Positions 1 through 46,221 of a stretch of 46,221 nt of DNA are shown here, piece by piece. Position 1 is the first letter of the stretch, and each line of letters begins with the position of its first letter. The position numbers and the translations under genes were made by a program. The DNA is from Candidatus Calescibacterium sp. (GTDB taxonomy: Bacteria > DRYD01): the NCBI GenBank assembly GCA_025057615.1, contig JANXBF010000007.1, positions 1 through 46,221 on the forward strand. The letters are read 5' to 3'. The notes under the pieces were generated by a model. That model worked only from the letters and a program-made list of their open reading frames with translations, was not told the DNA's origin and searched no databases.

Positions 1-473
1 ACATTTACCAGAAGTCTGATAAGCAATTTTTTAGATTTTCTGTCTCTTATTCGAATGTAAGGATTCTTAATACTGTTCCCAATGTTTTGGAATATTTACC
101 AAATTCACCCAAACTTTTAATACTTGCAAAGTATGGATGTAAGTTAGGAAACAATTTTTCTGCGGGATTAGAGTTAAAATATACTTCCAGAACATTGCCT
201 GATAATTACAAAATTCTGTCTGTAATTGGTGATAGTTGGGCACGAAGAGTAGATAGGGGTATTTTTGAAATACCACGGAGTATAAAACCTTTTTTATTGG
301 CAAATTTGACGTTGAAATATTACTTTGATGATAAAAATTATATGACTTTGTATATCTATAATCTTTTTAACGAAAAATATTATTATCCCATAAGTCTCAT
401 AAATTCCAGACCTATTTATAGTTACCCTGGCTTTAGGAGAAGTATATATCTAGGAATAAACTATACATTCTAA
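1..473 (+). CDS. TonB-dependent receptor, C-terminal part of the barrel (5' partial)
   Basis: The frame is open from the window edge (first full codon at position 3) to a TAA at 471-473, so only the C-terminal ~156 residues are visible. The sequence alternates polar and aromatic residues like outer-membrane beta-strands (for example NLTLKYYFDDKNYMTLYIYN). Near the end it has the layout typical of TonB-dependent receptors: NLFNEKYYYP, then a segment with YPGFRRSIYLG, and a last strand ending in the aromatic residue F. Such receptors import siderophores, vitamin B12 or sugars across the outer membrane using TonB energy. The plug domain and TonB box lie outside the window, so the substrate cannot be inferred. 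Another outer-membrane barrel family is possible, but the FNEKYY and P-G-R pattern favours a TonB receptor. Confidence 0.75.
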   Translation, partial: IYQKSDKQFFRFSVSYSNVRILNTVPNVLEYLPNSPKLLILAKYGCKLGNNFSAGLELKYTSRTLPDNYKILSVIGDSWARRVDRGIFEIPRSIKPFLLANLTLKYYFDDKNYMTLYIYNLFNEKYYYPISLINSRPIYSYPGFRRSIYLGINYTF

Positions 474-477
474 AATA

Positions 478-745
478 TGTTAATACAAAAAGTTACTGAA
501 GTGTCACTGCAAAAAGCTCCTGGGAAGGGAGGAGTGTTTCTCCTTTATTTAACGTTTTTAATGATATTATTCTTTATGCTTTGGGAAATGAAAATTCAAT
601 GGTTGGTTCTGTTGAAGGAGTAATATCTTCCTCTCTTGGTGATTCCTTATCTATAATGGCTGGTGGTTCTGTAGGTATGGCAATTGGCACGGCTAGTAAC
701 ATTCTGTGTATGGCTAGTTCATATAGGCAGGGGACTAGATTCTGA
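478..745 (+). pseudogene. Small reading frame, apparently frameshifted; unknown function
   Basis: This fills most of the 317-bp space between the receptor and the convergent operon. Positions 500-745 are open in one frame and end in TGA at 743-745. They encode a Gly/Ala/Ser-rich tail (MAGGSVGMAIGTASNILCMA, then SSYRQGTRF) with codon choice like the real genes nearby. That frame is closed upstream by a TGA at 497-499 and has no ATG before position 599. The only upstream ATG (478) opens another frame reading MLIQKVTEVSLQKAPGKGG. Joining the two needs a one-base shift, most simply at the purine run near 521-534 (gggaagggagga). I see no Shine-Dalgarno sequence. It could be a decayed small gene, a sequencing error or, less likely, programmed frameshifting. 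I do not recognise the family. Confidence 0.4.
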
Positions 746-790
746 TTAGAAGTTATAGTTAAGTTGTTATATTGGTTGATAGTATTATTT

Positions 791-1621
791 TCAAATTTCT
801 ATTATATTTAATTTGGGGTAAAGTATTTTTATTTCTTTTTTTATATTTTTTGTATCCAATGTATTTTTCATGAGTTCTGCATTAAATGAATTAACTACGA
901 TTGAATATTTATGAGGCTTATTTTTCACAAAAATTTTATATTCTTTCATTATTTTGGGTATAGATTCATAATCTATTATTATTTTACCTAAGTTTTCAAG
1001 AACGTAAACTTGAGATTGTTGTAGGTTATTTATGTTAGATTTGTTCAATGATGATAATAGATTTATTTCTTTGTTCATAATAGTTTCTTTGTTAAATATG
1101 GGTATTTCAAACATTTCTACTATTCCTATTATTGTATCTATTATTTTTTGTGGATTTGTTGAGAATGTTGGTCCTATGATAAAGAATATTTCATTAGCGA
1201 AGGATAGAGATATTCTTCTGTCTGCTGCTCCATCTATTATTATTTCTTTTATATTTTTGAGTTCTTTTGTTGTTTTTTGTAAGAAAGTTTGGAATTGTTT
1301 AGTTGATGATGGACCTGCAATTTGAACAATATCGTTATCCAGCATTTTGTATACTTCTAATTGTCCCAAGAATTGGTTTTCTATTGGTAATTCGAGAATT
1401 TTTATAGATTTTGTAGGTTTCAGCTTACTGTATGTGCAAACAAAATTATCTTTTTTTACAAGTATCGATGGTTTTTTTATTCCGAAGATATGGTCTACAG
1501 CTTCTCCGTCCCATCCTATACTTGTTATAATATAGTTATCTTTTTTTTCAATATATCTATTTAGGAAAGTTGTTTTTCCAACGTTTTTTGATAGACCTAT
1601 GAAAGCTGTTATTTCAAACAT
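791..1621 (-). CDS. P-loop NTPase resembling aminomutase-reactivating proteins (KamB-like)
   Basis: The protein has 276 residues. A Walker A motif lies at the very N-terminus (GLSKNVGKTT, residues 9-18). It is followed by TSIGWDGEAVD, a KPSILV segment, VQIAGPSS in the middle and IIIDGAADRR about two thirds along. From memory, this order (SIGxDGExxD, KP, QIAGP, VDGAxxR) matches the NTPase encoded beside lysine 5,6-aminomutase and annotated as reactivase subunit KamB. That assignment is inference and no aminomutase is in view. It is the last gene of a (-) operon, one base after the 199-residue helical protein. Neighbours are a radical SAM enzyme and a membrane protease, so a role as an enzyme-reactivating or metallo-chaperone NTPase is possible but unproven. 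Confidence 0.5.
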   Translation of the reverse strand: MFEITAFIGLSKNVGKTTFLNRYIEKKDNYIITSIGWDGEAVDHIFGIKKPSILVKKDNFVCTYSKLKPTKSIKILELPIENQFLGQLEVYKMLDNDIVQIAGPSSTKQFQTFLQKTTKELKNIKEIIIDGAADRRISLSFANEIFFIIGPTFSTNPQKIIDTIIGIVEMFEIPIFNKETIMNKEINLLSSLNKSNINNLQQSQVYVLENLGKIIIDYESIPKIMKEYKIFVKNKPHKYSIVVNSFNAELMKNTLDTKNIKKEIKILYPKLNIIEI

Positions 1622-1622
1622 T

Positions 1623-2222
1623 TCACTGTTCTAATAGTTTTTCTACATTTTCGGAATATTCAGGTGGTATTAGTTTTTGTATCTGTGAAAAATAGAATAC
1701 CACTAATGGAAGGTTTTCTTTTATTTCTTCTAAAAGCGAGAGATTATTATTAAATATAATTTCATGTAACTTTTGTAGTATATTATAGTATGTTTTGAAT
1801 GCTTCTCCAAACATTATATCTACAAATGTTTTAAATACTATATCTTCGTCTTCTAGAGTCAAAATAGTTGAGACTATTTCTGCATTCATTAGCAATTTAT
1901 TCATTTCTGTTTTATAGAATTCATAAAGTTCTTCTTTGGTAACCATATTTTTTTTTATACTTTCTATGAGTGTTTCCCAGAATTTGTAAAAATTGGTGTT
2001 TTTTACTTCTTCAAAGATTATTTTGAGTTCCAGTGTTTTTATTTGTAGCAGTTTTTTGTATATTTCTTTTTCGTTATTTTCTTCTAAATTTTTGTTTATT
2101 TCCTCTATTATTGTTTTTGCTTCTTTTATTGAGTTTTGTAGTTCTTGGTTTACTTCTTGTTTTTCTAGTCTTTCTATTAATGTTTGTATATCTTGAAGTA
2201 TTATATATATTGTTTCTTTCAT
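1623..2222 (-). CDS. Helical, charged protein of unknown function
   Basis: This 199-residue protein is rich in Glu, Lys, Ile and Leu, with heptad-like runs (residues ~1-75) suggesting coiled coil. There is no signal peptide, no membrane segment and no Cys. The second half keeps long amphipathic helices with a few aromatics and ends near IQKLIPPEY. I recognise no family. Its ATG shares one base with the stop of the radical SAM gene upstream (TAATG at 2220-2224) and it ends one base before the KamB-like NTPase. It is therefore almost certainly translated with both. A scaffold or partner role for the NTPase or the radical SAM enzyme is conceivable, but nothing in the sequence shows it. Confidence 0.8.
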   Translation of the reverse strand: MKETIYIILQDIQTLIERLEKQEVNQELQNSIKEAKTIIEEINKNLEENNEKEIYKKLLQIKTLELKIIFEEVKNTNFYKFWETLIESIKKNMVTKEELYEFYKTEMNKLLMNAEIVSTILTLEDEDIVFKTFVDIMFGEAFKTYYNILQKLHEIIFNNNLSLLEEIKENLPLVVFYFSQIQKLIPPEYSENVEKLLEQ

Positions 2223-3517
2223 TATTGTATGTTACAGATTGGATCTTTGTATCCGAGTTTTTGGTATTTATCAAAAGATCTGAATATGCATCCTCCTCTG
2301 CATTCTGTTATGTATGTACAGTTCTGGCATTTAATGTCCTGATCTATTTTATTTATTTCCTTTTTTGCATTTTCTTTCCATATTTCTTTCAGTGTTTTTT
2401 CTTTTATGTTTCCTAAGGAGAACTTGTCTTTATACTTTAAGAACATTCCTGATGGTAATATATCTCCCAGTGCTGACAGGTAGGCGGTGGTTTTAGCGCA
2501 TCCGCATCCGAAGCTTTCGTATAACCCATTTTTCCCGAATTTCATTGGTATTCCAAAAAATTCCACATCTATTTTGGTTCTTTCTTTCATGTTAGAAATT
2601 ATTCTAACTATTTTTTCTATTTCTTGATTTGAAAGCAGTAATTCAGGATATTCTTCTGCTCTACCTACATTATATATGGGATAAAATGTTATACCATTTG
2701 CATTGAACTGTTCAGCAAAACTTAAAAAATTCGGTAAATATGTGTAGTTGTATTTATTTAAAACAAAAGAAAACCTTACATAGCATTTGTTATACTTTTT
2801 ATATTCATTTATTAATAACAGATTTTTTTTTAGTGTTTCAAATATGTTTTTACCTCTTATGTTATTATATTCTTTTGCATTTACAGCTTCTATAGATATT
2901 TTAAATTCCTGAATATTTATATTTTCTTGTAGAAATTTTTCTATGTCTGGAAATATCAATGAGGTTGATATGGAGATGTTCATTTTGTTTTGATCTGCTT
3001 TTTTGAGTATTTCTATGAATTCTTTTTTGAGGAATGGTTCTCCTCCTCCAAATGATACGTAGAATATACCATTGTTTTTGAGTTCATCTAAAAAATCCAG
3101 TATTTTTTGAGTTGATAATTCTTGGTTTAGTTCTTCATTAGTTTTTTTACCTGATTTTGAGAAACAGTGTTTGCATTTTAGTAAACATTCGTAAGTCAGT
3201 GCTATATGGAATTTTAGGGGAGAGGAAATGAATCTATTATTTAGATAAAATTCGAGGTTTTCATTACTTAATATTTCCACATTTGAAGAGTAGTTGTTAT
3301 CAATTATTTCTATTGATTGTATTAACTGTATAAAGCTTTTGAAATTTAGGTAGCTAAATCTGTGTGAAAAATATTTGTAATATAGATTATCAATATCTAT
3401 GTTTGGTTTTATATTGAGTATTATATTTGTTCCGTCTTGATCTATGGGTATGTACTCTCTTCTTTGTGTATCATATATTAGACTTCCGAAATACTCTATT
3501 CTTCCTATGAATCTCAT
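2222..3517 (-). CDS. Radical SAM/SPASM enzyme with an N-terminal PqqD-like region
   Basis: The 431-residue protein has the radical SAM cluster motif CLLKCKHC at residues 111-118 (CxxxCxxC) and FGGGEPF shortly after, the SAM-binding GGE segment. The C-terminal SPASM region holds Cys338 and Cys340, then CQNCTYITECRGGC (Cys397, 400, 406, 410) and Cys428, enough for auxiliary iron-sulfur clusters. Such enzymes modify peptides or proteins (PqqE, AlbA, anaerobic sulfatase-maturase types) or cofactor precursors. The first ~100 residues form a separate small domain resembling the PqqD/RRE peptide-binding fold by length and position, though similarity is weak. The gene overlaps the protease gene upstream by four bases (ATGA) and the helical-protein gene downstream by one. 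No precursor peptide is obvious nearby, so the substrate is unknown. Confidence 0.88.
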   Translation of the reverse strand: MRFIGRIEYFGSLIYDTQRREYIPIDQDGTNIILNIKPNIDIDNLYYKYFSHRFSYLNFKSFIQLIQSIEIIDNNYSSNVEILSNENLEFYLNNRFISSPLKFHIALTYECLLKCKHCFSKSGKKTNEELNQELSTQKILDFLDELKNNGIFYVSFGGGEPFLKKEFIEILKKADQNKMNISISTSLIFPDIEKFLQENINIQEFKISIEAVNAKEYNNIRGKNIFETLKKNLLLINEYKKYNKCYVRFSFVLNKYNYTYLPNFLSFAEQFNANGITFYPIYNVGRAEEYPELLLSNQEIEKIVRIISNMKERTKIDVEFFGIPMKFGKNGLYESFGCGCAKTTAYLSALGDILPSGMFLKYKDKFSLGNIKEKTLKEIWKENAKKEINKIDQDIKCQNCTYITECRGGCIFRSFDKYQKLGYKDPICNIQ

Positions 3518-4863
3518 TGTTTTTTATCTATTATTAGTATTAGATTTTCTACTTTTTTAATTTCAATTTCTTCGTTGTTTTCGAATTTTGTGTTTGGGTT
3601 TAGGGGAATGGCTTCCCATAAAACTCCATCTAAATTAACTATAAGTTTATCCCCTTGTATTTTTACAATCCTTCCTATTTTACCTATTTGTTCTATTGAG
3701 GAATATTTTCTTACTGATAATACTGCGTATAGTATATAACTGAATAATCCCAATATTGTTAAAGATGCTAGAGTTATTGTACCTATTGGTAAAGGATGAT
3801 AAATATTAACATTTTTGAATAATATTATTGATCCTAATATGAAAGTTATTAATCCCAAAAATGTTAAGATACCATAAGACTGAAACTTGAGTTCAAGTAG
3901 CATAAGGATAAAGGAGAATATTATGAATATTATACCGAGAATATTTGCTGATATTATGCCTAATCCAAATAGTCCTAAACTCAAACATATGATACCGACA
4001 ATTAAGGGAACCAGACTTCCTGGATGGTTTAGTTCTATTATTATTGCCCAGAAGCCTATTGTTAGTAAAAAATAGGCTATTGATGGATTTGCAATGAATA
4101 GAAAGAAACTTTCTATAAGGTTGGGATTTTCTCTTGTATATTCTATTTTTTTAAAATTTCTCAATGTAATTTCGGTCATTGTGTCAAGTATTATTGGTTT
4201 ATTTTTTATTTTTTCAAATATTTCATTGGGTTCTTGAGCTATCAGATCTATGATATTTTTATTGAGTGACTCTTTTTCGGTATATGATGTTGCATTTACA
4301 ACAGTTTCTTTAACAGCTTCATAGTTTTTGTTTCTTTTTTGACATAGATTTCTTGTGAAAGCTAATAGATCTTGAATGATCTTATTTTGTAGAGTTGGAT
4401 CTTGAACTAAGGGTGTTGATGCACCGGTGTTCGTTGATTCCGACATTACTGACACATGTCCTGCTATTAAGATGAACATTGCTGCTGATGCAGCTCTACT
4501 CCCTTTGGGATAAACATATGTTATTACTGGGTGGCTGGAATTGAAAAATACTTTTATAATTTCCATCATTGAATTTAGTAATCCACCTTCACTGTCTATC
4601 GTTATCATTATGAAATCAATATCTTTATTTTTGTATTTGTTGAATTTATTATTGAGGTACCATGAAGTTGCTGGTGTTATTGGTCCTGATATTTCTAATA
4701 CTAATACTTTTATTGTGTCTTTCTCTATTTTTTTATGTTGTAATGGTAATGTTGGTTTATATTGGGGAGTATTTGTTGTTATTTTTGAAAATGTTATACC
4801 TAAAAAAAAGAATGCGTATAGCAATAACGTTATGTATAAAAGGAAGTAGCTTTTTTGAGGCAT
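3514..4863 (-). CDS. nfeD: NfeD/ClpP-type membrane serine protease
   Basis: The protein is 449 residues long. An N-terminal membrane anchor or signal (residues ~7-26) is followed by a ClpP-like domain (~50-215). Its signatures are ITIDSEGGLLNSMM, corresponding to the oxyanion Gly region, and GSRAASAAMFI containing the likely nucleophile Ser126; STNTGASTPL follows. The middle (~245-370) has four to five hydrophobic helices. The C-terminus (~390-445) is a small NfeD OB-fold domain (KIGRIVKIQGDKLIVNLDG). In the archaeal homologue this family cleaves membrane-protein C-termini such as stomatin, and bacterial members are tied to membrane quality control. No stomatin gene is adjacent here; the flanking genes are ruvC and a radical SAM enzyme. 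Overlap with the downstream gene implies translational coupling. Confidence 0.9.
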   Translation of the reverse strand: MPQKSYFLLYITLLLYAFFFLGITFSKITTNTPQYKPTLPLQHKKIEKDTIKVLVLEISGPITPATSWYLNNKFNKYKNKDIDFIMITIDSEGGLLNSMMEIIKVFFNSSHPVITYVYPKGSRAASAAMFILIAGHVSVMSESTNTGASTPLVQDPTLQNKIIQDLLAFTRNLCQKRNKNYEAVKETVVNATSYTEKESLNKNIIDLIAQEPNEIFEKIKNKPIILDTMTEITLRNFKKIEYTRENPNLIESFFLFIANPSIAYFLLTIGFWAIIIELNHPGSLVPLIVGIICLSLGLFGLGIISANILGIIFIIFSFILMLLELKFQSYGILTFLGLITFILGSIILFKNVNIYHPLPIGTITLASLTILGLFSYILYAVLSVRKYSSIEQIGKIGRIVKIQGDKLIVNLDGVLWEAIPLNPNTKFENNEEIEIKKVENLILIIDKKQ

Positions 4864-4864
4864 A

Positions 4865-5398
4865 TCACTTAGGATTAAGTTTTATAAATGATAAAGCTAT
4901 GGCTATTGCATCTGTTATATCATCAATAATTTGTTTTTTTTCTATTTGTCCATTGAATTTACAAAGTATTTCTTGTTGAATTTCTTTTTTGTTTGCATTT
5001 CCTTTATTTGCTATTACTTTTTTTACCTGTGTTGGATTAATCAGAAATAGAGGGGTATTGAGTTGAGTGCAGGCAAGGTTTATTACTCCTATTGCTTGAC
5101 TTACTTCAAAAGCAGTTTTTCTATTTAAATAGTAATATAGTCTTTCTATGACCACTGTTTGTGGTTTATATTTTTTTATTAGTTTTTTTGTGTATTCATA
5201 TATTTGTTTTATTCTTAGGTTATGTTGCTGAGAGTTAACTGGCATTAAGCCATATTTGATTATTTTGGTTTTTTGTTTCTTTTGGTTTTCAAGGATTGCG
5301 AATCCCACTCTTGTTGTTCCTGCATCTATACCTAGGATTTTTTGAGATGGAGATTTTCGATTTAGGTTATTGCTGTTTGACTTTTCTCTAAGCTTCAT
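4865..5398 (-). CDS. ruvC: Crossover junction endodeoxyribonuclease RuvC
   Basis: RuvC resolves Holliday junctions as a dimer in homologous recombination. Counting from the ATG at 5398 (177 residues), the acidic catalytic set is visible: Asp25 in ILGIDAGTTRVG, Glu85 in VVIERLYY, and Asp160/Asp163 in DDITDAIAIAL. A longer form from a TTG at 5425 is possible. I prefer the ATG because RuvC normally starts close to the first catalytic Asp and even this form has ~20 extra residues. The ATG overlaps the preceding coiled-coil gene by 11 bases, and the stop is one base before nfeD. ruvA and ruvB are not in the window. Confidence 0.92.
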   Translation of the reverse strand: MKLREKSNSNNLNRKSPSQKILGIDAGTTRVGFAILENQKKQKTKIIKYGLMPVNSQQHNLRIKQIYEYTKKLIKKYKPQTVVIERLYYYLNRKTAFEVSQAIGVINLACTQLNTPLFLINPTQVKKVIANKGNANKKEIQQEILCKFNGQIEKKQIIDDITDAIAIALSFIKLNPK

Positions 5399-5843
5399 AT
5401 TCTTTATAATTAATGATTTCTTCAAGTTTTTTGTTAATTTCTTTTATTTCTTCCAATTTTATGACTCCTGAATTTATTTTTTCTCTTACTTGTTCTAATA
5501 TTTCTTTTTTGAGTGTTTCAATATACTCTATGAAACTATAGGCTATGTTTATAAAATGTTCATGGATATCTATTGCTGAATCATGAATGGATAACAAAAC
5601 GTTTTTCACTTCTGCACTTATTTCAGAATTATTTTCATCTTCTTCTCTTTTTTTTAATGTTTCTTCTAACATTTCTTGGATTTGTTCAATATCGGTTTCT
5701 ATTCCTTTTTTTAGTTCATCCAATTTGTATTTTTCTTTTAATTCTGTTATATTTTGATTGTTTTCTATTTCCTCTGAAAAGTTTTTTAAATACTTGAGAA
5801 TATTGTTAAAATGTTCTATTATTGATATTCCTTGTTTTGACAT
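5388..5843 (-). CDS. Coiled-coil protein of unknown function, first gene of the (-) operon
   Basis: This 151-residue, strongly charged protein is rich in Glu, Lys and Ile with long predicted helices (residues ~15-75 and ~105-148). It has no signal peptide, membrane segment or Cys. A short middle stretch has three His (SIHDSAIDIHEHF), which could be structural or metal-binding. An AAGG sequence about seven bases before the ATG can serve as ribosome-binding site. It overlaps ruvC by 11 bases and so is the likely promoter-proximal gene of the six-gene unit running down to 791. I do not recognise the family. The high Glu/Lys coiled-coil character is shared with the 199-residue protein later in the operon. 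Confidence 0.75.
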   Translation of the reverse strand: MSKQGISIIEHFNNILKYLKNFSEEIENNQNITELKEKYKLDELKKGIETDIEQIQEMLEETLKKREEDENNSEISAEVKNVLLSIHDSAIDIHEHFINIAYSFIEYIETLKKEILEQVREKINSGVIKLEEIKEINKKLEEIINYKEYEA

Positions 5844-6228
5844 TTTGATAACCTTATTTATCTATCATTTTATTATCATTTTATTATTTATCAACAGTGG
5901 TTAATAGTAGTTTTTTAGATTAATTGAATAAGTCCTTCATAAAAAAGTATAGGAAATACGTTGTTATTTTTGATAATTTTAATTTTTATTGATAAAGAGC
6001 AATATTTTTGAAGAAATTTTAAACCCTTGTTAATATTGTAAAAAAAGTGTTTTCGGAAAGTCTTGAAAATACTAGAATTAAGAAGATGATTTTTCAAAAA
6101 ATAAAATTTTATGTGGTTAAAATATATTTGATTGTCATTTTTTTTATTTTTCAAAGAGGAAAGTTTTTCGATTTATGTAATTAGTATATTGTAAATTAAA
6201 GTACTACATCACAGGAGGTGAAAGATAG
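5844..6228 (-). other. AT-rich divergent intergenic region with a short tandem repeat
   Basis: This 385-bp space separates the (-) ruvC/radical SAM operon from the HU gene and must hold the promoters of both. It is extremely AT-rich. A perfect tandem repeat of ATCATTTTATT lies at 5864-5885, about 20 bases upstream of the (-) operon start, followed by TTATCAACA (one mismatch from a DnaA box). On the HU side a TATATT (6185-6190) could be a -10 box, but no convincing -35 is visible. A 79-codon (-) frame at 5915-6154 looks like chance. No RNA gene was recognised. Confidence 0.5.
6213..6221 (+). promoter_or_regulatory. Strong Shine-Dalgarno sequence of the HU gene
   Basis: AGGAGGTGA lies seven bases before the ATG at 6229. 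It is one of the few near-perfect Shine-Dalgarno sequences in the window and fits a highly expressed DNA-binding protein. Confidence 0.85.
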
Positions 6229-6546
6229 ATGCCAAAAGCAAAGACGACACCTAAAATGGTCAGCAAGAAGGAATTAGTAGAGTCCATGGTAAAGTGGGTA
6301 GAGAAAAATAAGGGAATGCAAGTAACCAAGAAAGAAACTGAAGTTATACTAAAAGCCTTCTTGGAAACAGTAGTGGAATTCTTGAAAAAAGGAACAAAAG
6401 TTCAATTGGTTCCATATGGAAGTTGGGAAGTAAGACACAGATCATCAAGAAAAGGAAGAAACCCAAGAACTGGCCAAGAAATAAATATACCAGCAAGAAA
6501 AGTCCCTGTTTTCAAAGTTGGTAAGAGAATGAAAGAAGCTGTCTAA
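6229..6546 (+). CDS. hup: HU-family histone-like DNA-binding protein
   Basis: The 105-residue protein has the HU fold. The helical dimerisation half (VSKKELVESMVKWVEKN, residues ~11-28) is followed by the YGSWEVRHRSSRKGRNPRTG stretch. That carries the DNA-contacting beta-arm, with the conserved RNP, and the protein ends IPARKVPVFKVGKRMKEAV. HU bends and compacts DNA and supports replication, recombination and transcription. An extra basic N-terminal stretch (MPKAKTTPKM) precedes the usual start. The gene stands alone, with its own strong ribosome-binding site and terminator. Codon use differs visibly from the neighbours (more AAG, GGA and AGA, and fewer T-ending codons), consistent with high expression. 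Confidence 0.95.
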   Translation: MPKAKTTPKMVSKKELVESMVKWVEKNKGMQVTKKETEVILKAFLETVVEFLKKGTKVQLVPYGSWEVRHRSSRKGRNPRTGQEINIPARKVPVFKVGKRMKEAV

Positions 6547-6571
6547 GATTTGTAATACTATATTTTGCTTT

Positions 6572-6606
6572 AAAGGGAGGATTAGTATCCTCCCTTTTAT
6601 TTTTTG
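6572..6606 (+). terminator. Rho-independent terminator after the HU gene
   Basis: A perfect 11-bp stem (AAAGGGAGGAT at 6572-6582 with ATCCTCCCTTT at 6587-6597) encloses a four-base loop and is followed by a T-rich tract. It lies 26 bases after the HU stop and makes the HU gene monocistronic. Confidence 0.92.
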
Positions 6607-6644
6607 TTAAAAATTAACAAAGAAAATGAAAATCTGTAAGTTTA

Positions 6645-6650
6645 TATAAT
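6645..6650 (+). promoter_or_regulatory. Candidate -10 box just upstream of the ABC exporter start
   Basis: A perfect TATAAT sits eight bases before the TTG start at 6658. Transcription would then begin at or next to the start codon, giving a leaderless or nearly leaderless mRNA. No good -35 is seen at the normal distance (TTAACA at 6614-6619 is too far). AT-rich sequence makes chance matches common. Confidence 0.35.
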
Positions 6651-6657
6651 TATATAT

Positions 6658-8406
6658 TTGGTGAAAAAAATCAAAAGTATATTTAAGAATTTTTTAGTTG
6701 AGCTTGGTTATGATGATAATGTTGCTTCTTTTGTTAAGAAACTTAAACCTCCTTGGAAATATATACTTGGTGTAGCGGTATTTACACTGTTTTTTAATGC
6801 CACAACTGTTGTTCAGCCTATAGTTCTGGCCAAACTTTTTGAGATGATATATGAACAGAGAAGTATTTATATTCTTAATTTTATAGTTCTGTTCGGATTA
6901 ATTCTGTTTTTTGTTAGGGGTATTTCACAGTATTTTCAAGGTTATCTTTTAGCTAAGGCTTCCCAAGAAGCTTTGAATCAAAAGAGAAAAGAGTTCATCG
7001 AAACTATATTTAAGCAACCTGTGTATGTACTGGAAAGAAACCATAGTGGGCACTTGATATCGGTGGTTATCTCCAATATTGCTTCTATAGTATCCGATAT
7101 TCCTGGTTTAATTTTAGGTTATGTGAACAGTATTATAACTTTGGTTTTTTCATTGGGATGGATCTTTTATAAGGATATTAGTTTAGGTTTTATGACGGTT
7201 TTCAGTTTACCATTTTTGGCCTTCGTTATGAGATACTTCTTCAGGAAACTTGAGAATGTCAGTGAATTGATTCAACAGAAGATTTCTGAGGTAATAACTG
7301 ATATGAATGAAGTCTTTAGGTATATTAAAATTGTTAAGTCCTTTAATAGGGAAGAATTTGAAAAAGAAAAAATATTCAGTTTATTGGATGAATATAAAAA
7401 TTTGAGTTTGAGGCTTTCTAAGGTTTCTTTTTTGCAGAAACCCACAGCTGAGTTTATTGCTTCTTTGTCATTAATTGCTATGACATGGTATAGTGGTTAT
7501 TTGGTTATATCTGGAGTATTGAAACCGTTTGATGTTCTTGCTTACTGGGGTTATGTTGCTATTTCTGTTGCTCCCATAACTAATTTATCTGCATCAATAT
7601 TTAATACTAGAGTAATTATTGGATACATAAAGCAATTTATGAATACTGCATCAAAATTGAATGAAAACGAATACGATCCTGGGCTTTATGAATACAATAA
7701 TTTCTTTAAGTTTAAGGGCAAAATAGTATTTGAGAATGTCAGCTTTGCGTATGATGATAAGTTAATCTTGAATAATATCAGCTTTACTATAAAACCCGGT
7801 GAAAAAATAGGAATAATAGGTAAAAGTGGTATAGGTAAAAGTACTCTTGTTTCTTTGCTTATGAAGTTTTATAAGCCAATTGCTGGAAAAATATACATAG
7901 ATGATATAGAAATTGATAAAATCAATCCTTTGATTGTTAGGGATAATATTTCTATTCTAACTCAGGAAATTTATTTATTTAGTGATACGATTTTAAATAA
8001 TGTCAGATATTCTAATATTAGAGCTTCTCAGGAGGAAGTTTTTGAGGCTTGTAAAAAAGCTGGCATACATGAAGATATATTGTCAAAAAAGGACAGTTAT
8101 AACTATTCTATTATGGAGGATGGTAAGGGGCTTTCTGGTGGCCAGAGACAGAGGATAGCTTTGGCCAGGATATTTTTAAAAAATTCCTCGATTGTAATAT
8201 TGGATGAACCAACTTCTTCTTTGGATCCCTCTACTTCTAAGCAGATAATTGACTCTGTTTTTTCATATTTTAAAGACAAAACAGTTATAATTATTTCGCA
8301 TAATTATGAGATTTCCAGTTTGCTCGATAGAATATTTGTTTTGGAAAATGGAGGGATTGTTGAAATTGATAATAAAAATAAACAGGAAAATTTGTTTTTG
8401 GGTTAA
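6658..8406 (+). CDS. ABC-type exporter, fused permease and ATPase
   Basis: This 582-residue half-transporter should work as a homodimer or with an unseen partner. Residues ~35-320 carry the six-helix export-type membrane domain. Residues ~355-575 are the ATPase: Walker A IGKSGIGKSTLV (~388-398), Q-loop ILTQE, signature GLSGGQRQRIALARI (~494-506), Walker B IVILDEPTSSLD and H-loop IIISHN. The family includes MsbA, lipid flippases and peptide or drug exporters. The substrate cannot be told from sequence, and the neighbours are a membrane protein and deformylase. The start is either TTG 6658 or GTG 6661, which follow one another; neither has a ribosome-binding site. Confidence 0.93.
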   Translation: MVKKIKSIFKNFLVELGYDDNVASFVKKLKPPWKYILGVAVFTLFFNATTVVQPIVLAKLFEMIYEQRSIYILNFIVLFGLILFFVRGISQYFQGYLLAKASQEALNQKRKEFIETIFKQPVYVLERNHSGHLISVVISNIASIVSDIPGLILGYVNSIITLVFSLGWIFYKDISLGFMTVFSLPFLAFVMRYFFRKLENVSELIQQKISEVITDMNEVFRYIKIVKSFNREEFEKEKIFSLLDEYKNLSLRLSKVSFLQKPTAEFIASLSLIAMTWYSGYLVISGVLKPFDVLAYWGYVAISVAPITNLSASIFNTRVIIGYIKQFMNTASKLNENEYDPGLYEYNNFFKFKGKIVFENVSFAYDDKLILNNISFTIKPGEKIGIIGKSGIGKSTLVSLLMKFYKPIAGKIYIDDIEIDKINPLIVRDNISILTQEIYLFSDTILNNVRYSNIRASQEEVFEACKKAGIHEDILSKKDSYNYSIMEDGKGLSGGQRQRIALARIFLKNSSIVILDEPTSSLDPSTSKQIIDSVFSYFKDKTVIIISHNYEISSLLDRIFVLENGGIVEIDNKNKQENLFLG

Positions 8407-8419
8407 ATAATATCTATTG

Positions 8420-9217
8420 ATGAGTTTTGGAGCTATAACCTTCAATTTATCAAGTGATTTGCTAGTTTGGCTATCTGCTTTACTTATACTTGCGATATAC
8501 AGTTTTCTCTACAGGGATAATCTTTATTATAAATTGGCTGAGCATTTGTTTGTTGGTGTTTCTGCAGGGTACTGGTTTGTTTTGACTTACTGGAGTTTTA
8601 TACATCCCAATGTTATTCAGGCTCTAATTTCTATTTTTGATGTTAATTCTATTCATTCTGAAATGGTTGTCGCAGGTATTAATCCTTATGTTTCTTTTGG
8701 TGTTGAGTTGCCTTGGAATGTTAGTAAATCAATGAGTTTTGGGTTTGCAAGTATTAATTTACTAAGTCTTTTAAATATTATTGTTCCTACTGTTCTGGGG
8801 ATAATGGTACTCTTGAAATTGGTTCCATCTATTGGTTGGGTAAGTAGGATACCAATTGCTTTTATAGTTGGTGTTACTGCTGGTATTACCATCTATTCTA
8901 TAGGTATAGCTGATGTTATAAAACAGATTAGTTCTACAATTGATCCTTTCATATTTTTAACCGATGGTTCCAAGATAGATTGGGTCAGGACATTGTCTGA
9001 TATATTGATTTTGATTGGTGTTCTTAGTAGTTTATTATATTTCTATTTTTCTACTGAATTCAAAGGGAGTGTGAATTACATTGTTAGAACTGGTATAATG
9101 TTTTTGATGATAGCTTTTGGAGTGGCATTCGGTTATACTGTCATGGCAAGGGTTTCGTTGGCTATACAAATATTTGATATACTTATAAACAAATGGTTGG
9201 GTATAAAGGTAATTTAA
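8420..9217 (+). CDS. Conserved multi-pass membrane protein, unknown function
   Basis: The protein has 266 residues from ATG 8420 (a TTG directly before it is the alternative). About six hydrophobic helices are visible, at roughly residues 12-34, 44-66, 95-130, 140-165, 195-218 and 225-260. Between the first two lies YRDNLYYKLAEHLFVGVSAG, with charged and His residues that look conserved rather than random. I have the impression of a widespread uncharacterised family but cannot name it. It begins 13 bases after the ABC exporter and its 3' end overlaps the deformylase gene by 25 bases, so all three are probably co-transcribed. No ribosome-binding site is visible. Confidence 0.8.
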   Translation: MSFGAITFNLSSDLLVWLSALLILAIYSFLYRDNLYYKLAEHLFVGVSAGYWFVLTYWSFIHPNVIQALISIFDVNSIHSEMVVAGINPYVSFGVELPWNVSKSMSFGFASINLLSLLNIIVPTVLGIMVLLKLVPSIGWVSRIPIAFIVGVTAGITIYSIGIADVIKQISSTIDPFIFLTDGSKIDWVRTLSDILILIGVLSSLLYFYFSTEFKGSVNYIVRTGIMFLMIAFGVAFGYTVMARVSLAIQIFDILINKWLGIKVI

Positions 9218-9708
9218 ATAGTATAGTTGTTGTTCCTGATCCTATACTTAGGAAAAAATCCAAAAATGTTAAGAATTCAGAATTAAAAAAAATCAGGGAT
9301 TTACTAAAAAGTATGACATATTTGTTGGATAAATATTCAGGAATAGGTTTATCTGCTGTTCAGGTTGGAATTCTCAAGAATTTTTTTATTATTAAAAAAG
9401 ATTTTGAAAAAGAGAAAATTGATTTCAATAATTATTTAGATGAGATTGAGGTATATATTAATCCCGAGATTATCGAATATTCTACTGAAAAACAGGATGG
9501 TTGGGAAGGATGTCTTAGTATTCCCAATGTTGAATGTTTGGTTGAGAGACACAAAAAAATAAAAGTTAAGTATATCGATATTGATGGTAATATTGTTGTT
9601 AAGGAAATAGAGGATCTCAGGGCAATAGTATTTCAGCACGAATATGATCATACTCAGGGGATACTCATTTTAGATAAAGCTAAGCAAATAAGAGAAGTGG
9701 GTGATTGA
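9193..9708 (+). CDS. def: Peptide deformylase
   Basis: This enzyme removes the N-formyl group from new proteins. In the 171-residue product all three signature motifs are present: GIGLSAVQVG (50-59), EGCLS with metal ligand Cys107, and QHEYDH with ligands His149 and His153 and catalytic Glu150. The N-terminus (IVVVPDPILRKKSK) aligns with the usual start. It overlaps the end of the membrane-protein gene by 25 bases, suggesting translational coupling. Methionyl-tRNA formyltransferase (fmt), often next to def, is not here; the next gene is an ATP synthase gamma subunit. Confidence 0.96.
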   Translation: MVGYKGNLNSIVVVPDPILRKKSKNVKNSELKKIRDLLKSMTYLLDKYSGIGLSAVQVGILKNFFIIKKDFEKEKIDFNNYLDEIEVYINPEIIEYSTEKQDGWEGCLSIPNVECLVERHKKIKVKYIDIDGNIVVKEIEDLRAIVFQHEYDHTQGILILDKAKQIREVGD

Positions 9709-9711
9709 GTT

Positions 9712-10581
9712 ATGTCAATGGCTCTAAAAGAAATAAAAAATAGAATAAGGGCTGCTAACAATATCAGACAAATAACCAAGGCTATGAAACTCATAGCAAG
9801 TATAAAACTAAAAAAAATACAACGAACTTTTTTCCCTTTTAGAATATATTTGAATTCCATCAGGGAGATAATGAATGTACTTATGAATAATATTGATTTT
9901 AAGCTTATGGTTTCTGGTATAGAATATTTCAAAATAAGAAATACTTCTAATATTCTTGCCGTGGTTATATCTTCTGATAAGGGTTTATGTGGTTCTTATA
10001 ACACCAACCTTTTCAATTTTTTTGAAAAAAAATATACCAAACATAATTTGAAAATGATAACTGTTGGAAGGAAGGCTTACCTTTATTTTTCCAAAAGAAA
10101 TTACGAGATAATTGATCATTTTGATAAGGTTCCTGATGTACCAAGCTTTAGTTTTTCAAAAAAGATTAATCAATCAATTATGGAGAACTATAAAAATTTA
10201 CATGATATAAGCAAAGTGGATGTTATATATACTAAGTTTATAAATTCTATAAGATATCAGCCAAATGTTGAGACTGTATTACCGATATCTAGCGTAGATG
10301 TTGAAAAAATCAATAAGACCGTTGACCATTTCATCTTTGAGCCTTCTTTGGAATCAATTGGCCAGTATATTTTTGAACTTTATATAGATAGCTTGATATA
10401 TAAGTTATTGGTTGAATCTAAGCTTTCTGAGTTCAGTGCGCGTTTTTCTGCAATGAATACTGCAACTGATAATGCTGAAAAATTAATAAAGGAATTGAAA
10501 TTGTTATTCTTCAAGAAGAGACAGGAGTCTATAACCAAGGAACTATTGGAAATATCAGCAGGTGTGGAAGCTTTAAAATAA
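9712..10581 (+). CDS. atpG: F-type ATP synthase gamma subunit
   Basis: The gamma subunit is the central rotating shaft of F1. The 289-residue product has both conserved ends. The N-terminal helix is LKEIKNRIRAANNIRQITKA then MKLIASIKLKKIQR. The C-terminal helix reads RFSAMNTATDNAEKLIKELK then FKKRQESITKELLEISAGVEAL, matching the canonical ATDNA and RQ..IT.E..EI..G..AL pattern. SSDKGLCGSYNTN (~85-97) is also typical. The usual N-K-A-R-Q has become F-K-K-R-Q. It is normally encoded between atpA and atpD, but here no other ATP synthase gene is nearby: def is 3 bp upstream and pgpH follows. ATG 9712 or the in-frame ATG at 9718 may be the true start. Confidence 0.95.
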   Translation: MSMALKEIKNRIRAANNIRQITKAMKLIASIKLKKIQRTFFPFRIYLNSIREIMNVLMNNIDFKLMVSGIEYFKIRNTSNILAVVISSDKGLCGSYNTNLFNFFEKKYTKHNLKMITVGRKAYLYFSKRNYEIIDHFDKVPDVPSFSFSKKINQSIMENYKNLHDISKVDVIYTKFINSIRYQPNVETVLPISSVDVEKINKTVDHFIFEPSLESIGQYIFELYIDSLIYKLLVESKLSEFSARFSAMNTATDNAEKLIKELKLLFFKKRQESITKELLEISAGVEALK

Positions 10582-10611
10582 AATTTATTTCAATCAAAGT
10601 GTTTTCAATTA

Positions 10612-12747
10612 ATGTACTTTCTTCACATTAACAAAATTATAAAAAATATAAAGAATCAGAACGATTATGTTAAAATAGTATTAAAGATACTTTTGTTTTC
10701 TTTATTTATGGGGTTAGTTTATTATATGTATCTTTTGTTTTATTTTCCTATTCAACCAAACATTTACTCAAAATTTAATATCATTTTATCTAATGATTAT
10801 AAAGGTTATCTTGATGAAAATGAATATTTAAAAAAAATTCAGGACATATATAAGATTAAAGAGTATGATATTGACTATAGTATAGCTTCTAAGGTAATCT
10901 ATGATATTGATGTATTTTTCAGTTTTCAGTTGGGATTAAAGGAAAATTTTCAGAAAGGAGAGAAAGCTCTAAAAGATTTTCTTTATCAAAACAGAGATAA
11001 AATTGGATATTTTAAAATAGATATTTCTGATTTTGAAATATTGAAAAGAGTAAATGTACAAGAGATGGAACTTATGAAAAAATTAATAATGGAGAAATTA
11101 GAATTACATTATAGGCAGGGGATAATGGAGGATGATGTACCTGCAATTTTGAATGAGATTGACATTCATCTTGATAATTATGTTAAAAATACCAAGAATA
11201 GTAAAAACATGTTGGATTACAAGAAAATTTTGCTTTTTTATGTTGCTAAAGTTTTGTTTCCCAACAAGTTTTTAAACATATCTAAGACTTTGGAAAAGCA
11301 CACTGAAATGATTAGTAAGATTCCCAGAATTTATAGTTTAAACAAGGGAAGTGTAATAGTAAAGAAAGGGCAAATAATAAGTGATGAAGCTTACAGAATA
11401 ATAGTTGAAACTGGTACTAAAAAAGATTACAATATTAAATTTATGTTATATTCTTTTTTCATATCTTTTATTCTGTTTTTATGTTCAGTATCCATCTTTT
11501 TTATTAGCAAGATTGGTTTAAAAAATATTTTTTTTATAGTAATTTTTATTTTTGTTAGTTCTGTTATGTTGCTTTCTTTGGATAAGTCTTTTTACTATTT
11601 GATTCCATTTTGGGTTGTTATTTTGTTTAGTTATTTTGTTAATGGTGTGGTTCTTTGTTCTGTTTCTTTTATTTGGTATTTGGTTATTAGTAACATTATG
11701 TATTATCAGATTTGGGGTAATTTAGTTGATGTTGGATTTTTCTTATACTCTTTGTTTTCTTTTCTGTTTTTGTTTTATTTCTTGTATGTTTATGAAAGGG
11801 ATAGAATTTATTTTTTATTGAATGAGTTCAACTTAGGATTTTTTGTTGGTATCATTTTTTTCATTTTTGTTTTCTTTTTATTGTCGTATACTGGTGGTTT
11901 AATTGATGGTTTAGTGAATTATTTTTCATTTTCATTGGTCTCTGTTATTATCTCTTTTGTTATTTCGTATTTTGCAATTTTGATTTTGGGTGTTGGTATT
12001 GAGGATATTGGGATAGGTAAGATAAGATGGTTACTTGATTTGAATAATCCTCTTTTATCTGATTTATCTAGGCTGGCTCCGGGGACATTTAATCACAGTC
12101 TGAGGGTTTCTGAGCTTGCTGAGGCTTGTGCTAAAGCTATAGGTGCCAATCCTATTTTGGTCAAAATCGGAGCTTTGTATCATGATATCGGTAAAATGAA
12201 TAGGCCAAAGTATTTTGCTGAAAATTTGGTTCAAGGAGAAAAAAATCCTCATGATGAAAGGGAGCCTTATTTGAGTGCCTCTATTATAAAATCTCATGTT
12301 ACTGATGGGGTGAAACTTGCACAGAAATATAACCTCCCAAAAATAATTGAAGATTTCATTAAAACTCATCATGGAAATACTACGATATTATATTTTTATA
12401 TTAAAGCAAAGAATATGCAAAATACAAGCAAAAAGTATTCGTTTGAAATAAAGGAAGAAGACTTTAAATATCCTGGACCTAAACCAAAGACTAAAGAAAT
12501 GCTCATACTAATGATTTGCGATAGCGTTGAAGCTGCTTCAAGATCTCTTACAGAATATTCTTATTCTTCTATAGAAAAACTGACTGATAACATTGTAAAT
12601 AGGCTAATACAGGAAAAACAGTTTTCTGATGTTGATATTACATTTAAGGAAATTGGTATTATAAAAGATACTCTCGTTAAAAATTTATATATATCTTATC
12701 ATGTTAGATTGAAGTATCCTTCATATGCGAAAAAAAATGGTAATTAA
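10612..12747 (+). CDS. pgpH: PgpH-type 7TM-HD phosphohydrolase (c-di-AMP phosphodiesterase)
   Basis: The protein has 711 residues: one membrane helix (~22-44), an extracytoplasmic domain (~45-275, 7TMR-HDED type), about seven membrane helices (~278-475) and a cytoplasmic HD domain. The HD domain starts at LAPGTFNHSLRVSELAEACA (His495) and contains LYHDIGKMNRPKYF (His524-Asp525), then His-rich HDEREPYLSA and IKTHHGNT. PgpH proteins hydrolyse cyclic di-AMP; this is known for the family and inferred here. It heads the classic PgpH-YbeY-DgkA neighbourhood. No PhoH gene is present upstream as is common elsewhere. The ATG lacks a visible ribosome-binding site, and the 3' end overlaps ybeY by 23 bases. 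Confidence 0.94.
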   Translation: MYFLHINKIIKNIKNQNDYVKIVLKILLFSLFMGLVYYMYLLFYFPIQPNIYSKFNIILSNDYKGYLDENEYLKKIQDIYKIKEYDIDYSIASKVIYDIDVFFSFQLGLKENFQKGEKALKDFLYQNRDKIGYFKIDISDFEILKRVNVQEMELMKKLIMEKLELHYRQGIMEDDVPAILNEIDIHLDNYVKNTKNSKNMLDYKKILLFYVAKVLFPNKFLNISKTLEKHTEMISKIPRIYSLNKGSVIVKKGQIISDEAYRIIVETGTKKDYNIKFMLYSFFISFILFLCSVSIFFISKIGLKNIFFIVIFIFVSSVMLLSLDKSFYYLIPFWVVILFSYFVNGVVLCSVSFIWYLVISNIMYYQIWGNLVDVGFFLYSLFSFLFLFYFLYVYERDRIYFLLNEFNLGFFVGIIFFIFVFFLLSYTGGLIDGLVNYFSFSLVSVIISFVISYFAILILGVGIEDIGIGKIRWLLDLNNPLLSDLSRLAPGTFNHSLRVSELAEACAKAIGANPILVKIGALYHDIGKMNRPKYFAENLVQGEKNPHDEREPYLSASIIKSHVTDGVKLAQKYNLPKIIEDFIKTHHGNTTILYFYIKAKNMQNTSKKYSFEIKEEDFKYPGPKPKTKEMLILMICDSVEAASRSLTEYSYSSIEKLTDNIVNRLIQEKQFSDVDITFKEIGIIKDTLVKNLYISYHVRLKYPSYAKKNGN

Positions 12748-13129
12748 TCATAAGAATAATAGAATAAGAAAGTTATGTAATAAGGTTTATTATTTTATCA
12801 TTAAGGTTTTTCCAACTTTGTCTGAAAAATTTTTTATTATAGATTTTGTTGATCCTTATCAAATTAGAAAAATTAAAAATAGTATTTGGAATAAGAATGT
12901 GTTTACGGATACGGTAACTTTAATATTTGATGATTGTGTTCATATTTATTTATGTCTTGATATAATTAAAAAAAATTCTTACAGGTATGGTAAATCTTTT
13001 GAGGATGAGTTAATTTTTGTTTTGTTGCATTCTTTTCTCCACAGTCTTAATAAAGATGAGAATGAAGTATCTGTTATTCAGCATGATCTATTTAGGCGAT
13101 TTTATGAGGAAGTTATAAAAAATGAGTAA
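12725..13129 (+). CDS. ybeY: Divergent YbeY-like endoribonuclease (rRNA maturation)
   Basis: YbeY is a zinc endoribonuclease for 16S rRNA processing and ribosome quality control. The 134-residue protein aligns over its second half: TDTVTLIF takes the place of TDVLSFPF, IYLCLDIIKKNS the place of GDIxIcldxaxxqA, and ELIFVLLHSFLHSLNKDE the place of ELxxLxxHGxLHLxGYDH. Two zinc-ligand His are kept (His102, His106), but the third His is Glu112 and the GY before the Asp is lost. Position between pgpH and dgkA is the normal ybeY place, which supports the call despite divergence. It overlaps pgpH by 23 bases and dgkA by 8. It may still bind metal (His2Glu), or activity may have changed. Confidence 0.72.
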   Translation: MRKKMVINHKNNRIRKLCNKVYYFIIKVFPTLSEKFFIIDFVDPYQIRKIKNSIWNKNVFTDTVTLIFDDCVHIYLCLDIIKKNSYRYGKSFEDELIFVLLHSFLHSLNKDENEVSVIQHDLFRRFYEEVIKNE

Positions 13130-13874
13130 GAGGTTTAGGAGAAATAAATTAAGTTCAAGTATATTGGAGAGTTTTTCCAATGCTGTGAATGGTATATTTG
13201 AGGCTTTTTATCAGGAAAGAAATATGAGGATTCACCTTATTTTAGCTTTTTTTGTTATTTTTTCCTGTCTTTTTGTTAGTTTATCTGTTTTGGAACTTAT
13301 TATCATATTTATTGTTATTGCTCTTGTTTTTATTACTGAATTGTTTAATACTACTATTGAAATATTGGCTGATAAAATTGAGAGTAATAAGGATGAGCAG
13401 ATAAAGCTTATAAAAGACATATCTGCGGGTTCTGTGCTTGTTTCATCTGTTTTGGCTGTTATTGTTGGTATAATTATTTTTTCCAAAAAAATTTTTTCTG
13501 ATACTCCAGTTTTGATTCAAAAGTTGTCTTCTTTACCAGAATACGTATATATTATTGTTTTTATAATAGTTTTGATTTTGTCTATGGGTATAAAAATTTG
13601 GTATATGAGGTTTAAGGGTAAGAAGGCCAATGTTCAGGGGGGGGTTATAAGTGTTCATTCTGCTTTGGCGTTTTCTACTTTTACGTTTATTGTGATTCAT
13701 AATTGGCAGGATTATGTTTCTTGGTTTATGGCGTTTGTTCTTGCTGTTCTTGTTGCTCAGAGTAGGTTGGAAGCTAAGATTCATTCCTTGTCTGAGATAG
13801 TAAACGGTGCTATTTTTGGTGTTGTTGTGACTTATTTGCTTATTCAGTTTATTAATTTCTTGGGGGGTGTGTAG
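13122..13874 (+). CDS. dgkA: DgkA-type lipid kinase fused to a PAP2-like phosphatase domain
   Basis: Residues ~8-120 are a prokaryotic diacylglycerol/undecaprenol kinase: FEAFYQERNMRIH, the active-site segment ITELFNTTIEILADK (Glu80), and KDISAGSVLV. Residues ~125-250 are a PAP2-type membrane phosphatase half: HSALAFS with His179 in the place of the PSGH motif, and SRLEAKIHSLSEIVNGA (Ser214-Arg215...His221) matching SRxxxxxH, with Glu225 where Asp is usual. Together they could phosphorylate and dephosphorylate lipid carriers such as undecaprenol at the inner membrane. The gene overlaps ybeY by 8 bases with GAGGAAG as a possible ribosome-binding site. Confidence 0.88.
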   Translation: MSKRFRRNKLSSSILESFSNAVNGIFEAFYQERNMRIHLILAFFVIFSCLFVSLSVLELIIIFIVIALVFITELFNTTIEILADKIESNKDEQIKLIKDISAGSVLVSSVLAVIVGIIIFSKKIFSDTPVLIQKLSSLPEYVYIIVFIIVLILSMGIKIWYMRFKGKKANVQGGVISVHSALAFSTFTFIVIHNWQDYVSWFMAFVLAVLVAQSRLEAKIHSLSEIVNGAIFGVVVTYLLIQFINFLGGV

Positions 13875-15161
13875 TTGGAGGATTTTTTAAAAAATTTATT
13901 TTTTACTTTTTTGTTAATATTTGCGAATGGTTTTTTTGTGTTGGCTGAATTTGCTTTGGTTTCTTCAAATCCTGTGAAGTTGAAGAAGCTCAGATTTCTG
14001 CTTCCTTATAAACAGTATCAGTCTATGGATCACTATTTAGCAACCTGTCAAGTGGGGATAACTTTGGCCAGTTTGGTTTTGGGTTGGTTGGCGGAGCCAA
14101 CTTTCGCAACAATTTTTGAAAAGATTCTTATTGGTATTTTTAAGTTGGAGAGTTTAGTATTTATTTCTTCACATTTTTTTGCTATAGTTTTGGCTTTTAC
14201 TATTGTGACTTTTTTGCATCTGATATTGGGAGAGCAGGTTCCAAAGTTAATAGGAGTCTATAGTCCTGAAAGGGTTATCATATTTTCTTCGCTTATTTTG
14301 GAGTTTTTCAGTTTCATATTTTATCCTATGACTTTTGTTGTCCGTTCTGTTCAGAATAAGATAGCTTTATTTTTTGGAGTTAATCCCTATGAACATAAGG
14401 AGATAAAGTTTTCTATTGACGAAGTGCGGGACATTCTGAAAAATGTCAGAGAATCAGGACAAATGAGCGAAATTCTGTATAATACTGTGAATTCCGTTTT
14501 AGAATTAAATAAATACAGAGTTAAGGATGTGATGGTTCATAGGACAGATGTGGTCTATTTGAATTACAATGATAGAGTGGAAAGTGTTATAGATATTGTT
14601 GTTAATACTCTTCACAGCAGATATCCTGTTTATAAAGACAACATTGATAATATTGTTGGTATTTTACATATTAAGGATATATTTTTGGCTATAAGGAAAA
14701 AGATTTTTCTTGTTGGGGAGATTGTTAATTTTCTAAATAGGAAGGTTTTATATGTTCCTGAGAATTCGGATCTTTTTACCGTTATGAATCAGATGAAGAA
14801 TGAGCAGGCTTTGATGGCTATAGTTGTTGATGAGTACGGTGGTAATAAAGGAATAATCACCTTTGATGATGTTCTTGGTAAGATTTTGGGCACTATTCTT
14901 GATGAGTTTGATCTGAATAAAGTTAAAATTCTCAGAACCAAAGATGGATATGTTATATCAACTGATGCACATATCTATGAATTACCGGATGAAATAAGAA
15001 ATATTTTTGATAACCCCAAGGCTATGTTATCCTCTGTTTTGTATGATATTATGCAAGGGAAAAAACCGAAAAAGGATGAAATTATAAAATATAAGGGATA
15101 TAAAATAAAACTACTTGAAGTAAAAGGAAACGCAGTAAAATATATTAAAATATACTTATAA
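13875..15161 (+). CDS. CNNM/CorC-type membrane protein with CBS pair (first copy)
   Basis: The 428-residue protein has an N-terminal CNNM (DUF21) membrane domain (~1-180) with typical ANGFFVLAEFALVSSNPVK and HLILGEQVPKL. A CBS pair follows (~200-330; VMVHRTDVVYL, SRYPVYKDNIDNIVGILHIK, VVDEYGGNKGIITFDDVLG), then a small CorC_HlyC domain (~345-428). Members are Mg2+/Co2+ transport or efflux proteins; older annotations call them hemolysins (TlyC). The start is TTG, supported by GGGGGGTG eight bases ahead and by its position directly after the dgkA stop. A second related gene follows with one-base overlap. Confidence 0.92.
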   Translation: MEDFLKNLFFTFLLIFANGFFVLAEFALVSSNPVKLKKLRFLLPYKQYQSMDHYLATCQVGITLASLVLGWLAEPTFATIFEKILIGIFKLESLVFISSHFFAIVLAFTIVTFLHLILGEQVPKLIGVYSPERVIIFSSLILEFFSFIFYPMTFVVRSVQNKIALFFGVNPYEHKEIKFSIDEVRDILKNVRESGQMSEILYNTVNSVLELNKYRVKDVMVHRTDVVYLNYNDRVESVIDIVVNTLHSRYPVYKDNIDNIVGILHIKDIFLAIRKKIFLVGEIVNFLNRKVLYVPENSDLFTVMNQMKNEQALMAIVVDEYGGNKGIITFDDVLGKILGTILDEFDLNKVKILRTKDGYVISTDAHIYELPDEIRNIFDNPKAMLSSVLYDIMQGKKPKKDEIIKYKGYKIKLLEVKGNAVKYIKIYL

Positions 15162-16408
15162 TGGGTGAACTTGACAACCAGAATTTATATTATTTCTTGA
15201 TTGCTATCATCGGCATTTTGTCTATTATATCAAGGATTATATACTATTATCTTGTTTTTTGTTCTCCCTATGTTTTGAGGAGTTATTCTCATTTAGTTGA
15301 GAATGAGTCAATTATAGAAGACTTTTTGGCTAATAGAACAAATTATACATCGTCTGTTTTGATTTTATTTTACGTTTTGACGTTTTTTTATTTTTTTGCT
15401 TCAATTTACTTTTTCCATAAAGTTTTTTGGGGTATTCTGTTACTTTTTTCTGCTTTTTTCGTTTTGTTTTTATTGATTGATTCGTTTGTGAAAGATGTAA
15501 TTTTTATTGGAATAAATAGGTATCTGAAATATTTTGATTCTGTTATGATGTTTGTTAAGTTTCTGAGGTTTTTGTTTCCTTTGGCTTCAGTTTTTAATTA
15601 TTTGAGTGGTTTTCTGTTGCGTTTTTGGGAACAGGATATAGATGTTAACAAGAAGTATTTTTCTGAGGCTATTGTATATTTGGATGATTTTAATTGGGAT
15701 GATTACAGGGTTGAGATAGTTGAAAAGTTCTTGGCTATGAATGATACGCTTGTAAGGGAAATTATGGTTCCCAGAGTTGATATTGTTGCTCTTGAGGCTA
15801 ACAAAACTATATCTGAAGTTGCTGTACTTATTATGAAATATGGTTACTCTAAGTATCCAGTTTTTGAAGACAGTATAGATAACATAATAGGTGTTGTGTT
15901 TCTGAAGGATATGCTGAGGTATATTTTTACTAACCAGGGATTTATTAGGCTCAAGGATATAGCGCGTATTCCTTTAATAGTCCCCGAGTCAAAGAACATA
16001 TACGAATTACTTAACATTATGAAACAGAATAGATCTTCCATTGCTGTTGTTGTTGATGAATATGGTGGTACCAGTGGAATAGTAACAGTTTCTGATTTGC
16101 TTCAGGAATTGCTGGGGAAAATACAAGATGAACACGATAAGGAATCTGAGGAAGAAAATATTCAAAAATTATCCAGCTCTGAATACGTTGTTAACCCAAA
16201 AATAGATATTTACACTTTAGAGGAATATCTTGGATTTGATTTTCCTGATAAAGAGGATAGGGAGTATACAACTCTTTCTGGTTTAATATATACAAAGCTT
16301 GGTAGGATACCACAAGAAGGAGAAACCATAAACATAGATAATATAATCCTAAAAATACTGGAGATTAAAAAAAATAAAATAAACAAAGTTTTGATAAAGT
16401 TAGATTAA
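15161..16408 (+). CDS. CNNM/CorC-like protein with CBS pair and divergent membrane half (second copy)
   Basis: The 415-residue C-terminal half is clearly related to the preceding gene: IMVPRVDIVAL, SKYPVFEDSIDNIIGVVFLK, VVVDEYGGTSGIVTVSDLL and a CorC_HlyC tail (~335-415). The N-terminal ~165 residues have about four hydrophobic helices but lack the recognisable DUF21 signatures of the first copy, such as AEFALVSSN and GEQVPK. That membrane half is either strongly diverged or a different anchor. Tandem order with TAATG overlap suggests the two proteins work together, perhaps as a heterodimer, since the CNNM family dimerises. No separate ribosome-binding site is visible. Confidence 0.9.
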   Translation: MGELDNQNLYYFLIAIIGILSIISRIIYYYLVFCSPYVLRSYSHLVENESIIEDFLANRTNYTSSVLILFYVLTFFYFFASIYFFHKVFWGILLLFSAFFVLFLLIDSFVKDVIFIGINRYLKYFDSVMMFVKFLRFLFPLASVFNYLSGFLLRFWEQDIDVNKKYFSEAIVYLDDFNWDDYRVEIVEKFLAMNDTLVREIMVPRVDIVALEANKTISEVAVLIMKYGYSKYPVFEDSIDNIIGVVFLKDMLRYIFTNQGFIRLKDIARIPLIVPESKNIYELLNIMKQNRSSIAVVVDEYGGTSGIVTVSDLLQELLGKIQDEHDKESEEENIQKLSSSEYVVNPKIDIYTLEEYLGFDFPDKEDREYTTLSGLIYTKLGRIPQEGETINIDNIILKILEIKKNKINKVLIKLD

Positions 16409-16410
16409 GG

Positions 16411-17955
16411 ATGCAGAGTAATATTGACGAAATACTATTACTTGTTCAGGTGTTACCCCCTTTCATATCTTCAAAAGTTGAAAAGCATCCAAGAATTGGC
16501 GAGATAATAGAAATAGTAATGGATGTTGGAAGAACCCCTGAGATTAGGTTTCCTGATGATTTTGAAATCATTTCCTCAAGAGAAATAATGTATGATGATA
16601 TAGAGTATGTTGTAAAAAGAATAGGGGAGTTTGGTAGGGATAATAGGGCTGGAATACCCAGAACTTTGCATAGAATATCTGCAATAAGAAATAGGAATGG
16701 AGTTATAGTGGGGCTAACTTGTAGAGTCGGCAGAGCTGTTTATGGAGCTGCTGATATTTTACTTGATTATATTAAAACAGGCAAAAGTTTGTTAATCCTT
16801 GGAAGGCCAGGTGTTGGTAAGACCACTATATTAAGGGAAACAGCAAGAATAATTAATGATAATTTGAAAAAGAGAGTTGTTATTGTTGATACTTCCAATG
16901 AGATAGGAGGAGACGGGGATATACCTCATCCAGCTATTGGTAGAGCTAGGAGAATGCAAGTTCCATCACCTGATCTTCAACATAAAGTTATGATAGAAGC
17001 TGTTGAAAATCACATGCCAGAAGTTATAATAATAGATGAAATGGGGACCCAGGAAGAAGCTTACGCTGCAAGAACGATAGCTGAAAGAGGAGTTCAATTA
17101 ATTGCTACAGCCCATGGAAACAACCTTGAAAATATTGTTTTAAATCCGACTCTATCTGACATTGTTGGTGGTATTCAAGCAGTTATACTAAGTGATGAAG
17201 AAGCTAAAAGGAGAGGAACTCAGAAAACCGTTCTTGAAAGGAAGAATCCTCCAACGTTTGATATACTTGTTGAAATAGTCGACAGAAATACTTTTGCCAT
17301 ATATTCTAATGTTGCTTTAGCTGTTGACTTTATGTTAAAAGGAATTACTTTTAAACCTGAAATAAGAGTTAGAGAAGATAACGAATATAAAACTGTTCAA
17401 AAGGAATATTTTCAAGGTATAACAAGAGAGGAGCCAACTTTGAAATCCAAGAAGAATTTTACTAAATCTGTCCAGAACTATGAAGAAAAAAGATATAAAA
17501 TATATCCTTTTGCTATAAGTGTTGAAAGGCTTCAAAAAGCCATAACTGAGCTTGAAGTTCCATTAGATGTTGTCTATGATATTAATCAAGCTGATTTTGT
17601 AATAACTTTGAAATCAAAAAAGCAGGAAATAGAAAAGAAAATTCAAAAAAATCCTACTCTCTATTCTTTACATAAGAATATAATGCTTGTAAGAAGTAAT
17701 ACTCTTACACAGATATCTAAGGTACTTGAGAAATATTTTGACTCTTCCGAACATGATATAAACTATCTAAATGAGGAAATAGAAGAAAAAATAAAAATAA
17801 TGTATGAGAAAAATCTGGATAGGATGGAGTTAGATCCTCAGCCAGAAGAAATAAGAAGAATTCAGCACGAGTTGATAGAGAAGTATGGATTATATTCAAA
17901 AACTGAAGGTGAAGAACCTAACAAAAAAGTAACAATCTATAAAAAGAGAATTTGA
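16411..17955 (+). CDS. SpoIIIAA/Ycf45-like AAA ATPase with C-terminal R3H domain
   Basis: The 514-residue protein has an N-terminal helical region and VGRTPEIRFPD (~40-50). An AAA-type ATPase follows with LLILGRPGVGKTTILRETAR (Walker A ~131-139), VIVDTSNEIGGDGDIPHPAI and VIIIDEMGTQEEAYAARTIA (Walker B). The C-terminal region from ~455 (LDPQPEEIRRIQHELIEKYG) reads as an R3H single-stranded nucleic-acid-binding domain. This is the plastid Ycf45/SpoIIIAA-like ATPase family, widespread but poorly understood. It starts three bases after the second CNNM gene (AAGG touches the ATG) and ends five bases before the convergent GGDEF gene, with no terminator between. Confidence 0.9.
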   Translation: MQSNIDEILLLVQVLPPFISSKVEKHPRIGEIIEIVMDVGRTPEIRFPDDFEIISSREIMYDDIEYVVKRIGEFGRDNRAGIPRTLHRISAIRNRNGVIVGLTCRVGRAVYGAADILLDYIKTGKSLLILGRPGVGKTTILRETARIINDNLKKRVVIVDTSNEIGGDGDIPHPAIGRARRMQVPSPDLQHKVMIEAVENHMPEVIIIDEMGTQEEAYAARTIAERGVQLIATAHGNNLENIVLNPTLSDIVGGIQAVILSDEEAKRRGTQKTVLERKNPPTFDILVEIVDRNTFAIYSNVALAVDFMLKGITFKPEIRVREDNEYKTVQKEYFQGITREEPTLKSKKNFTKSVQNYEEKRYKIYPFAISVERLQKAITELEVPLDVVYDINQADFVITLKSKKQEIEKKIQKNPTLYSLHKNIMLVRSNTLTQISKVLEKYFDSSEHDINYLNEEIEEKIKIMYEKNLDRMELDPQPEEIRRIQHELIEKYGLYSKTEGEEPNKKVTIYKKRI

Positions 17956-17960
17956 TGGAT

Positions 17961-18707
17961 TCAGATAATTATAATAAAATTCTGCTTAATCTTTTTTTCG
18001 TATTCCATTTTATATAACAGGCTTTGTATGTGAGAGTTCAGCTCTTCCAATATATTTTCTGAGCTTTGCATTTGAGGACTTATTTCTTCTGATACTATTG
18101 AGATGGTTATTATAAATTGATATTCTCTTTTGAAATATTCAAGTATTGATTTTTGAATTCTTTCTAATATTTTTAGAAGTTTGCTTTTATCAATTTCTAT
18201 CAGTGACATTAAAAAAATGTTGTGATTGTATCGACTAATTACATCAATATTATTTCTAATTTTACTTTTAATTATTTCTGCTATTTTTTTACTTACCTTT
18301 ATTGCTTCTTCATATGAAAAATTTTTCACTATGTTATCAAATTTATCTATTTCAATTAGCGATATTGATAAATTTTTTTTCTTACGATATAGAAATGAGT
18401 ATATTGTTTCATATTTTATGAAGAATCCTTTGAAGTTTAGTAACTCTGTTTCATTATCTATGAATGAATTACTGATTGGTTCTAATATAACTGCGTATTG
18501 ATCATCATTCAGGTTTAGAATTGATGTTTTGTATATTTCATTATTTATTATTGTTTGTTGATTTTTAAGGTATTCGAAGTCTAGTTTTATTTTTTGGATT
18601 ATTTCTTGTGCTTTTTGATTTATCCATTCGTATTCTCTTGTTTTCTTATTTACAATTACTATGGGAGTATTTATTGAGTTGAGTATATTTTCAAATATTT
18701 TTTCCAT
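17961..18707 (-). CDS. Degenerate GGDEF-domain protein with a PAS-like N-terminus
   Basis: Residues ~5-80 look like a small PAS-type sensor (INTPIVIVNKKTREYEWINQ). Residues ~84-240 follow the diguanylate-cyclase outline: ETELLNFKGFF, LSISLIEIDKFDNIVKNFSY (metal-binding Asp region), a helix, and VISRYNHNIFLMSL. In the last, the GGDEF signature (161-165) is replaced by NHNIF. Without the GGEEF motif it should not make cyclic di-GMP, so it may be a regulatory or binding remnant. There is no membrane segment. It is the last gene of the htrA-M48 unit, starting three bases after the M48 stop, which hints at a link between envelope proteolysis and signalling. The family call is moderately sure. Confidence 0.72.
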   Translation of the reverse strand: MEKIFENILNSINTPIVIVNKKTREYEWINQKAQEIIQKIKLDFEYLKNQQTIINNEIYKTSILNLNDDQYAVILEPISNSFIDNETELLNFKGFFIKYETIYSFLYRKKKNLSISLIEIDKFDNIVKNFSYEEAIKVSKKIAEIIKSKIRNNIDVISRYNHNIFLMSLIEIDKSKLLKILERIQKSILEYFKREYQFIITISIVSEEISPQMQSSENILEELNSHIQSLLYKMEYEKKIKQNFIIII

Positions 18708-18710
18708 TAT

Positions 18711-19235
18711 TTATATTGAGTTGTATCCTTTTGTTGCTGCTTCTATTCTTTCTTGTGTTGATGGATGAGACCTTAGATAGGGGTGTGTATAATCTGAAGA
18801 GCTGTTGTATTTTATTAGTACGTTTAGGAATGGTTGGAGAGGGAGGTTGTACATTTTTAGAGCTCTGCCTGCGTAATAATCTGCTTCTAATTCTTTCTGT
18901 TGGTTAAAAAGATTGGTTTCATATATGTTGTTTCCTAACATCCATTGTTGTAGGAATACTTGTGGTATATGTCCTAGTGTTTCGTGGGCCCACTCATGTG
19001 CTAATACTCCGAATATTGCCTCATAGCTTTCGTTTTGTATGAAATAGGGATCTATAAATACCAATCCTTGTCCTGTTGCCATTGCTCCTAACGGTGTTGG
19101 ATATATCTGGACTGTTATGTTTGAGCCATATATGTAGTTCAACTTATTTGCTATATCGTGTAGTTGTTCGTTTGTAATCTGAGAAAACGAAATATTTATT
19201 AGCAGGATTATAATTAATATTACAATCTTTTTCAT
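18711..19235 (-). CDS. Secreted M48-like zinc metalloprotease
   Basis: The 174-residue protein has an N-terminal signal peptide (MKKIVILIIILLINISFSQ). The zinc motif HEWAH (His80, Glu81, His84) in LAHEWAHETLGHIP is followed by ELEADYYAGRAL (Glu115-Asp119) as third-ligand region. It ends with HPYLRSHPSTQERIEAA, the typical M48 (BepA/YfgC, Oma1-like) tail that inserts near the active site. Such proteases process or degrade outer-membrane and periplasmic proteins. It is short, being essentially only the catalytic core without TPR repeats. It starts one base after the htrA stop, so the two periplasmic proteases are co-expressed. Confidence 0.92.
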   Translation of the reverse strand: MKKIVILIIILLINISFSQITNEQLHDIANKLNYIYGSNITVQIYPTPLGAMATGQGLVFIDPYFIQNESYEAIFGVLAHEWAHETLGHIPQVFLQQWMLGNNIYETNLFNQQKELEADYYAGRALKMYNLPLQPFLNVLIKYNSSSDYTHPYLRSHPSTQERIEAATKGYNSI

Positions 19236-19236
19236 T

Positions 19237-20385
19237 TTATCTTGCTTCTAATTTAATATCCTTGGTTAACTTCTTGTTTAGTCTCAATATGTGAAGCCTT
19301 ATTATTTGTCCAGGGGTGTATTTTTCTATTACTTTGTTATAATCAACTGTGTTATTGATGATTTCATTATTTATTGCTGTTATGATATCTCCTTTTTTTA
19401 TTTCCATTTTGTATGCTGGGCTGTCAACTTCTACTTCTTCAACTATAACTCCTTTGGTGTTGGCTAATCCTAGGAATCGTATTATTTCCGGTGTTAAGTC
19501 TGTTACTTGGATTCCTATATATGGTCTTATTACTTTTCCGTATTTTTCTAGGTCTGATATAACTTTTTTTACTTTATTTGAAGGTATGGCAAATCCCAGC
19601 CCTTGAGCTGTTATAACTACTGCTGTATTTACTCCCACAACTTTGGAATTTAGGTCTATTAGTGGTCCTCCTGAGTTTCCTGGGTTAATTGGCGCATCTG
19701 TTTGTATAAGATCTTCTAAATACAGACCTTGGACTTCTAGGCTTCTGTTTTTTGCAGAGATTACTCCTACTGTTGCACTGTAGTCAAATCCATAAGGGTT
19801 GCCGACTGCTATGACCCATTCTCCTATTTTCACTTCATCTGAATTTTCAAATTCAAGTGGTTTAAAATTGTCTTGGGTATCAATTTTAAGTAGAGCCAGG
19901 TCTGTATATTTGTCTGCTCCTACTACAGTTGCTAGGTACTTTTTTGGGTTTCCTGGGAATGTTATGTATATTTCTTGGGCTTTTTCTATTACGTGATTAT
20001 TTGTTATAAGGAATTTTTTATTATTGTCGATTATGAAACCTGATCCGAGTCCTTGGTTTTTAAACATTTTCTCCCAATCTTTGCCGAAAAAATATTTGAA
20101 GACATCGTCCCATTCTTTAGACCAAGGTGTTCCACTTGCTACTATATCTATTCTTGCTACGCTTTCTCTTACTTTTTCTATCACATTGACGAATGTTTTT
20201 TCATCAGCTTCTTTTATAACAACGTTTTGTTGATATACAACTTTTTGAACCTGTTGGTTTTGAGTTGTTTTGCTTGGACCATTTTTTGATAGAAGGTTGT
20301 AAGTAGCAATGGAACCTATTATACTTCCTATTACTGAACCGATTATGATAGAGATAATCATTACCAGGATGAGATTTTTATTCAT
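19237..20385 (-). CDS. HtrA/DegP-family periplasmic serine protease
   Basis: The protein has 382 residues with one N-terminal membrane helix (residues 4-29) anchoring it to the inner membrane. The trypsin-like domain holds the triad His131 (FLITNNHV), Asp162 (YTDLALLKID) and Ser238 (PINPGNSGGPLIDL). One PDZ domain follows (~285-382; GVIVEEVEVDSPAYKMEIKK then GDIITAIN). One PDZ plus an anchor resembles DegS or general HtrA. The family degrades misfolded envelope proteins or starts stress signalling. AGGAGGA six bases before the ATG is a strong ribosome-binding site. It is first in the operon with the M48 protease and GGDEF gene and divergent from ftsK. Confidence 0.95.
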   Translation of the reverse strand: MNKNLILVMIISIIIGSVIGSIIGSIATYNLLSKNGPSKTTQNQQVQKVVYQQNVVIKEADEKTFVNVIEKVRESVARIDIVASGTPWSKEWDDVFKYFFGKDWEKMFKNQGLGSGFIIDNNKKFLITNNHVIEKAQEIYITFPGNPKKYLATVVGADKYTDLALLKIDTQDNFKPLEFENSDEVKIGEWVIAVGNPYGFDYSATVGVISAKNRSLEVQGLYLEDLIQTDAPINPGNSGGPLIDLNSKVVGVNTAVVITAQGLGFAIPSNKVKKVISDLEKYGKVIRPYIGIQVTDLTPEIIRFLGLANTKGVIVEEVEVDSPAYKMEIKKGDIITAINNEIINNTVDYNKVIEKYTPGQIIRLHILRLNKKLTKDIKLEAR

Positions 20386-20391
20386 TAATTT

Positions 20392-20398
20392 TCCTCCT
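20392..20398 (-). promoter_or_regulatory. Shine-Dalgarno sequence of the HtrA gene
   Basis: The (-) strand reads AGGAGGA followed by six bases and the ATG. This is a near-ideal ribosome-binding site and fixes the start at 20385. The 106-bp divergent space to ftsK must also hold both promoters, none of which is clear. Confidence 0.8.
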
Positions 20399-20491
20399 AT
20401 GTCTATTTTTTTATTCTCCCTTCTTTGTGTTTTTCCCTTTTACGTTTATTTGAAGGATTAATCATGGGGCCATAAAAATATTCATTAAGAA

Positions 20492-22654
20492 ATGGGTAAA
20501 AGAAAAATTAACGAAATATTATTTGTTTTTATTCTTATTTTATCCTGTTTGCTTATTGTTCTTAATTTCATTGATAATTCTGTTTTGATTGAGAGTGATA
20601 GAAATTTATTTTATTTTAAGGATTTTTTTGTTGGATTGTTGGGATGGAACTTTATCTTATTACCTGTTTTTATAGTTTTTACTGGTTTGTACCTAATAAA
20701 ACCGCATGAAAAAAATTTTTGGATCCATCTGGTTTGTAGCTTTTCAGTTTTTGTTGGTGTTATTTTGCTTTTCCCAGATCCTCTCAGCAAATCTGTTTTG
20801 CTTTCTGAAATGTTTAAAGATTACTTTGGAGAGATATTTAGCTTTTTTATATCTCTCTTTTTAATAGTTATACCTCTGATTTATATTTTTGATATATCTG
20901 TTCAAGATATGTTAGAAAACACAATACCATCTTTTATTTCTAATACTTTTAAAAATTTGCTTTATTTATTCACTGTGATTTCAAAGTTAGTTTTTGTTTT
21001 TCTTGATAGGTTGGGGGGTATTATTATTTATGCGTTTCATACTAATAAAGAGAGAAAGAAAACTGTTAAAGTGGATTTGGATACTAATAATGGTAACGTT
21101 GTAATGGATGAACCAAGAGTAAAATCGGTTAAAAGAAATAATAACGAAGACAGTGTTCAACCAAAAAAGAGAAAGTTTTCACTAGAGATAGAGATATCTG
21201 ATTCTGAGCTTGAGAAGAACAGTTTGTGTAAGGTAGATGGTTATTATATACCATCTCCTTTTTTTCTACAGTCTTTTGTTTCTAATATTTATCCTCGTCC
21301 CAAGGGTAATACTACTAAGGATTACAGTGAGATACTTGAGGAAAGTTTAAAGAATTTTGGAATTCAGAGTAAAGTTATAGATGTTCAATCTGGTCCATCA
21401 ATAACACGGTATGAACTGCAGATAGAAAAGGGTGTCAAAGTTTCACAGATATTGAGATTAAAGAATGATATAGCTTTGGCTTTGGCCGCTATAGCTGTCA
21501 GAATAGAGGCTCCTATTCCCGGTAAATCAGCAATTGGAATTGAAGTACCAAACGATAAACCTATTCCCGTTTATATTTCTGATATACTTACTACTGAAGA
21601 GTTTATTAAAAGTAATTTTGAAATACCACTGGCTTTGGGAAAGGATATATCTGGAAATATTGTTATTTCTGATCTAACTAAGACTCCTCATCTTTTGATA
21701 GCTGGTGCCACGGGTTCTGGAAAAACGGTTTGTATAAATTCTATAATTTGTAGTATGCTCTTTAAGTTTCCTCCAACTAAGCTCCAGCTTCTGCTGATTG
21801 ATCCAAAAATGGTTGAATTGATACTCTATGAAGGAATACCACATATCATTGATATTATAACAGATGTAAAGAAAGCTCCCAATGCTTTGCTTCAGATGGT
21901 TAAACTGATGGAAGACAGATATAAATTATTTAGCACTCGTAAGGTAAGAAACATACAGGAATATAATTCTTTGGAGGATGTCGAAAAGTTACCTTATATA
22001 GTTATCATAGTTGATGAGTTGGCTGATTTAATGATGACGTCATCTAATGCTGTGGAGAGTCATATAGCTCGTTTAACGCAGTTGGCAAGGGCCGCAGGAA
22101 TACATCTAATTATTGCCACTCAGCGTCCATCTGCTAATGTTATTACCGGTGTAATAAAAGCTAATATACCATCAAGGATTGCTTTTGCTGTTGCCAGTCA
22201 GGTTGATTCGAGAGTTATACTGGATATTTCAGGAGCCGAAAATTTGATAGGTAGGGGAGATATGTTATATATGCCTATAGGTTCTACAAGACCTATAAGA
22301 GCTCAAGGATGCTTTATTGGATTGAAAGAAATAGAATTGATTGTTAAATATTGGCAATTGCAGCCGAAACCTGAGAATCTGACTCACATTGATCTGGAAA
22401 CACCAACCTTTATGAATTTCGACGATACTGATGAGGATCCTGAGATACTGAAACAAGCTGCAAAAATAATTCTTGAGGATAAAAAAGCTTCTACGACTAT
22501 GTTACAAAGAAAGCTCAGGATAGGTTTTGCTAAAGCAGGTAGAATAATGGATATTTTGGAAAAAATGAATATTGTTGGACCTCAGGAAGGTAGTAAACCA
22601 AGAAAAATACTCATTCAAACACCTGAAGATATAGATAAGATTTTTAAGAAGTAG
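20492..22654 (+). CDS. ftsK: DNA translocase FtsK/SpoIIIE
   Basis: FtsK pumps chromosomal DNA through the closing septum. The 720-residue product has four N-terminal membrane helices (~8-170) and a short charged linker (~195-255). An alpha domain follows, then the RecA-like motor with IAGATGSGKTVCINSIICSM (Walker A ~404-412) and IVIIVDELADLMM (Walker B), then TQRPSANVITGVIKANIPSR. The C-terminal winged-helix gamma domain (~655-715; TMLQRKLRIGFAKAGRIMDI) reads DNA polarity sequences. It is complete and slightly shorter than E. coli FtsK because the linker is short, like SpoIIIE. The ATG has no visible Shine-Dalgarno sequence. Confidence 0.97.
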   Translation: MGKRKINEILFVFILILSCLLIVLNFIDNSVLIESDRNLFYFKDFFVGLLGWNFILLPVFIVFTGLYLIKPHEKNFWIHLVCSFSVFVGVILLFPDPLSKSVLLSEMFKDYFGEIFSFFISLFLIVIPLIYIFDISVQDMLENTIPSFISNTFKNLLYLFTVISKLVFVFLDRLGGIIIYAFHTNKERKKTVKVDLDTNNGNVVMDEPRVKSVKRNNNEDSVQPKKRKFSLEIEISDSELEKNSLCKVDGYYIPSPFFLQSFVSNIYPRPKGNTTKDYSEILEESLKNFGIQSKVIDVQSGPSITRYELQIEKGVKVSQILRLKNDIALALAAIAVRIEAPIPGKSAIGIEVPNDKPIPVYISDILTTEEFIKSNFEIPLALGKDISGNIVISDLTKTPHLLIAGATGSGKTVCINSIICSMLFKFPPTKLQLLLIDPKMVELILYEGIPHIIDIITDVKKAPNALLQMVKLMEDRYKLFSTRKVRNIQEYNSLEDVEKLPYIVIIVDELADLMMTSSNAVESHIARLTQLARAAGIHLIIATQRPSANVITGVIKANIPSRIAFAVASQVDSRVILDISGAENLIGRGDMLYMPIGSTRPIRAQGCFIGLKEIELIVKYWQLQPKPENLTHIDLETPTFMNFDDTDEDPEILKQAAKIILEDKKASTTMLQRKLRIGFAKAGRIMDILEKMNIVGPQEGSKPRKILIQTPEDIDKIFKK

Positions 22655-22690
22655 TCTAAAGGAAGGGTATATAATTTAAATAATTTTATT

Positions 22691-22716
22691 AGGGGAGGTT
22701 GATGAAGTATGTATAA
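22691..22716 (+). promoter_or_regulatory. Ribosome-binding site and 4-codon mini-ORF overlapping the uspA start
   Basis: AGGGGAGG (22691-22698) lies at good spacing before an ATG at 22702 that opens a tiny frame (ATG AAG TAT GTA TAA, stop at 22714-22716). The uspA ATG at 22709 lies inside that mini-ORF in another frame and further from the Shine-Dalgarno sequence. Ribosomes could start on either ATG, so the mini-ORF may damp or couple uspA translation. It could also be chance. Confidence 0.4.
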
Positions 22717-23137
22717 AAAATTGTTGGTTGCTCATGATGGTTCTGAAAATTCTCAACGTGCTTTTAATGAAGCCATAAAATTAATAACTCAGTTTTCTAA
22801 CAGGAATGAGGTTGAACTTTTTGTTGTTAGTGTTATTCAAATAGTTGATTTACCTGAGATTGCTGAAAATCAAGCTATTATTGATTATTTCAGAAAATAT
22901 TATAAAGAAATACATTCCAATTTAACAGAGGTTGCTCAGAAGGAAAATATAAAGCTTACTCCATACATACTTGTTGGTAACCCATCTGTAGAGATATTGA
23001 ATTTTGCAAAAGATAATTCTGTTGATCTTATAATTGTTGGAAAAACAGGTAAATCAAAGATAGAGCAGTGGTTACTTGGTAGTGTTTCTAAGAAAATTCT
23101 TGACCATGCTCCCTGTGCAGTTTTATTGATCAAGTGA
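22709..23137 (+). CDS. Universal stress protein (UspA family)
   Basis: The 142-residue single-domain protein starts KKLLVAHDGSENSQRAFNEA, the usual Usp N-terminus. It ends with the nucleotide-binding pattern IIVGKTGKSKIEQWLLGSVS then KKILDHAPCAVLLIK (G2xG9GS type), so it belongs to the ATP-binding subgroup. These cytoplasmic dimers accumulate in starvation or stress, with roles that vary by species. A TATAAT at 22670-22675, between ftsK and this gene, may be its own promoter. The next gene, recG, follows after a 67-bp gap holding an inverted repeat. Confidence 0.93.
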   Translation: MYKKLLVAHDGSENSQRAFNEAIKLITQFSNRNEVELFVVSVIQIVDLPEIAENQAIIDYFRKYYKEIHSNLTEVAQKENIKLTPYILVGNPSVEILNFAKDNSVDLIIVGKTGKSKIEQWLLGSVSKKILDHAPCAVLLIK

Positions 23138-23145
23138 TATGGCAT

Positions 23146-23165
23146 CTTTTGAATGGTATCAAAAG
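23146..23165 (+). repeat. Short inverted repeat between uspA and recG
   Basis: CTTTTGA and TCAAAAG (7 bp arms) flank a six-base loop. No T-run follows on either strand, so it is not a standard terminator. It could be a weak hairpin or an operator-like site, or chance. Confidence 0.4.
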
Positions 23166-23204
23166 AAAATGTTTTAAGAAATCCAATTAAATAATAATCA
23201 GATT

Positions 23205-25610
23205 TTGAAGAAAATTATAATTGATATTCTCAGAAAAGAGATAGAGAATAATTTTAAAAATGACTCTGTATTTGGGGGTATATCTTTTTTTATAAGAAAG
23301 ATTATAAAAAATAACAGTAACTTTGATGATGTTTTGCTGAGCCTTCTTGATTATGATAATCTTAATACTGAAAATAGAAGTAAGGTCATTTATTCTGTTT
23401 TATCTTCTTTGGATAAACTGCCTGATTTAGATAGTTTAACTCTTCAGAAAGGTAATGTTGTTAATAATACTTTTGAAATTCATGATAATGATTTTGAAAA
23501 GTTGATAGATGATTTATCTTTTAATAATTTGCGATTAAGTTCTGATCTGTTGGGTAGTCCATTAGAAAAATTTATGACAGATTTGGGAATAAATAAGAAA
23601 ATTCTCGCTCAACTGAAGAAAGGTGGTATAAGGACTCTTGAGGATTTGATTTGGTTTTTCCCAAGAAGCTATAGTGATAGAACTAAATCTGTTTCCATCT
23701 TACAGGCTATCCAAAAAGAAAAGTCTTATATTATTGTTGATGTTATTTCTTCTTATCAGATAATAAATCCACCTGGAAAAAAATTTAAACTAATAAAATA
23801 TGCAGTGAAAGATGAGTTTGGTTACCCTGCTGAATTGGTATTTTTCAATCAGGATTTTGTGATTCATTACATAAAAGCGGGGAATAGACTTAAGGTGTTT
23901 GGAAGGGTTATAAAGAATAGGGTTTATCAGATTTTTCCTGAAGAATGGGAATTGAGCAACGGTAAAACTCTTGATTTTGACAGGATCGTTCCTCATTATT
24001 CTACTTCTATCAATCAAAAGAAAATTAGGGAGATAATTTACAAAGCTTTAAAGTTGGTTTATAAGGAAATAAATGATCCTTTATTTCCTTTTTTGCAGAG
24101 ATTTTCTAATGGTTTTAATTTGAGTTTTAGGGAGCTTTCAAAATCGATTGTTAATATTCATTTTCCTTCCAGTTTTGAAGAACTTGATTTTTGTAGAAAT
24201 AGGGTTGCTCTGGAGGAAATAGTTTATACCCAAATATTAATGAGTACCGTTTCTAAAAAAGTTGCTACTTCATATAGAGTTGATAAGGTTTTGGGTTTGA
24301 AACATTTTTCTGAATTATCTTTACCGTTTGAGCTTACCAATTCTCAGCGTAAAGTGATTGATGAAGTATTGAATGATTTATCAAGTGGTAGTGCTTGTAG
24401 GAGGTTGGTTCAGGGAGATGTTGGGGCCGGTAAAACAATAGTTGCTATTATTGCTTGTTATATTGTAGGTAAACAGGGTTATCAGAGTTGTGTGATGGCC
24501 CCAACTGAAATATTGGCAACTCAACATTATAATAGTTTCAAAAGAATGTTGCCAGATATGAAAATAGAACTTCTGACTTCAAAAATAAAGGGTAGAAAGA
24601 GGGAAGAAGTAATACAGAGGCTTAAAGATGGTGATATAGATATACTTGTGGGAACTCATGCTCTCATAGGTGAAAATGTCGAGTTTAAGAATTTGGCCCT
24701 TATTGTCGTTGATGAGCAACATAAATTTGGGGTCAATCAGAGGTTTAGACTTTATTCTAAATCTGAGTGTCCTCATTTGATTGTTATGAGTGCCACACCT
24801 ATACCAAGAACTCTTGCTTTGACTGTCTACAGTGATCTTGATATATCTGTAATAGATGAGTTGCCACCTGGTAGAAAAAAAGCTGTAACTGAGATATTTA
24901 ATTATAAGGATCTAAAGAAAGTTTATGGTTTTATAGAAGATCAGCTTAAAGAGGGTAGACAGGCTTATATAATTTGTCCATCCATATTTGAAAATCCCAA
25001 AATTGAACTAAAGAATGTTGAAAGAGTATATGAAGAAGCGAGTAACTATTTTAAAGGTTATAGAGTTGCCTGTTTACATGGAAAGATAAATAATAAGGAA
25101 AAGGACAGGATTATGGAGGATTTCAGAAAAGGTGTTTTCTCTATTCTTGTTTCTACCACTGTGGTTGAGGTTGGGATTGATGTTCCGAATGCCAATGTGG
25201 TTGTTATAATGGATTCTGATAGGTTTGGGTTATCACAACTACACCAACTGAGGGGTAGAGTAAAAAGGAGTTCTCATCAACCTTACTGTTTTCTTATTAC
25301 TTCCAAAAGCCTTTCTTATGCTGATTTCAATAAATCTGTCAAAAGGCTGAGTATATTGAAGTATTATGATGACGGGTTTAAAATAGCCGAAAAAGATTTG
25401 GAATTGAGGGGACCTGGTGAGGTTATAGGATATAAACAACATGGGTTTACAGAATTTAAAGTTCTTAATCCTATGAAAGATGTTGAATTAATAAGGTTTT
25501 CCAATTTTTTAGCAAAATCTATCGCTAAATTTGCCGATAGATTGGAATTTGTTAAATTAAAAATTGGAGAATTATCTTCAAAAATAAAAAACTTATCTGA
25601 TACGATATAG
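23205..25610 (+). CDS. recG: ATP-dependent DNA helicase RecG
   Basis: RecG remodels stalled forks and Holliday junctions. The 801-residue product has an N-terminal helical extension (~1-115), as in some thermophile RecGs, then the wedge/OB domain (~120-330) starting near LGINKKILAQLKKGGIRTLE. The helicase has RRLVQGDVGAGKTIVAI (~400-416), IVVDEQHKFGVNQRFR (~500-515), VMSATPIPRTLA and HQLRGRVKRSSHQPYCFLI. It ends in the TRG-type region FKIAEKDLELRGPGEVIGYK. The only start compatible with the N-terminal extension is TTG 23205, because the first in-frame ATG lies ~120 codons inside. No ribosome-binding site is visible. Confidence 0.96.
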   Translation: MKKIIIDILRKEIENNFKNDSVFGGISFFIRKIIKNNSNFDDVLLSLLDYDNLNTENRSKVIYSVLSSLDKLPDLDSLTLQKGNVVNNTFEIHDNDFEKLIDDLSFNNLRLSSDLLGSPLEKFMTDLGINKKILAQLKKGGIRTLEDLIWFFPRSYSDRTKSVSILQAIQKEKSYIIVDVISSYQIINPPGKKFKLIKYAVKDEFGYPAELVFFNQDFVIHYIKAGNRLKVFGRVIKNRVYQIFPEEWELSNGKTLDFDRIVPHYSTSINQKKIREIIYKALKLVYKEINDPLFPFLQRFSNGFNLSFRELSKSIVNIHFPSSFEELDFCRNRVALEEIVYTQILMSTVSKKVATSYRVDKVLGLKHFSELSLPFELTNSQRKVIDEVLNDLSSGSACRRLVQGDVGAGKTIVAIIACYIVGKQGYQSCVMAPTEILATQHYNSFKRMLPDMKIELLTSKIKGRKREEVIQRLKDGDIDILVGTHALIGENVEFKNLALIVVDEQHKFGVNQRFRLYSKSECPHLIVMSATPIPRTLALTVYSDLDISVIDELPPGRKKAVTEIFNYKDLKKVYGFIEDQLKEGRQAYIICPSIFENPKIELKNVERVYEEASNYFKGYRVACLHGKINNKEKDRIMEDFRKGVFSILVSTTVVEVGIDVPNANVVVIMDSDRFGLSQLHQLRGRVKRSSHQPYCFLITSKSLSYADFNKSVKRLSILKYYDDGFKIAEKDLELRGPGEVIGYKQHGFTEFKVLNPMKDVELIRFSNFLAKSIAKFADRLEFVKLKIGELSSKIKNLSDTI

Positions 25611-25621
25611 GAGGTGTAATT

Positions 25622-26668
25622 ATGATAACCAGAGACAAAGTTTTGATGGCTCTACGGGGGGTCAAAGAACCTAAGTTTCAAAAGGATTTTACACAGATGA
25701 ATTTGGTGGAAGTCACAGTGGATAACAGTAATGTGAGGATTAAATTGTATTTGAGGGAGGATGTGTTTGAAGAGCGTATTGAAATAGAGAATAAAGTTAA
25801 AAATAAGCTCCAATTGGCTTTTGGTGATCAACTCAGTAGTATTCAGGTCGAATTTGTCAAAGTTAATGATTATTCAGAGATAAGAAGAAAAATAAAATTA
25901 GATGTATTAAATGAGAGTAAAGTTAATTTAGGTAGAGTTATAGCTGTTACGAGTGGTAAGGGAGGGGTTGGTAAGTCCACCGTTTCTATTAATTTGGCAG
26001 TGTCGTTTAAAGAATTGGGTTTCAGGGTTGGGCTTCTTGATGCTGACGTTTATGGGCCTTCTGTTCCCACTGCTTTTGGTTTGGAAGGACATATTCTTGA
26101 GATTAGGGATGAAAAGATTGTGCCGATAGAAAAGATGGGGTTGAGGATGGTTTCAATTGGGTTTATGATTCCGGAAGTTGATACTCCTCTAATTTGGAGG
26201 GGTCCAATGCTTCATAAGGCCATAAATGAGATGGTTAACCAGGTTAATTGGGGTGATTTGGATTATTTAATTGTTGATTTGCCCCCGGGAACTGGAGATG
26301 CTATGTTAAGTTTGAATAATTCTGTGAAGATTGATGGAGCTATTGTTGTTAGCACTTCTCAAAAAGTTGCTGCTGCTGACGTTATGAAAAATATTAATAT
26401 GTTGAGAACTTTGTCTATCCCTATTATTGGAATAATACAAAATATGTCATATGTTGAATGTTCTTGTGGTCAGAGGATATATTTATGGGGTAAGAATGGT
26501 GTATTGGACTTGGCAAGTAGATATAACATAGAGTTTTTAGGAGAGATACCATTTATCCCAAGTATAGTCGATAGTATGGAGCATGGTAATTTTCTTATGT
26601 TGTCTAAAGAGGCAAAATCAGTTTTTGAAGAAATATCAAAGAAAATTATAAATAAATTGAATCAATGA
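25622..26668 (+). CDS. mrp: Mrp/ApbC-family iron-sulfur cluster carrier ATPase
   Basis: The 348-residue protein has an N-terminal MIP18/DUF59-type domain (~1-85) and a P-loop ATPase with VTSGKGGVGKSTVSINLA (Walker A ~112-120), LLDADVYGPSVPTAFGL and LIVDLPPGTGDAML. Mrp proteins bind and transfer [4Fe-4S] clusters. The usual CxxC near the C-terminus is replaced by Cys280-Ser-Cys282 (NMSYVECSCGQRIYLWG), a C-x-C spacing. AGGAGGTG 4-5 bases before the ATG overlaps the recG stop, so translation follows recG closely. Confidence 0.94.
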   Translation: MITRDKVLMALRGVKEPKFQKDFTQMNLVEVTVDNSNVRIKLYLREDVFEERIEIENKVKNKLQLAFGDQLSSIQVEFVKVNDYSEIRRKIKLDVLNESKVNLGRVIAVTSGKGGVGKSTVSINLAVSFKELGFRVGLLDADVYGPSVPTAFGLEGHILEIRDEKIVPIEKMGLRMVSIGFMIPEVDTPLIWRGPMLHKAINEMVNQVNWGDLDYLIVDLPPGTGDAMLSLNNSVKIDGAIVVSTSQKVAAADVMKNINMLRTLSIPIIGIIQNMSYVECSCGQRIYLWGKNGVLDLASRYNIEFLGEIPFIPSIVDSMEHGNFLMLSKEAKSVFEEISKKIINKLNQ

Positions 26669-26690
26669 ATTAATTGTGGGGTGTTGTTTT

Positions 26691-29600
26691 ATGTTAAAAA
26701 ATATTGTTATTTTTATTTTGATGTTATATTGTTTTGCTTTTGGTTTTGAATATCAAATTACTGGTCCTAAAAATGTTTCCTCGCTTGAAAACGTTAAGTA
26801 TAGAGTGATAGTTTTTAATAACAAAAAGAACGAGTTAGTTCCTGTCAGAGTTCTATATAAAGGAAGGATTTTAATGGAAAAAAAGGTGAAAGATAATGCT
26901 ATTTTTAATCTAAATCTGTCTTCATTGGATTTGAAAGAGAATAGCCAAGTAGATATTGATTTTTGCATCAATAATGAGATAAATACTGTTAGTTTACAAT
27001 ATGTTCCAGATTTTAAAGCTATTATTTTCACGGATAAGCCTTTATACCAACCTGGGCAAACTGTTTACATAAAAGGCATAGTCTTCAAGAATGGTAAACC
27101 TATTAATTCAAAGGTAGAAATTCTTATTAATGATCCAAAATCTAACAAAATATTCTATAAGAGTTTTGTACCAAAAAATGGTCTGTTCTTTGAAAAGTTT
27201 GTAATTTCTGATTTAGTTGTAAATGGAATATATACTGTTATTATCCGGAGTAACGGTAAAGATTTGGCTGTCAACAGATTTGAGGTTAAGAAGTATACTC
27301 TACCTAAGTTTAAAATAGATCTGTCTTATGTTGACAACCCTGATATATTTGAAGTTGGAAAGAGATACAGGGTTAAGATTGATTGTTCATACTTCTTTGG
27401 TAGGAAGGTAGCTAATTCTTCTGTAGTTGTTAATATTTTTTCTTTTGATGTTGGATTTGAGAAGATTTATTCTGTTGAAGGTAGGACTGATAATAATGGT
27501 GTGTTTTATTTTGATTTAAAGATTCCGTCTTATTTAGTTGGTATTGACAAGAATAAGGCAATTTTAAGGATAGATGTTGAAGTTGAGGATTCTGCAGGCC
27601 AGGTTGAACAGAAAACTCAAACGATAGAGGTTTTTTCTACTCCAATTGTTGCGCACCTTATACCTTCTAATAATCCAGTAAAGGATATGGAAAACAAGTT
27701 TTATCTTATTGTTTCATATGCTAACTCTAAGGAAGGGAATTTCAAAGTTAATTTTTTAAAGCCATTTAAAAAAGAGTTCAGTACTAATGGATTTCTTGAA
27801 TTCACTTATAGACCAACTTTGGATTACGAAGAATTTGTTTTTGATGTTTCTGATGATAAAGGTAATAAAAATAGATTTACTCAGAGTGTCTACAGTGCTA
27901 TGGATAAATCTGTTTTAATTTTTAGGGATAGGTCTATCTATCAAGTTGGTGAAAATATGAGATTCAAATTGTATTCCAATATGTCTACTCATGTTTATCT
28001 TGATTTCTTTGTAAAGTCTGAGAATTCTTACAGAACTGTCTATACTGATAGTGTGTATCTTGAAGCTTTTAAAGTTAGAGAGTATCAAACCAGTGTTAAT
28101 CCTGACTTTAGAGGGGAATTGGTTGTTAGAGCTTATTTTATAAGGCCTGATGGAACAATAGGTGAAAACTTTAAGTCCTTTATTGTGCAAGATCCGCAAG
28201 AATTGAAGATTTATGTTAAGAAAAATAAAGATATTTATAAAGTTAGGGACAGTTTGATATTGGATATTTATACTGATGAGAAATCAGATATTTTTGTTGA
28301 TATTGTAGATGAGGCTCTGCTCTATTTGGCTAAATCTGATCCTGAGCTTTTAAAATTATATTTACAGTTGGAAAAAGAGCTTCTTGAACCTAAGTATGAA
28401 ATTCATTCCATTAAGGATGTGTTAATATATAGAAAAGAAGGTATTTTAAATGCTATTCTTGACAAAAAAAATTTGAAGGAAAATTTGTCTTATGGTCATT
28501 ATAATTTTCCTGAACAGGATTATCAAGGTGATCTTAATGTATATTTTATAAACTTTAATAGTGTCCGGAAAAAGATTGAGATGACTATCAAGAAAATGGA
28601 AGTATTATATACCAAATGTTATAATTACTATTATGCAAATAAGAAGTTTCCTAAGGATTTTAAAGAGCTTGGTTTGAAGAAAAAGGATTATGTGGATGAA
28701 TGGGGAACAACCCTAAGATTGCTTAAGAAGAATAATTATTTAGAAATCATTTCTGCAGGACTTGATGGAAAATTTGGTACTGAGGATGATATAAATTATC
28801 CAAATTATGCCATGAGGGATACTTTTTTCCAGACGAGGGAGTTTGGGATTAATGTTCTTAAGAAGGTTGAGGTTGCTTCTGTTCCTAAAGCTAATGTTGA
28901 ATCTGATAAATCTGGTTTTGTGGTTAGAGAGTATTTTCCTGAGACTTTCTACTCATCTTTGATTTCTGTTGATAAATCTCAAAAATTATCTCTAAAATTG
29001 CCGGATAGTATAACCAATTGGAAAGCTCAATTTTTTGGCGTATCTAAATCTGGCAAAATAGGTTCTAAAACTGTTGATATTACGGTTTTTCAAGAGTTTT
29101 TTATTGATATAGATAATCCTCTATTTTTGACCAATGGTGATGAAGTTTCTATTCCAATTGTTGTGTATAATTATACGTCTAAGAAAATGGATGTCAATGT
29201 TGAACTACAACAAGATAGATGGTTTGAATTACTTGATAAGAATAATAAAAAAATCTCTGTTGAACCTCAATCAAATACGAGTGTTTATTTTAAGATAAGG
29301 GCCAAGAAAATAGGGATGAATAATTTAACCGTTTTTGCTCATAATGGTAAGTTTAGGGATGCTATAAAAAAGCAGATAGAAGTTATACCCAACGGTTTTG
29401 CTGTTTTTAATAATAAGACCGCTTATGTTAACAATGCTTATAGTAATACTTTTGTTATACCATATGAATCTGTTGATGATTCTTCTAAGGTTTACCTTTA
29501 TGTTTATCCCAATTTTTCTTCTCAGCTTTTAAGTGGGCTTGATAAATTACTTGGTATGCCATATGGTTGTTTTGAGCAAACTTCTGCTGTAAACTATCCA

Positions 29601-31019
29601 AATATTTTGATAATGAAATATATGAGAAATAGGGGATTATCTAATCCTGCTATTGAAATGAAATCAGAATATTATTTGAACATTGGTTATCAAAGGTTGA
29701 TAACTTTCGAGGTTGAGGGAGGGGGATTTTCCTGGTTTGGTGATAAGCCTGCAAATAAGGTCCTCTCTGCTTTTGGGTTAATGGAGTTCAAAGATATGAA
29801 AAGTGTTTTCTTTGTGGATGACAATATTATAGAAAGGACAAAGAAATTTTTGATAAGCCAGCAGAATTCAGACGGCTCTTGGGATCCAGATAAAGAATAT
29901 CTGCACTCAGAATCATGGGGTGGTATACAAAAACAGAAAATTAATGTTACTTCTTATATTCTTATGGCTTTGCTTGATAATGATGATAAAGTTTATCAAC
30001 AATATAATAAAGAACTAAAAAAATCAGTTAATTTTGTCTATAATTATCTTAGGAATGATATAAAGAATATTGATAATTATACTCTAGGGTTGATGTTGAA
30101 CATTTTTGCAGATCTTCAGAATAAGGAAAAAATGGCCAGTGTTGCAATAGATTTGATAATCACGGAGCTGGAAATCAGAGCTATTAAAAGTGATGACACC
30201 ATATATTGGAAAGGAATGCCAAAAACTCTGTTTTATGGAGAGGGTGTTTCTTCTGATATAGAAACCACATCAGTAATAGGGTTAGGCCTTATAAAGTTGA
30301 AAAGATTTGATTTGGCAATTAAAGCTGTTAAATATCTTATTAATTCTAAGGACGAGAGAGGTATGTGGTACTCTACTCAGCCTACTATTTTAGCTCTGAA
30401 GGCTATTACTTATTTTGATTTATCTTCTTCTTTGGTTGGTAAACCCAATCAGGTAAAGATATTTGTTAATGATAAAAGTATTAATCTGAATTTTTCAAAG
30501 GATGAAGTGGCTTATAAAATAATTGATATAACATCGTTCGTTGTTAAAGGTGAAAATAGATTGAAGATAGAGTCTCAGAATCCTATACTTTTAGATTTGA
30601 ACTATAATTTTTATATGCCTTTTAGTATGTATAAACCTATCAAGAATTTGATTGATATCGATATTAGCTATGATAAGACGGAATTGCAATTGGCAGATAA
30701 GGTTAAGGTTTCAGTTGAGTTGAATAATTTAAGTAACAAAATTTTGGAAATGGTTGTTGTAGATTTGGGTATTCCACCAGGATTCACAGTTGATATATCC
30801 ATGCTTTACTCTAATCCCAAGGTTAAGAATGTTGAAACAACGAATAGGCAAATAATAATTTATTTTGATAAAATTAATCCTAATGAGAGTGTATTTTTGC
30901 ACTATCAATTGATCTCAAAATATCCTCTTCGTGTTAAAATTCCTTTTTCCAGAGTTTATGAGTATTATACTCCATCCAATTTTATTATGAAGGAAGGTAA
31001 TGTTATTGATGTTAAGTAA
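26691..31019 (+). CDS. Thioester alpha-2-macroglobulin with a pseudopilin-like insertion
   Basis: This ~1442-residue secreted protease trap is numbered from ATG 26691; an in-frame GTG at 26676 would add five residues. It opens with a signal peptide (MLKNIVIFILMLYCFAFG). Next come macroglobulin domains including MG2 (FTDKPLYQPGQTVYIKGIVF, ~113-205) and a bait-region-type domain ending IVDEALLYLA (~538-547). The A2M domain follows (YFPETFYSSLISVDKS, from ~748; LPDSITNWKA), then the thioester domain (MPYGCFEQTS, Cys960 and Gln963; SQQNSDGSWDP ~1055) and a receptor-type C-terminal domain (~1310-1442). The thioester looks intact. Residues ~631-704 resemble the GspG pseudopilin globular part (DEWGTT at 669-674, SAGLDGKFGTEDDINYP from 688) and sit where C3 has its anaphylatoxin domain. 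No pbpC neighbour is seen; a pseudopilin gene follows. Confidence 0.93.
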   Translation: MLKNIVIFILMLYCFAFGFEYQITGPKNVSSLENVKYRVIVFNNKKNELVPVRVLYKGRILMEKKVKDNAIFNLNLSSLDLKENSQVDIDFCINNEINTVSLQYVPDFKAIIFTDKPLYQPGQTVYIKGIVFKNGKPINSKVEILINDPKSNKIFYKSFVPKNGLFFEKFVISDLVVNGIYTVIIRSNGKDLAVNRFEVKKYTLPKFKIDLSYVDNPDIFEVGKRYRVKIDCSYFFGRKVANSSVVVNIFSFDVGFEKIYSVEGRTDNNGVFYFDLKIPSYLVGIDKNKAILRIDVEVEDSAGQVEQKTQTIEVFSTPIVAHLIPSNNPVKDMENKFYLIVSYANSKEGNFKVNFLKPFKKEFSTNGFLEFTYRPTLDYEEFVFDVSDDKGNKNRFTQSVYSAMDKSVLIFRDRSIYQVGENMRFKLYSNMSTHVYLDFFVKSENSYRTVYTDSVYLEAFKVREYQTSVNPDFRGELVVRAYFIRPDGTIGENFKSFIVQDPQELKIYVKKNKDIYKVRDSLILDIYTDEKSDIFVDIVDEALLYLAKSDPELLKLYLQLEKELLEPKYEIHSIKDVLIYRKEGILNAILDKKNLKENLSYGHYNFPEQDYQGDLNVYFINFNSVRKKIEMTIKKMEVLYTKCYNYYYANKKFPKDFKELGLKKKDYVDEWGTTLRLLKKNNYLEIISAGLDGKFGTEDDINYPNYAMRDTFFQTREFGINVLKKVEVASVPKANVESDKSGFVVREYFPETFYSSLISVDKSQKLSLKLPDSITNWKAQFFGVSKSGKIGSKTVDITVFQEFFIDIDNPLFLTNGDEVSIPIVVYNYTSKKMDVNVELQQDRWFELLDKNNKKISVEPQSNTSVYFKIRAKKIGMNNLTVFAHNGKFRDAIKKQIEVIPNGFAVFNNKTAYVNNAYSNTFVIPYESVDDSSKVYLYVYPNFSSQLLSGLDKLLGMPYGCFEQTSAVNYPNILIMKYMRNRGLSNPAIEMKSEYYLNIGYQRLITFEVEGGGFSWFGDKPANKVLSAFGLMEFKDMKSVFFVDDNIIERTKKFLISQQNSDGSWDPDKEYLHSESWGGIQKQKINVTSYILMALLDNDDKVYQQYNKELKKSVNFVYNYLRNDIKNIDNYTLGLMLNIFADLQNKEKMASVAIDLIITELEIRAIKSDDTIYWKGMPKTLFYGEGVSSDIETTSVIGLGLIKLKRFDLAIKAVKYLINSKDERGMWYSTQPTILALKAITYFDLSSSLVGKPNQVKIFVNDKSINLNFSKDEVAYKIIDITSFVVKGENRLKIESQNPILLDLNYNFYMPFSMYKPIKNLIDIDISYDKTELQLADKVKVSVELNNLSNKILEMVVVDLGIPPGFTVDISMLYSNPKVKNVETTNRQIIIYFDKINPNESVFLHYQLISKYPLRVKIPFSRVYEYYTPSNFIMKEGNVIDVK

Positions 31020-31087
31020 TAAAATATAATTTATAAAAATTGAGGATTTTTTATGTATTTTGTGGAATTATAATAAGTGGTGATATT

Positions 31088-31741
31088 ATGAGAAAAAATA
31101 CTGCTTTTTCTTTGTTAGAGGTAATGGTTGTTATAGCTATCATTGGCATTATTAGTGGAGTTGCAATTGTTAATATGAGAAACAAGGAAAGGGTTATATT
31201 GAGGACGGGTGCTGAAGGAGTTTTCAAGTTTTTAAAAGCTGTTCAATCTAATGCCACGAAAGTTTCTCCTGTTATATTGAATACTCCCAATCCTGCTCCT
31301 CCTAACTCCCCACTTTTGTTGCAGGGTATCTTCAATAATCCACAGCCAGCAAATGGAATTTTCGAGATCAGAGCTTTTAGATTATCTATTTTTGATTTTA
31401 ATAATCCTAATAACCCTGCTGTTCAAAGAGTTAATAACATGAACTTGGTTGAGGGGGTAGACAGGAAAACAGTAATTACCTTTGTTAGCAATAATGTTAA
31501 TGGAAATTTGAGTGTTTTCCCTAATGGTCAAGTTCCTAATTTTCCAATTTCTATGATTGCAGGTATACTTTTGAATAATAATAACAGGGTATTCATAGGT
31601 TTTAGAACGGATGGTAGGGTTGTTCTACCTGGTGGTGCCAATATGAACATACGTATTAGCAGGCAAGGGTTGAGGAGAAGACATGTGATAGTCTTACCGA
31701 ATGAAAGTATAAGGTTTGAGCTTTATTCCGAACAGAATTAG
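31088..31741 (+). CDS. Type II secretion/type IV pilin-like pseudopilin (GspH/FimT type)
   Basis: From ATG 31088 the protein has 217 residues and starts MRKNTAFSLLEVMVVIAIIG, a class III prepilin signal. The residue before the cleavage site is Ala rather than Gly, followed by Phe+1 and Glu+5 and one hydrophobic helix. The body (~35-217) has Pro/Asn-rich loops and a C-terminal half with FRTDGRVVLPGG resembling the GspH/FimT beta-domain. An earlier TTG in frame (31040) would add 16 residues before the signal and is unlikely. GTGGTGAT upstream can serve as ribosome-binding site. No prepilin peptidase, GspE/F or other pilin genes are nearby. It ends one base before der. Confidence 0.85.
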   Translation: MRKNTAFSLLEVMVVIAIIGIISGVAIVNMRNKERVILRTGAEGVFKFLKAVQSNATKVSPVILNTPNPAPPNSPLLLQGIFNNPQPANGIFEIRAFRLSIFDFNNPNNPAVQRVNNMNLVEGVDRKTVITFVSNNVNGNLSVFPNGQVPNFPISMIAGILLNNNNRVFIGFRTDGRVVLPGGANMNIRISRQGLRRRHVIVLPNESIRFELYSEQN

Positions 31742-31742
31742 T

Positions 31743-33134
31743 ATGCCTATAGTTGTATCTATTGTTGGTAGACCTAATGTTGGTAAATCAACTCTTTTTA
31801 ATACACTTGTAAATAAGGGTATTTCTGTTGTTTCTGATGTTGAGGGCACTACACGTGACATATTAATTAAGAGTGTCCAATATAATCAAGGAGAATTCAT
31901 TTTTATAGACACTGGTGGAATAATCAACTCTCAGGATGAAATAAATTCTAAAGTTAAGCAAAATGTTGAAGAAGTAATAAAGAATAGTGATGTTATATTG
32001 TTGGTTGTCGATAATATTGAAGGTTTAAATTATCTTGATCTGGATTTGGTTGAGCTGATTAGAAAAAGTGGTCTGAAAAACAGGACTATACTCGTTCTAA
32101 ATAAGTCCGAGTCTAGTAAAACCAGGGAAGAAGATTTTGAAAGTTTGGGTATAAAAAATACCCTCCAGATATCTTGTAAAACAGGAATGAATATCAAAGA
32201 GCTAATTTTCATGATAAGCAGTTTGGTTGATAAGGAGGGAACTGTTAATAGTAAATATAGGAGCTATAAGGAAGAAGGTAAGAAAATAGGTTTTGTTGGT
32301 CGTCCAAATGTTGGTAAATCCTCACTTATAAATGCTATTCTTAACGATGAAAGGGTTATTGTCAGCCAAATTTCAGGAACCACAAGGGATAGTATTGATA
32401 TACCCTTTTCTTTCCAAGAACATAAATTTGTTTTGATAGACACTCCTGGTTTAAGAAGGAAAACAAATGTTTCCTCTAAAGTTGAAGCTTATTCTATAAC
32501 AAGATCTTTGGGAACAATAAAGTATGCAGATATAGTTGTTATTGTTTTAGACATTTGGGAGGGGTTAACAAGACAAGATAAGAGAATAGTTTATCAGATA
32601 CATAAACACGAAAAGCCATGTGTAGTAGTTGCCAATAAGTTTGATCTGGTGATTGATCAATATAAAACTAAAAAGAATTTCAATAATCAGTTTATTGAGA
32701 ATTTGAAATATGAGTTATCTCAATTGATAAAGCAGCAATTGTACTTAATTCCTTATGCGCCTATTGTTTTTGTAAGTGCCAAAAAAAATTACCAGGTTGA
32801 TTCTGTTATGTATTCTGTGGTTGCTATAGACCAGCAGATTCGTAAAGATTTGTCTAGTTTTAATTTAAAGGAGTTGTTTGAAAGTATCGCTCTTTCTTTG
32901 CCTTCTATTGATAATAATGGTAAAAAAATTAGGCTTAAGATTAGAGATGTTAAGTACTACGAAGAAGATGTGCCTACTATAAAGGTGTATTCTAATTTAT
33001 CTGCTATACCGGATAATTTAAAAACATATTTTAAGAACACTGTATCTAAAGTTTTAGGTATTCCAAATGTTCCATTGAGGTTGCTTTTTACGGATAGAAG
33101 AGCTCCAAATGAAAAGTTAATAGGTAGAAAATAG
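31743..33134 (+). CDS. der: GTPase Der (EngA), ribosome assembly
   Basis: Der has two tandem GTPase domains and a KH-like end and is needed for 50S assembly. The 463-residue product shows SIVGRPNVGKSTLF (~6-19), DTGGI and NKSE in the first domain. The second domain has FVGRPNVGKSSLIN (~185-198), SGTTRDSIDIPF, DTPGLRRKT and NKFD. The C-terminal KH-like part ends in LFTDRRAPNEKLIGRK. ATG 31743 is one base after the pseudopilin stop and is preferred over an in-frame TTG nine codons earlier that lies within the pseudopilin gene. Confidence 0.97.
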   Translation: MPIVVSIVGRPNVGKSTLFNTLVNKGISVVSDVEGTTRDILIKSVQYNQGEFIFIDTGGIINSQDEINSKVKQNVEEVIKNSDVILLVVDNIEGLNYLDLDLVELIRKSGLKNRTILVLNKSESSKTREEDFESLGIKNTLQISCKTGMNIKELIFMISSLVDKEGTVNSKYRSYKEEGKKIGFVGRPNVGKSSLINAILNDERVIVSQISGTTRDSIDIPFSFQEHKFVLIDTPGLRRKTNVSSKVEAYSITRSLGTIKYADIVVIVLDIWEGLTRQDKRIVYQIHKHEKPCVVVANKFDLVIDQYKTKKNFNNQFIENLKYELSQLIKQQLYLIPYAPIVFVSAKKNYQVDSVMYSVVAIDQQIRKDLSSFNLKELFESIALSLPSIDNNGKKIRLKIRDVKYYEEDVPTIKVYSNLSAIPDNLKTYFKNTVSKVLGIPNVPLRLLFTDRRAPNEKLIGRK

Positions 33135-33148
33135 GTATTTTTTTGAAA

Positions 33149-33237
33149 GAAAATTTGTTTTAGAAAAAACTTTGTTTGAAGAGGAAATTCATTTTAAAAG
33201 AAATTTCGTTTTAAAAAAAAGTTAAAAAATATTTAAC
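33149..33237 (+). repeat. Imperfect short repeats and a palindrome upstream of the flagellar gene
   Basis: The 154-bp gap after der contains three related AT-rich units: GAAAATTTGTTTTAGAAAA at 33149-33167, GAAATTCATTTTAAAA at 33184-33199 and GAAATTTCGTTTTAAAA at 33200-33216. They are followed by the palindrome GTTAAAAAATATTTAAC (33221-33237). The position upstream of an isolated flagellar gene suggests a regulatory role, but AT-richness makes this weak. No standard sigma-28 promoter is obvious. Confidence 0.4.
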
Positions 33238-33288
33238 ATCGTTTTTACATTTTAAGTAATAAAAGATATCTGAAGGGGGTGTAAAAGG

Positions 33289-34053
33289 ATGTTGTATGAA
33301 GGAATGCAGAGAGCCGTAGAAAGTATGAGCTATTTAGTAAAAGTTCAGGAGATCATGACGAATAATTTGGCTAATGCATCCACTACTGGTTATAAACAAG
33401 ATGTGACAGTTGTTGGTAATTTTGGAGATTTACTTCAAAAAAATATGAAATCTATTGAATTAACCGGGATGGATAATTCTGCTGAAGTTGTTGTAAATGA
33501 TAATCCCACTTTGGCTATCAAACAGAAAACCAGTTTTGCCAAGGGTAACTTGGCCAGAACTGACATGGAGTTTGATTTTGCTCTTGATGGAAATGGTTTC
33601 TTTGCTGTAAGTACTCCTAATGGTGTTAGGTACACAAGAAATGGTTCGTTTACTGTTGATTCTGAAGGGGTTCTAAAAACTAAAGATGGTGCTGTTGTTC
33701 TTGGTCAGAAGGGACCAATAAAAATTAAGGATGCAAAATTTGAAGTTAAGGAGGATGGTTCAATATTTGTTAATAACCAATTTGTTGATAAGTTGATGGT
33801 TGTGGATTTTCAGGATTATGGAGCACTTGTTAAAGAAGGAGCTACTTATTTCAAACTTTCGAGAGATGTTCAGCCTATTGAACCCAATACCAGAGTACTA
33901 CAAGGGTTTTTAGAAACATCTAATGTTAATCCTATAAAAGAAATGGTTAATATGGTAAATGTTCTGAGAAGTTTTGAAATGTCCCAAAAGGTACTACAAT
34001 CACAGGATGAGCAGATGAAAAAACACATAGAGCAGGTCTCAAGAATGAGATAG
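33289..34053 (+). CDS. Flagellar basal-body rod protein of the FlgF/FlgG family
   Basis: The 254-residue protein has the N-terminal rod motif (VKVQEIMTNNLANASTTGYK, ~22-41), the central hook-type domain (GVRYTRNGSFTVDSEGVLKT, ~112-131) and the C-terminal helix (GFLETSNVNPIKEMVNMVNV, then LRSFEMSQKVLQS). These are shared by FlgF and FlgG, which form the rod; length is between the two, so I do not choose. Such proteins are exported through the flagellar type III apparatus and have no signal peptide. GAAGGGGGTG precedes the ATG. No other flagellar gene is present and a weak terminator follows, so it is transcribed alone. Confidence 0.92.
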   Translation: MLYEGMQRAVESMSYLVKVQEIMTNNLANASTTGYKQDVTVVGNFGDLLQKNMKSIELTGMDNSAEVVVNDNPTLAIKQKTSFAKGNLARTDMEFDFALDGNGFFAVSTPNGVRYTRNGSFTVDSEGVLKTKDGAVVLGQKGPIKIKDAKFEVKEDGSIFVNNQFVDKLMVVDFQDYGALVKEGATYFKLSRDVQPIEPNTRVLQGFLETSNVNPIKEMVNMVNVLRSFEMSQKVLQSQDEQMKKHIEQVSRMR

Positions 34054-34082
34054 ATCCGTTTTTTCCAAATAGATTTTTGTAT

Positions 34083-34106
34083 TAAAGTTGGATAACTTTA
34101 TTTTTT
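34083..34106 (+). terminator. Probable Rho-independent terminator after the flagellar gene
   Basis: A 7-bp stem (TAAAGTT at 34083-34089 with AACTTTA at 34094-34100), loop GGAT, is followed directly by six T. The stem is AT-rich and so weak, but the layout is canonical. Confidence 0.65.
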
Positions 34107-34169
34107 GAGGAGGAATAGTCTCAGCTTTATTTAATTCTTTCATAAAAATAGTTTTTTTGGGGGTAGTTT

Positions 34170-34454
34170 ATGGCTTATAGACCTTGCAAATACAGACATT
34201 CTCAGCTTGGAATTTTCCAGTGTGAAAGACACATCTATCAACATACTAGTCAAGAACAGTATGATGAGTTGTACCATTTTTGTTTACAGAATGTTCCTGA
34301 TAAATTTTGTCCTTATATAGATTTTGGGTTTGATATGTCTCAGGATCCTCCGAAGATAAATATTAATTGTACTCATCCTTATTTTGGTGGTCCTTTGAAG
34401 GCCATAGGAGATTGTCCTAATTGTCCGTTTCCTGAGGGAGAATCTTTGGCTTAA
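34170..34454 (+). CDS. Small Cys/His-rich protein, possible zinc binder, unknown function
   Basis: This 94-residue protein has Cys at 6, 18, 38, 47, 67, 82 and 85 and His at 10, 21, 25, 36 and 69, a density that suggests metal binding. Examples are CKYRH near the start, CERHIYQH, and CPNC near the end. There is no signal peptide and no membrane segment, so it is probably cytoplasmic, where Cys stay reduced. GGGGGT before the ATG can be the ribosome-binding site. It sits 12 bases before a conserved gene of unknown role, so the two are likely coupled. I recognise no family. Redox, iron-sulfur or zinc roles are all possible. Confidence 0.8.
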   Translation: MAYRPCKYRHSQLGIFQCERHIYQHTSQEQYDELYHFCLQNVPDKFCPYIDFGFDMSQDPPKININCTHPYFGGPLKAIGDCPNCPFPEGESLA

Positions 34455-34466
34455 GGGGAGTTTTTT

Positions 34467-35606
34467 ATGGCTCATGCTTATGTACCTGGACTGAAAGTAT
34501 TAGCCAGAACAATTATCAAGAAAGAGAGAAAGTTGCCTATAGAAGGTGAAGTTTTGGTAAATAAAAATTCTATTGTTAAAGCTCATGATGTTGTTGCAAG
34601 AGCTTATTTGCCTGGCCCTGTTGATATTATAAATGCCGCCAATAAGTTAGGGATTGATCCACAGGAGTTATCTTTATTTCTCATTAAAAAAGAAGGAGAT
34701 AGGGTTAATGAAGGTGAGACCATAGTTAAGTATTCTTCTTTTTTTGGCTTGTTTAAACAAGAAATTAAATCAAACATTACTGGTGTGATTGAGTCTGTTT
34801 CTTTGGCTACAGGGCAGATTATATTGAGAAGGGATCCAACACCTATAGAAGTATTAGCTTTTGTTGATGGTATTATTGAGGATGTTTTGCCAAAATTGGG
34901 AGTGCTAGTTAAAACATACGGAACTTATATACAGGGTATCTTTGGAGTTGGTAAGGAAAAAATAGGAAGACTAAAAGTTATTGTTAATGATAATTCAGGT
35001 GAATTAGTGGATGATTCTTTGCTTAAAAGTGTTGAAAAAGGAGATATAGTTGTTGGTGGAAGCTATGTATCTAAGGAGTTCATAGATAAAGCTATTGAGA
35101 AGGGTGTTAGTGGGATAATAGTTGGTGGGATAGATGCTGAGACTTTGAAACAGATATTGGGATATGAAATAGGAGTTGCTGTTACAGGCACGGAAGACAT
35201 ACCAATAACTTTCGTTATTACTGAGGGTTTTGGAAAAATAAACATGGCAGAGAAAACTTTTCAGTTATTAAAGAATTCTGAGGGTAGGGTAGTTTCTATT
35301 TCTGGTGCCACTCAAATAAGAGCTGGTGTTATAAGACCTGAAATAATTATTCCTTATTTAGATGAGATACAGTCTATTAGTGATATTAAAGAAGAGTCTA
35401 TATCTACTTCTTTGGATGTGGGAGCGTATGTCAGAGTAATAAGAGAACCTTACTTTGGTAAAATAGCTGTAATAACCGAGCTTATAGAGGAACCGTATAC
35501 CATATATACTGAGTCTAAGGTCAGGGTTGCAAAAATAAGAATGCTTGATAGTAATGAGGAAATAATATATCCACGTGCTAATATTGAAATAATAGAAGAG
35601 AAGTAG
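34467..35606 (+). CDS. Conserved protein with barrel-sandwich N-terminus and KOW-like C-terminus
   Basis: The 379-residue protein has an N-terminal part (~20-135) with repeated GEVLV, VVARAYLPGP and EGDRVNEGETIVKY phrases, resembling RnfC/biotinyl-lipoyl barrel-sandwich folds. A middle region (~125-300) includes GTYIQGIFGVGKEKIGRLKV, GDIVVGGSYVSKEFIDKA and GVSGIIVGGID. The C-terminal part (~315-379) reads as a KOW-like beta-domain. There are no Cys clusters, membrane segments or signal. I believe it is a conserved uncharacterised family spread over several bacterial phyla, but I know of no assigned function. AAGGGGAG precedes the ATG. Its small Cys/His partner is directly upstream. Confidence 0.85.
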   Translation: MAHAYVPGLKVLARTIIKKERKLPIEGEVLVNKNSIVKAHDVVARAYLPGPVDIINAANKLGIDPQELSLFLIKKEGDRVNEGETIVKYSSFFGLFKQEIKSNITGVIESVSLATGQIILRRDPTPIEVLAFVDGIIEDVLPKLGVLVKTYGTYIQGIFGVGKEKIGRLKVIVNDNSGELVDDSLLKSVEKGDIVVGGSYVSKEFIDKAIEKGVSGIIVGGIDAETLKQILGYEIGVAVTGTEDIPITFVITEGFGKINMAEKTFQLLKNSEGRVVSISGATQIRAGVIRPEIIIPYLDEIQSISDIKEESISTSLDVGAYVRVIREPYFGKIAVITELIEEPYTIYTESKVRVAKIRMLDSNEEIIYPRANIEIIEEK

Positions 35607-35677
35607 CTCTTCTGATTCTCATTCTCACACTTTGGAGGTTTTTGGGGTAGTTTAAAAAAATATCTTATTGGGTATTT

Positions 35678-36661
35678 ATGGAGTTATTTTCTGTAGTTTT
35701 GAAGTTTTTGTTTTTCTTTTTTGTTGGTACTCTTATTTCATTTTTCGCTGATAATGTAGGGAAAAAGATAGGTAAGAAAAAGATTGTTTTGTTTAATATG
35801 AGGCCTAAGTATACGGCTCTGTTAATAACATCTGTTGCTGGTGGATTAATTGCTGTTCTTAGTATCATTGCACTTTCTCTTCTATCAAGGGATGCAAGGA
35901 TATATCTTTTCCAAATTGATGAAATTGTTAAGCAGATAGATTTTTACAAGAATGAAGTCAGAATTTTGCAAAATAGATATACTGAAATTACGAGAGATAT
36001 ATCAGTTTTAATTCAGACTACTCATATGGGAGATATTATATTTCTTAAGGATCAACCAATATATATTTTTTCATTTTACAATGATGGTAATAAGAGGTAT
36101 TTGTATGAGGCAATAAATGGGCTTAAGAAAGTGGTTTTGAACAGGTATAGTAATCGGCTTGGTTCACAAGCAGAAGTCTATTTATCTAACATAATAAGGA
36201 TAGATCAGAAAAATATTAGTGAGATTAATATTCAGATGCATAAGAGAAGGAATAAAAGGCTGGCACTTATATTTACTTCCAAGAGGAATACATTTATTGG
36301 TGAGTATGTAGATATTAATATTTATCAGATAGAGGACAGGATTATAATTCCTGCTAATACTATTCTTTCGCAGGTTGAAATACAAGACACAGAAGATATT
36401 GAAGGTAATTTTACATTGATAATGCAGAATATTTCAAAAATACAAGATGATCTAGTTAGGAAGGGAAAATTGTTTTTACCCCAAGAAAGATCAATTGGTG
36501 GCGAAATACCTTTTGGAAAAATAGTTAGTGAGTTGATAAAAATAAAGGAAGCGGGATATTTAACAAAAAATAAAAGAAAATTTAAAGTTTTATTAATAAA
36601 TCAGGATGATATATACGTAGCAGGGAAATTTAGGATAATATTGAAAACTATAGAAGAATAA
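35678..36661 (+). CDS. DUF3084-like membrane-anchored coiled-coil protein
   Basis: The protein has 327 residues. Two N-terminal membrane helices (~7-25 and ~46-70) flank SFFADNVGKKIGKKKIVLFN then MRPKYTA, which matches the signature of the DUF3084 family (xGDxxGxKxGKxRLxLFGLRP). A short coiled coil follows (~75-115), then a soluble domain. The function of DUF3084 is unknown. The stop shares a base with the ATG of the RuvC/YqgF-like gene (TAATG at 36659-36663). DUF3084 next to an RNase H-fold nuclease recurs in other bacteria as I recall, which supports both calls. The ATG has no visible ribosome-binding site. A 71-bp leader upstream shows nothing clear. Confidence 0.82.
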   Translation: MELFSVVLKFLFFFFVGTLISFFADNVGKKIGKKKIVLFNMRPKYTALLITSVAGGLIAVLSIIALSLLSRDARIYLFQIDEIVKQIDFYKNEVRILQNRYTEITRDISVLIQTTHMGDIIFLKDQPIYIFSFYNDGNKRYLYEAINGLKKVVLNRYSNRLGSQAEVYLSNIIRIDQKNISEINIQMHKRRNKRLALIFTSKRNTFIGEYVDINIYQIEDRIIIPANTILSQVEIQDTEDIEGNFTLIMQNISKIQDDLVRKGKLFLPQERSIGGEIPFGKIVSELIKIKEAGYLTKNKRKFKVLLINQDDIYVAGKFRIILKTIEE

Positions 36662-37119
36662 TGTATAAGAATTTCAAGAAGTATTACTTAGGAATAGATC
36701 CTGGAACTAGTAAAGTAGGTCTAGCTGTTGTAAATGATAATAAAGAAATAATCTACAAGAGTATAGTTAAAATAAATACTGTTCTTGATATTTTGCAATG
36801 GATCATAGAAGAGTATGATATAGAGGATGTTATTGTAGGTAATGGTTCTAATCATAGAAGAATACTTGGAATGATAAACATTATAAGGGTTGCAAGAAAT
36901 AATCAGAAAAAGAGACTGAGTATACATATAGTTGATGAGAGGAACTCATCTTTGGAAGCACGGAAAATTTTTGTAGATAAAGAAAAGCAATTCCTGAAAA
37001 AAATATTTTGCTACATTAGAAGCCTATTTATGGATTTAGACGATTATTCTGCTTTTGTTCTTGTTTGTAGATTTATTTCCAATTCTGGTTATATAAAGCG
37101 GCAGATCCAGAATCTATGA
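36661..37119 (+). CDS. YqgF/RuvC-like RNase H-fold protein
   Basis: The 152-residue protein carries the acidic RNase H-fold signature: YLGIDPGTSKVGLAVV (~9-24), IVDERNSSLEARKIF (DER motif, ~91-105) and DLDDYSAFVLV near the end. The pattern is closer to YqgF/RuvX (16S rRNA-processing nuclease) than to RuvC, and true RuvC is encoded at 4865-5398. It is translated with the DUF3084-like gene upstream by one-base overlap and with the methyltransferase gene downstream by four bases (ATGA). Whether it acts on rRNA or DNA is not shown. A standalone RuvX may be encoded elsewhere. Confidence 0.8.
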   Translation: MYKNFKKYYLGIDPGTSKVGLAVVNDNKEIIYKSIVKINTVLDILQWIIEEYDIEDVIVGNGSNHRRILGMINIIRVARNNQKKRLSIHIVDERNSSLEARKIFVDKEKQFLKKIFCYIRSLFMDLDDYSAFVLVCRFISNSGYIKRQIQNL

Positions 37120-37973
37120 CAAAGGCTGAATTTCTATTTATCTCTGGTAAGCAACTCAAAGGAATATTTAAACTTAGGGGCAAGGGTGTAAGTTATGTTA
37201 GTATTAATCTTGATCTGAATAAGACTGATAAACAGTATAAGATTTCTATTGTCAAAGATGGAATTTTTTTCCACCATTTTGGTTTATTACTTTCGTGGGA
37301 GGACGTTAGGAAGTTTTCTAAGAAGGAAGAACTTTTGTATTTGGTTAATGCCGAAGGTGTATCACCGCTTCTGTTTTTTAAAGACAAAGTATATAGAATT
37401 TTAGATACAAATCCTCCTTCTTTGGAGCTTGATGGAATTAGAATGCATACCCACAAAGTTTCCGATGATATAAAAAGCAAAATTGAATACTTGAGAATAA
37501 AGCCTGGTAACTTAGTTTTGGATACATGTGCTGGTTTTGGTTATACTGCAATTGAGGTCTCCAAATTTGGTGCTAATGTCATTACTGTTGAGAAAGATCC
37601 ATTTGTAGTTGAGCTTTCTCGTATTAATCCATATTCAAAAACTATGTTCACAAGCAGAAATATTACCCTTATTATAGGTGATATATATGAAATTGATTTC
37701 AAGGACCAGATATTTGATTTTATAGTTCATGATCCTCCCAGACTGGGAAGTAATTCAGGGTATTTATATTCCGATGAAATATATCAAAAATTTTATAGAA
37801 TACTGAAACCCCGTGGGGTTTTGTATCATTATATCGGTAATCCCGGTAAGAAATACAGGAATAAAGATATTCCTCATAGAGTTAGCCAGCGACTTTCCAA
37901 TATAGGCTTTTATACCAAAGTTGTTCCTCAGATACAGGGAATAATTGCTAAAAAAAGTATTTATTGGATATAA
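37116..37973 (+). CDS. SAM-dependent methyltransferase of the COG2521 (archaeal) type
   Basis: The 285-residue protein has an N-terminal ~120-residue domain ending SLELDGIRMHTHKVS and a Rossmann methyltransferase. Motif I is VLDTCAGFGYTAIEVSKFGA, followed by ITVEKDPFVVELSRINPYSK, the catalytic-type loop IVHDPPRLGSNSGYLYSDEI, and LKPRGVLYHYIGNPGKKYR. Together these match a predicted archaeal methyltransferase family (COG2521). DPPR in place of NPPY/DPPY leaves the substrate open; a nucleic-acid base or a small molecule is conceivable. It overlaps the YqgF-like gene by four bases, so it forms a three-gene unit with the DUF3084-like gene. Confidence 0.85.
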   Translation: MTKAEFLFISGKQLKGIFKLRGKGVSYVSINLDLNKTDKQYKISIVKDGIFFHHFGLLLSWEDVRKFSKKEELLYLVNAEGVSPLLFFKDKVYRILDTNPPSLELDGIRMHTHKVSDDIKSKIEYLRIKPGNLVLDTCAGFGYTAIEVSKFGANVITVEKDPFVVELSRINPYSKTMFTSRNITLIIGDIYEIDFKDQIFDFIVHDPPRLGSNSGYLYSDEIYQKFYRILKPRGVLYHYIGNPGKKYRNKDIPHRVSQRLSNIGFYTKVVPQIQGIIAKKSIYWI

Positions 37974-37979
37974 AGATTG

Positions 37980-40900
37980 ATGATTAGAAAATTCTTTTTA
38001 TTCTATATAATGTTTTTTTCTTTTTTTATTTTTGGTTTTTCTGAAATTAGTGGTAGTTACCAAGATTTATTAGAATACAAGATTAAGGGGAATAAAATAT
38101 ATTTTACTGTGTATTTAGACAGGATTAATTTGAAACTTAATAAGGTTGGAAAAATTGGAAAAGAATATTTTGATTACCCCACTTTGTATAAATATATAAA
38201 TTCTGTTCAGAAAAAGATAGGTAATCCATTACTAAGAAATTATGTTAAAATGTTTCTAAAGAATCAGATTATTATTTACACAACTTTTTCAGTTAAGGAT
38301 AAAAGTTTCAAGTTGCCATATTATTATGCTTATATACTTGATTCTACTATGGAGTCAACAATTCATTTTGATAATAGCCATAACATTAGATATATGACTT
38401 CAAAGTTAAAGAATGATTATATTGATTTCTATTTTTCAGCTGATAATAGCTTGTTAAGGGGAAAGTTGGATTTCAAAGTCAATTTCTTAAAAGTTGGAAG
38501 TATTACTTTTGATGGGTTTAATGGTGGTGTGGTTTTTAGTTCGTTTCCTGTGTTTCATATGGATCTAAAATTGAAGGTAAGTAGGGTTTTTTGTAAAATG
38601 GATGGTTTTAATGTTTGGATCAATAATACTTTTCTTCATAATCTTGATGATAAGATGTTTGTTAGGGTTGACAGTATTTGTCTTAGAAGAAATGATATTG
38701 ATTTTGTGGGGATTGAAAATCTAAGTTTTCATATAAAAAATTTTAAATATGATAATTTTATTTTTTTGGCATTAAGTACAAAAAATGAGATTTTAAGAGT
38801 TCGTTTTCTGGACAGGAATATTAAATTTTACAAACTGTTTTTTGATGCAGATTTTTTTTATTCCAAAGATGAATTGAATTTTTATTTTCGTGTTTTGGAT
38901 TGGAAAAGGGACACTTTTGATTTTGACTTTAGCTTTTTGAGAAAGTATGATGGTTTTTTACCAAATTTGGGTAAGAAAATTTTAGAGTATCTTCAATTAC
39001 TGGATTCTAAACACTATAAAACGACAAGGGATTTGTTTTTAACGGTTAATTTATCTACAAATTCTTTCAACATTTTTAATAAAAATTTTATGATTCGCTT
39101 TTGGGGCAATAAGATTGAGTTTTTTGATCGTTTTCTTTGGATCAATCTTGACAATTTAAAAATAATTACTTTACTTTATGAAAATGAGTTTGGTTTTATA
39201 GATCTGTCAAATAAAAAATTAACATATATTTCTAAAATTAGTGGTTTCAGTGTTTTTTGGGATAGTGGTTTAGAGTTTTTTATTACTGATTATAAGAATG
39301 GTGTTTTATGGGATGATGGAATCATGTGGGCCAATTTTGAGGATGTTGGGCATTTTTTCTCTTGTATGCCTATTAAGAATAATGTTTTATTGAATGGTAT
39401 TTTAAATACCAGGTTTTTCACAGAGATAAATAAACTGAAAGGGTTAAAAGTTTTAGGAGTTTTACGTACAAAGCAAAGTAGTGTTAGAATATTGTTTTCT
39501 TATGAAAAAATTCTTTCTTTTTGCAGTATAGATTTTAATTATTATTTATCTATGAAAGGTGGCCACTTAAAAGCTGACTTGTTTCCAAATAACTTGGATA
39601 GTGTTTTAATGTTTTTAATAAAAGCAAAATACATTGGGTTTGTGGAATATAAGGAATACTCTGTTCTATTTTCAAATAGGGAAGTTTTTATTAATTTCCT
39701 CAATTCATTCGTTTACTACAGGATTGATTGGGATAAAATAAGGGAAATGTATTATCTTTTGGCTGGTAGTGGTTTTGTAATTGACAATATTTTAAAATCT
39801 TCAGTTTTGGGTAATTTAGATAATACTTCGAAAAATAATTTGATTAACTTTATTGATAAGAATTTTAGTTATCTTTATAGTGATATATTTCTTGGTAATC
39901 AGTTGATATTTTATAGTGATTCAAAGTTTTTGATTTTTTTAAACGGAGAGGATTTTCTGATAAATTATGTTAACTTTTTTGTGAGGAATGATTCTAAACA
40001 ATTATTGAAGTTTTTCATTCCTGAAACAAACTTTGGTTTTAATGTTCAAGTTGGAAAAGGTTTAATTTTTTATGGTAATGGAATTAAGAAATTATCTAAT
40101 TTTCTGGTTCTTGATTACAAGTTCAAGAAGATTTTTGGAGTAAGAGAATTATTGGGAATAATACTTAATAATGAGATCGCTAAGAATTATTATTTATTGT
40201 TGAACCAAGTGTACAGGAATTTGTTTTTTGATTTTGAGGTTTATTTGAGTGGGAAGAGAGTAATTTATGGATTTGGCAGTAAGAAGAGTATCAATTTTGA
40301 AAGGTATTATTTGGATCTGTGGGTTGATTTGAATAGAGAGGAGCTATACACTATTTCTAATACTTTAGGTTTAAATAAAGATCATATTAACATAATTAAT
40401 ATAATAGATGTTTTAAAGGTCAGGGGATTGTGTGAAATTTCGCAGAATAGCATTAGGATTTATATAGAAGACTCAATTTTTTCTTTGGATTATTTTTTGA
40501 AATTTGGTATAAAAGTTGGTGGTTGGATTGATTTGCGAGTTGATCACAAGAAAAAAAACAACTTATTTGTTAATTCTTACAATTTTGATTTGGAAATGTT
40601 AAAAAATGGTGGTTTTAAATGTGGTAAAATTAAGTTGGTTTCCAATAGCCAAGGATTTAACTGTAATATATCTCTAAATAACAGTTTTTTTGATTTCATC
40701 AATTTAGTTGATTTCATTTATTTAGGTGGAGGTAGCCAGGATAATGTTCTTGAATTTAATTTATCTTCTGATAGTCGCATTTATTATGGAGATTTGAGAT
40801 TAAATCTTTATTTTAAAGAAATATTGTTCAAAAGTTATAAATTAAAGGATTTTTATGGTGATATTTGTGTTGCTTTTGCTACTAGCTCTCTGTTAGAGAG

Positions 40901-42509
40901 TGGTTCGAATTTTTTTGATATTTTTGTTAATAATCTGGATAAGTTATTTGTTGAGGCAAATTTCAATGTTTCTTATTATGTATTTATTGACGAAATATAC
41001 AGAAAGGGATTACAAAATATTAATGTCAGATTGGATAAGGGTGTTGCTATTTTGGATGGAAGGATAAACGTTTCTTTGAAGGAAATTTTAAAATTTGGAA
41101 ATTGGGATAAAGAGATAAAAGTTAGAAATGAGTATTTTTCTGACTATTGGAATCAGATTTTATCAACGGGTTTTGTTGAGATTGTTTTTGAAAAATCGAG
41201 GATTGGTGATTTAGCAGGTTTCTTGAGTTCTTTTTTAAGAGATTTTTCAGTAAAGGAATTTTCAATAAATAGTAAAAATATTGATTTTTTTGCTGATACA
41301 AAGATTAGTTTATATTTTATTTTGTTCGGTTATAATTACATTCTTGATTTTGAACCGAATTTTGATTTGAAAAATGGATACTATTTTTTGAAAAGTTTAA
41401 AGTTTACATTATTTGAGGGTAGTGAACCAATTTCTGTAATAGGTTTTGATTATATTAAAAAGAGGATTGATAACATTTATTTCAACAAATTACCTTCTTT
41501 TCTGGGTAATTTATATGAAGGTAATTTAGCTGCAAATTTGGATTTTAAAAACAATGTTTTTAATTTTTATTTTGATAGGTTTAGTTTTAATTGGTTGTCA
41601 AATAGAATTTTTATAGATGGGGGAATGATTTTGAAGGATAGGGGTTTTGTTGCTCCTGTTTTGAAAGTTAATGGTTCTAATGTAAGTATTGGATTTGATG
41701 GAAATTTTATTTCATTGGTTTCTGAAATGAAAGAATTAGATATAGGAAGATTTTATTATAAGGGTAGGATAAAAACTAATTTACTTGTCTCTACTGACAT
41801 AGAGGATTTGGCTGTATACGGTAATGTAGATGTTTACAGGGGTTTTATGGGGTACAGGAAATATAAGTTATCGGATTCTGTTGTTAAGATTCCTGTAAAT
41901 TTATTCTTAAATTTTAATTCCGTGAGATTTAGGAATACTTTTGCTGATTTTATTTTTTCTGGTAATCTGAGATATATTTCTGATAAGAAGATTTTGATTG
42001 GTGAACTGAGGTCAAGGAAGGGTTTTGTTAGTTTGGCTGATGGTTTATATAGGATCCTACAAGGAAGTTGGATTTTTAGAAGTAATATTTTGGGAGATCT
42101 TTATGTTGTTCTTCAAAAGATGACATCTAATCCATTTGATTATAAAATAAGCATATTTAAAGGTAATATTAATAATTTGAGTTTGGAAGAGTTTGGTTCT
42201 AAAACGAATATTCAGAATAATGATGTTATATCTGATCGTTTAAGCTTAACTTTTTTTAATACTCCTTTACTTGATTTAGTATATTTGTCTTCTTACGGAT
42301 ATACTGTTCAAAGAGAGGTATTTCCTAATGTTTTTGTAAGTTACTTTAGTACCTATTCTGGTGATAAGTTTAGTAAACTTGGGTATGAATGGTATTACTC
42401 GATTGACTGGGTTATTTCAAGGTTCAAGCTTGGTATAATAACTGCCAATTTTAGGACTTACAGTGGTGGTAGAAATAGTATTGGTATCGTTTTTGTAAAG
42501 GGTTTTTAG
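37980..42509 (+). CDS. Giant TamB/AsmA-like envelope protein
   Basis: This 1509-residue protein (from ATG 37980; a TTG directly before is possible) has a signal or anchor at residues 1-22 (MIRKFFLFYIMFFSFFIFGF). A very long beta-rich body follows, full of alternating Phe/Tyr/Asp/Asn and short strands. The last ~250 residues have the TamB-like pattern: IFSGNLRYISDKKILIGELR, RKGFVSLADGLYRILQGSW, DLYVVLQK, and an aromatic final residue. TamB/AsmA proteins span the periplasm and carry lipids or help barrel insertion. No TamA/BamA gene is adjacent. The sequence is strongly diverged, so the family is inferred mainly from architecture and C-terminus. It is one of the two largest genes in the window. 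Confidence 0.78.
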   Translation: MIRKFFLFYIMFFSFFIFGFSEISGSYQDLLEYKIKGNKIYFTVYLDRINLKLNKVGKIGKEYFDYPTLYKYINSVQKKIGNPLLRNYVKMFLKNQIIIYTTFSVKDKSFKLPYYYAYILDSTMESTIHFDNSHNIRYMTSKLKNDYIDFYFSADNSLLRGKLDFKVNFLKVGSITFDGFNGGVVFSSFPVFHMDLKLKVSRVFCKMDGFNVWINNTFLHNLDDKMFVRVDSICLRRNDIDFVGIENLSFHIKNFKYDNFIFLALSTKNEILRVRFLDRNIKFYKLFFDADFFYSKDELNFYFRVLDWKRDTFDFDFSFLRKYDGFLPNLGKKILEYLQLLDSKHYKTTRDLFLTVNLSTNSFNIFNKNFMIRFWGNKIEFFDRFLWINLDNLKIITLLYENEFGFIDLSNKKLTYISKISGFSVFWDSGLEFFITDYKNGVLWDDGIMWANFEDVGHFFSCMPIKNNVLLNGILNTRFFTEINKLKGLKVLGVLRTKQSSVRILFSYEKILSFCSIDFNYYLSMKGGHLKADLFPNNLDSVLMFLIKAKYIGFVEYKEYSVLFSNREVFINFLNSFVYYRIDWDKIREMYYLLAGSGFVIDNILKSSVLGNLDNTSKNNLINFIDKNFSYLYSDIFLGNQLIFYSDSKFLIFLNGEDFLINYVNFFVRNDSKQLLKFFIPETNFGFNVQVGKGLIFYGNGIKKLSNFLVLDYKFKKIFGVRELLGIILNNEIAKNYYLLLNQVYRNLFFDFEVYLSGKRVIYGFGSKKSINFERYYLDLWVDLNREELYTISNTLGLNKDHINIINIIDVLKVRGLCEISQNSIRIYIEDSIFSLDYFLKFGIKVGGWIDLRVDHKKKNNLFVNSYNFDLEMLKNGGFKCGKIKLVSNSQGFNCNISLNNSFFDFINLVDFIYLGGGSQDNVLEFNLSSDSRIYYGDLRLNLYFKEILFKSYKLKDFYGDICVAFATSSLLESGSNFFDIFVNNLDKLFVEANFNVSYYVFIDEIYRKGLQNINVRLDKGVAILDGRINVSLKEILKFGNWDKEIKVRNEYFSDYWNQILSTGFVEIVFEKSRIGDLAGFLSSFLRDFSVKEFSINSKNIDFFADTKISLYFILFGYNYILDFEPNFDLKNGYYFLKSLKFTLFEGSEPISVIGFDYIKKRIDNIYFNKLPSFLGNLYEGNLAANLDFKNNVFNFYFDRFSFNWLSNRIFIDGGMILKDRGFVAPVLKVNGSNVSIGFDGNFISLVSEMKELDIGRFYYKGRIKTNLLVSTDIEDLAVYGNVDVYRGFMGYRKYKLSDSVVKIPVNLFLNFNSVRFRNTFADFIFSGNLRYISDKKILIGELRSRKGFVSLADGLYRILQGSWIFRSNILGDLYVVLQKMTSNPFDYKISIFKGNINNLSLEEFGSKTNIQNNDVISDRLSLTFFNTPLLDLVYLSSYGYTVQREVFPNVFVSYFSTYSGDKFSKLGYEWYYSIDWVISRFKLGIITANFRTYSGGRNSIGIVFVKGF

Positions 42510-42544
42510 CAACATTTATAGAATAAGTAATAAAGAAAATAGCT

Positions 42545-42552
42545 AAGGAGGG
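42545..42552 (+). promoter_or_regulatory. Strong Shine-Dalgarno sequence of the S2 gene
   Basis: AAGGAGGG lies eight bases before the ATG at 42561. It is stronger than at most genes here and fits a ribosomal protein. Confidence 0.85.
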
Positions 42553-42560
42553 TTGGTTTA

Positions 42561-43259
42561 ATGGTAACAAATGTTAAGGAGTTATTAGAAAATGGTTGTC
42601 ATTTTGGGCACCCTACGAAGAAGTGGAACCCTAAAATGAAAAAGTTCATATTCACTCGTAGGGGAGGTATATACATTATTGATCTGGCTAAAACTGTTTC
42701 TCAGCTTACCAAAGCTTACTATTATCTTAAAGATATGGCTTCTGAGGGTAAAACTTTCTTAATTGTTGGAACAAAAAGGCACACAAGAGATATAATAAAA
42801 AATGAGGCAAAGAAAGCTGGAATACATTTTGTCGTTGAGAGGTGGATTGGAGGATTATTCACGAATTTCCCAATTATTAGAAACAGAATAGATTATATGC
42901 TTCAATTAGAAAAAATGTTTAACGAAGGTGTAATGAATAATTTACCAAAGAAAGTTATAAAGAAGTATCAGAAAGAACTGGAATTTTTGCAGGTGGAGTA
43001 TGAAGGATTGAGAGATATGTATAGGCTCCCAGATATAGTCCTAATAGTTGACGTCAGGAGAGAGGTAATAGCAATAGAGGAAGCTAAAAAAATGGGACTT
43101 AAGGTTGTTGGAATAGTTGATACGGATGGAAACCCAGATCTGGTTGATTTACCAATTCCATCCAATGATGATGCTTTTAAATCTGTGCAATATATGGTTG
43201 GGAAGATTACTGACGCAATAGTAGAAGGAAAAGCCATATACCAATCTAAGACTGCATAG
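42561..43259 (+). CDS. rpsB: 30S ribosomal protein S2
   Basis: The 232-residue protein is typical S2: NVKELLENGCHFGHPTKKWN, then PKMKKFIFTRRGGIYIIDLA, FLIVGTKRHTRDII, ERWIGGLFTNFPIIRNRI, LPDIVLIVDVRREVIAIEEA, GIVDTDGNPD and IPSNDDAFKSVQYM. S2 binds near the 30S platform and recruits S1. A strong Shine-Dalgarno sequence precedes the ATG. Unlike in most bacteria, elongation factor Ts (tsf) does not follow; the downstream genes are an unknown membrane protein and a ComEA-like protein. Confidence 0.98.
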   Translation: MVTNVKELLENGCHFGHPTKKWNPKMKKFIFTRRGGIYIIDLAKTVSQLTKAYYYLKDMASEGKTFLIVGTKRHTRDIIKNEAKKAGIHFVVERWIGGLFTNFPIIRNRIDYMLQLEKMFNEGVMNNLPKKVIKKYQKELEFLQVEYEGLRDMYRLPDIVLIVDVRREVIAIEEAKKMGLKVVGIVDTDGNPDLVDLPIPSNDDAFKSVQYMVGKITDAIVEGKAIYQSKTA

Positions 43260-43270
43260 TATATTTTTCA

Positions 43271-44497
43271 ATGTTATATTTTCTGTGGGCTCTTGCTTTA
43301 TTTTTACTTTTTCCACTTTTCATTGCTTTGATTCTTTATTTTATCAGAAGGGGTTCTTTTTTGGATGTCAAGTTGATTGAATCTCGTATGAGGGTTTTAA
43401 ATGATAGGTCTATGTTAATTTTTGAGTTTGAAATAGAAAACAGAGGAACTTTTCATTCTATTATCTTGGATTGTGATGTTAATCTTTTACCGGTTGTTCC
43501 CAATAGGAGATTGATTTATAATAACAAAAAATTTTATTATTTTGATACCATAATTTTGAAAAAGAATAAAAAGAGTAGATTTTACGCCCAATTTGAAATT
43601 CCTGGTGTTAATTTCAACAAAAATGATTTTGTCTTGTTTGTTAAATTTTTGTATTACGATCTTAAACCTATTAGATTTTTCTACAAAGAGTTTGAATTGA
43701 GTACTTATCAGTTCAAGGATTTTGATAATAACAAGGATTTTGATAATAATTTGAACAGTGATTCTTTTAGTTATGAGGAATCTTTTTCAAATGGTATCAA
43801 GATTATTGATACTAATAGTGTATTTTGTTTGAAAACTAATGTTATAACTCATTATCAAAGTATTGACTATTTAGTTATCTTGATTCAGAAGGGGTTATCG
43901 ATGTTAGATGAGGAACATTTAAAGAAAGAGAACTTTGTTAATAAAAAGATTTTGGTGTGTATTGCAGAAAGTTTGATTGCTATCATTCAGCGTAGGGTCA
44001 GGTCAGTATATGAGGTTCATCCCTCGTTAGTATCTCTGATTTTTAATCATTATTTTAATGAGGATAGTTCACTATCTAGTCCATATGCTTTAGAATTGGT
44101 AATAAGGGATATAGGTTTCTTGAGGTTTTATTTTTCTTTGTTTCCTGGTATTTTGGGTAGGATTATTGGATTCAGTGGATGGTTTTATATTTTTGCAGGA
44201 AGAAAAGCTGCTGCTGTTGATGACGCTGGAGGTACAATAAGACCATTTGATAAGTTTGTTGTTCTCGCTCCTGATAAACCCAATTCTGTTGCTAGTGATA
44301 TAAAAAAGATGCTGCAGGAAAGGAATAGTAAATATGATATAGAAGTTGTTATAGTGGATGCTAATGATCTTGGTAAAGTTGATGTTTTGGGAACTACGAA
44401 TGAAGAATATAATCAAGCTGTTATCGAAGCTTTGAAAACCAATCCTCAGGGAAATGATGATCAACAAACTCCTATCGTATTTATACCAATATCTTAA
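43271..44497 (+). CDS. Membrane-anchored protein of unknown function
   Basis: The 408-residue protein has one N-terminal membrane helix (~3-25). A beta-rich region follows (~33-150) resembling an immunoglobulin-like or DUF58-type fold (FEFEIENRGTFHSIIL). A linker with a repeated KDFDNN pair (~149-160) leads into a helical middle and a second hydrophobic stretch around ~290-315 (FSLFPGILGRIIGFSGWFYI). The last ~80 residues are soluble (FDKFVVLAPDKPNS, DIEVVIVDANDLGKVDVLG). No family is recognised. It starts 11 bases after rpsB and overlaps the ComEA-like gene by 44 bases. No ribosome-binding site is visible. Confidence 0.8.
   Translation: MLYFLWALALFLLFPLFIALILYFIRRGSFLDVKLIESRMRVLNDRSMLIFEFEIENRGTFHSIILDCDVNLLPVVPNRRLIYNNKKFYYFDTIILKKNKKSRFYAQFEIPGVNFNKNDFVLFVKFLYYDLKPIRFFYKEFELSTYQFKDFDNNKDFDNNLNSDSFSYEESFSNGIKIIDTNSVFCLKTNVITHYQSIDYLVILIQKGLSMLDEEHLKKENFVNKKILVCIAESLIAIIQRRVRSVYEVHPSLVSLIFNHYFNEDSSLSSPYALELVIRDIGFLRFYFSLFPGILGRIIGFSGWFYIFAGRKAAAVDDAGGTIRPFDKFVVLAPDKPNSVASDIKKMLQERNSKYDIEVVIVDANDLGKVDVLGTTNEEYNQAVIEALKTNPQGNDDQQTPIVFIPIS
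43715..43750 (+). repeat. 18-bp tandem duplication inside the unknown membrane-protein gene
   Basis: AAGGATTTTGATAATAAC is followed directly by AAGGATTTTGATAATAAT, encoding KDFDNN twice. The second copy differs only in its last base, so it may be a recent in-frame duplication, in a linker that probably tolerates length change. Confidence 0.85.
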
Positions 44498-44966
44498 TCA
44501 TTTTCTGCTTATAGCAGTATTTGTATTAATTATTTATCTACTGATATTTGAGGATAGGCTTCCTTATTCGGGGTCTGAAAAAAAGATGATTAAGGTGTAT
44601 GTATGTGGTGAGGTGGAGAATCCAGGTGTTTATGAATTGCCTTTAGGTTCAAGAGTTCAAGACGCTTTGATTATATCAAAAGTGAAAGATAATGCTGATC
44701 TTAACTCTATAAATTTGGCTAAGAGGTTAAGAGATGAAGATATGATAAGGGTGTATCCATTGAAAAAAGAGAAAATAAGGGTAAATTTGAATACTGCCAG
44801 TTTGGAGGAGATTTCTAAATTGCCTAGAATTTCTAATAAAGTAGCTAAAGAAATAATCAACTACAGAGAAAAATACGGTAATTTTACCAATATTAATGAA
44901 TTACTAAGAGTAAAGGGTATAAGTGTAGAAGATTTAGAAGAAATATCAGAATATATAGAATTTTGA
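44454..44966 (+). CDS. ComEA-like protein with SLBB-type and helix-hairpin-helix domains
   Basis: The 170-residue protein has one N-terminal membrane helix (~15-33). An SLBB/ComEA-type beta domain follows (~45-105; KVYVCGEVENPGVYELPLGS) and a helix-hairpin-helix region (~110-170; VNLNTASLEEISKLPRISNK then VAKEIINYREKYGNF). ComEA is a membrane-anchored DNA receptor in natural transformation, and this order matches it. No comEC or comF is nearby, so competence is not proved. ATG 44454 or 44457 starts inside the preceding gene (44-base overlap). Confidence 0.9.
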   Translation: MMINKLLSYLYQYLNHFLLIAVFVLIIYLLIFEDRLPYSGSEKKMIKVYVCGEVENPGVYELPLGSRVQDALIISKVKDNADLNSINLAKRLRDEDMIRVYPLKKEKIRVNLNTASLEEISKLPRISNKVAKEIINYREKYGNFTNINELLRVKGISVEDLEEISEYIEF

Positions 44967-44976
44967 TTGGAGTTAC

Positions 44977-45756
44977 ATGAAAAGATCATTAATTAAAATT
45001 GTTATTATTGTGTTTTTCTTCCTATTTTTTGTTTATAATTTTGTTTTGGCTGATAGTATAAAATATTTGGGACATTCTTGTTTTCTTATAGAAGTTGATT
45101 CTAAAAAAATATTGATTGACCCATATTCTTATGATATGGGTTATCCTTTATTGAGTAAGATAAATTTGAAAGAGGTTAATTTAATCTTGAGTACTCATGA
45201 GCATTTTGATCATTTTAATAAGGATGTTTTTAAGATTTCACAAAAATTATCTATTCCCTATTTTGTTGGTACGAAAGACGATGGACAGAATTGGAACCCT
45301 ATAAATTATAAGTTTGATAAAATTTATGTGAATTCTATTAACACTTACCATGATAGTAGTTTAGGTAATGATAGAGGTAAAAATTCTGTTATTGTTATTA
45401 AAACAAACAAATTTAAAATAGCTCATTTGGGAGATCTTGGGCATATTCTTGATAAGAAACAAGCTGAAAGCCTGAAAAGTGTGGACTTTTTATTTGTTCC
45501 CGTTGGTGGTTTTTTTACAATATCTTCTGCGGAAGCTGTAAAAATAATAAAGACTCTTTCTCCAAAAGTTGTTATTCCCATGCACTACAAGACTAAATAT
45601 ACTAGGGATTTTCCTATTTCCGATATTAATGAGTTTATAAAATTGTCTGAAAAAGAGTTAAAAGACTATGTCCTTGTTAAGAAGGAATACAGTGATATGA
45701 TAATAAAAGTGGACAACATAAAGAATAAGTCAATATTTTGTTTTATTATGAATTGA
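44977..45756 (+). CDS. Secreted UlaG-like metallo-beta-lactamase-fold hydrolase
   Basis: The 259-residue protein starts with a signal peptide or anchor (KIVIIVFFFLFFVYNFVLA). The MBL motif THEHFDHF (~70-77) gives the HxHxDH metal ligands, followed by HLGDLGH and PMHYKTKYTRDF with the last His. YLGHSCFLIEVDSKKILIDP is typical of the UlaG-like group (lactonases and phosphodiesterases). Most UlaG homologues are cytoplasmic, and the signal here points to a periplasmic or membrane-facing role. GGAG before the ATG is a modest ribosome-binding site. It ends seven bases before the convergent epimerase gene. Confidence 0.9.
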   Translation: MKRSLIKIVIIVFFFLFFVYNFVLADSIKYLGHSCFLIEVDSKKILIDPYSYDMGYPLLSKINLKEVNLILSTHEHFDHFNKDVFKISQKLSIPYFVGTKDDGQNWNPINYKFDKIYVNSINTYHDSSLGNDRGKNSVIVIKTNKFKIAHLGDLGHILDKKQAESLKSVDFLFVPVGGFFTISSAEAVKIIKTLSPKVVIPMHYKTKYTRDFPISDINEFIKLSEKELKDYVLVKKEYSDMIIKVDNIKNKSIFCFIMN

Positions 45757-45763
45757 TGGGCTG

Positions 45764-46221
45764 TTATAGAATTTTTTTGTAAAAATCAATGGTTTTTTCT
45801 AGTCCTTCTTGGAAATTGGTTTGAGGGGTATGCAATTTTTGTCTCATTTCTGTTATGTCTGCAATTAATGATATTTTTTTACTTTCTACTGTTTTTATTC
45901 TAGGTTTTTTATTTAAAATCTTTGCTATATTTAAAATTATTTCTTTCAGGTTTAGGATTTCATTACCTGCTATGTTTATAATGTGTTTACCTTTGAGATT
46001 TATTGTTTTCATTGTTGCTAAAGCTGCGTCTTCTATGTATATCGGATTAATTTTTATTCCTTTTTTACCTTCTATTGTTATTTCTTCGTTGTAGTATACT
46101 TTTTTTATCAGTTGTGGTATTAGCATATTTATATTTTGCTTGGGGCCATATATAAAAAATGGTCGGAGTATGATGAATGATTCAAAATAGTCGCTATAGT
46201 TTCTCAGTATAATTTCGGCTG
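45764..46221 (-). CDS. NAD-dependent epimerase/dehydratase, C-terminal part (5' partial)
   Basis: The (-) frame runs open to the window edge, beyond the internal ATG at 46126, with AEIILRNYSDYFESFIILRP upstream. ILRPFFIYGPKQN matches the RPxxxYGP motif of extended short-chain dehydrogenases (UDP-sugar epimerases and dehydratases). NPIYIEDAALATMKTI matches the later conserved VxDxxxA pattern. About 151 codons are visible. The glycine-rich NAD site and YxxxK catalytic pair lie outside the window, so the substrate (probably a nucleotide sugar) cannot be told. It is convergent with the MBL gene, with no terminator in the 7-bp gap. Confidence 0.88.
   Translation of the reverse strand, partial: AEIILRNYSDYFESFIILRPFFIYGPKQNINMLIPQLIKKVYYNEEITIEGKKGIKINPIYIEDAALATMKTINLKGKHIINIAGNEILNLKEIILNIAKILNKKPRIKTVESKKISLIADITEMRQKLHTPQTNFQEGLEKTIDFYKKIL

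Follow-up and report, generated by a model that had tools for sequence, protein, structure and literature searches.

In the bacterium Candidatus Calescibacterium sp., the gene for a radical SAM/SPASM enzyme overlaps that for a NfeD-type membrane protease, which raises the question of which neighbour, if any, the enzyme works with. The window analysed is the whole 46,221-nucleotide stretch of contig JANXBF010000007.1. A first-pass annotation had placed the two frames in a compact operon that also takes in ruvC, two coiled-coil proteins and a P-loop NTPase, and the operon is confirmed. Six genes, all on the minus strand, occupy positions 791-5843: an open frame for a helical protein of 151 aa (5388-5843), the Holliday junction resolvase gene ruvC (4865-5425; Pfam and NCBIfam profiles), the NfeD1b-type protease, a relative of PH1510 (3514-4863), the 431-aa radical SAM/SPASM enzyme (2222-3517; open frame, Pfam and NCBIfam profiles, AlphaFold model), a 199-aa helical protein without cysteine encoded directly after it (1623-2222), and a P-loop protein related to KamB reactivases (791-1621; NCBIfam 119 bits, below the cut-off of 210). 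The NfeD stop and radical SAM start share the sequence ATGA at 3514-3517, the four-base overlap originally noted. Purifying selection acts on the radical SAM, 199-aa, KamB-like and NfeD genes (dN/dS 0.05-0.14 in 11 pairwise comparisons, figures that are rough in the 8 comparisons where dS is >1).

Judged by its sequence, the protease looks catalytically intact. Pfam recovers NfeD_membrane (1.6e-18), NfeD1b_N (1.5e-07) and CLP_protease (0.00035); NfeD_membrane and CLP_protease lie above the Pfam cut-offs, while NfeD1b_N and the C-terminal NfeD models are matched below theirs. Ser126 and Lys161 are invariant in six aligned rows, and the protease domain gives a profile match to 1510-N (2deo) with an E-value of 2.8e-46. 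The predicted succession of a ClpP-class Ser/Lys protease, membrane and C-terminal NfeD domains is that of NfeD1b, and both the protease domain and the Ser/Lys pair are common to the window protein and the Pyrococcus 1510-N protease (2deo, 3bpp). The window protein is an ordinary NfeD1b member. Its operon holds no stomatin-type gene, although Band_7 proteins are present in 6 of the 7 genomes of the phylum.

The first-pass annotation suggested a possible modification-and-cleavage system at the membrane, in which NfeD would cut a peptide or protein once the radical enzyme has modified it. The tight overlap and common operon in the window's genus favour such a scheme, as does the seemingly intact protease, but the gene neighbourhoods make it very improbable. 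In the genomes examined, NfeD adjoins the radical enzyme in the window's genus alone, and there gene order is collinear along the entire stretch in any case. In G004 it is found on a different contig from the enzyme, flanked by a uridine-kinase-type gene on one side and a LuxE-like gene on the other, and in G006 it is again on another contig than the enzyme homologue. No NfeD was found in G005 (87% complete), which alone is weak evidence because the genomes of this phylum are incomplete (71-90%); G003 was left out of the junction test. In a survey of loci that recovered its own gene at threshold in 24 of 29 radical SAM and 29 of 30 NfeD cases, the enzyme lay within the 1.5-kb flank at 2 of the 30 best NfeD loci, both from the window's genus; at a third (G001:C7) the first 62 residues of the enzyme stand at the contig end, below the frame cut-off. 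Conversely, NfeD was seen at none of the 29 radical SAM loci, only three of which (L007, L065 and L066) belong to the enzyme's own family. Furthermore, counting weak and partial hits, the NfeD profile is matched in 158 of the 192 genomes sampled. On the neighbourhoods, a coupling of the enzyme to the protease is rejected, and NfeD looks like a chance operon neighbour of the radical enzyme.

The 199-aa gene is adjacent to the enzyme gene, on the same strand, in all six genomes of the family, covering both genera, at distances from a 4-base overlap to a 51-base gap. The pairing is family-wide, whereas NfeD shows no such pairing outside one genus. None of ruvC, NfeD, the KamB-like gene and the 151-aa gene has stayed with the pair in G004, and the KamB-like gene is not beside it in G005 either. 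Retention of neighbours was assessed between G002:C3 and parts of G004 (all of C28, 120 of 155 kb of C6 and 12 of 30 kb of C17) by reciprocal best hits at E 1e-8 over 60% of the shorter protein. Six of 24 testable genes kept a neighbour and 18 kept none; two of the six are the enzyme and its 199-aa partner. Within this small phylum, 7/7 genomes carry the 199-aa protein and 7/7 the enzyme's N-terminal domain; among the other genomes sampled, roughly one per family, the counts are 0/283 and 0/379, respectively. The phylum count of the 199-aa protein was made with profile A7 and includes the rows that built it; the G006 copy was first found with profile A2, built without G006. Distant relatives may be missed by the contig scan, which used two short patterns.

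The 199-aa protein is modelled as all-helical (mean pLDDT 81.3) and carries a conserved C-terminal tail, PxEY. A Foldseek search with the model gave nothing below E 0.39, and the best VIA-align match (Z 11.2 over 77 residues) is within chance for helical bundles. Matches to Pfam Chalcone_2 (9.4e-05; 22.8 bits, below the cut-off of 27) and to a Helicobacter PPIase chain (E 0.0041) were not accepted. The 151-aa protein has no detectable kinship with it (P-value 0.12), and its own hit to Pfam ArAE_1_C, at 22.5 bits barely above the cut-off of 22.4, was likewise set aside.

The enzyme is a member of the radical SAM superfamily by Pfam, motif and model, with both the cluster motif and the barrel in place. 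Pfam returns Radical_SAM (6.2e-17) and SPASM (1.9e-07; 31.7 against a cut-off of 21.5), and the CxxxCxxC motif for the SAM-binding 4Fe-4S cluster can be read at residues 111-118 (3164-3187, minus strand), with Cys111, 115 and 118 invariant in the alignment of all six family members. The AlphaFold model, folded from an alignment that left out L078, has a mean pLDDT of 79.8, falling below 50 at residues 322-341 and 388-409. The SPASM region (residues 338-428; 2234-2506, minus strand) holds seven conserved cysteines, at 338, 340, 397, 400, 406, 410 and 428, where eight would be required to ligate two 4Fe-4S clusters entirely by Cys. The SPASM motif for two auxiliary clusters is CX9-15GX4C - CX2CX5CX3C - C; every position is kept except GX4C, which reads GX4S in 6/6 family members, so the 'full SPASM cluster set' of the first-pass annotation does not stand. 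Ser356 (2450-2452, minus strand) stands where a cysteine ligand of auxiliary cluster I would be expected; this position is Gly in the G006 homologue (L052) and Cys in L059, L065, L066 and L067. Alignments A5 and A6 left out L052 and L059, the second radical SAM protein of G006. AlbA, the subtilosin A maturase, forms Cys-to-alpha-carbon thioethers, whereas the helical partner in the window has no cysteine. AlbA and the window enzyme, set side by side by description only, both have seven auxiliary-cluster cysteines; in AlbA these serve two clusters, one short of the full number, which has prompted proposals of a ligand other than Cys or of a site left open (PMC6231123).

Residues 1-95 (3233-3517, minus strand) form an additional N-terminal domain, which the first-pass annotation suggested might be RRE- or PqqD-like. 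By strict definition an RRE consists of three strands followed by three helices, in that order (PMC12710340), and this is the predicted arrangement of residues 3-68 in the AlphaFold model, where residues 1-70 reach pLDDT 87-94 in 10-residue blocks. The third strand (residues 21-26) is the best conserved part of the domain, with E21, Y22, I23, P24 and D26 invariant in 7/7 aligned domains, including those of L065 and L066. The top structural match of the whole model is SkfB, the sporulation killing factor maturase (6efn; Z 29.3, 346 residues aligned, rmsd 3.7, 16% identity), with which it has in common the order of RRE, radical SAM and C-terminal cluster domain. SuiB, the streptide maturase (5v1q, 5v1s, 5v1t), has the same RRE, radical SAM and SPASM build and scores 1-2 below SkfB (Z 27.5-28.4, about 390 residues, 16-18% identity; best alignment Z 28.4, 389 residues, rmsd 4.1), and its profile match spans query positions 6-432 (2.7e-11). 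For SkfB and SuiB the alignment, obtained with whole enzymes rather than the domain alone, starts at residue 1 of the model; for PqqE (Z 23.2) it starts only at residue 95. The suggestion of an RRE is supported by the predicted fold order and by these whole-enzyme matches, and it fails on sequence: searched alone, the domain gave nothing relevant in the PDB (E up to 10) or Pfam, with neither PqqD nor any RRE among the entries matched. Sequence divergence is a described property of RREs (PMC12710340). The first-pass annotation had made its proposal hinge on an RRE-type match and on neighbourhoods joining the enzyme to the protease: the match was obtained by structure, and no such neighbourhood was found beyond one genus.

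Such a build brings up the possibility of an ordinary RiPP maturase, with a short precursor encoded elsewhere in the genome and the helical protein as scaffold or chaperone. SkfB and SuiB both act on short peptides (PMC6231123), and gene order changes fast between the two genera, as the 18 of 24 testable genes without a kept neighbour illustrate. Both systems also differ from the window enzyme, beside which no precursor gene was found: the C-terminal domain of SkfB is described as a one-cluster Twitch, against a seven-cysteine SPASM region here, and both auxiliary clusters of SuiB as fully ligated, against GX4S in place of GX4C (PMC6231123). The first-pass annotation had called for a search for small conserved peptides near homologues, and none is conserved next to the pair; there is no room between the two genes and no conserved frame upstream. 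The sole well-placed candidate, in G005, is a frame of 26 codons that has a good ribosome site and lies upstream of the gene; it was rejected because the other six genomes yielded nothing comparable beyond an E 0.7 match in G003. With the peptide search confined to the surroundings of the pair, an ordinary RiPP maturase is considered fairly unlikely.

Less likely still is a small molecule or a cofactor of the heme, tungsten or peptide-derived type as the enzyme's target, with the N-terminal domain a leftover. Mycofactocin MftC, NirJ2, AhbD and the tungsten-cofactor maturase are among the best NCBIfam profiles, and non-RiPP radical SAM enzymes are among the false positives of RRE-Finder according to its authors (PMC7470986). 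Nevertheless, the best 25 of 62 matching profiles all score far under their curated cut-offs (AhbD 93.4 against 500), and heme, PQQ and mycofactocin enzyme identities were rejected on these scores. Even the best of them, MftC (TIGR03962; residues 96-428), reaches 116.5 bits against a cut-off of 265, and its match begins past the N-terminal domain. That domain is conserved rather than decaying, in L065 and L066 as well.

G006 carries an enzyme homologue (L052) in an open frame without stops that retains the N-terminal domain (3.6e-19) and the SPASM cysteines and has lost both CxxxCxxC and GGGEP, leaving it without the defining motif of the radical SAM superfamily. The 199-aa protein of the same genome lies on another contig than the homologue and retains the PxEY tail. 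With the radical motif lost and the tail kept, conservation of the 199-aa protein does not depend on radical chemistry. The G006 protein would suit a non-catalytic scaffold or clamp that holds the helical protein, with radical chemistry secondary; yet CxxxCxxC and GGGEP are intact in all six family members as well as in L065 and L066, two relatives from outside, and as an account of the family this is highly improbable. No helical partner was found next to the L065 and L066 enzymes; a helical protein near L065 was rejected as kin of the 199-aa protein (P-value 0.054). Both relatives lie outside the seven phylum genomes under names given by their depositors, and their placement is unverified because a family member, L064, was labelled Deltaproteobacteria by its depositors.

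Taken together, the data tentatively favour an enzyme of SkfB/SuiB build that modifies the 199-aa helical protein, as substrate or carrier, with NfeD taking no part and sharing only a transcript in one genus. The enzyme would comprise three domains: an RRE-like N-terminal peptide clamp, a radical SAM barrel and a SPASM tail. The clamp may grip part of the helical protein, most likely through the third strand of the clamp domain, and the barrel would generate a 5'-deoxyadenosyl radical to take hydrogen from one of the helical protein's residues, while the SPASM clusters would pass the electron on, auxiliary cluster I being bound by Ser356 or having an open site. If the clamp grips the helical protein and the barrel takes its hydrogen, the enzyme's dedicated substrate would be the helical protein, or a substrate carried and presented by it, rather than a short precursor peptide. 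Counting against this reading are the loss of the radical motifs in G006, the fact that neighbour retention is not rare, the partnerless L065 and L066, the absence of a sequence match for the domain, and SuiB, a known exception in that the third strand is not where its leader binds (PMC12710340).

A more specific version is possible, but doubtful: a phylum-restricted maturation pair in which an RRE-bearing enzyme with a Ser-substituted auxiliary cluster acts on a folded, cysteine-free 199-aa protein instead of a short precursor, and in which the sister-family enzyme has become a clamp devoid of catalysis, with the helical protein persisting. The protease coupling that originally made this locus of interest is unsupported. 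Enzymes of SkfB/SuiB build are known for the modification of short peptides; if the proposed role is correct, peptide-clamp radical enzymes would be extended to the maturation of a folded helical protein, and an uncultured lineage would gain a testable, lineage-specific modification.

The radical SAM gene (2222-3517, minus strand, 431 aa) and the NfeD gene (3514-4863, minus strand, 449 aa) lie where the first-pass annotation placed them, and the 4-base overlap it described is borne out in the sequence, with the radical SAM start sitting within the NfeD gene end (ATGA). Both belong to a six-gene run that reads, in order, 151-aa helical protein, ruvC, NfeD, radical SAM, 199-aa helical protein (1623-2222, minus strand) and P-loop protein, and Pfam and NCBIfam recognise radical SAM, SPASM, NfeD membrane, ClpP-like and RuvC domains among the products. 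The radical SAM stop and the 199-aa gene start share one base (TAATG), so translation of these two genes is likely to be coupled too. All four genes examined for selection are under purifying selection, with dN/dS of 0.05-0.14 across 11 comparisons; dS exceeded 1 in 8 of these.

The P-loop protein (791-1621, minus strand) is akin to KamB, the reactivase of lysine 5,6-aminomutase, at 119 bits against a cut-off of 210, and is matched in all seven sampled genomes of the phylum. Its gene adjoins a GTPase gene that is FeoB-like in G004 and EngA-like in G006, and in G005 it has a neighbour of similar kind. A further KamB-like gene, partial and 87% identical to the window copy, lies at the end of contig G000:C22 (L079, 9531-9935), beside genes identified by eye as thioredoxin, PGK and Clp, and would reflect either a duplication or a mixed bin; the G003 copy occupies the same place in gene order and is 96% identical to the window copy. 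A TonB-dependent receptor gene is convergent to the operon in the window (3-473, plus strand), G002, G004 and G005 (L046, L050 and L051 are among these loci), separated from the 199-aa gene by one or two genes and, in the latter three, backed by a gene for a 273-303 aa protein, of ABC substrate-binding type in G004. The receptor is absent from G001:C162 and G003, where by eye PGK and Clp follow instead, plus thioredoxin in G001.

By sequence, the window NfeD is a typical NfeD1b. With its profile, the Pyrococcus 1510-N protease is hit at E 2.8e-46 and 158 of 192 sampled genomes give matches, weak and partial ones counted, and Ser126 and Lys161, which we take to be the catalytic pair, are unvarying across 6 aligned rows. 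The first-pass annotation had coupled the radical enzyme to this membrane protease, a proposal that the gene neighbourhoods do not support. NfeD adjoins the enzyme in the window, G002 and two G001 contigs, while the G003 contig starts within the enzyme gene, making that junction unreadable. Window 830-6546 aligns to G002 as a single block, with gene order shared to about window 13100, and since the genus is collinear over the compared stretch, adjacency within it says little. In the sister genus, the G004 NfeD is on contig C17, with a uridine-kinase-type gene on one side and a LuxE-like gene on the other, and G005 (87% complete) yielded none; in G006, of the sister family, NfeD and the enzyme are on different contigs and neither neighbours the other on the readable sides. 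Furthermore, the enzyme falls within the 1.5-kb flank in only 2 of the 30 best NfeD loci, both from the window's genus, and NfeD was beside the radical SAM gene in none of 29 loci, of which just L007, L065 and L066 hold the enzyme's own family. At the G001:C7 NfeD locus, the contig end leaves only the first 62 residues of the enzyme. The G001 assembly carries two versions of the junction, on C7 and C162 (L048 and L047), with identities to the window of 71% and 56% for NfeD and 82% and 71% for the radical SAM protein respectively, which would point to an extra copy or to two species sharing the bin.

The working unit is most likely the radical enzyme plus the 199-aa protein. The two are adjacent in all six genomes of the family, and in G004 and G005 the helical protein is the sole operon neighbour that the enzyme keeps, the two genes sharing a strand and lying 51 and 27 bases apart; ruvC, NfeD, KamB-like and 151-aa genes are all relocated in G004. 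Retained adjacency by itself is only moderate evidence for pairing, because at least one neighbour is conserved between the two genera for 6 of the 24 genes that could be tested, this pair making up two of the six. The helical protein was found in 7/7 sampled genomes of the phylum and 0/283 others, and the enzyme's N-terminal domain in the same seven and 0/379 others. A pattern scan recovered two further relatives with the N-terminal domain, L065 (34% identity) and L066 (28% identity, SPASM part incomplete), from MAGs whose depositor labels, Bacillota and Armatimonadetes respectively, may be wrong; neither the helical protein nor NfeD lies alongside the enzyme homologue in either.

The first-pass annotation also suggested an N-terminal peptide-recognition module, and predicted structure favours one. 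The enzyme model (mean pLDDT 79.8, pTM 0.84) opens with strands 3-8, 11-16 and 21-26 followed by helices 27-35, 42-50 and 56-68, ahead of the barrel and SPASM region; the stretches 322-341 and 388-409, where cluster cysteines lie, are poorly modelled. A RiPP recognition element is strictly three strands then three helices, according to PMC12710340. SuiB was the best Foldseek match in the PDB (E 2.0e-19), and VIA-align against the PDB aligned SkfB (Z 29.3, 346 residues, rmsd 3.7) and SuiB (Z 28.4, 389 residues, rmsd 4.1) from residue 1, whereas the alignments of PqqE (Z 23.2) and anSME (Z 22.7) do not begin until residues 95 and 99. By sequence, the full enzyme profile aligned to SuiB over 6-432 (2.7e-11), but the domain searched alone gave no relevant match in PDB or Pfam. 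Conservation within the domain peaks at the third strand and immediately beyond it, where E21, Y22, I23, P24, D26 and D28 are invariant in 7/7 rows. According to PMC12710340, this is the strand that leader peptides bind in known cases, SuiB being the one exception.

All three SAM-cluster cysteines are invariant in the family. The SPASM cluster set is not full as had been annotated: the GX4C cysteine is replaced by Ser356 in 6/6 members of the family and, with an additional cysteine forming a CGC element at 338-340, the region holds seven cysteines, one fewer than two fully ligated clusters need. Elsewhere, this position is glycine in L052 and cysteine in L059, both from G006, and cysteine in L065, L066 and L067. 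According to PMC6231123, AlbA is short of a cysteine in the same way, CteB and SkfB have open sites, and LipA uses a serine ligand; by analogy, the enzyme's auxiliary cluster could have either an open site or a serine ligand.

The helical protein is modelled with eight helices (mean pLDDT 81.3; tail 190-199 below 50). Structure searches found no convincing relative, nor did sequence searches of the PDB (best E 0.0041) or Pfam (best 9.4e-05, below its cut-off). Cysteine is absent from it in 7/7 genomes, which disfavours thioether chemistry, and we put modification of the helical protein by the enzyme at a little under an even chance.

The G006 homologue (L052, 406-1767, minus strand; N-terminal domain at 3.6e-19) has lost CxxxCxxC and GGGEP, while retaining SPASM cysteines and an open frame without stops, with a short unknown stretch within; this pseudo radical SAM gene adjoins a T2SSF-domain gene. 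The G006 helical protein, on a separate contig, has the PxEY tail. Persistence of this protein beside loss of the SAM motif argues for a role that needs no modification, and members of the enzyme family may serve as clamps as well.
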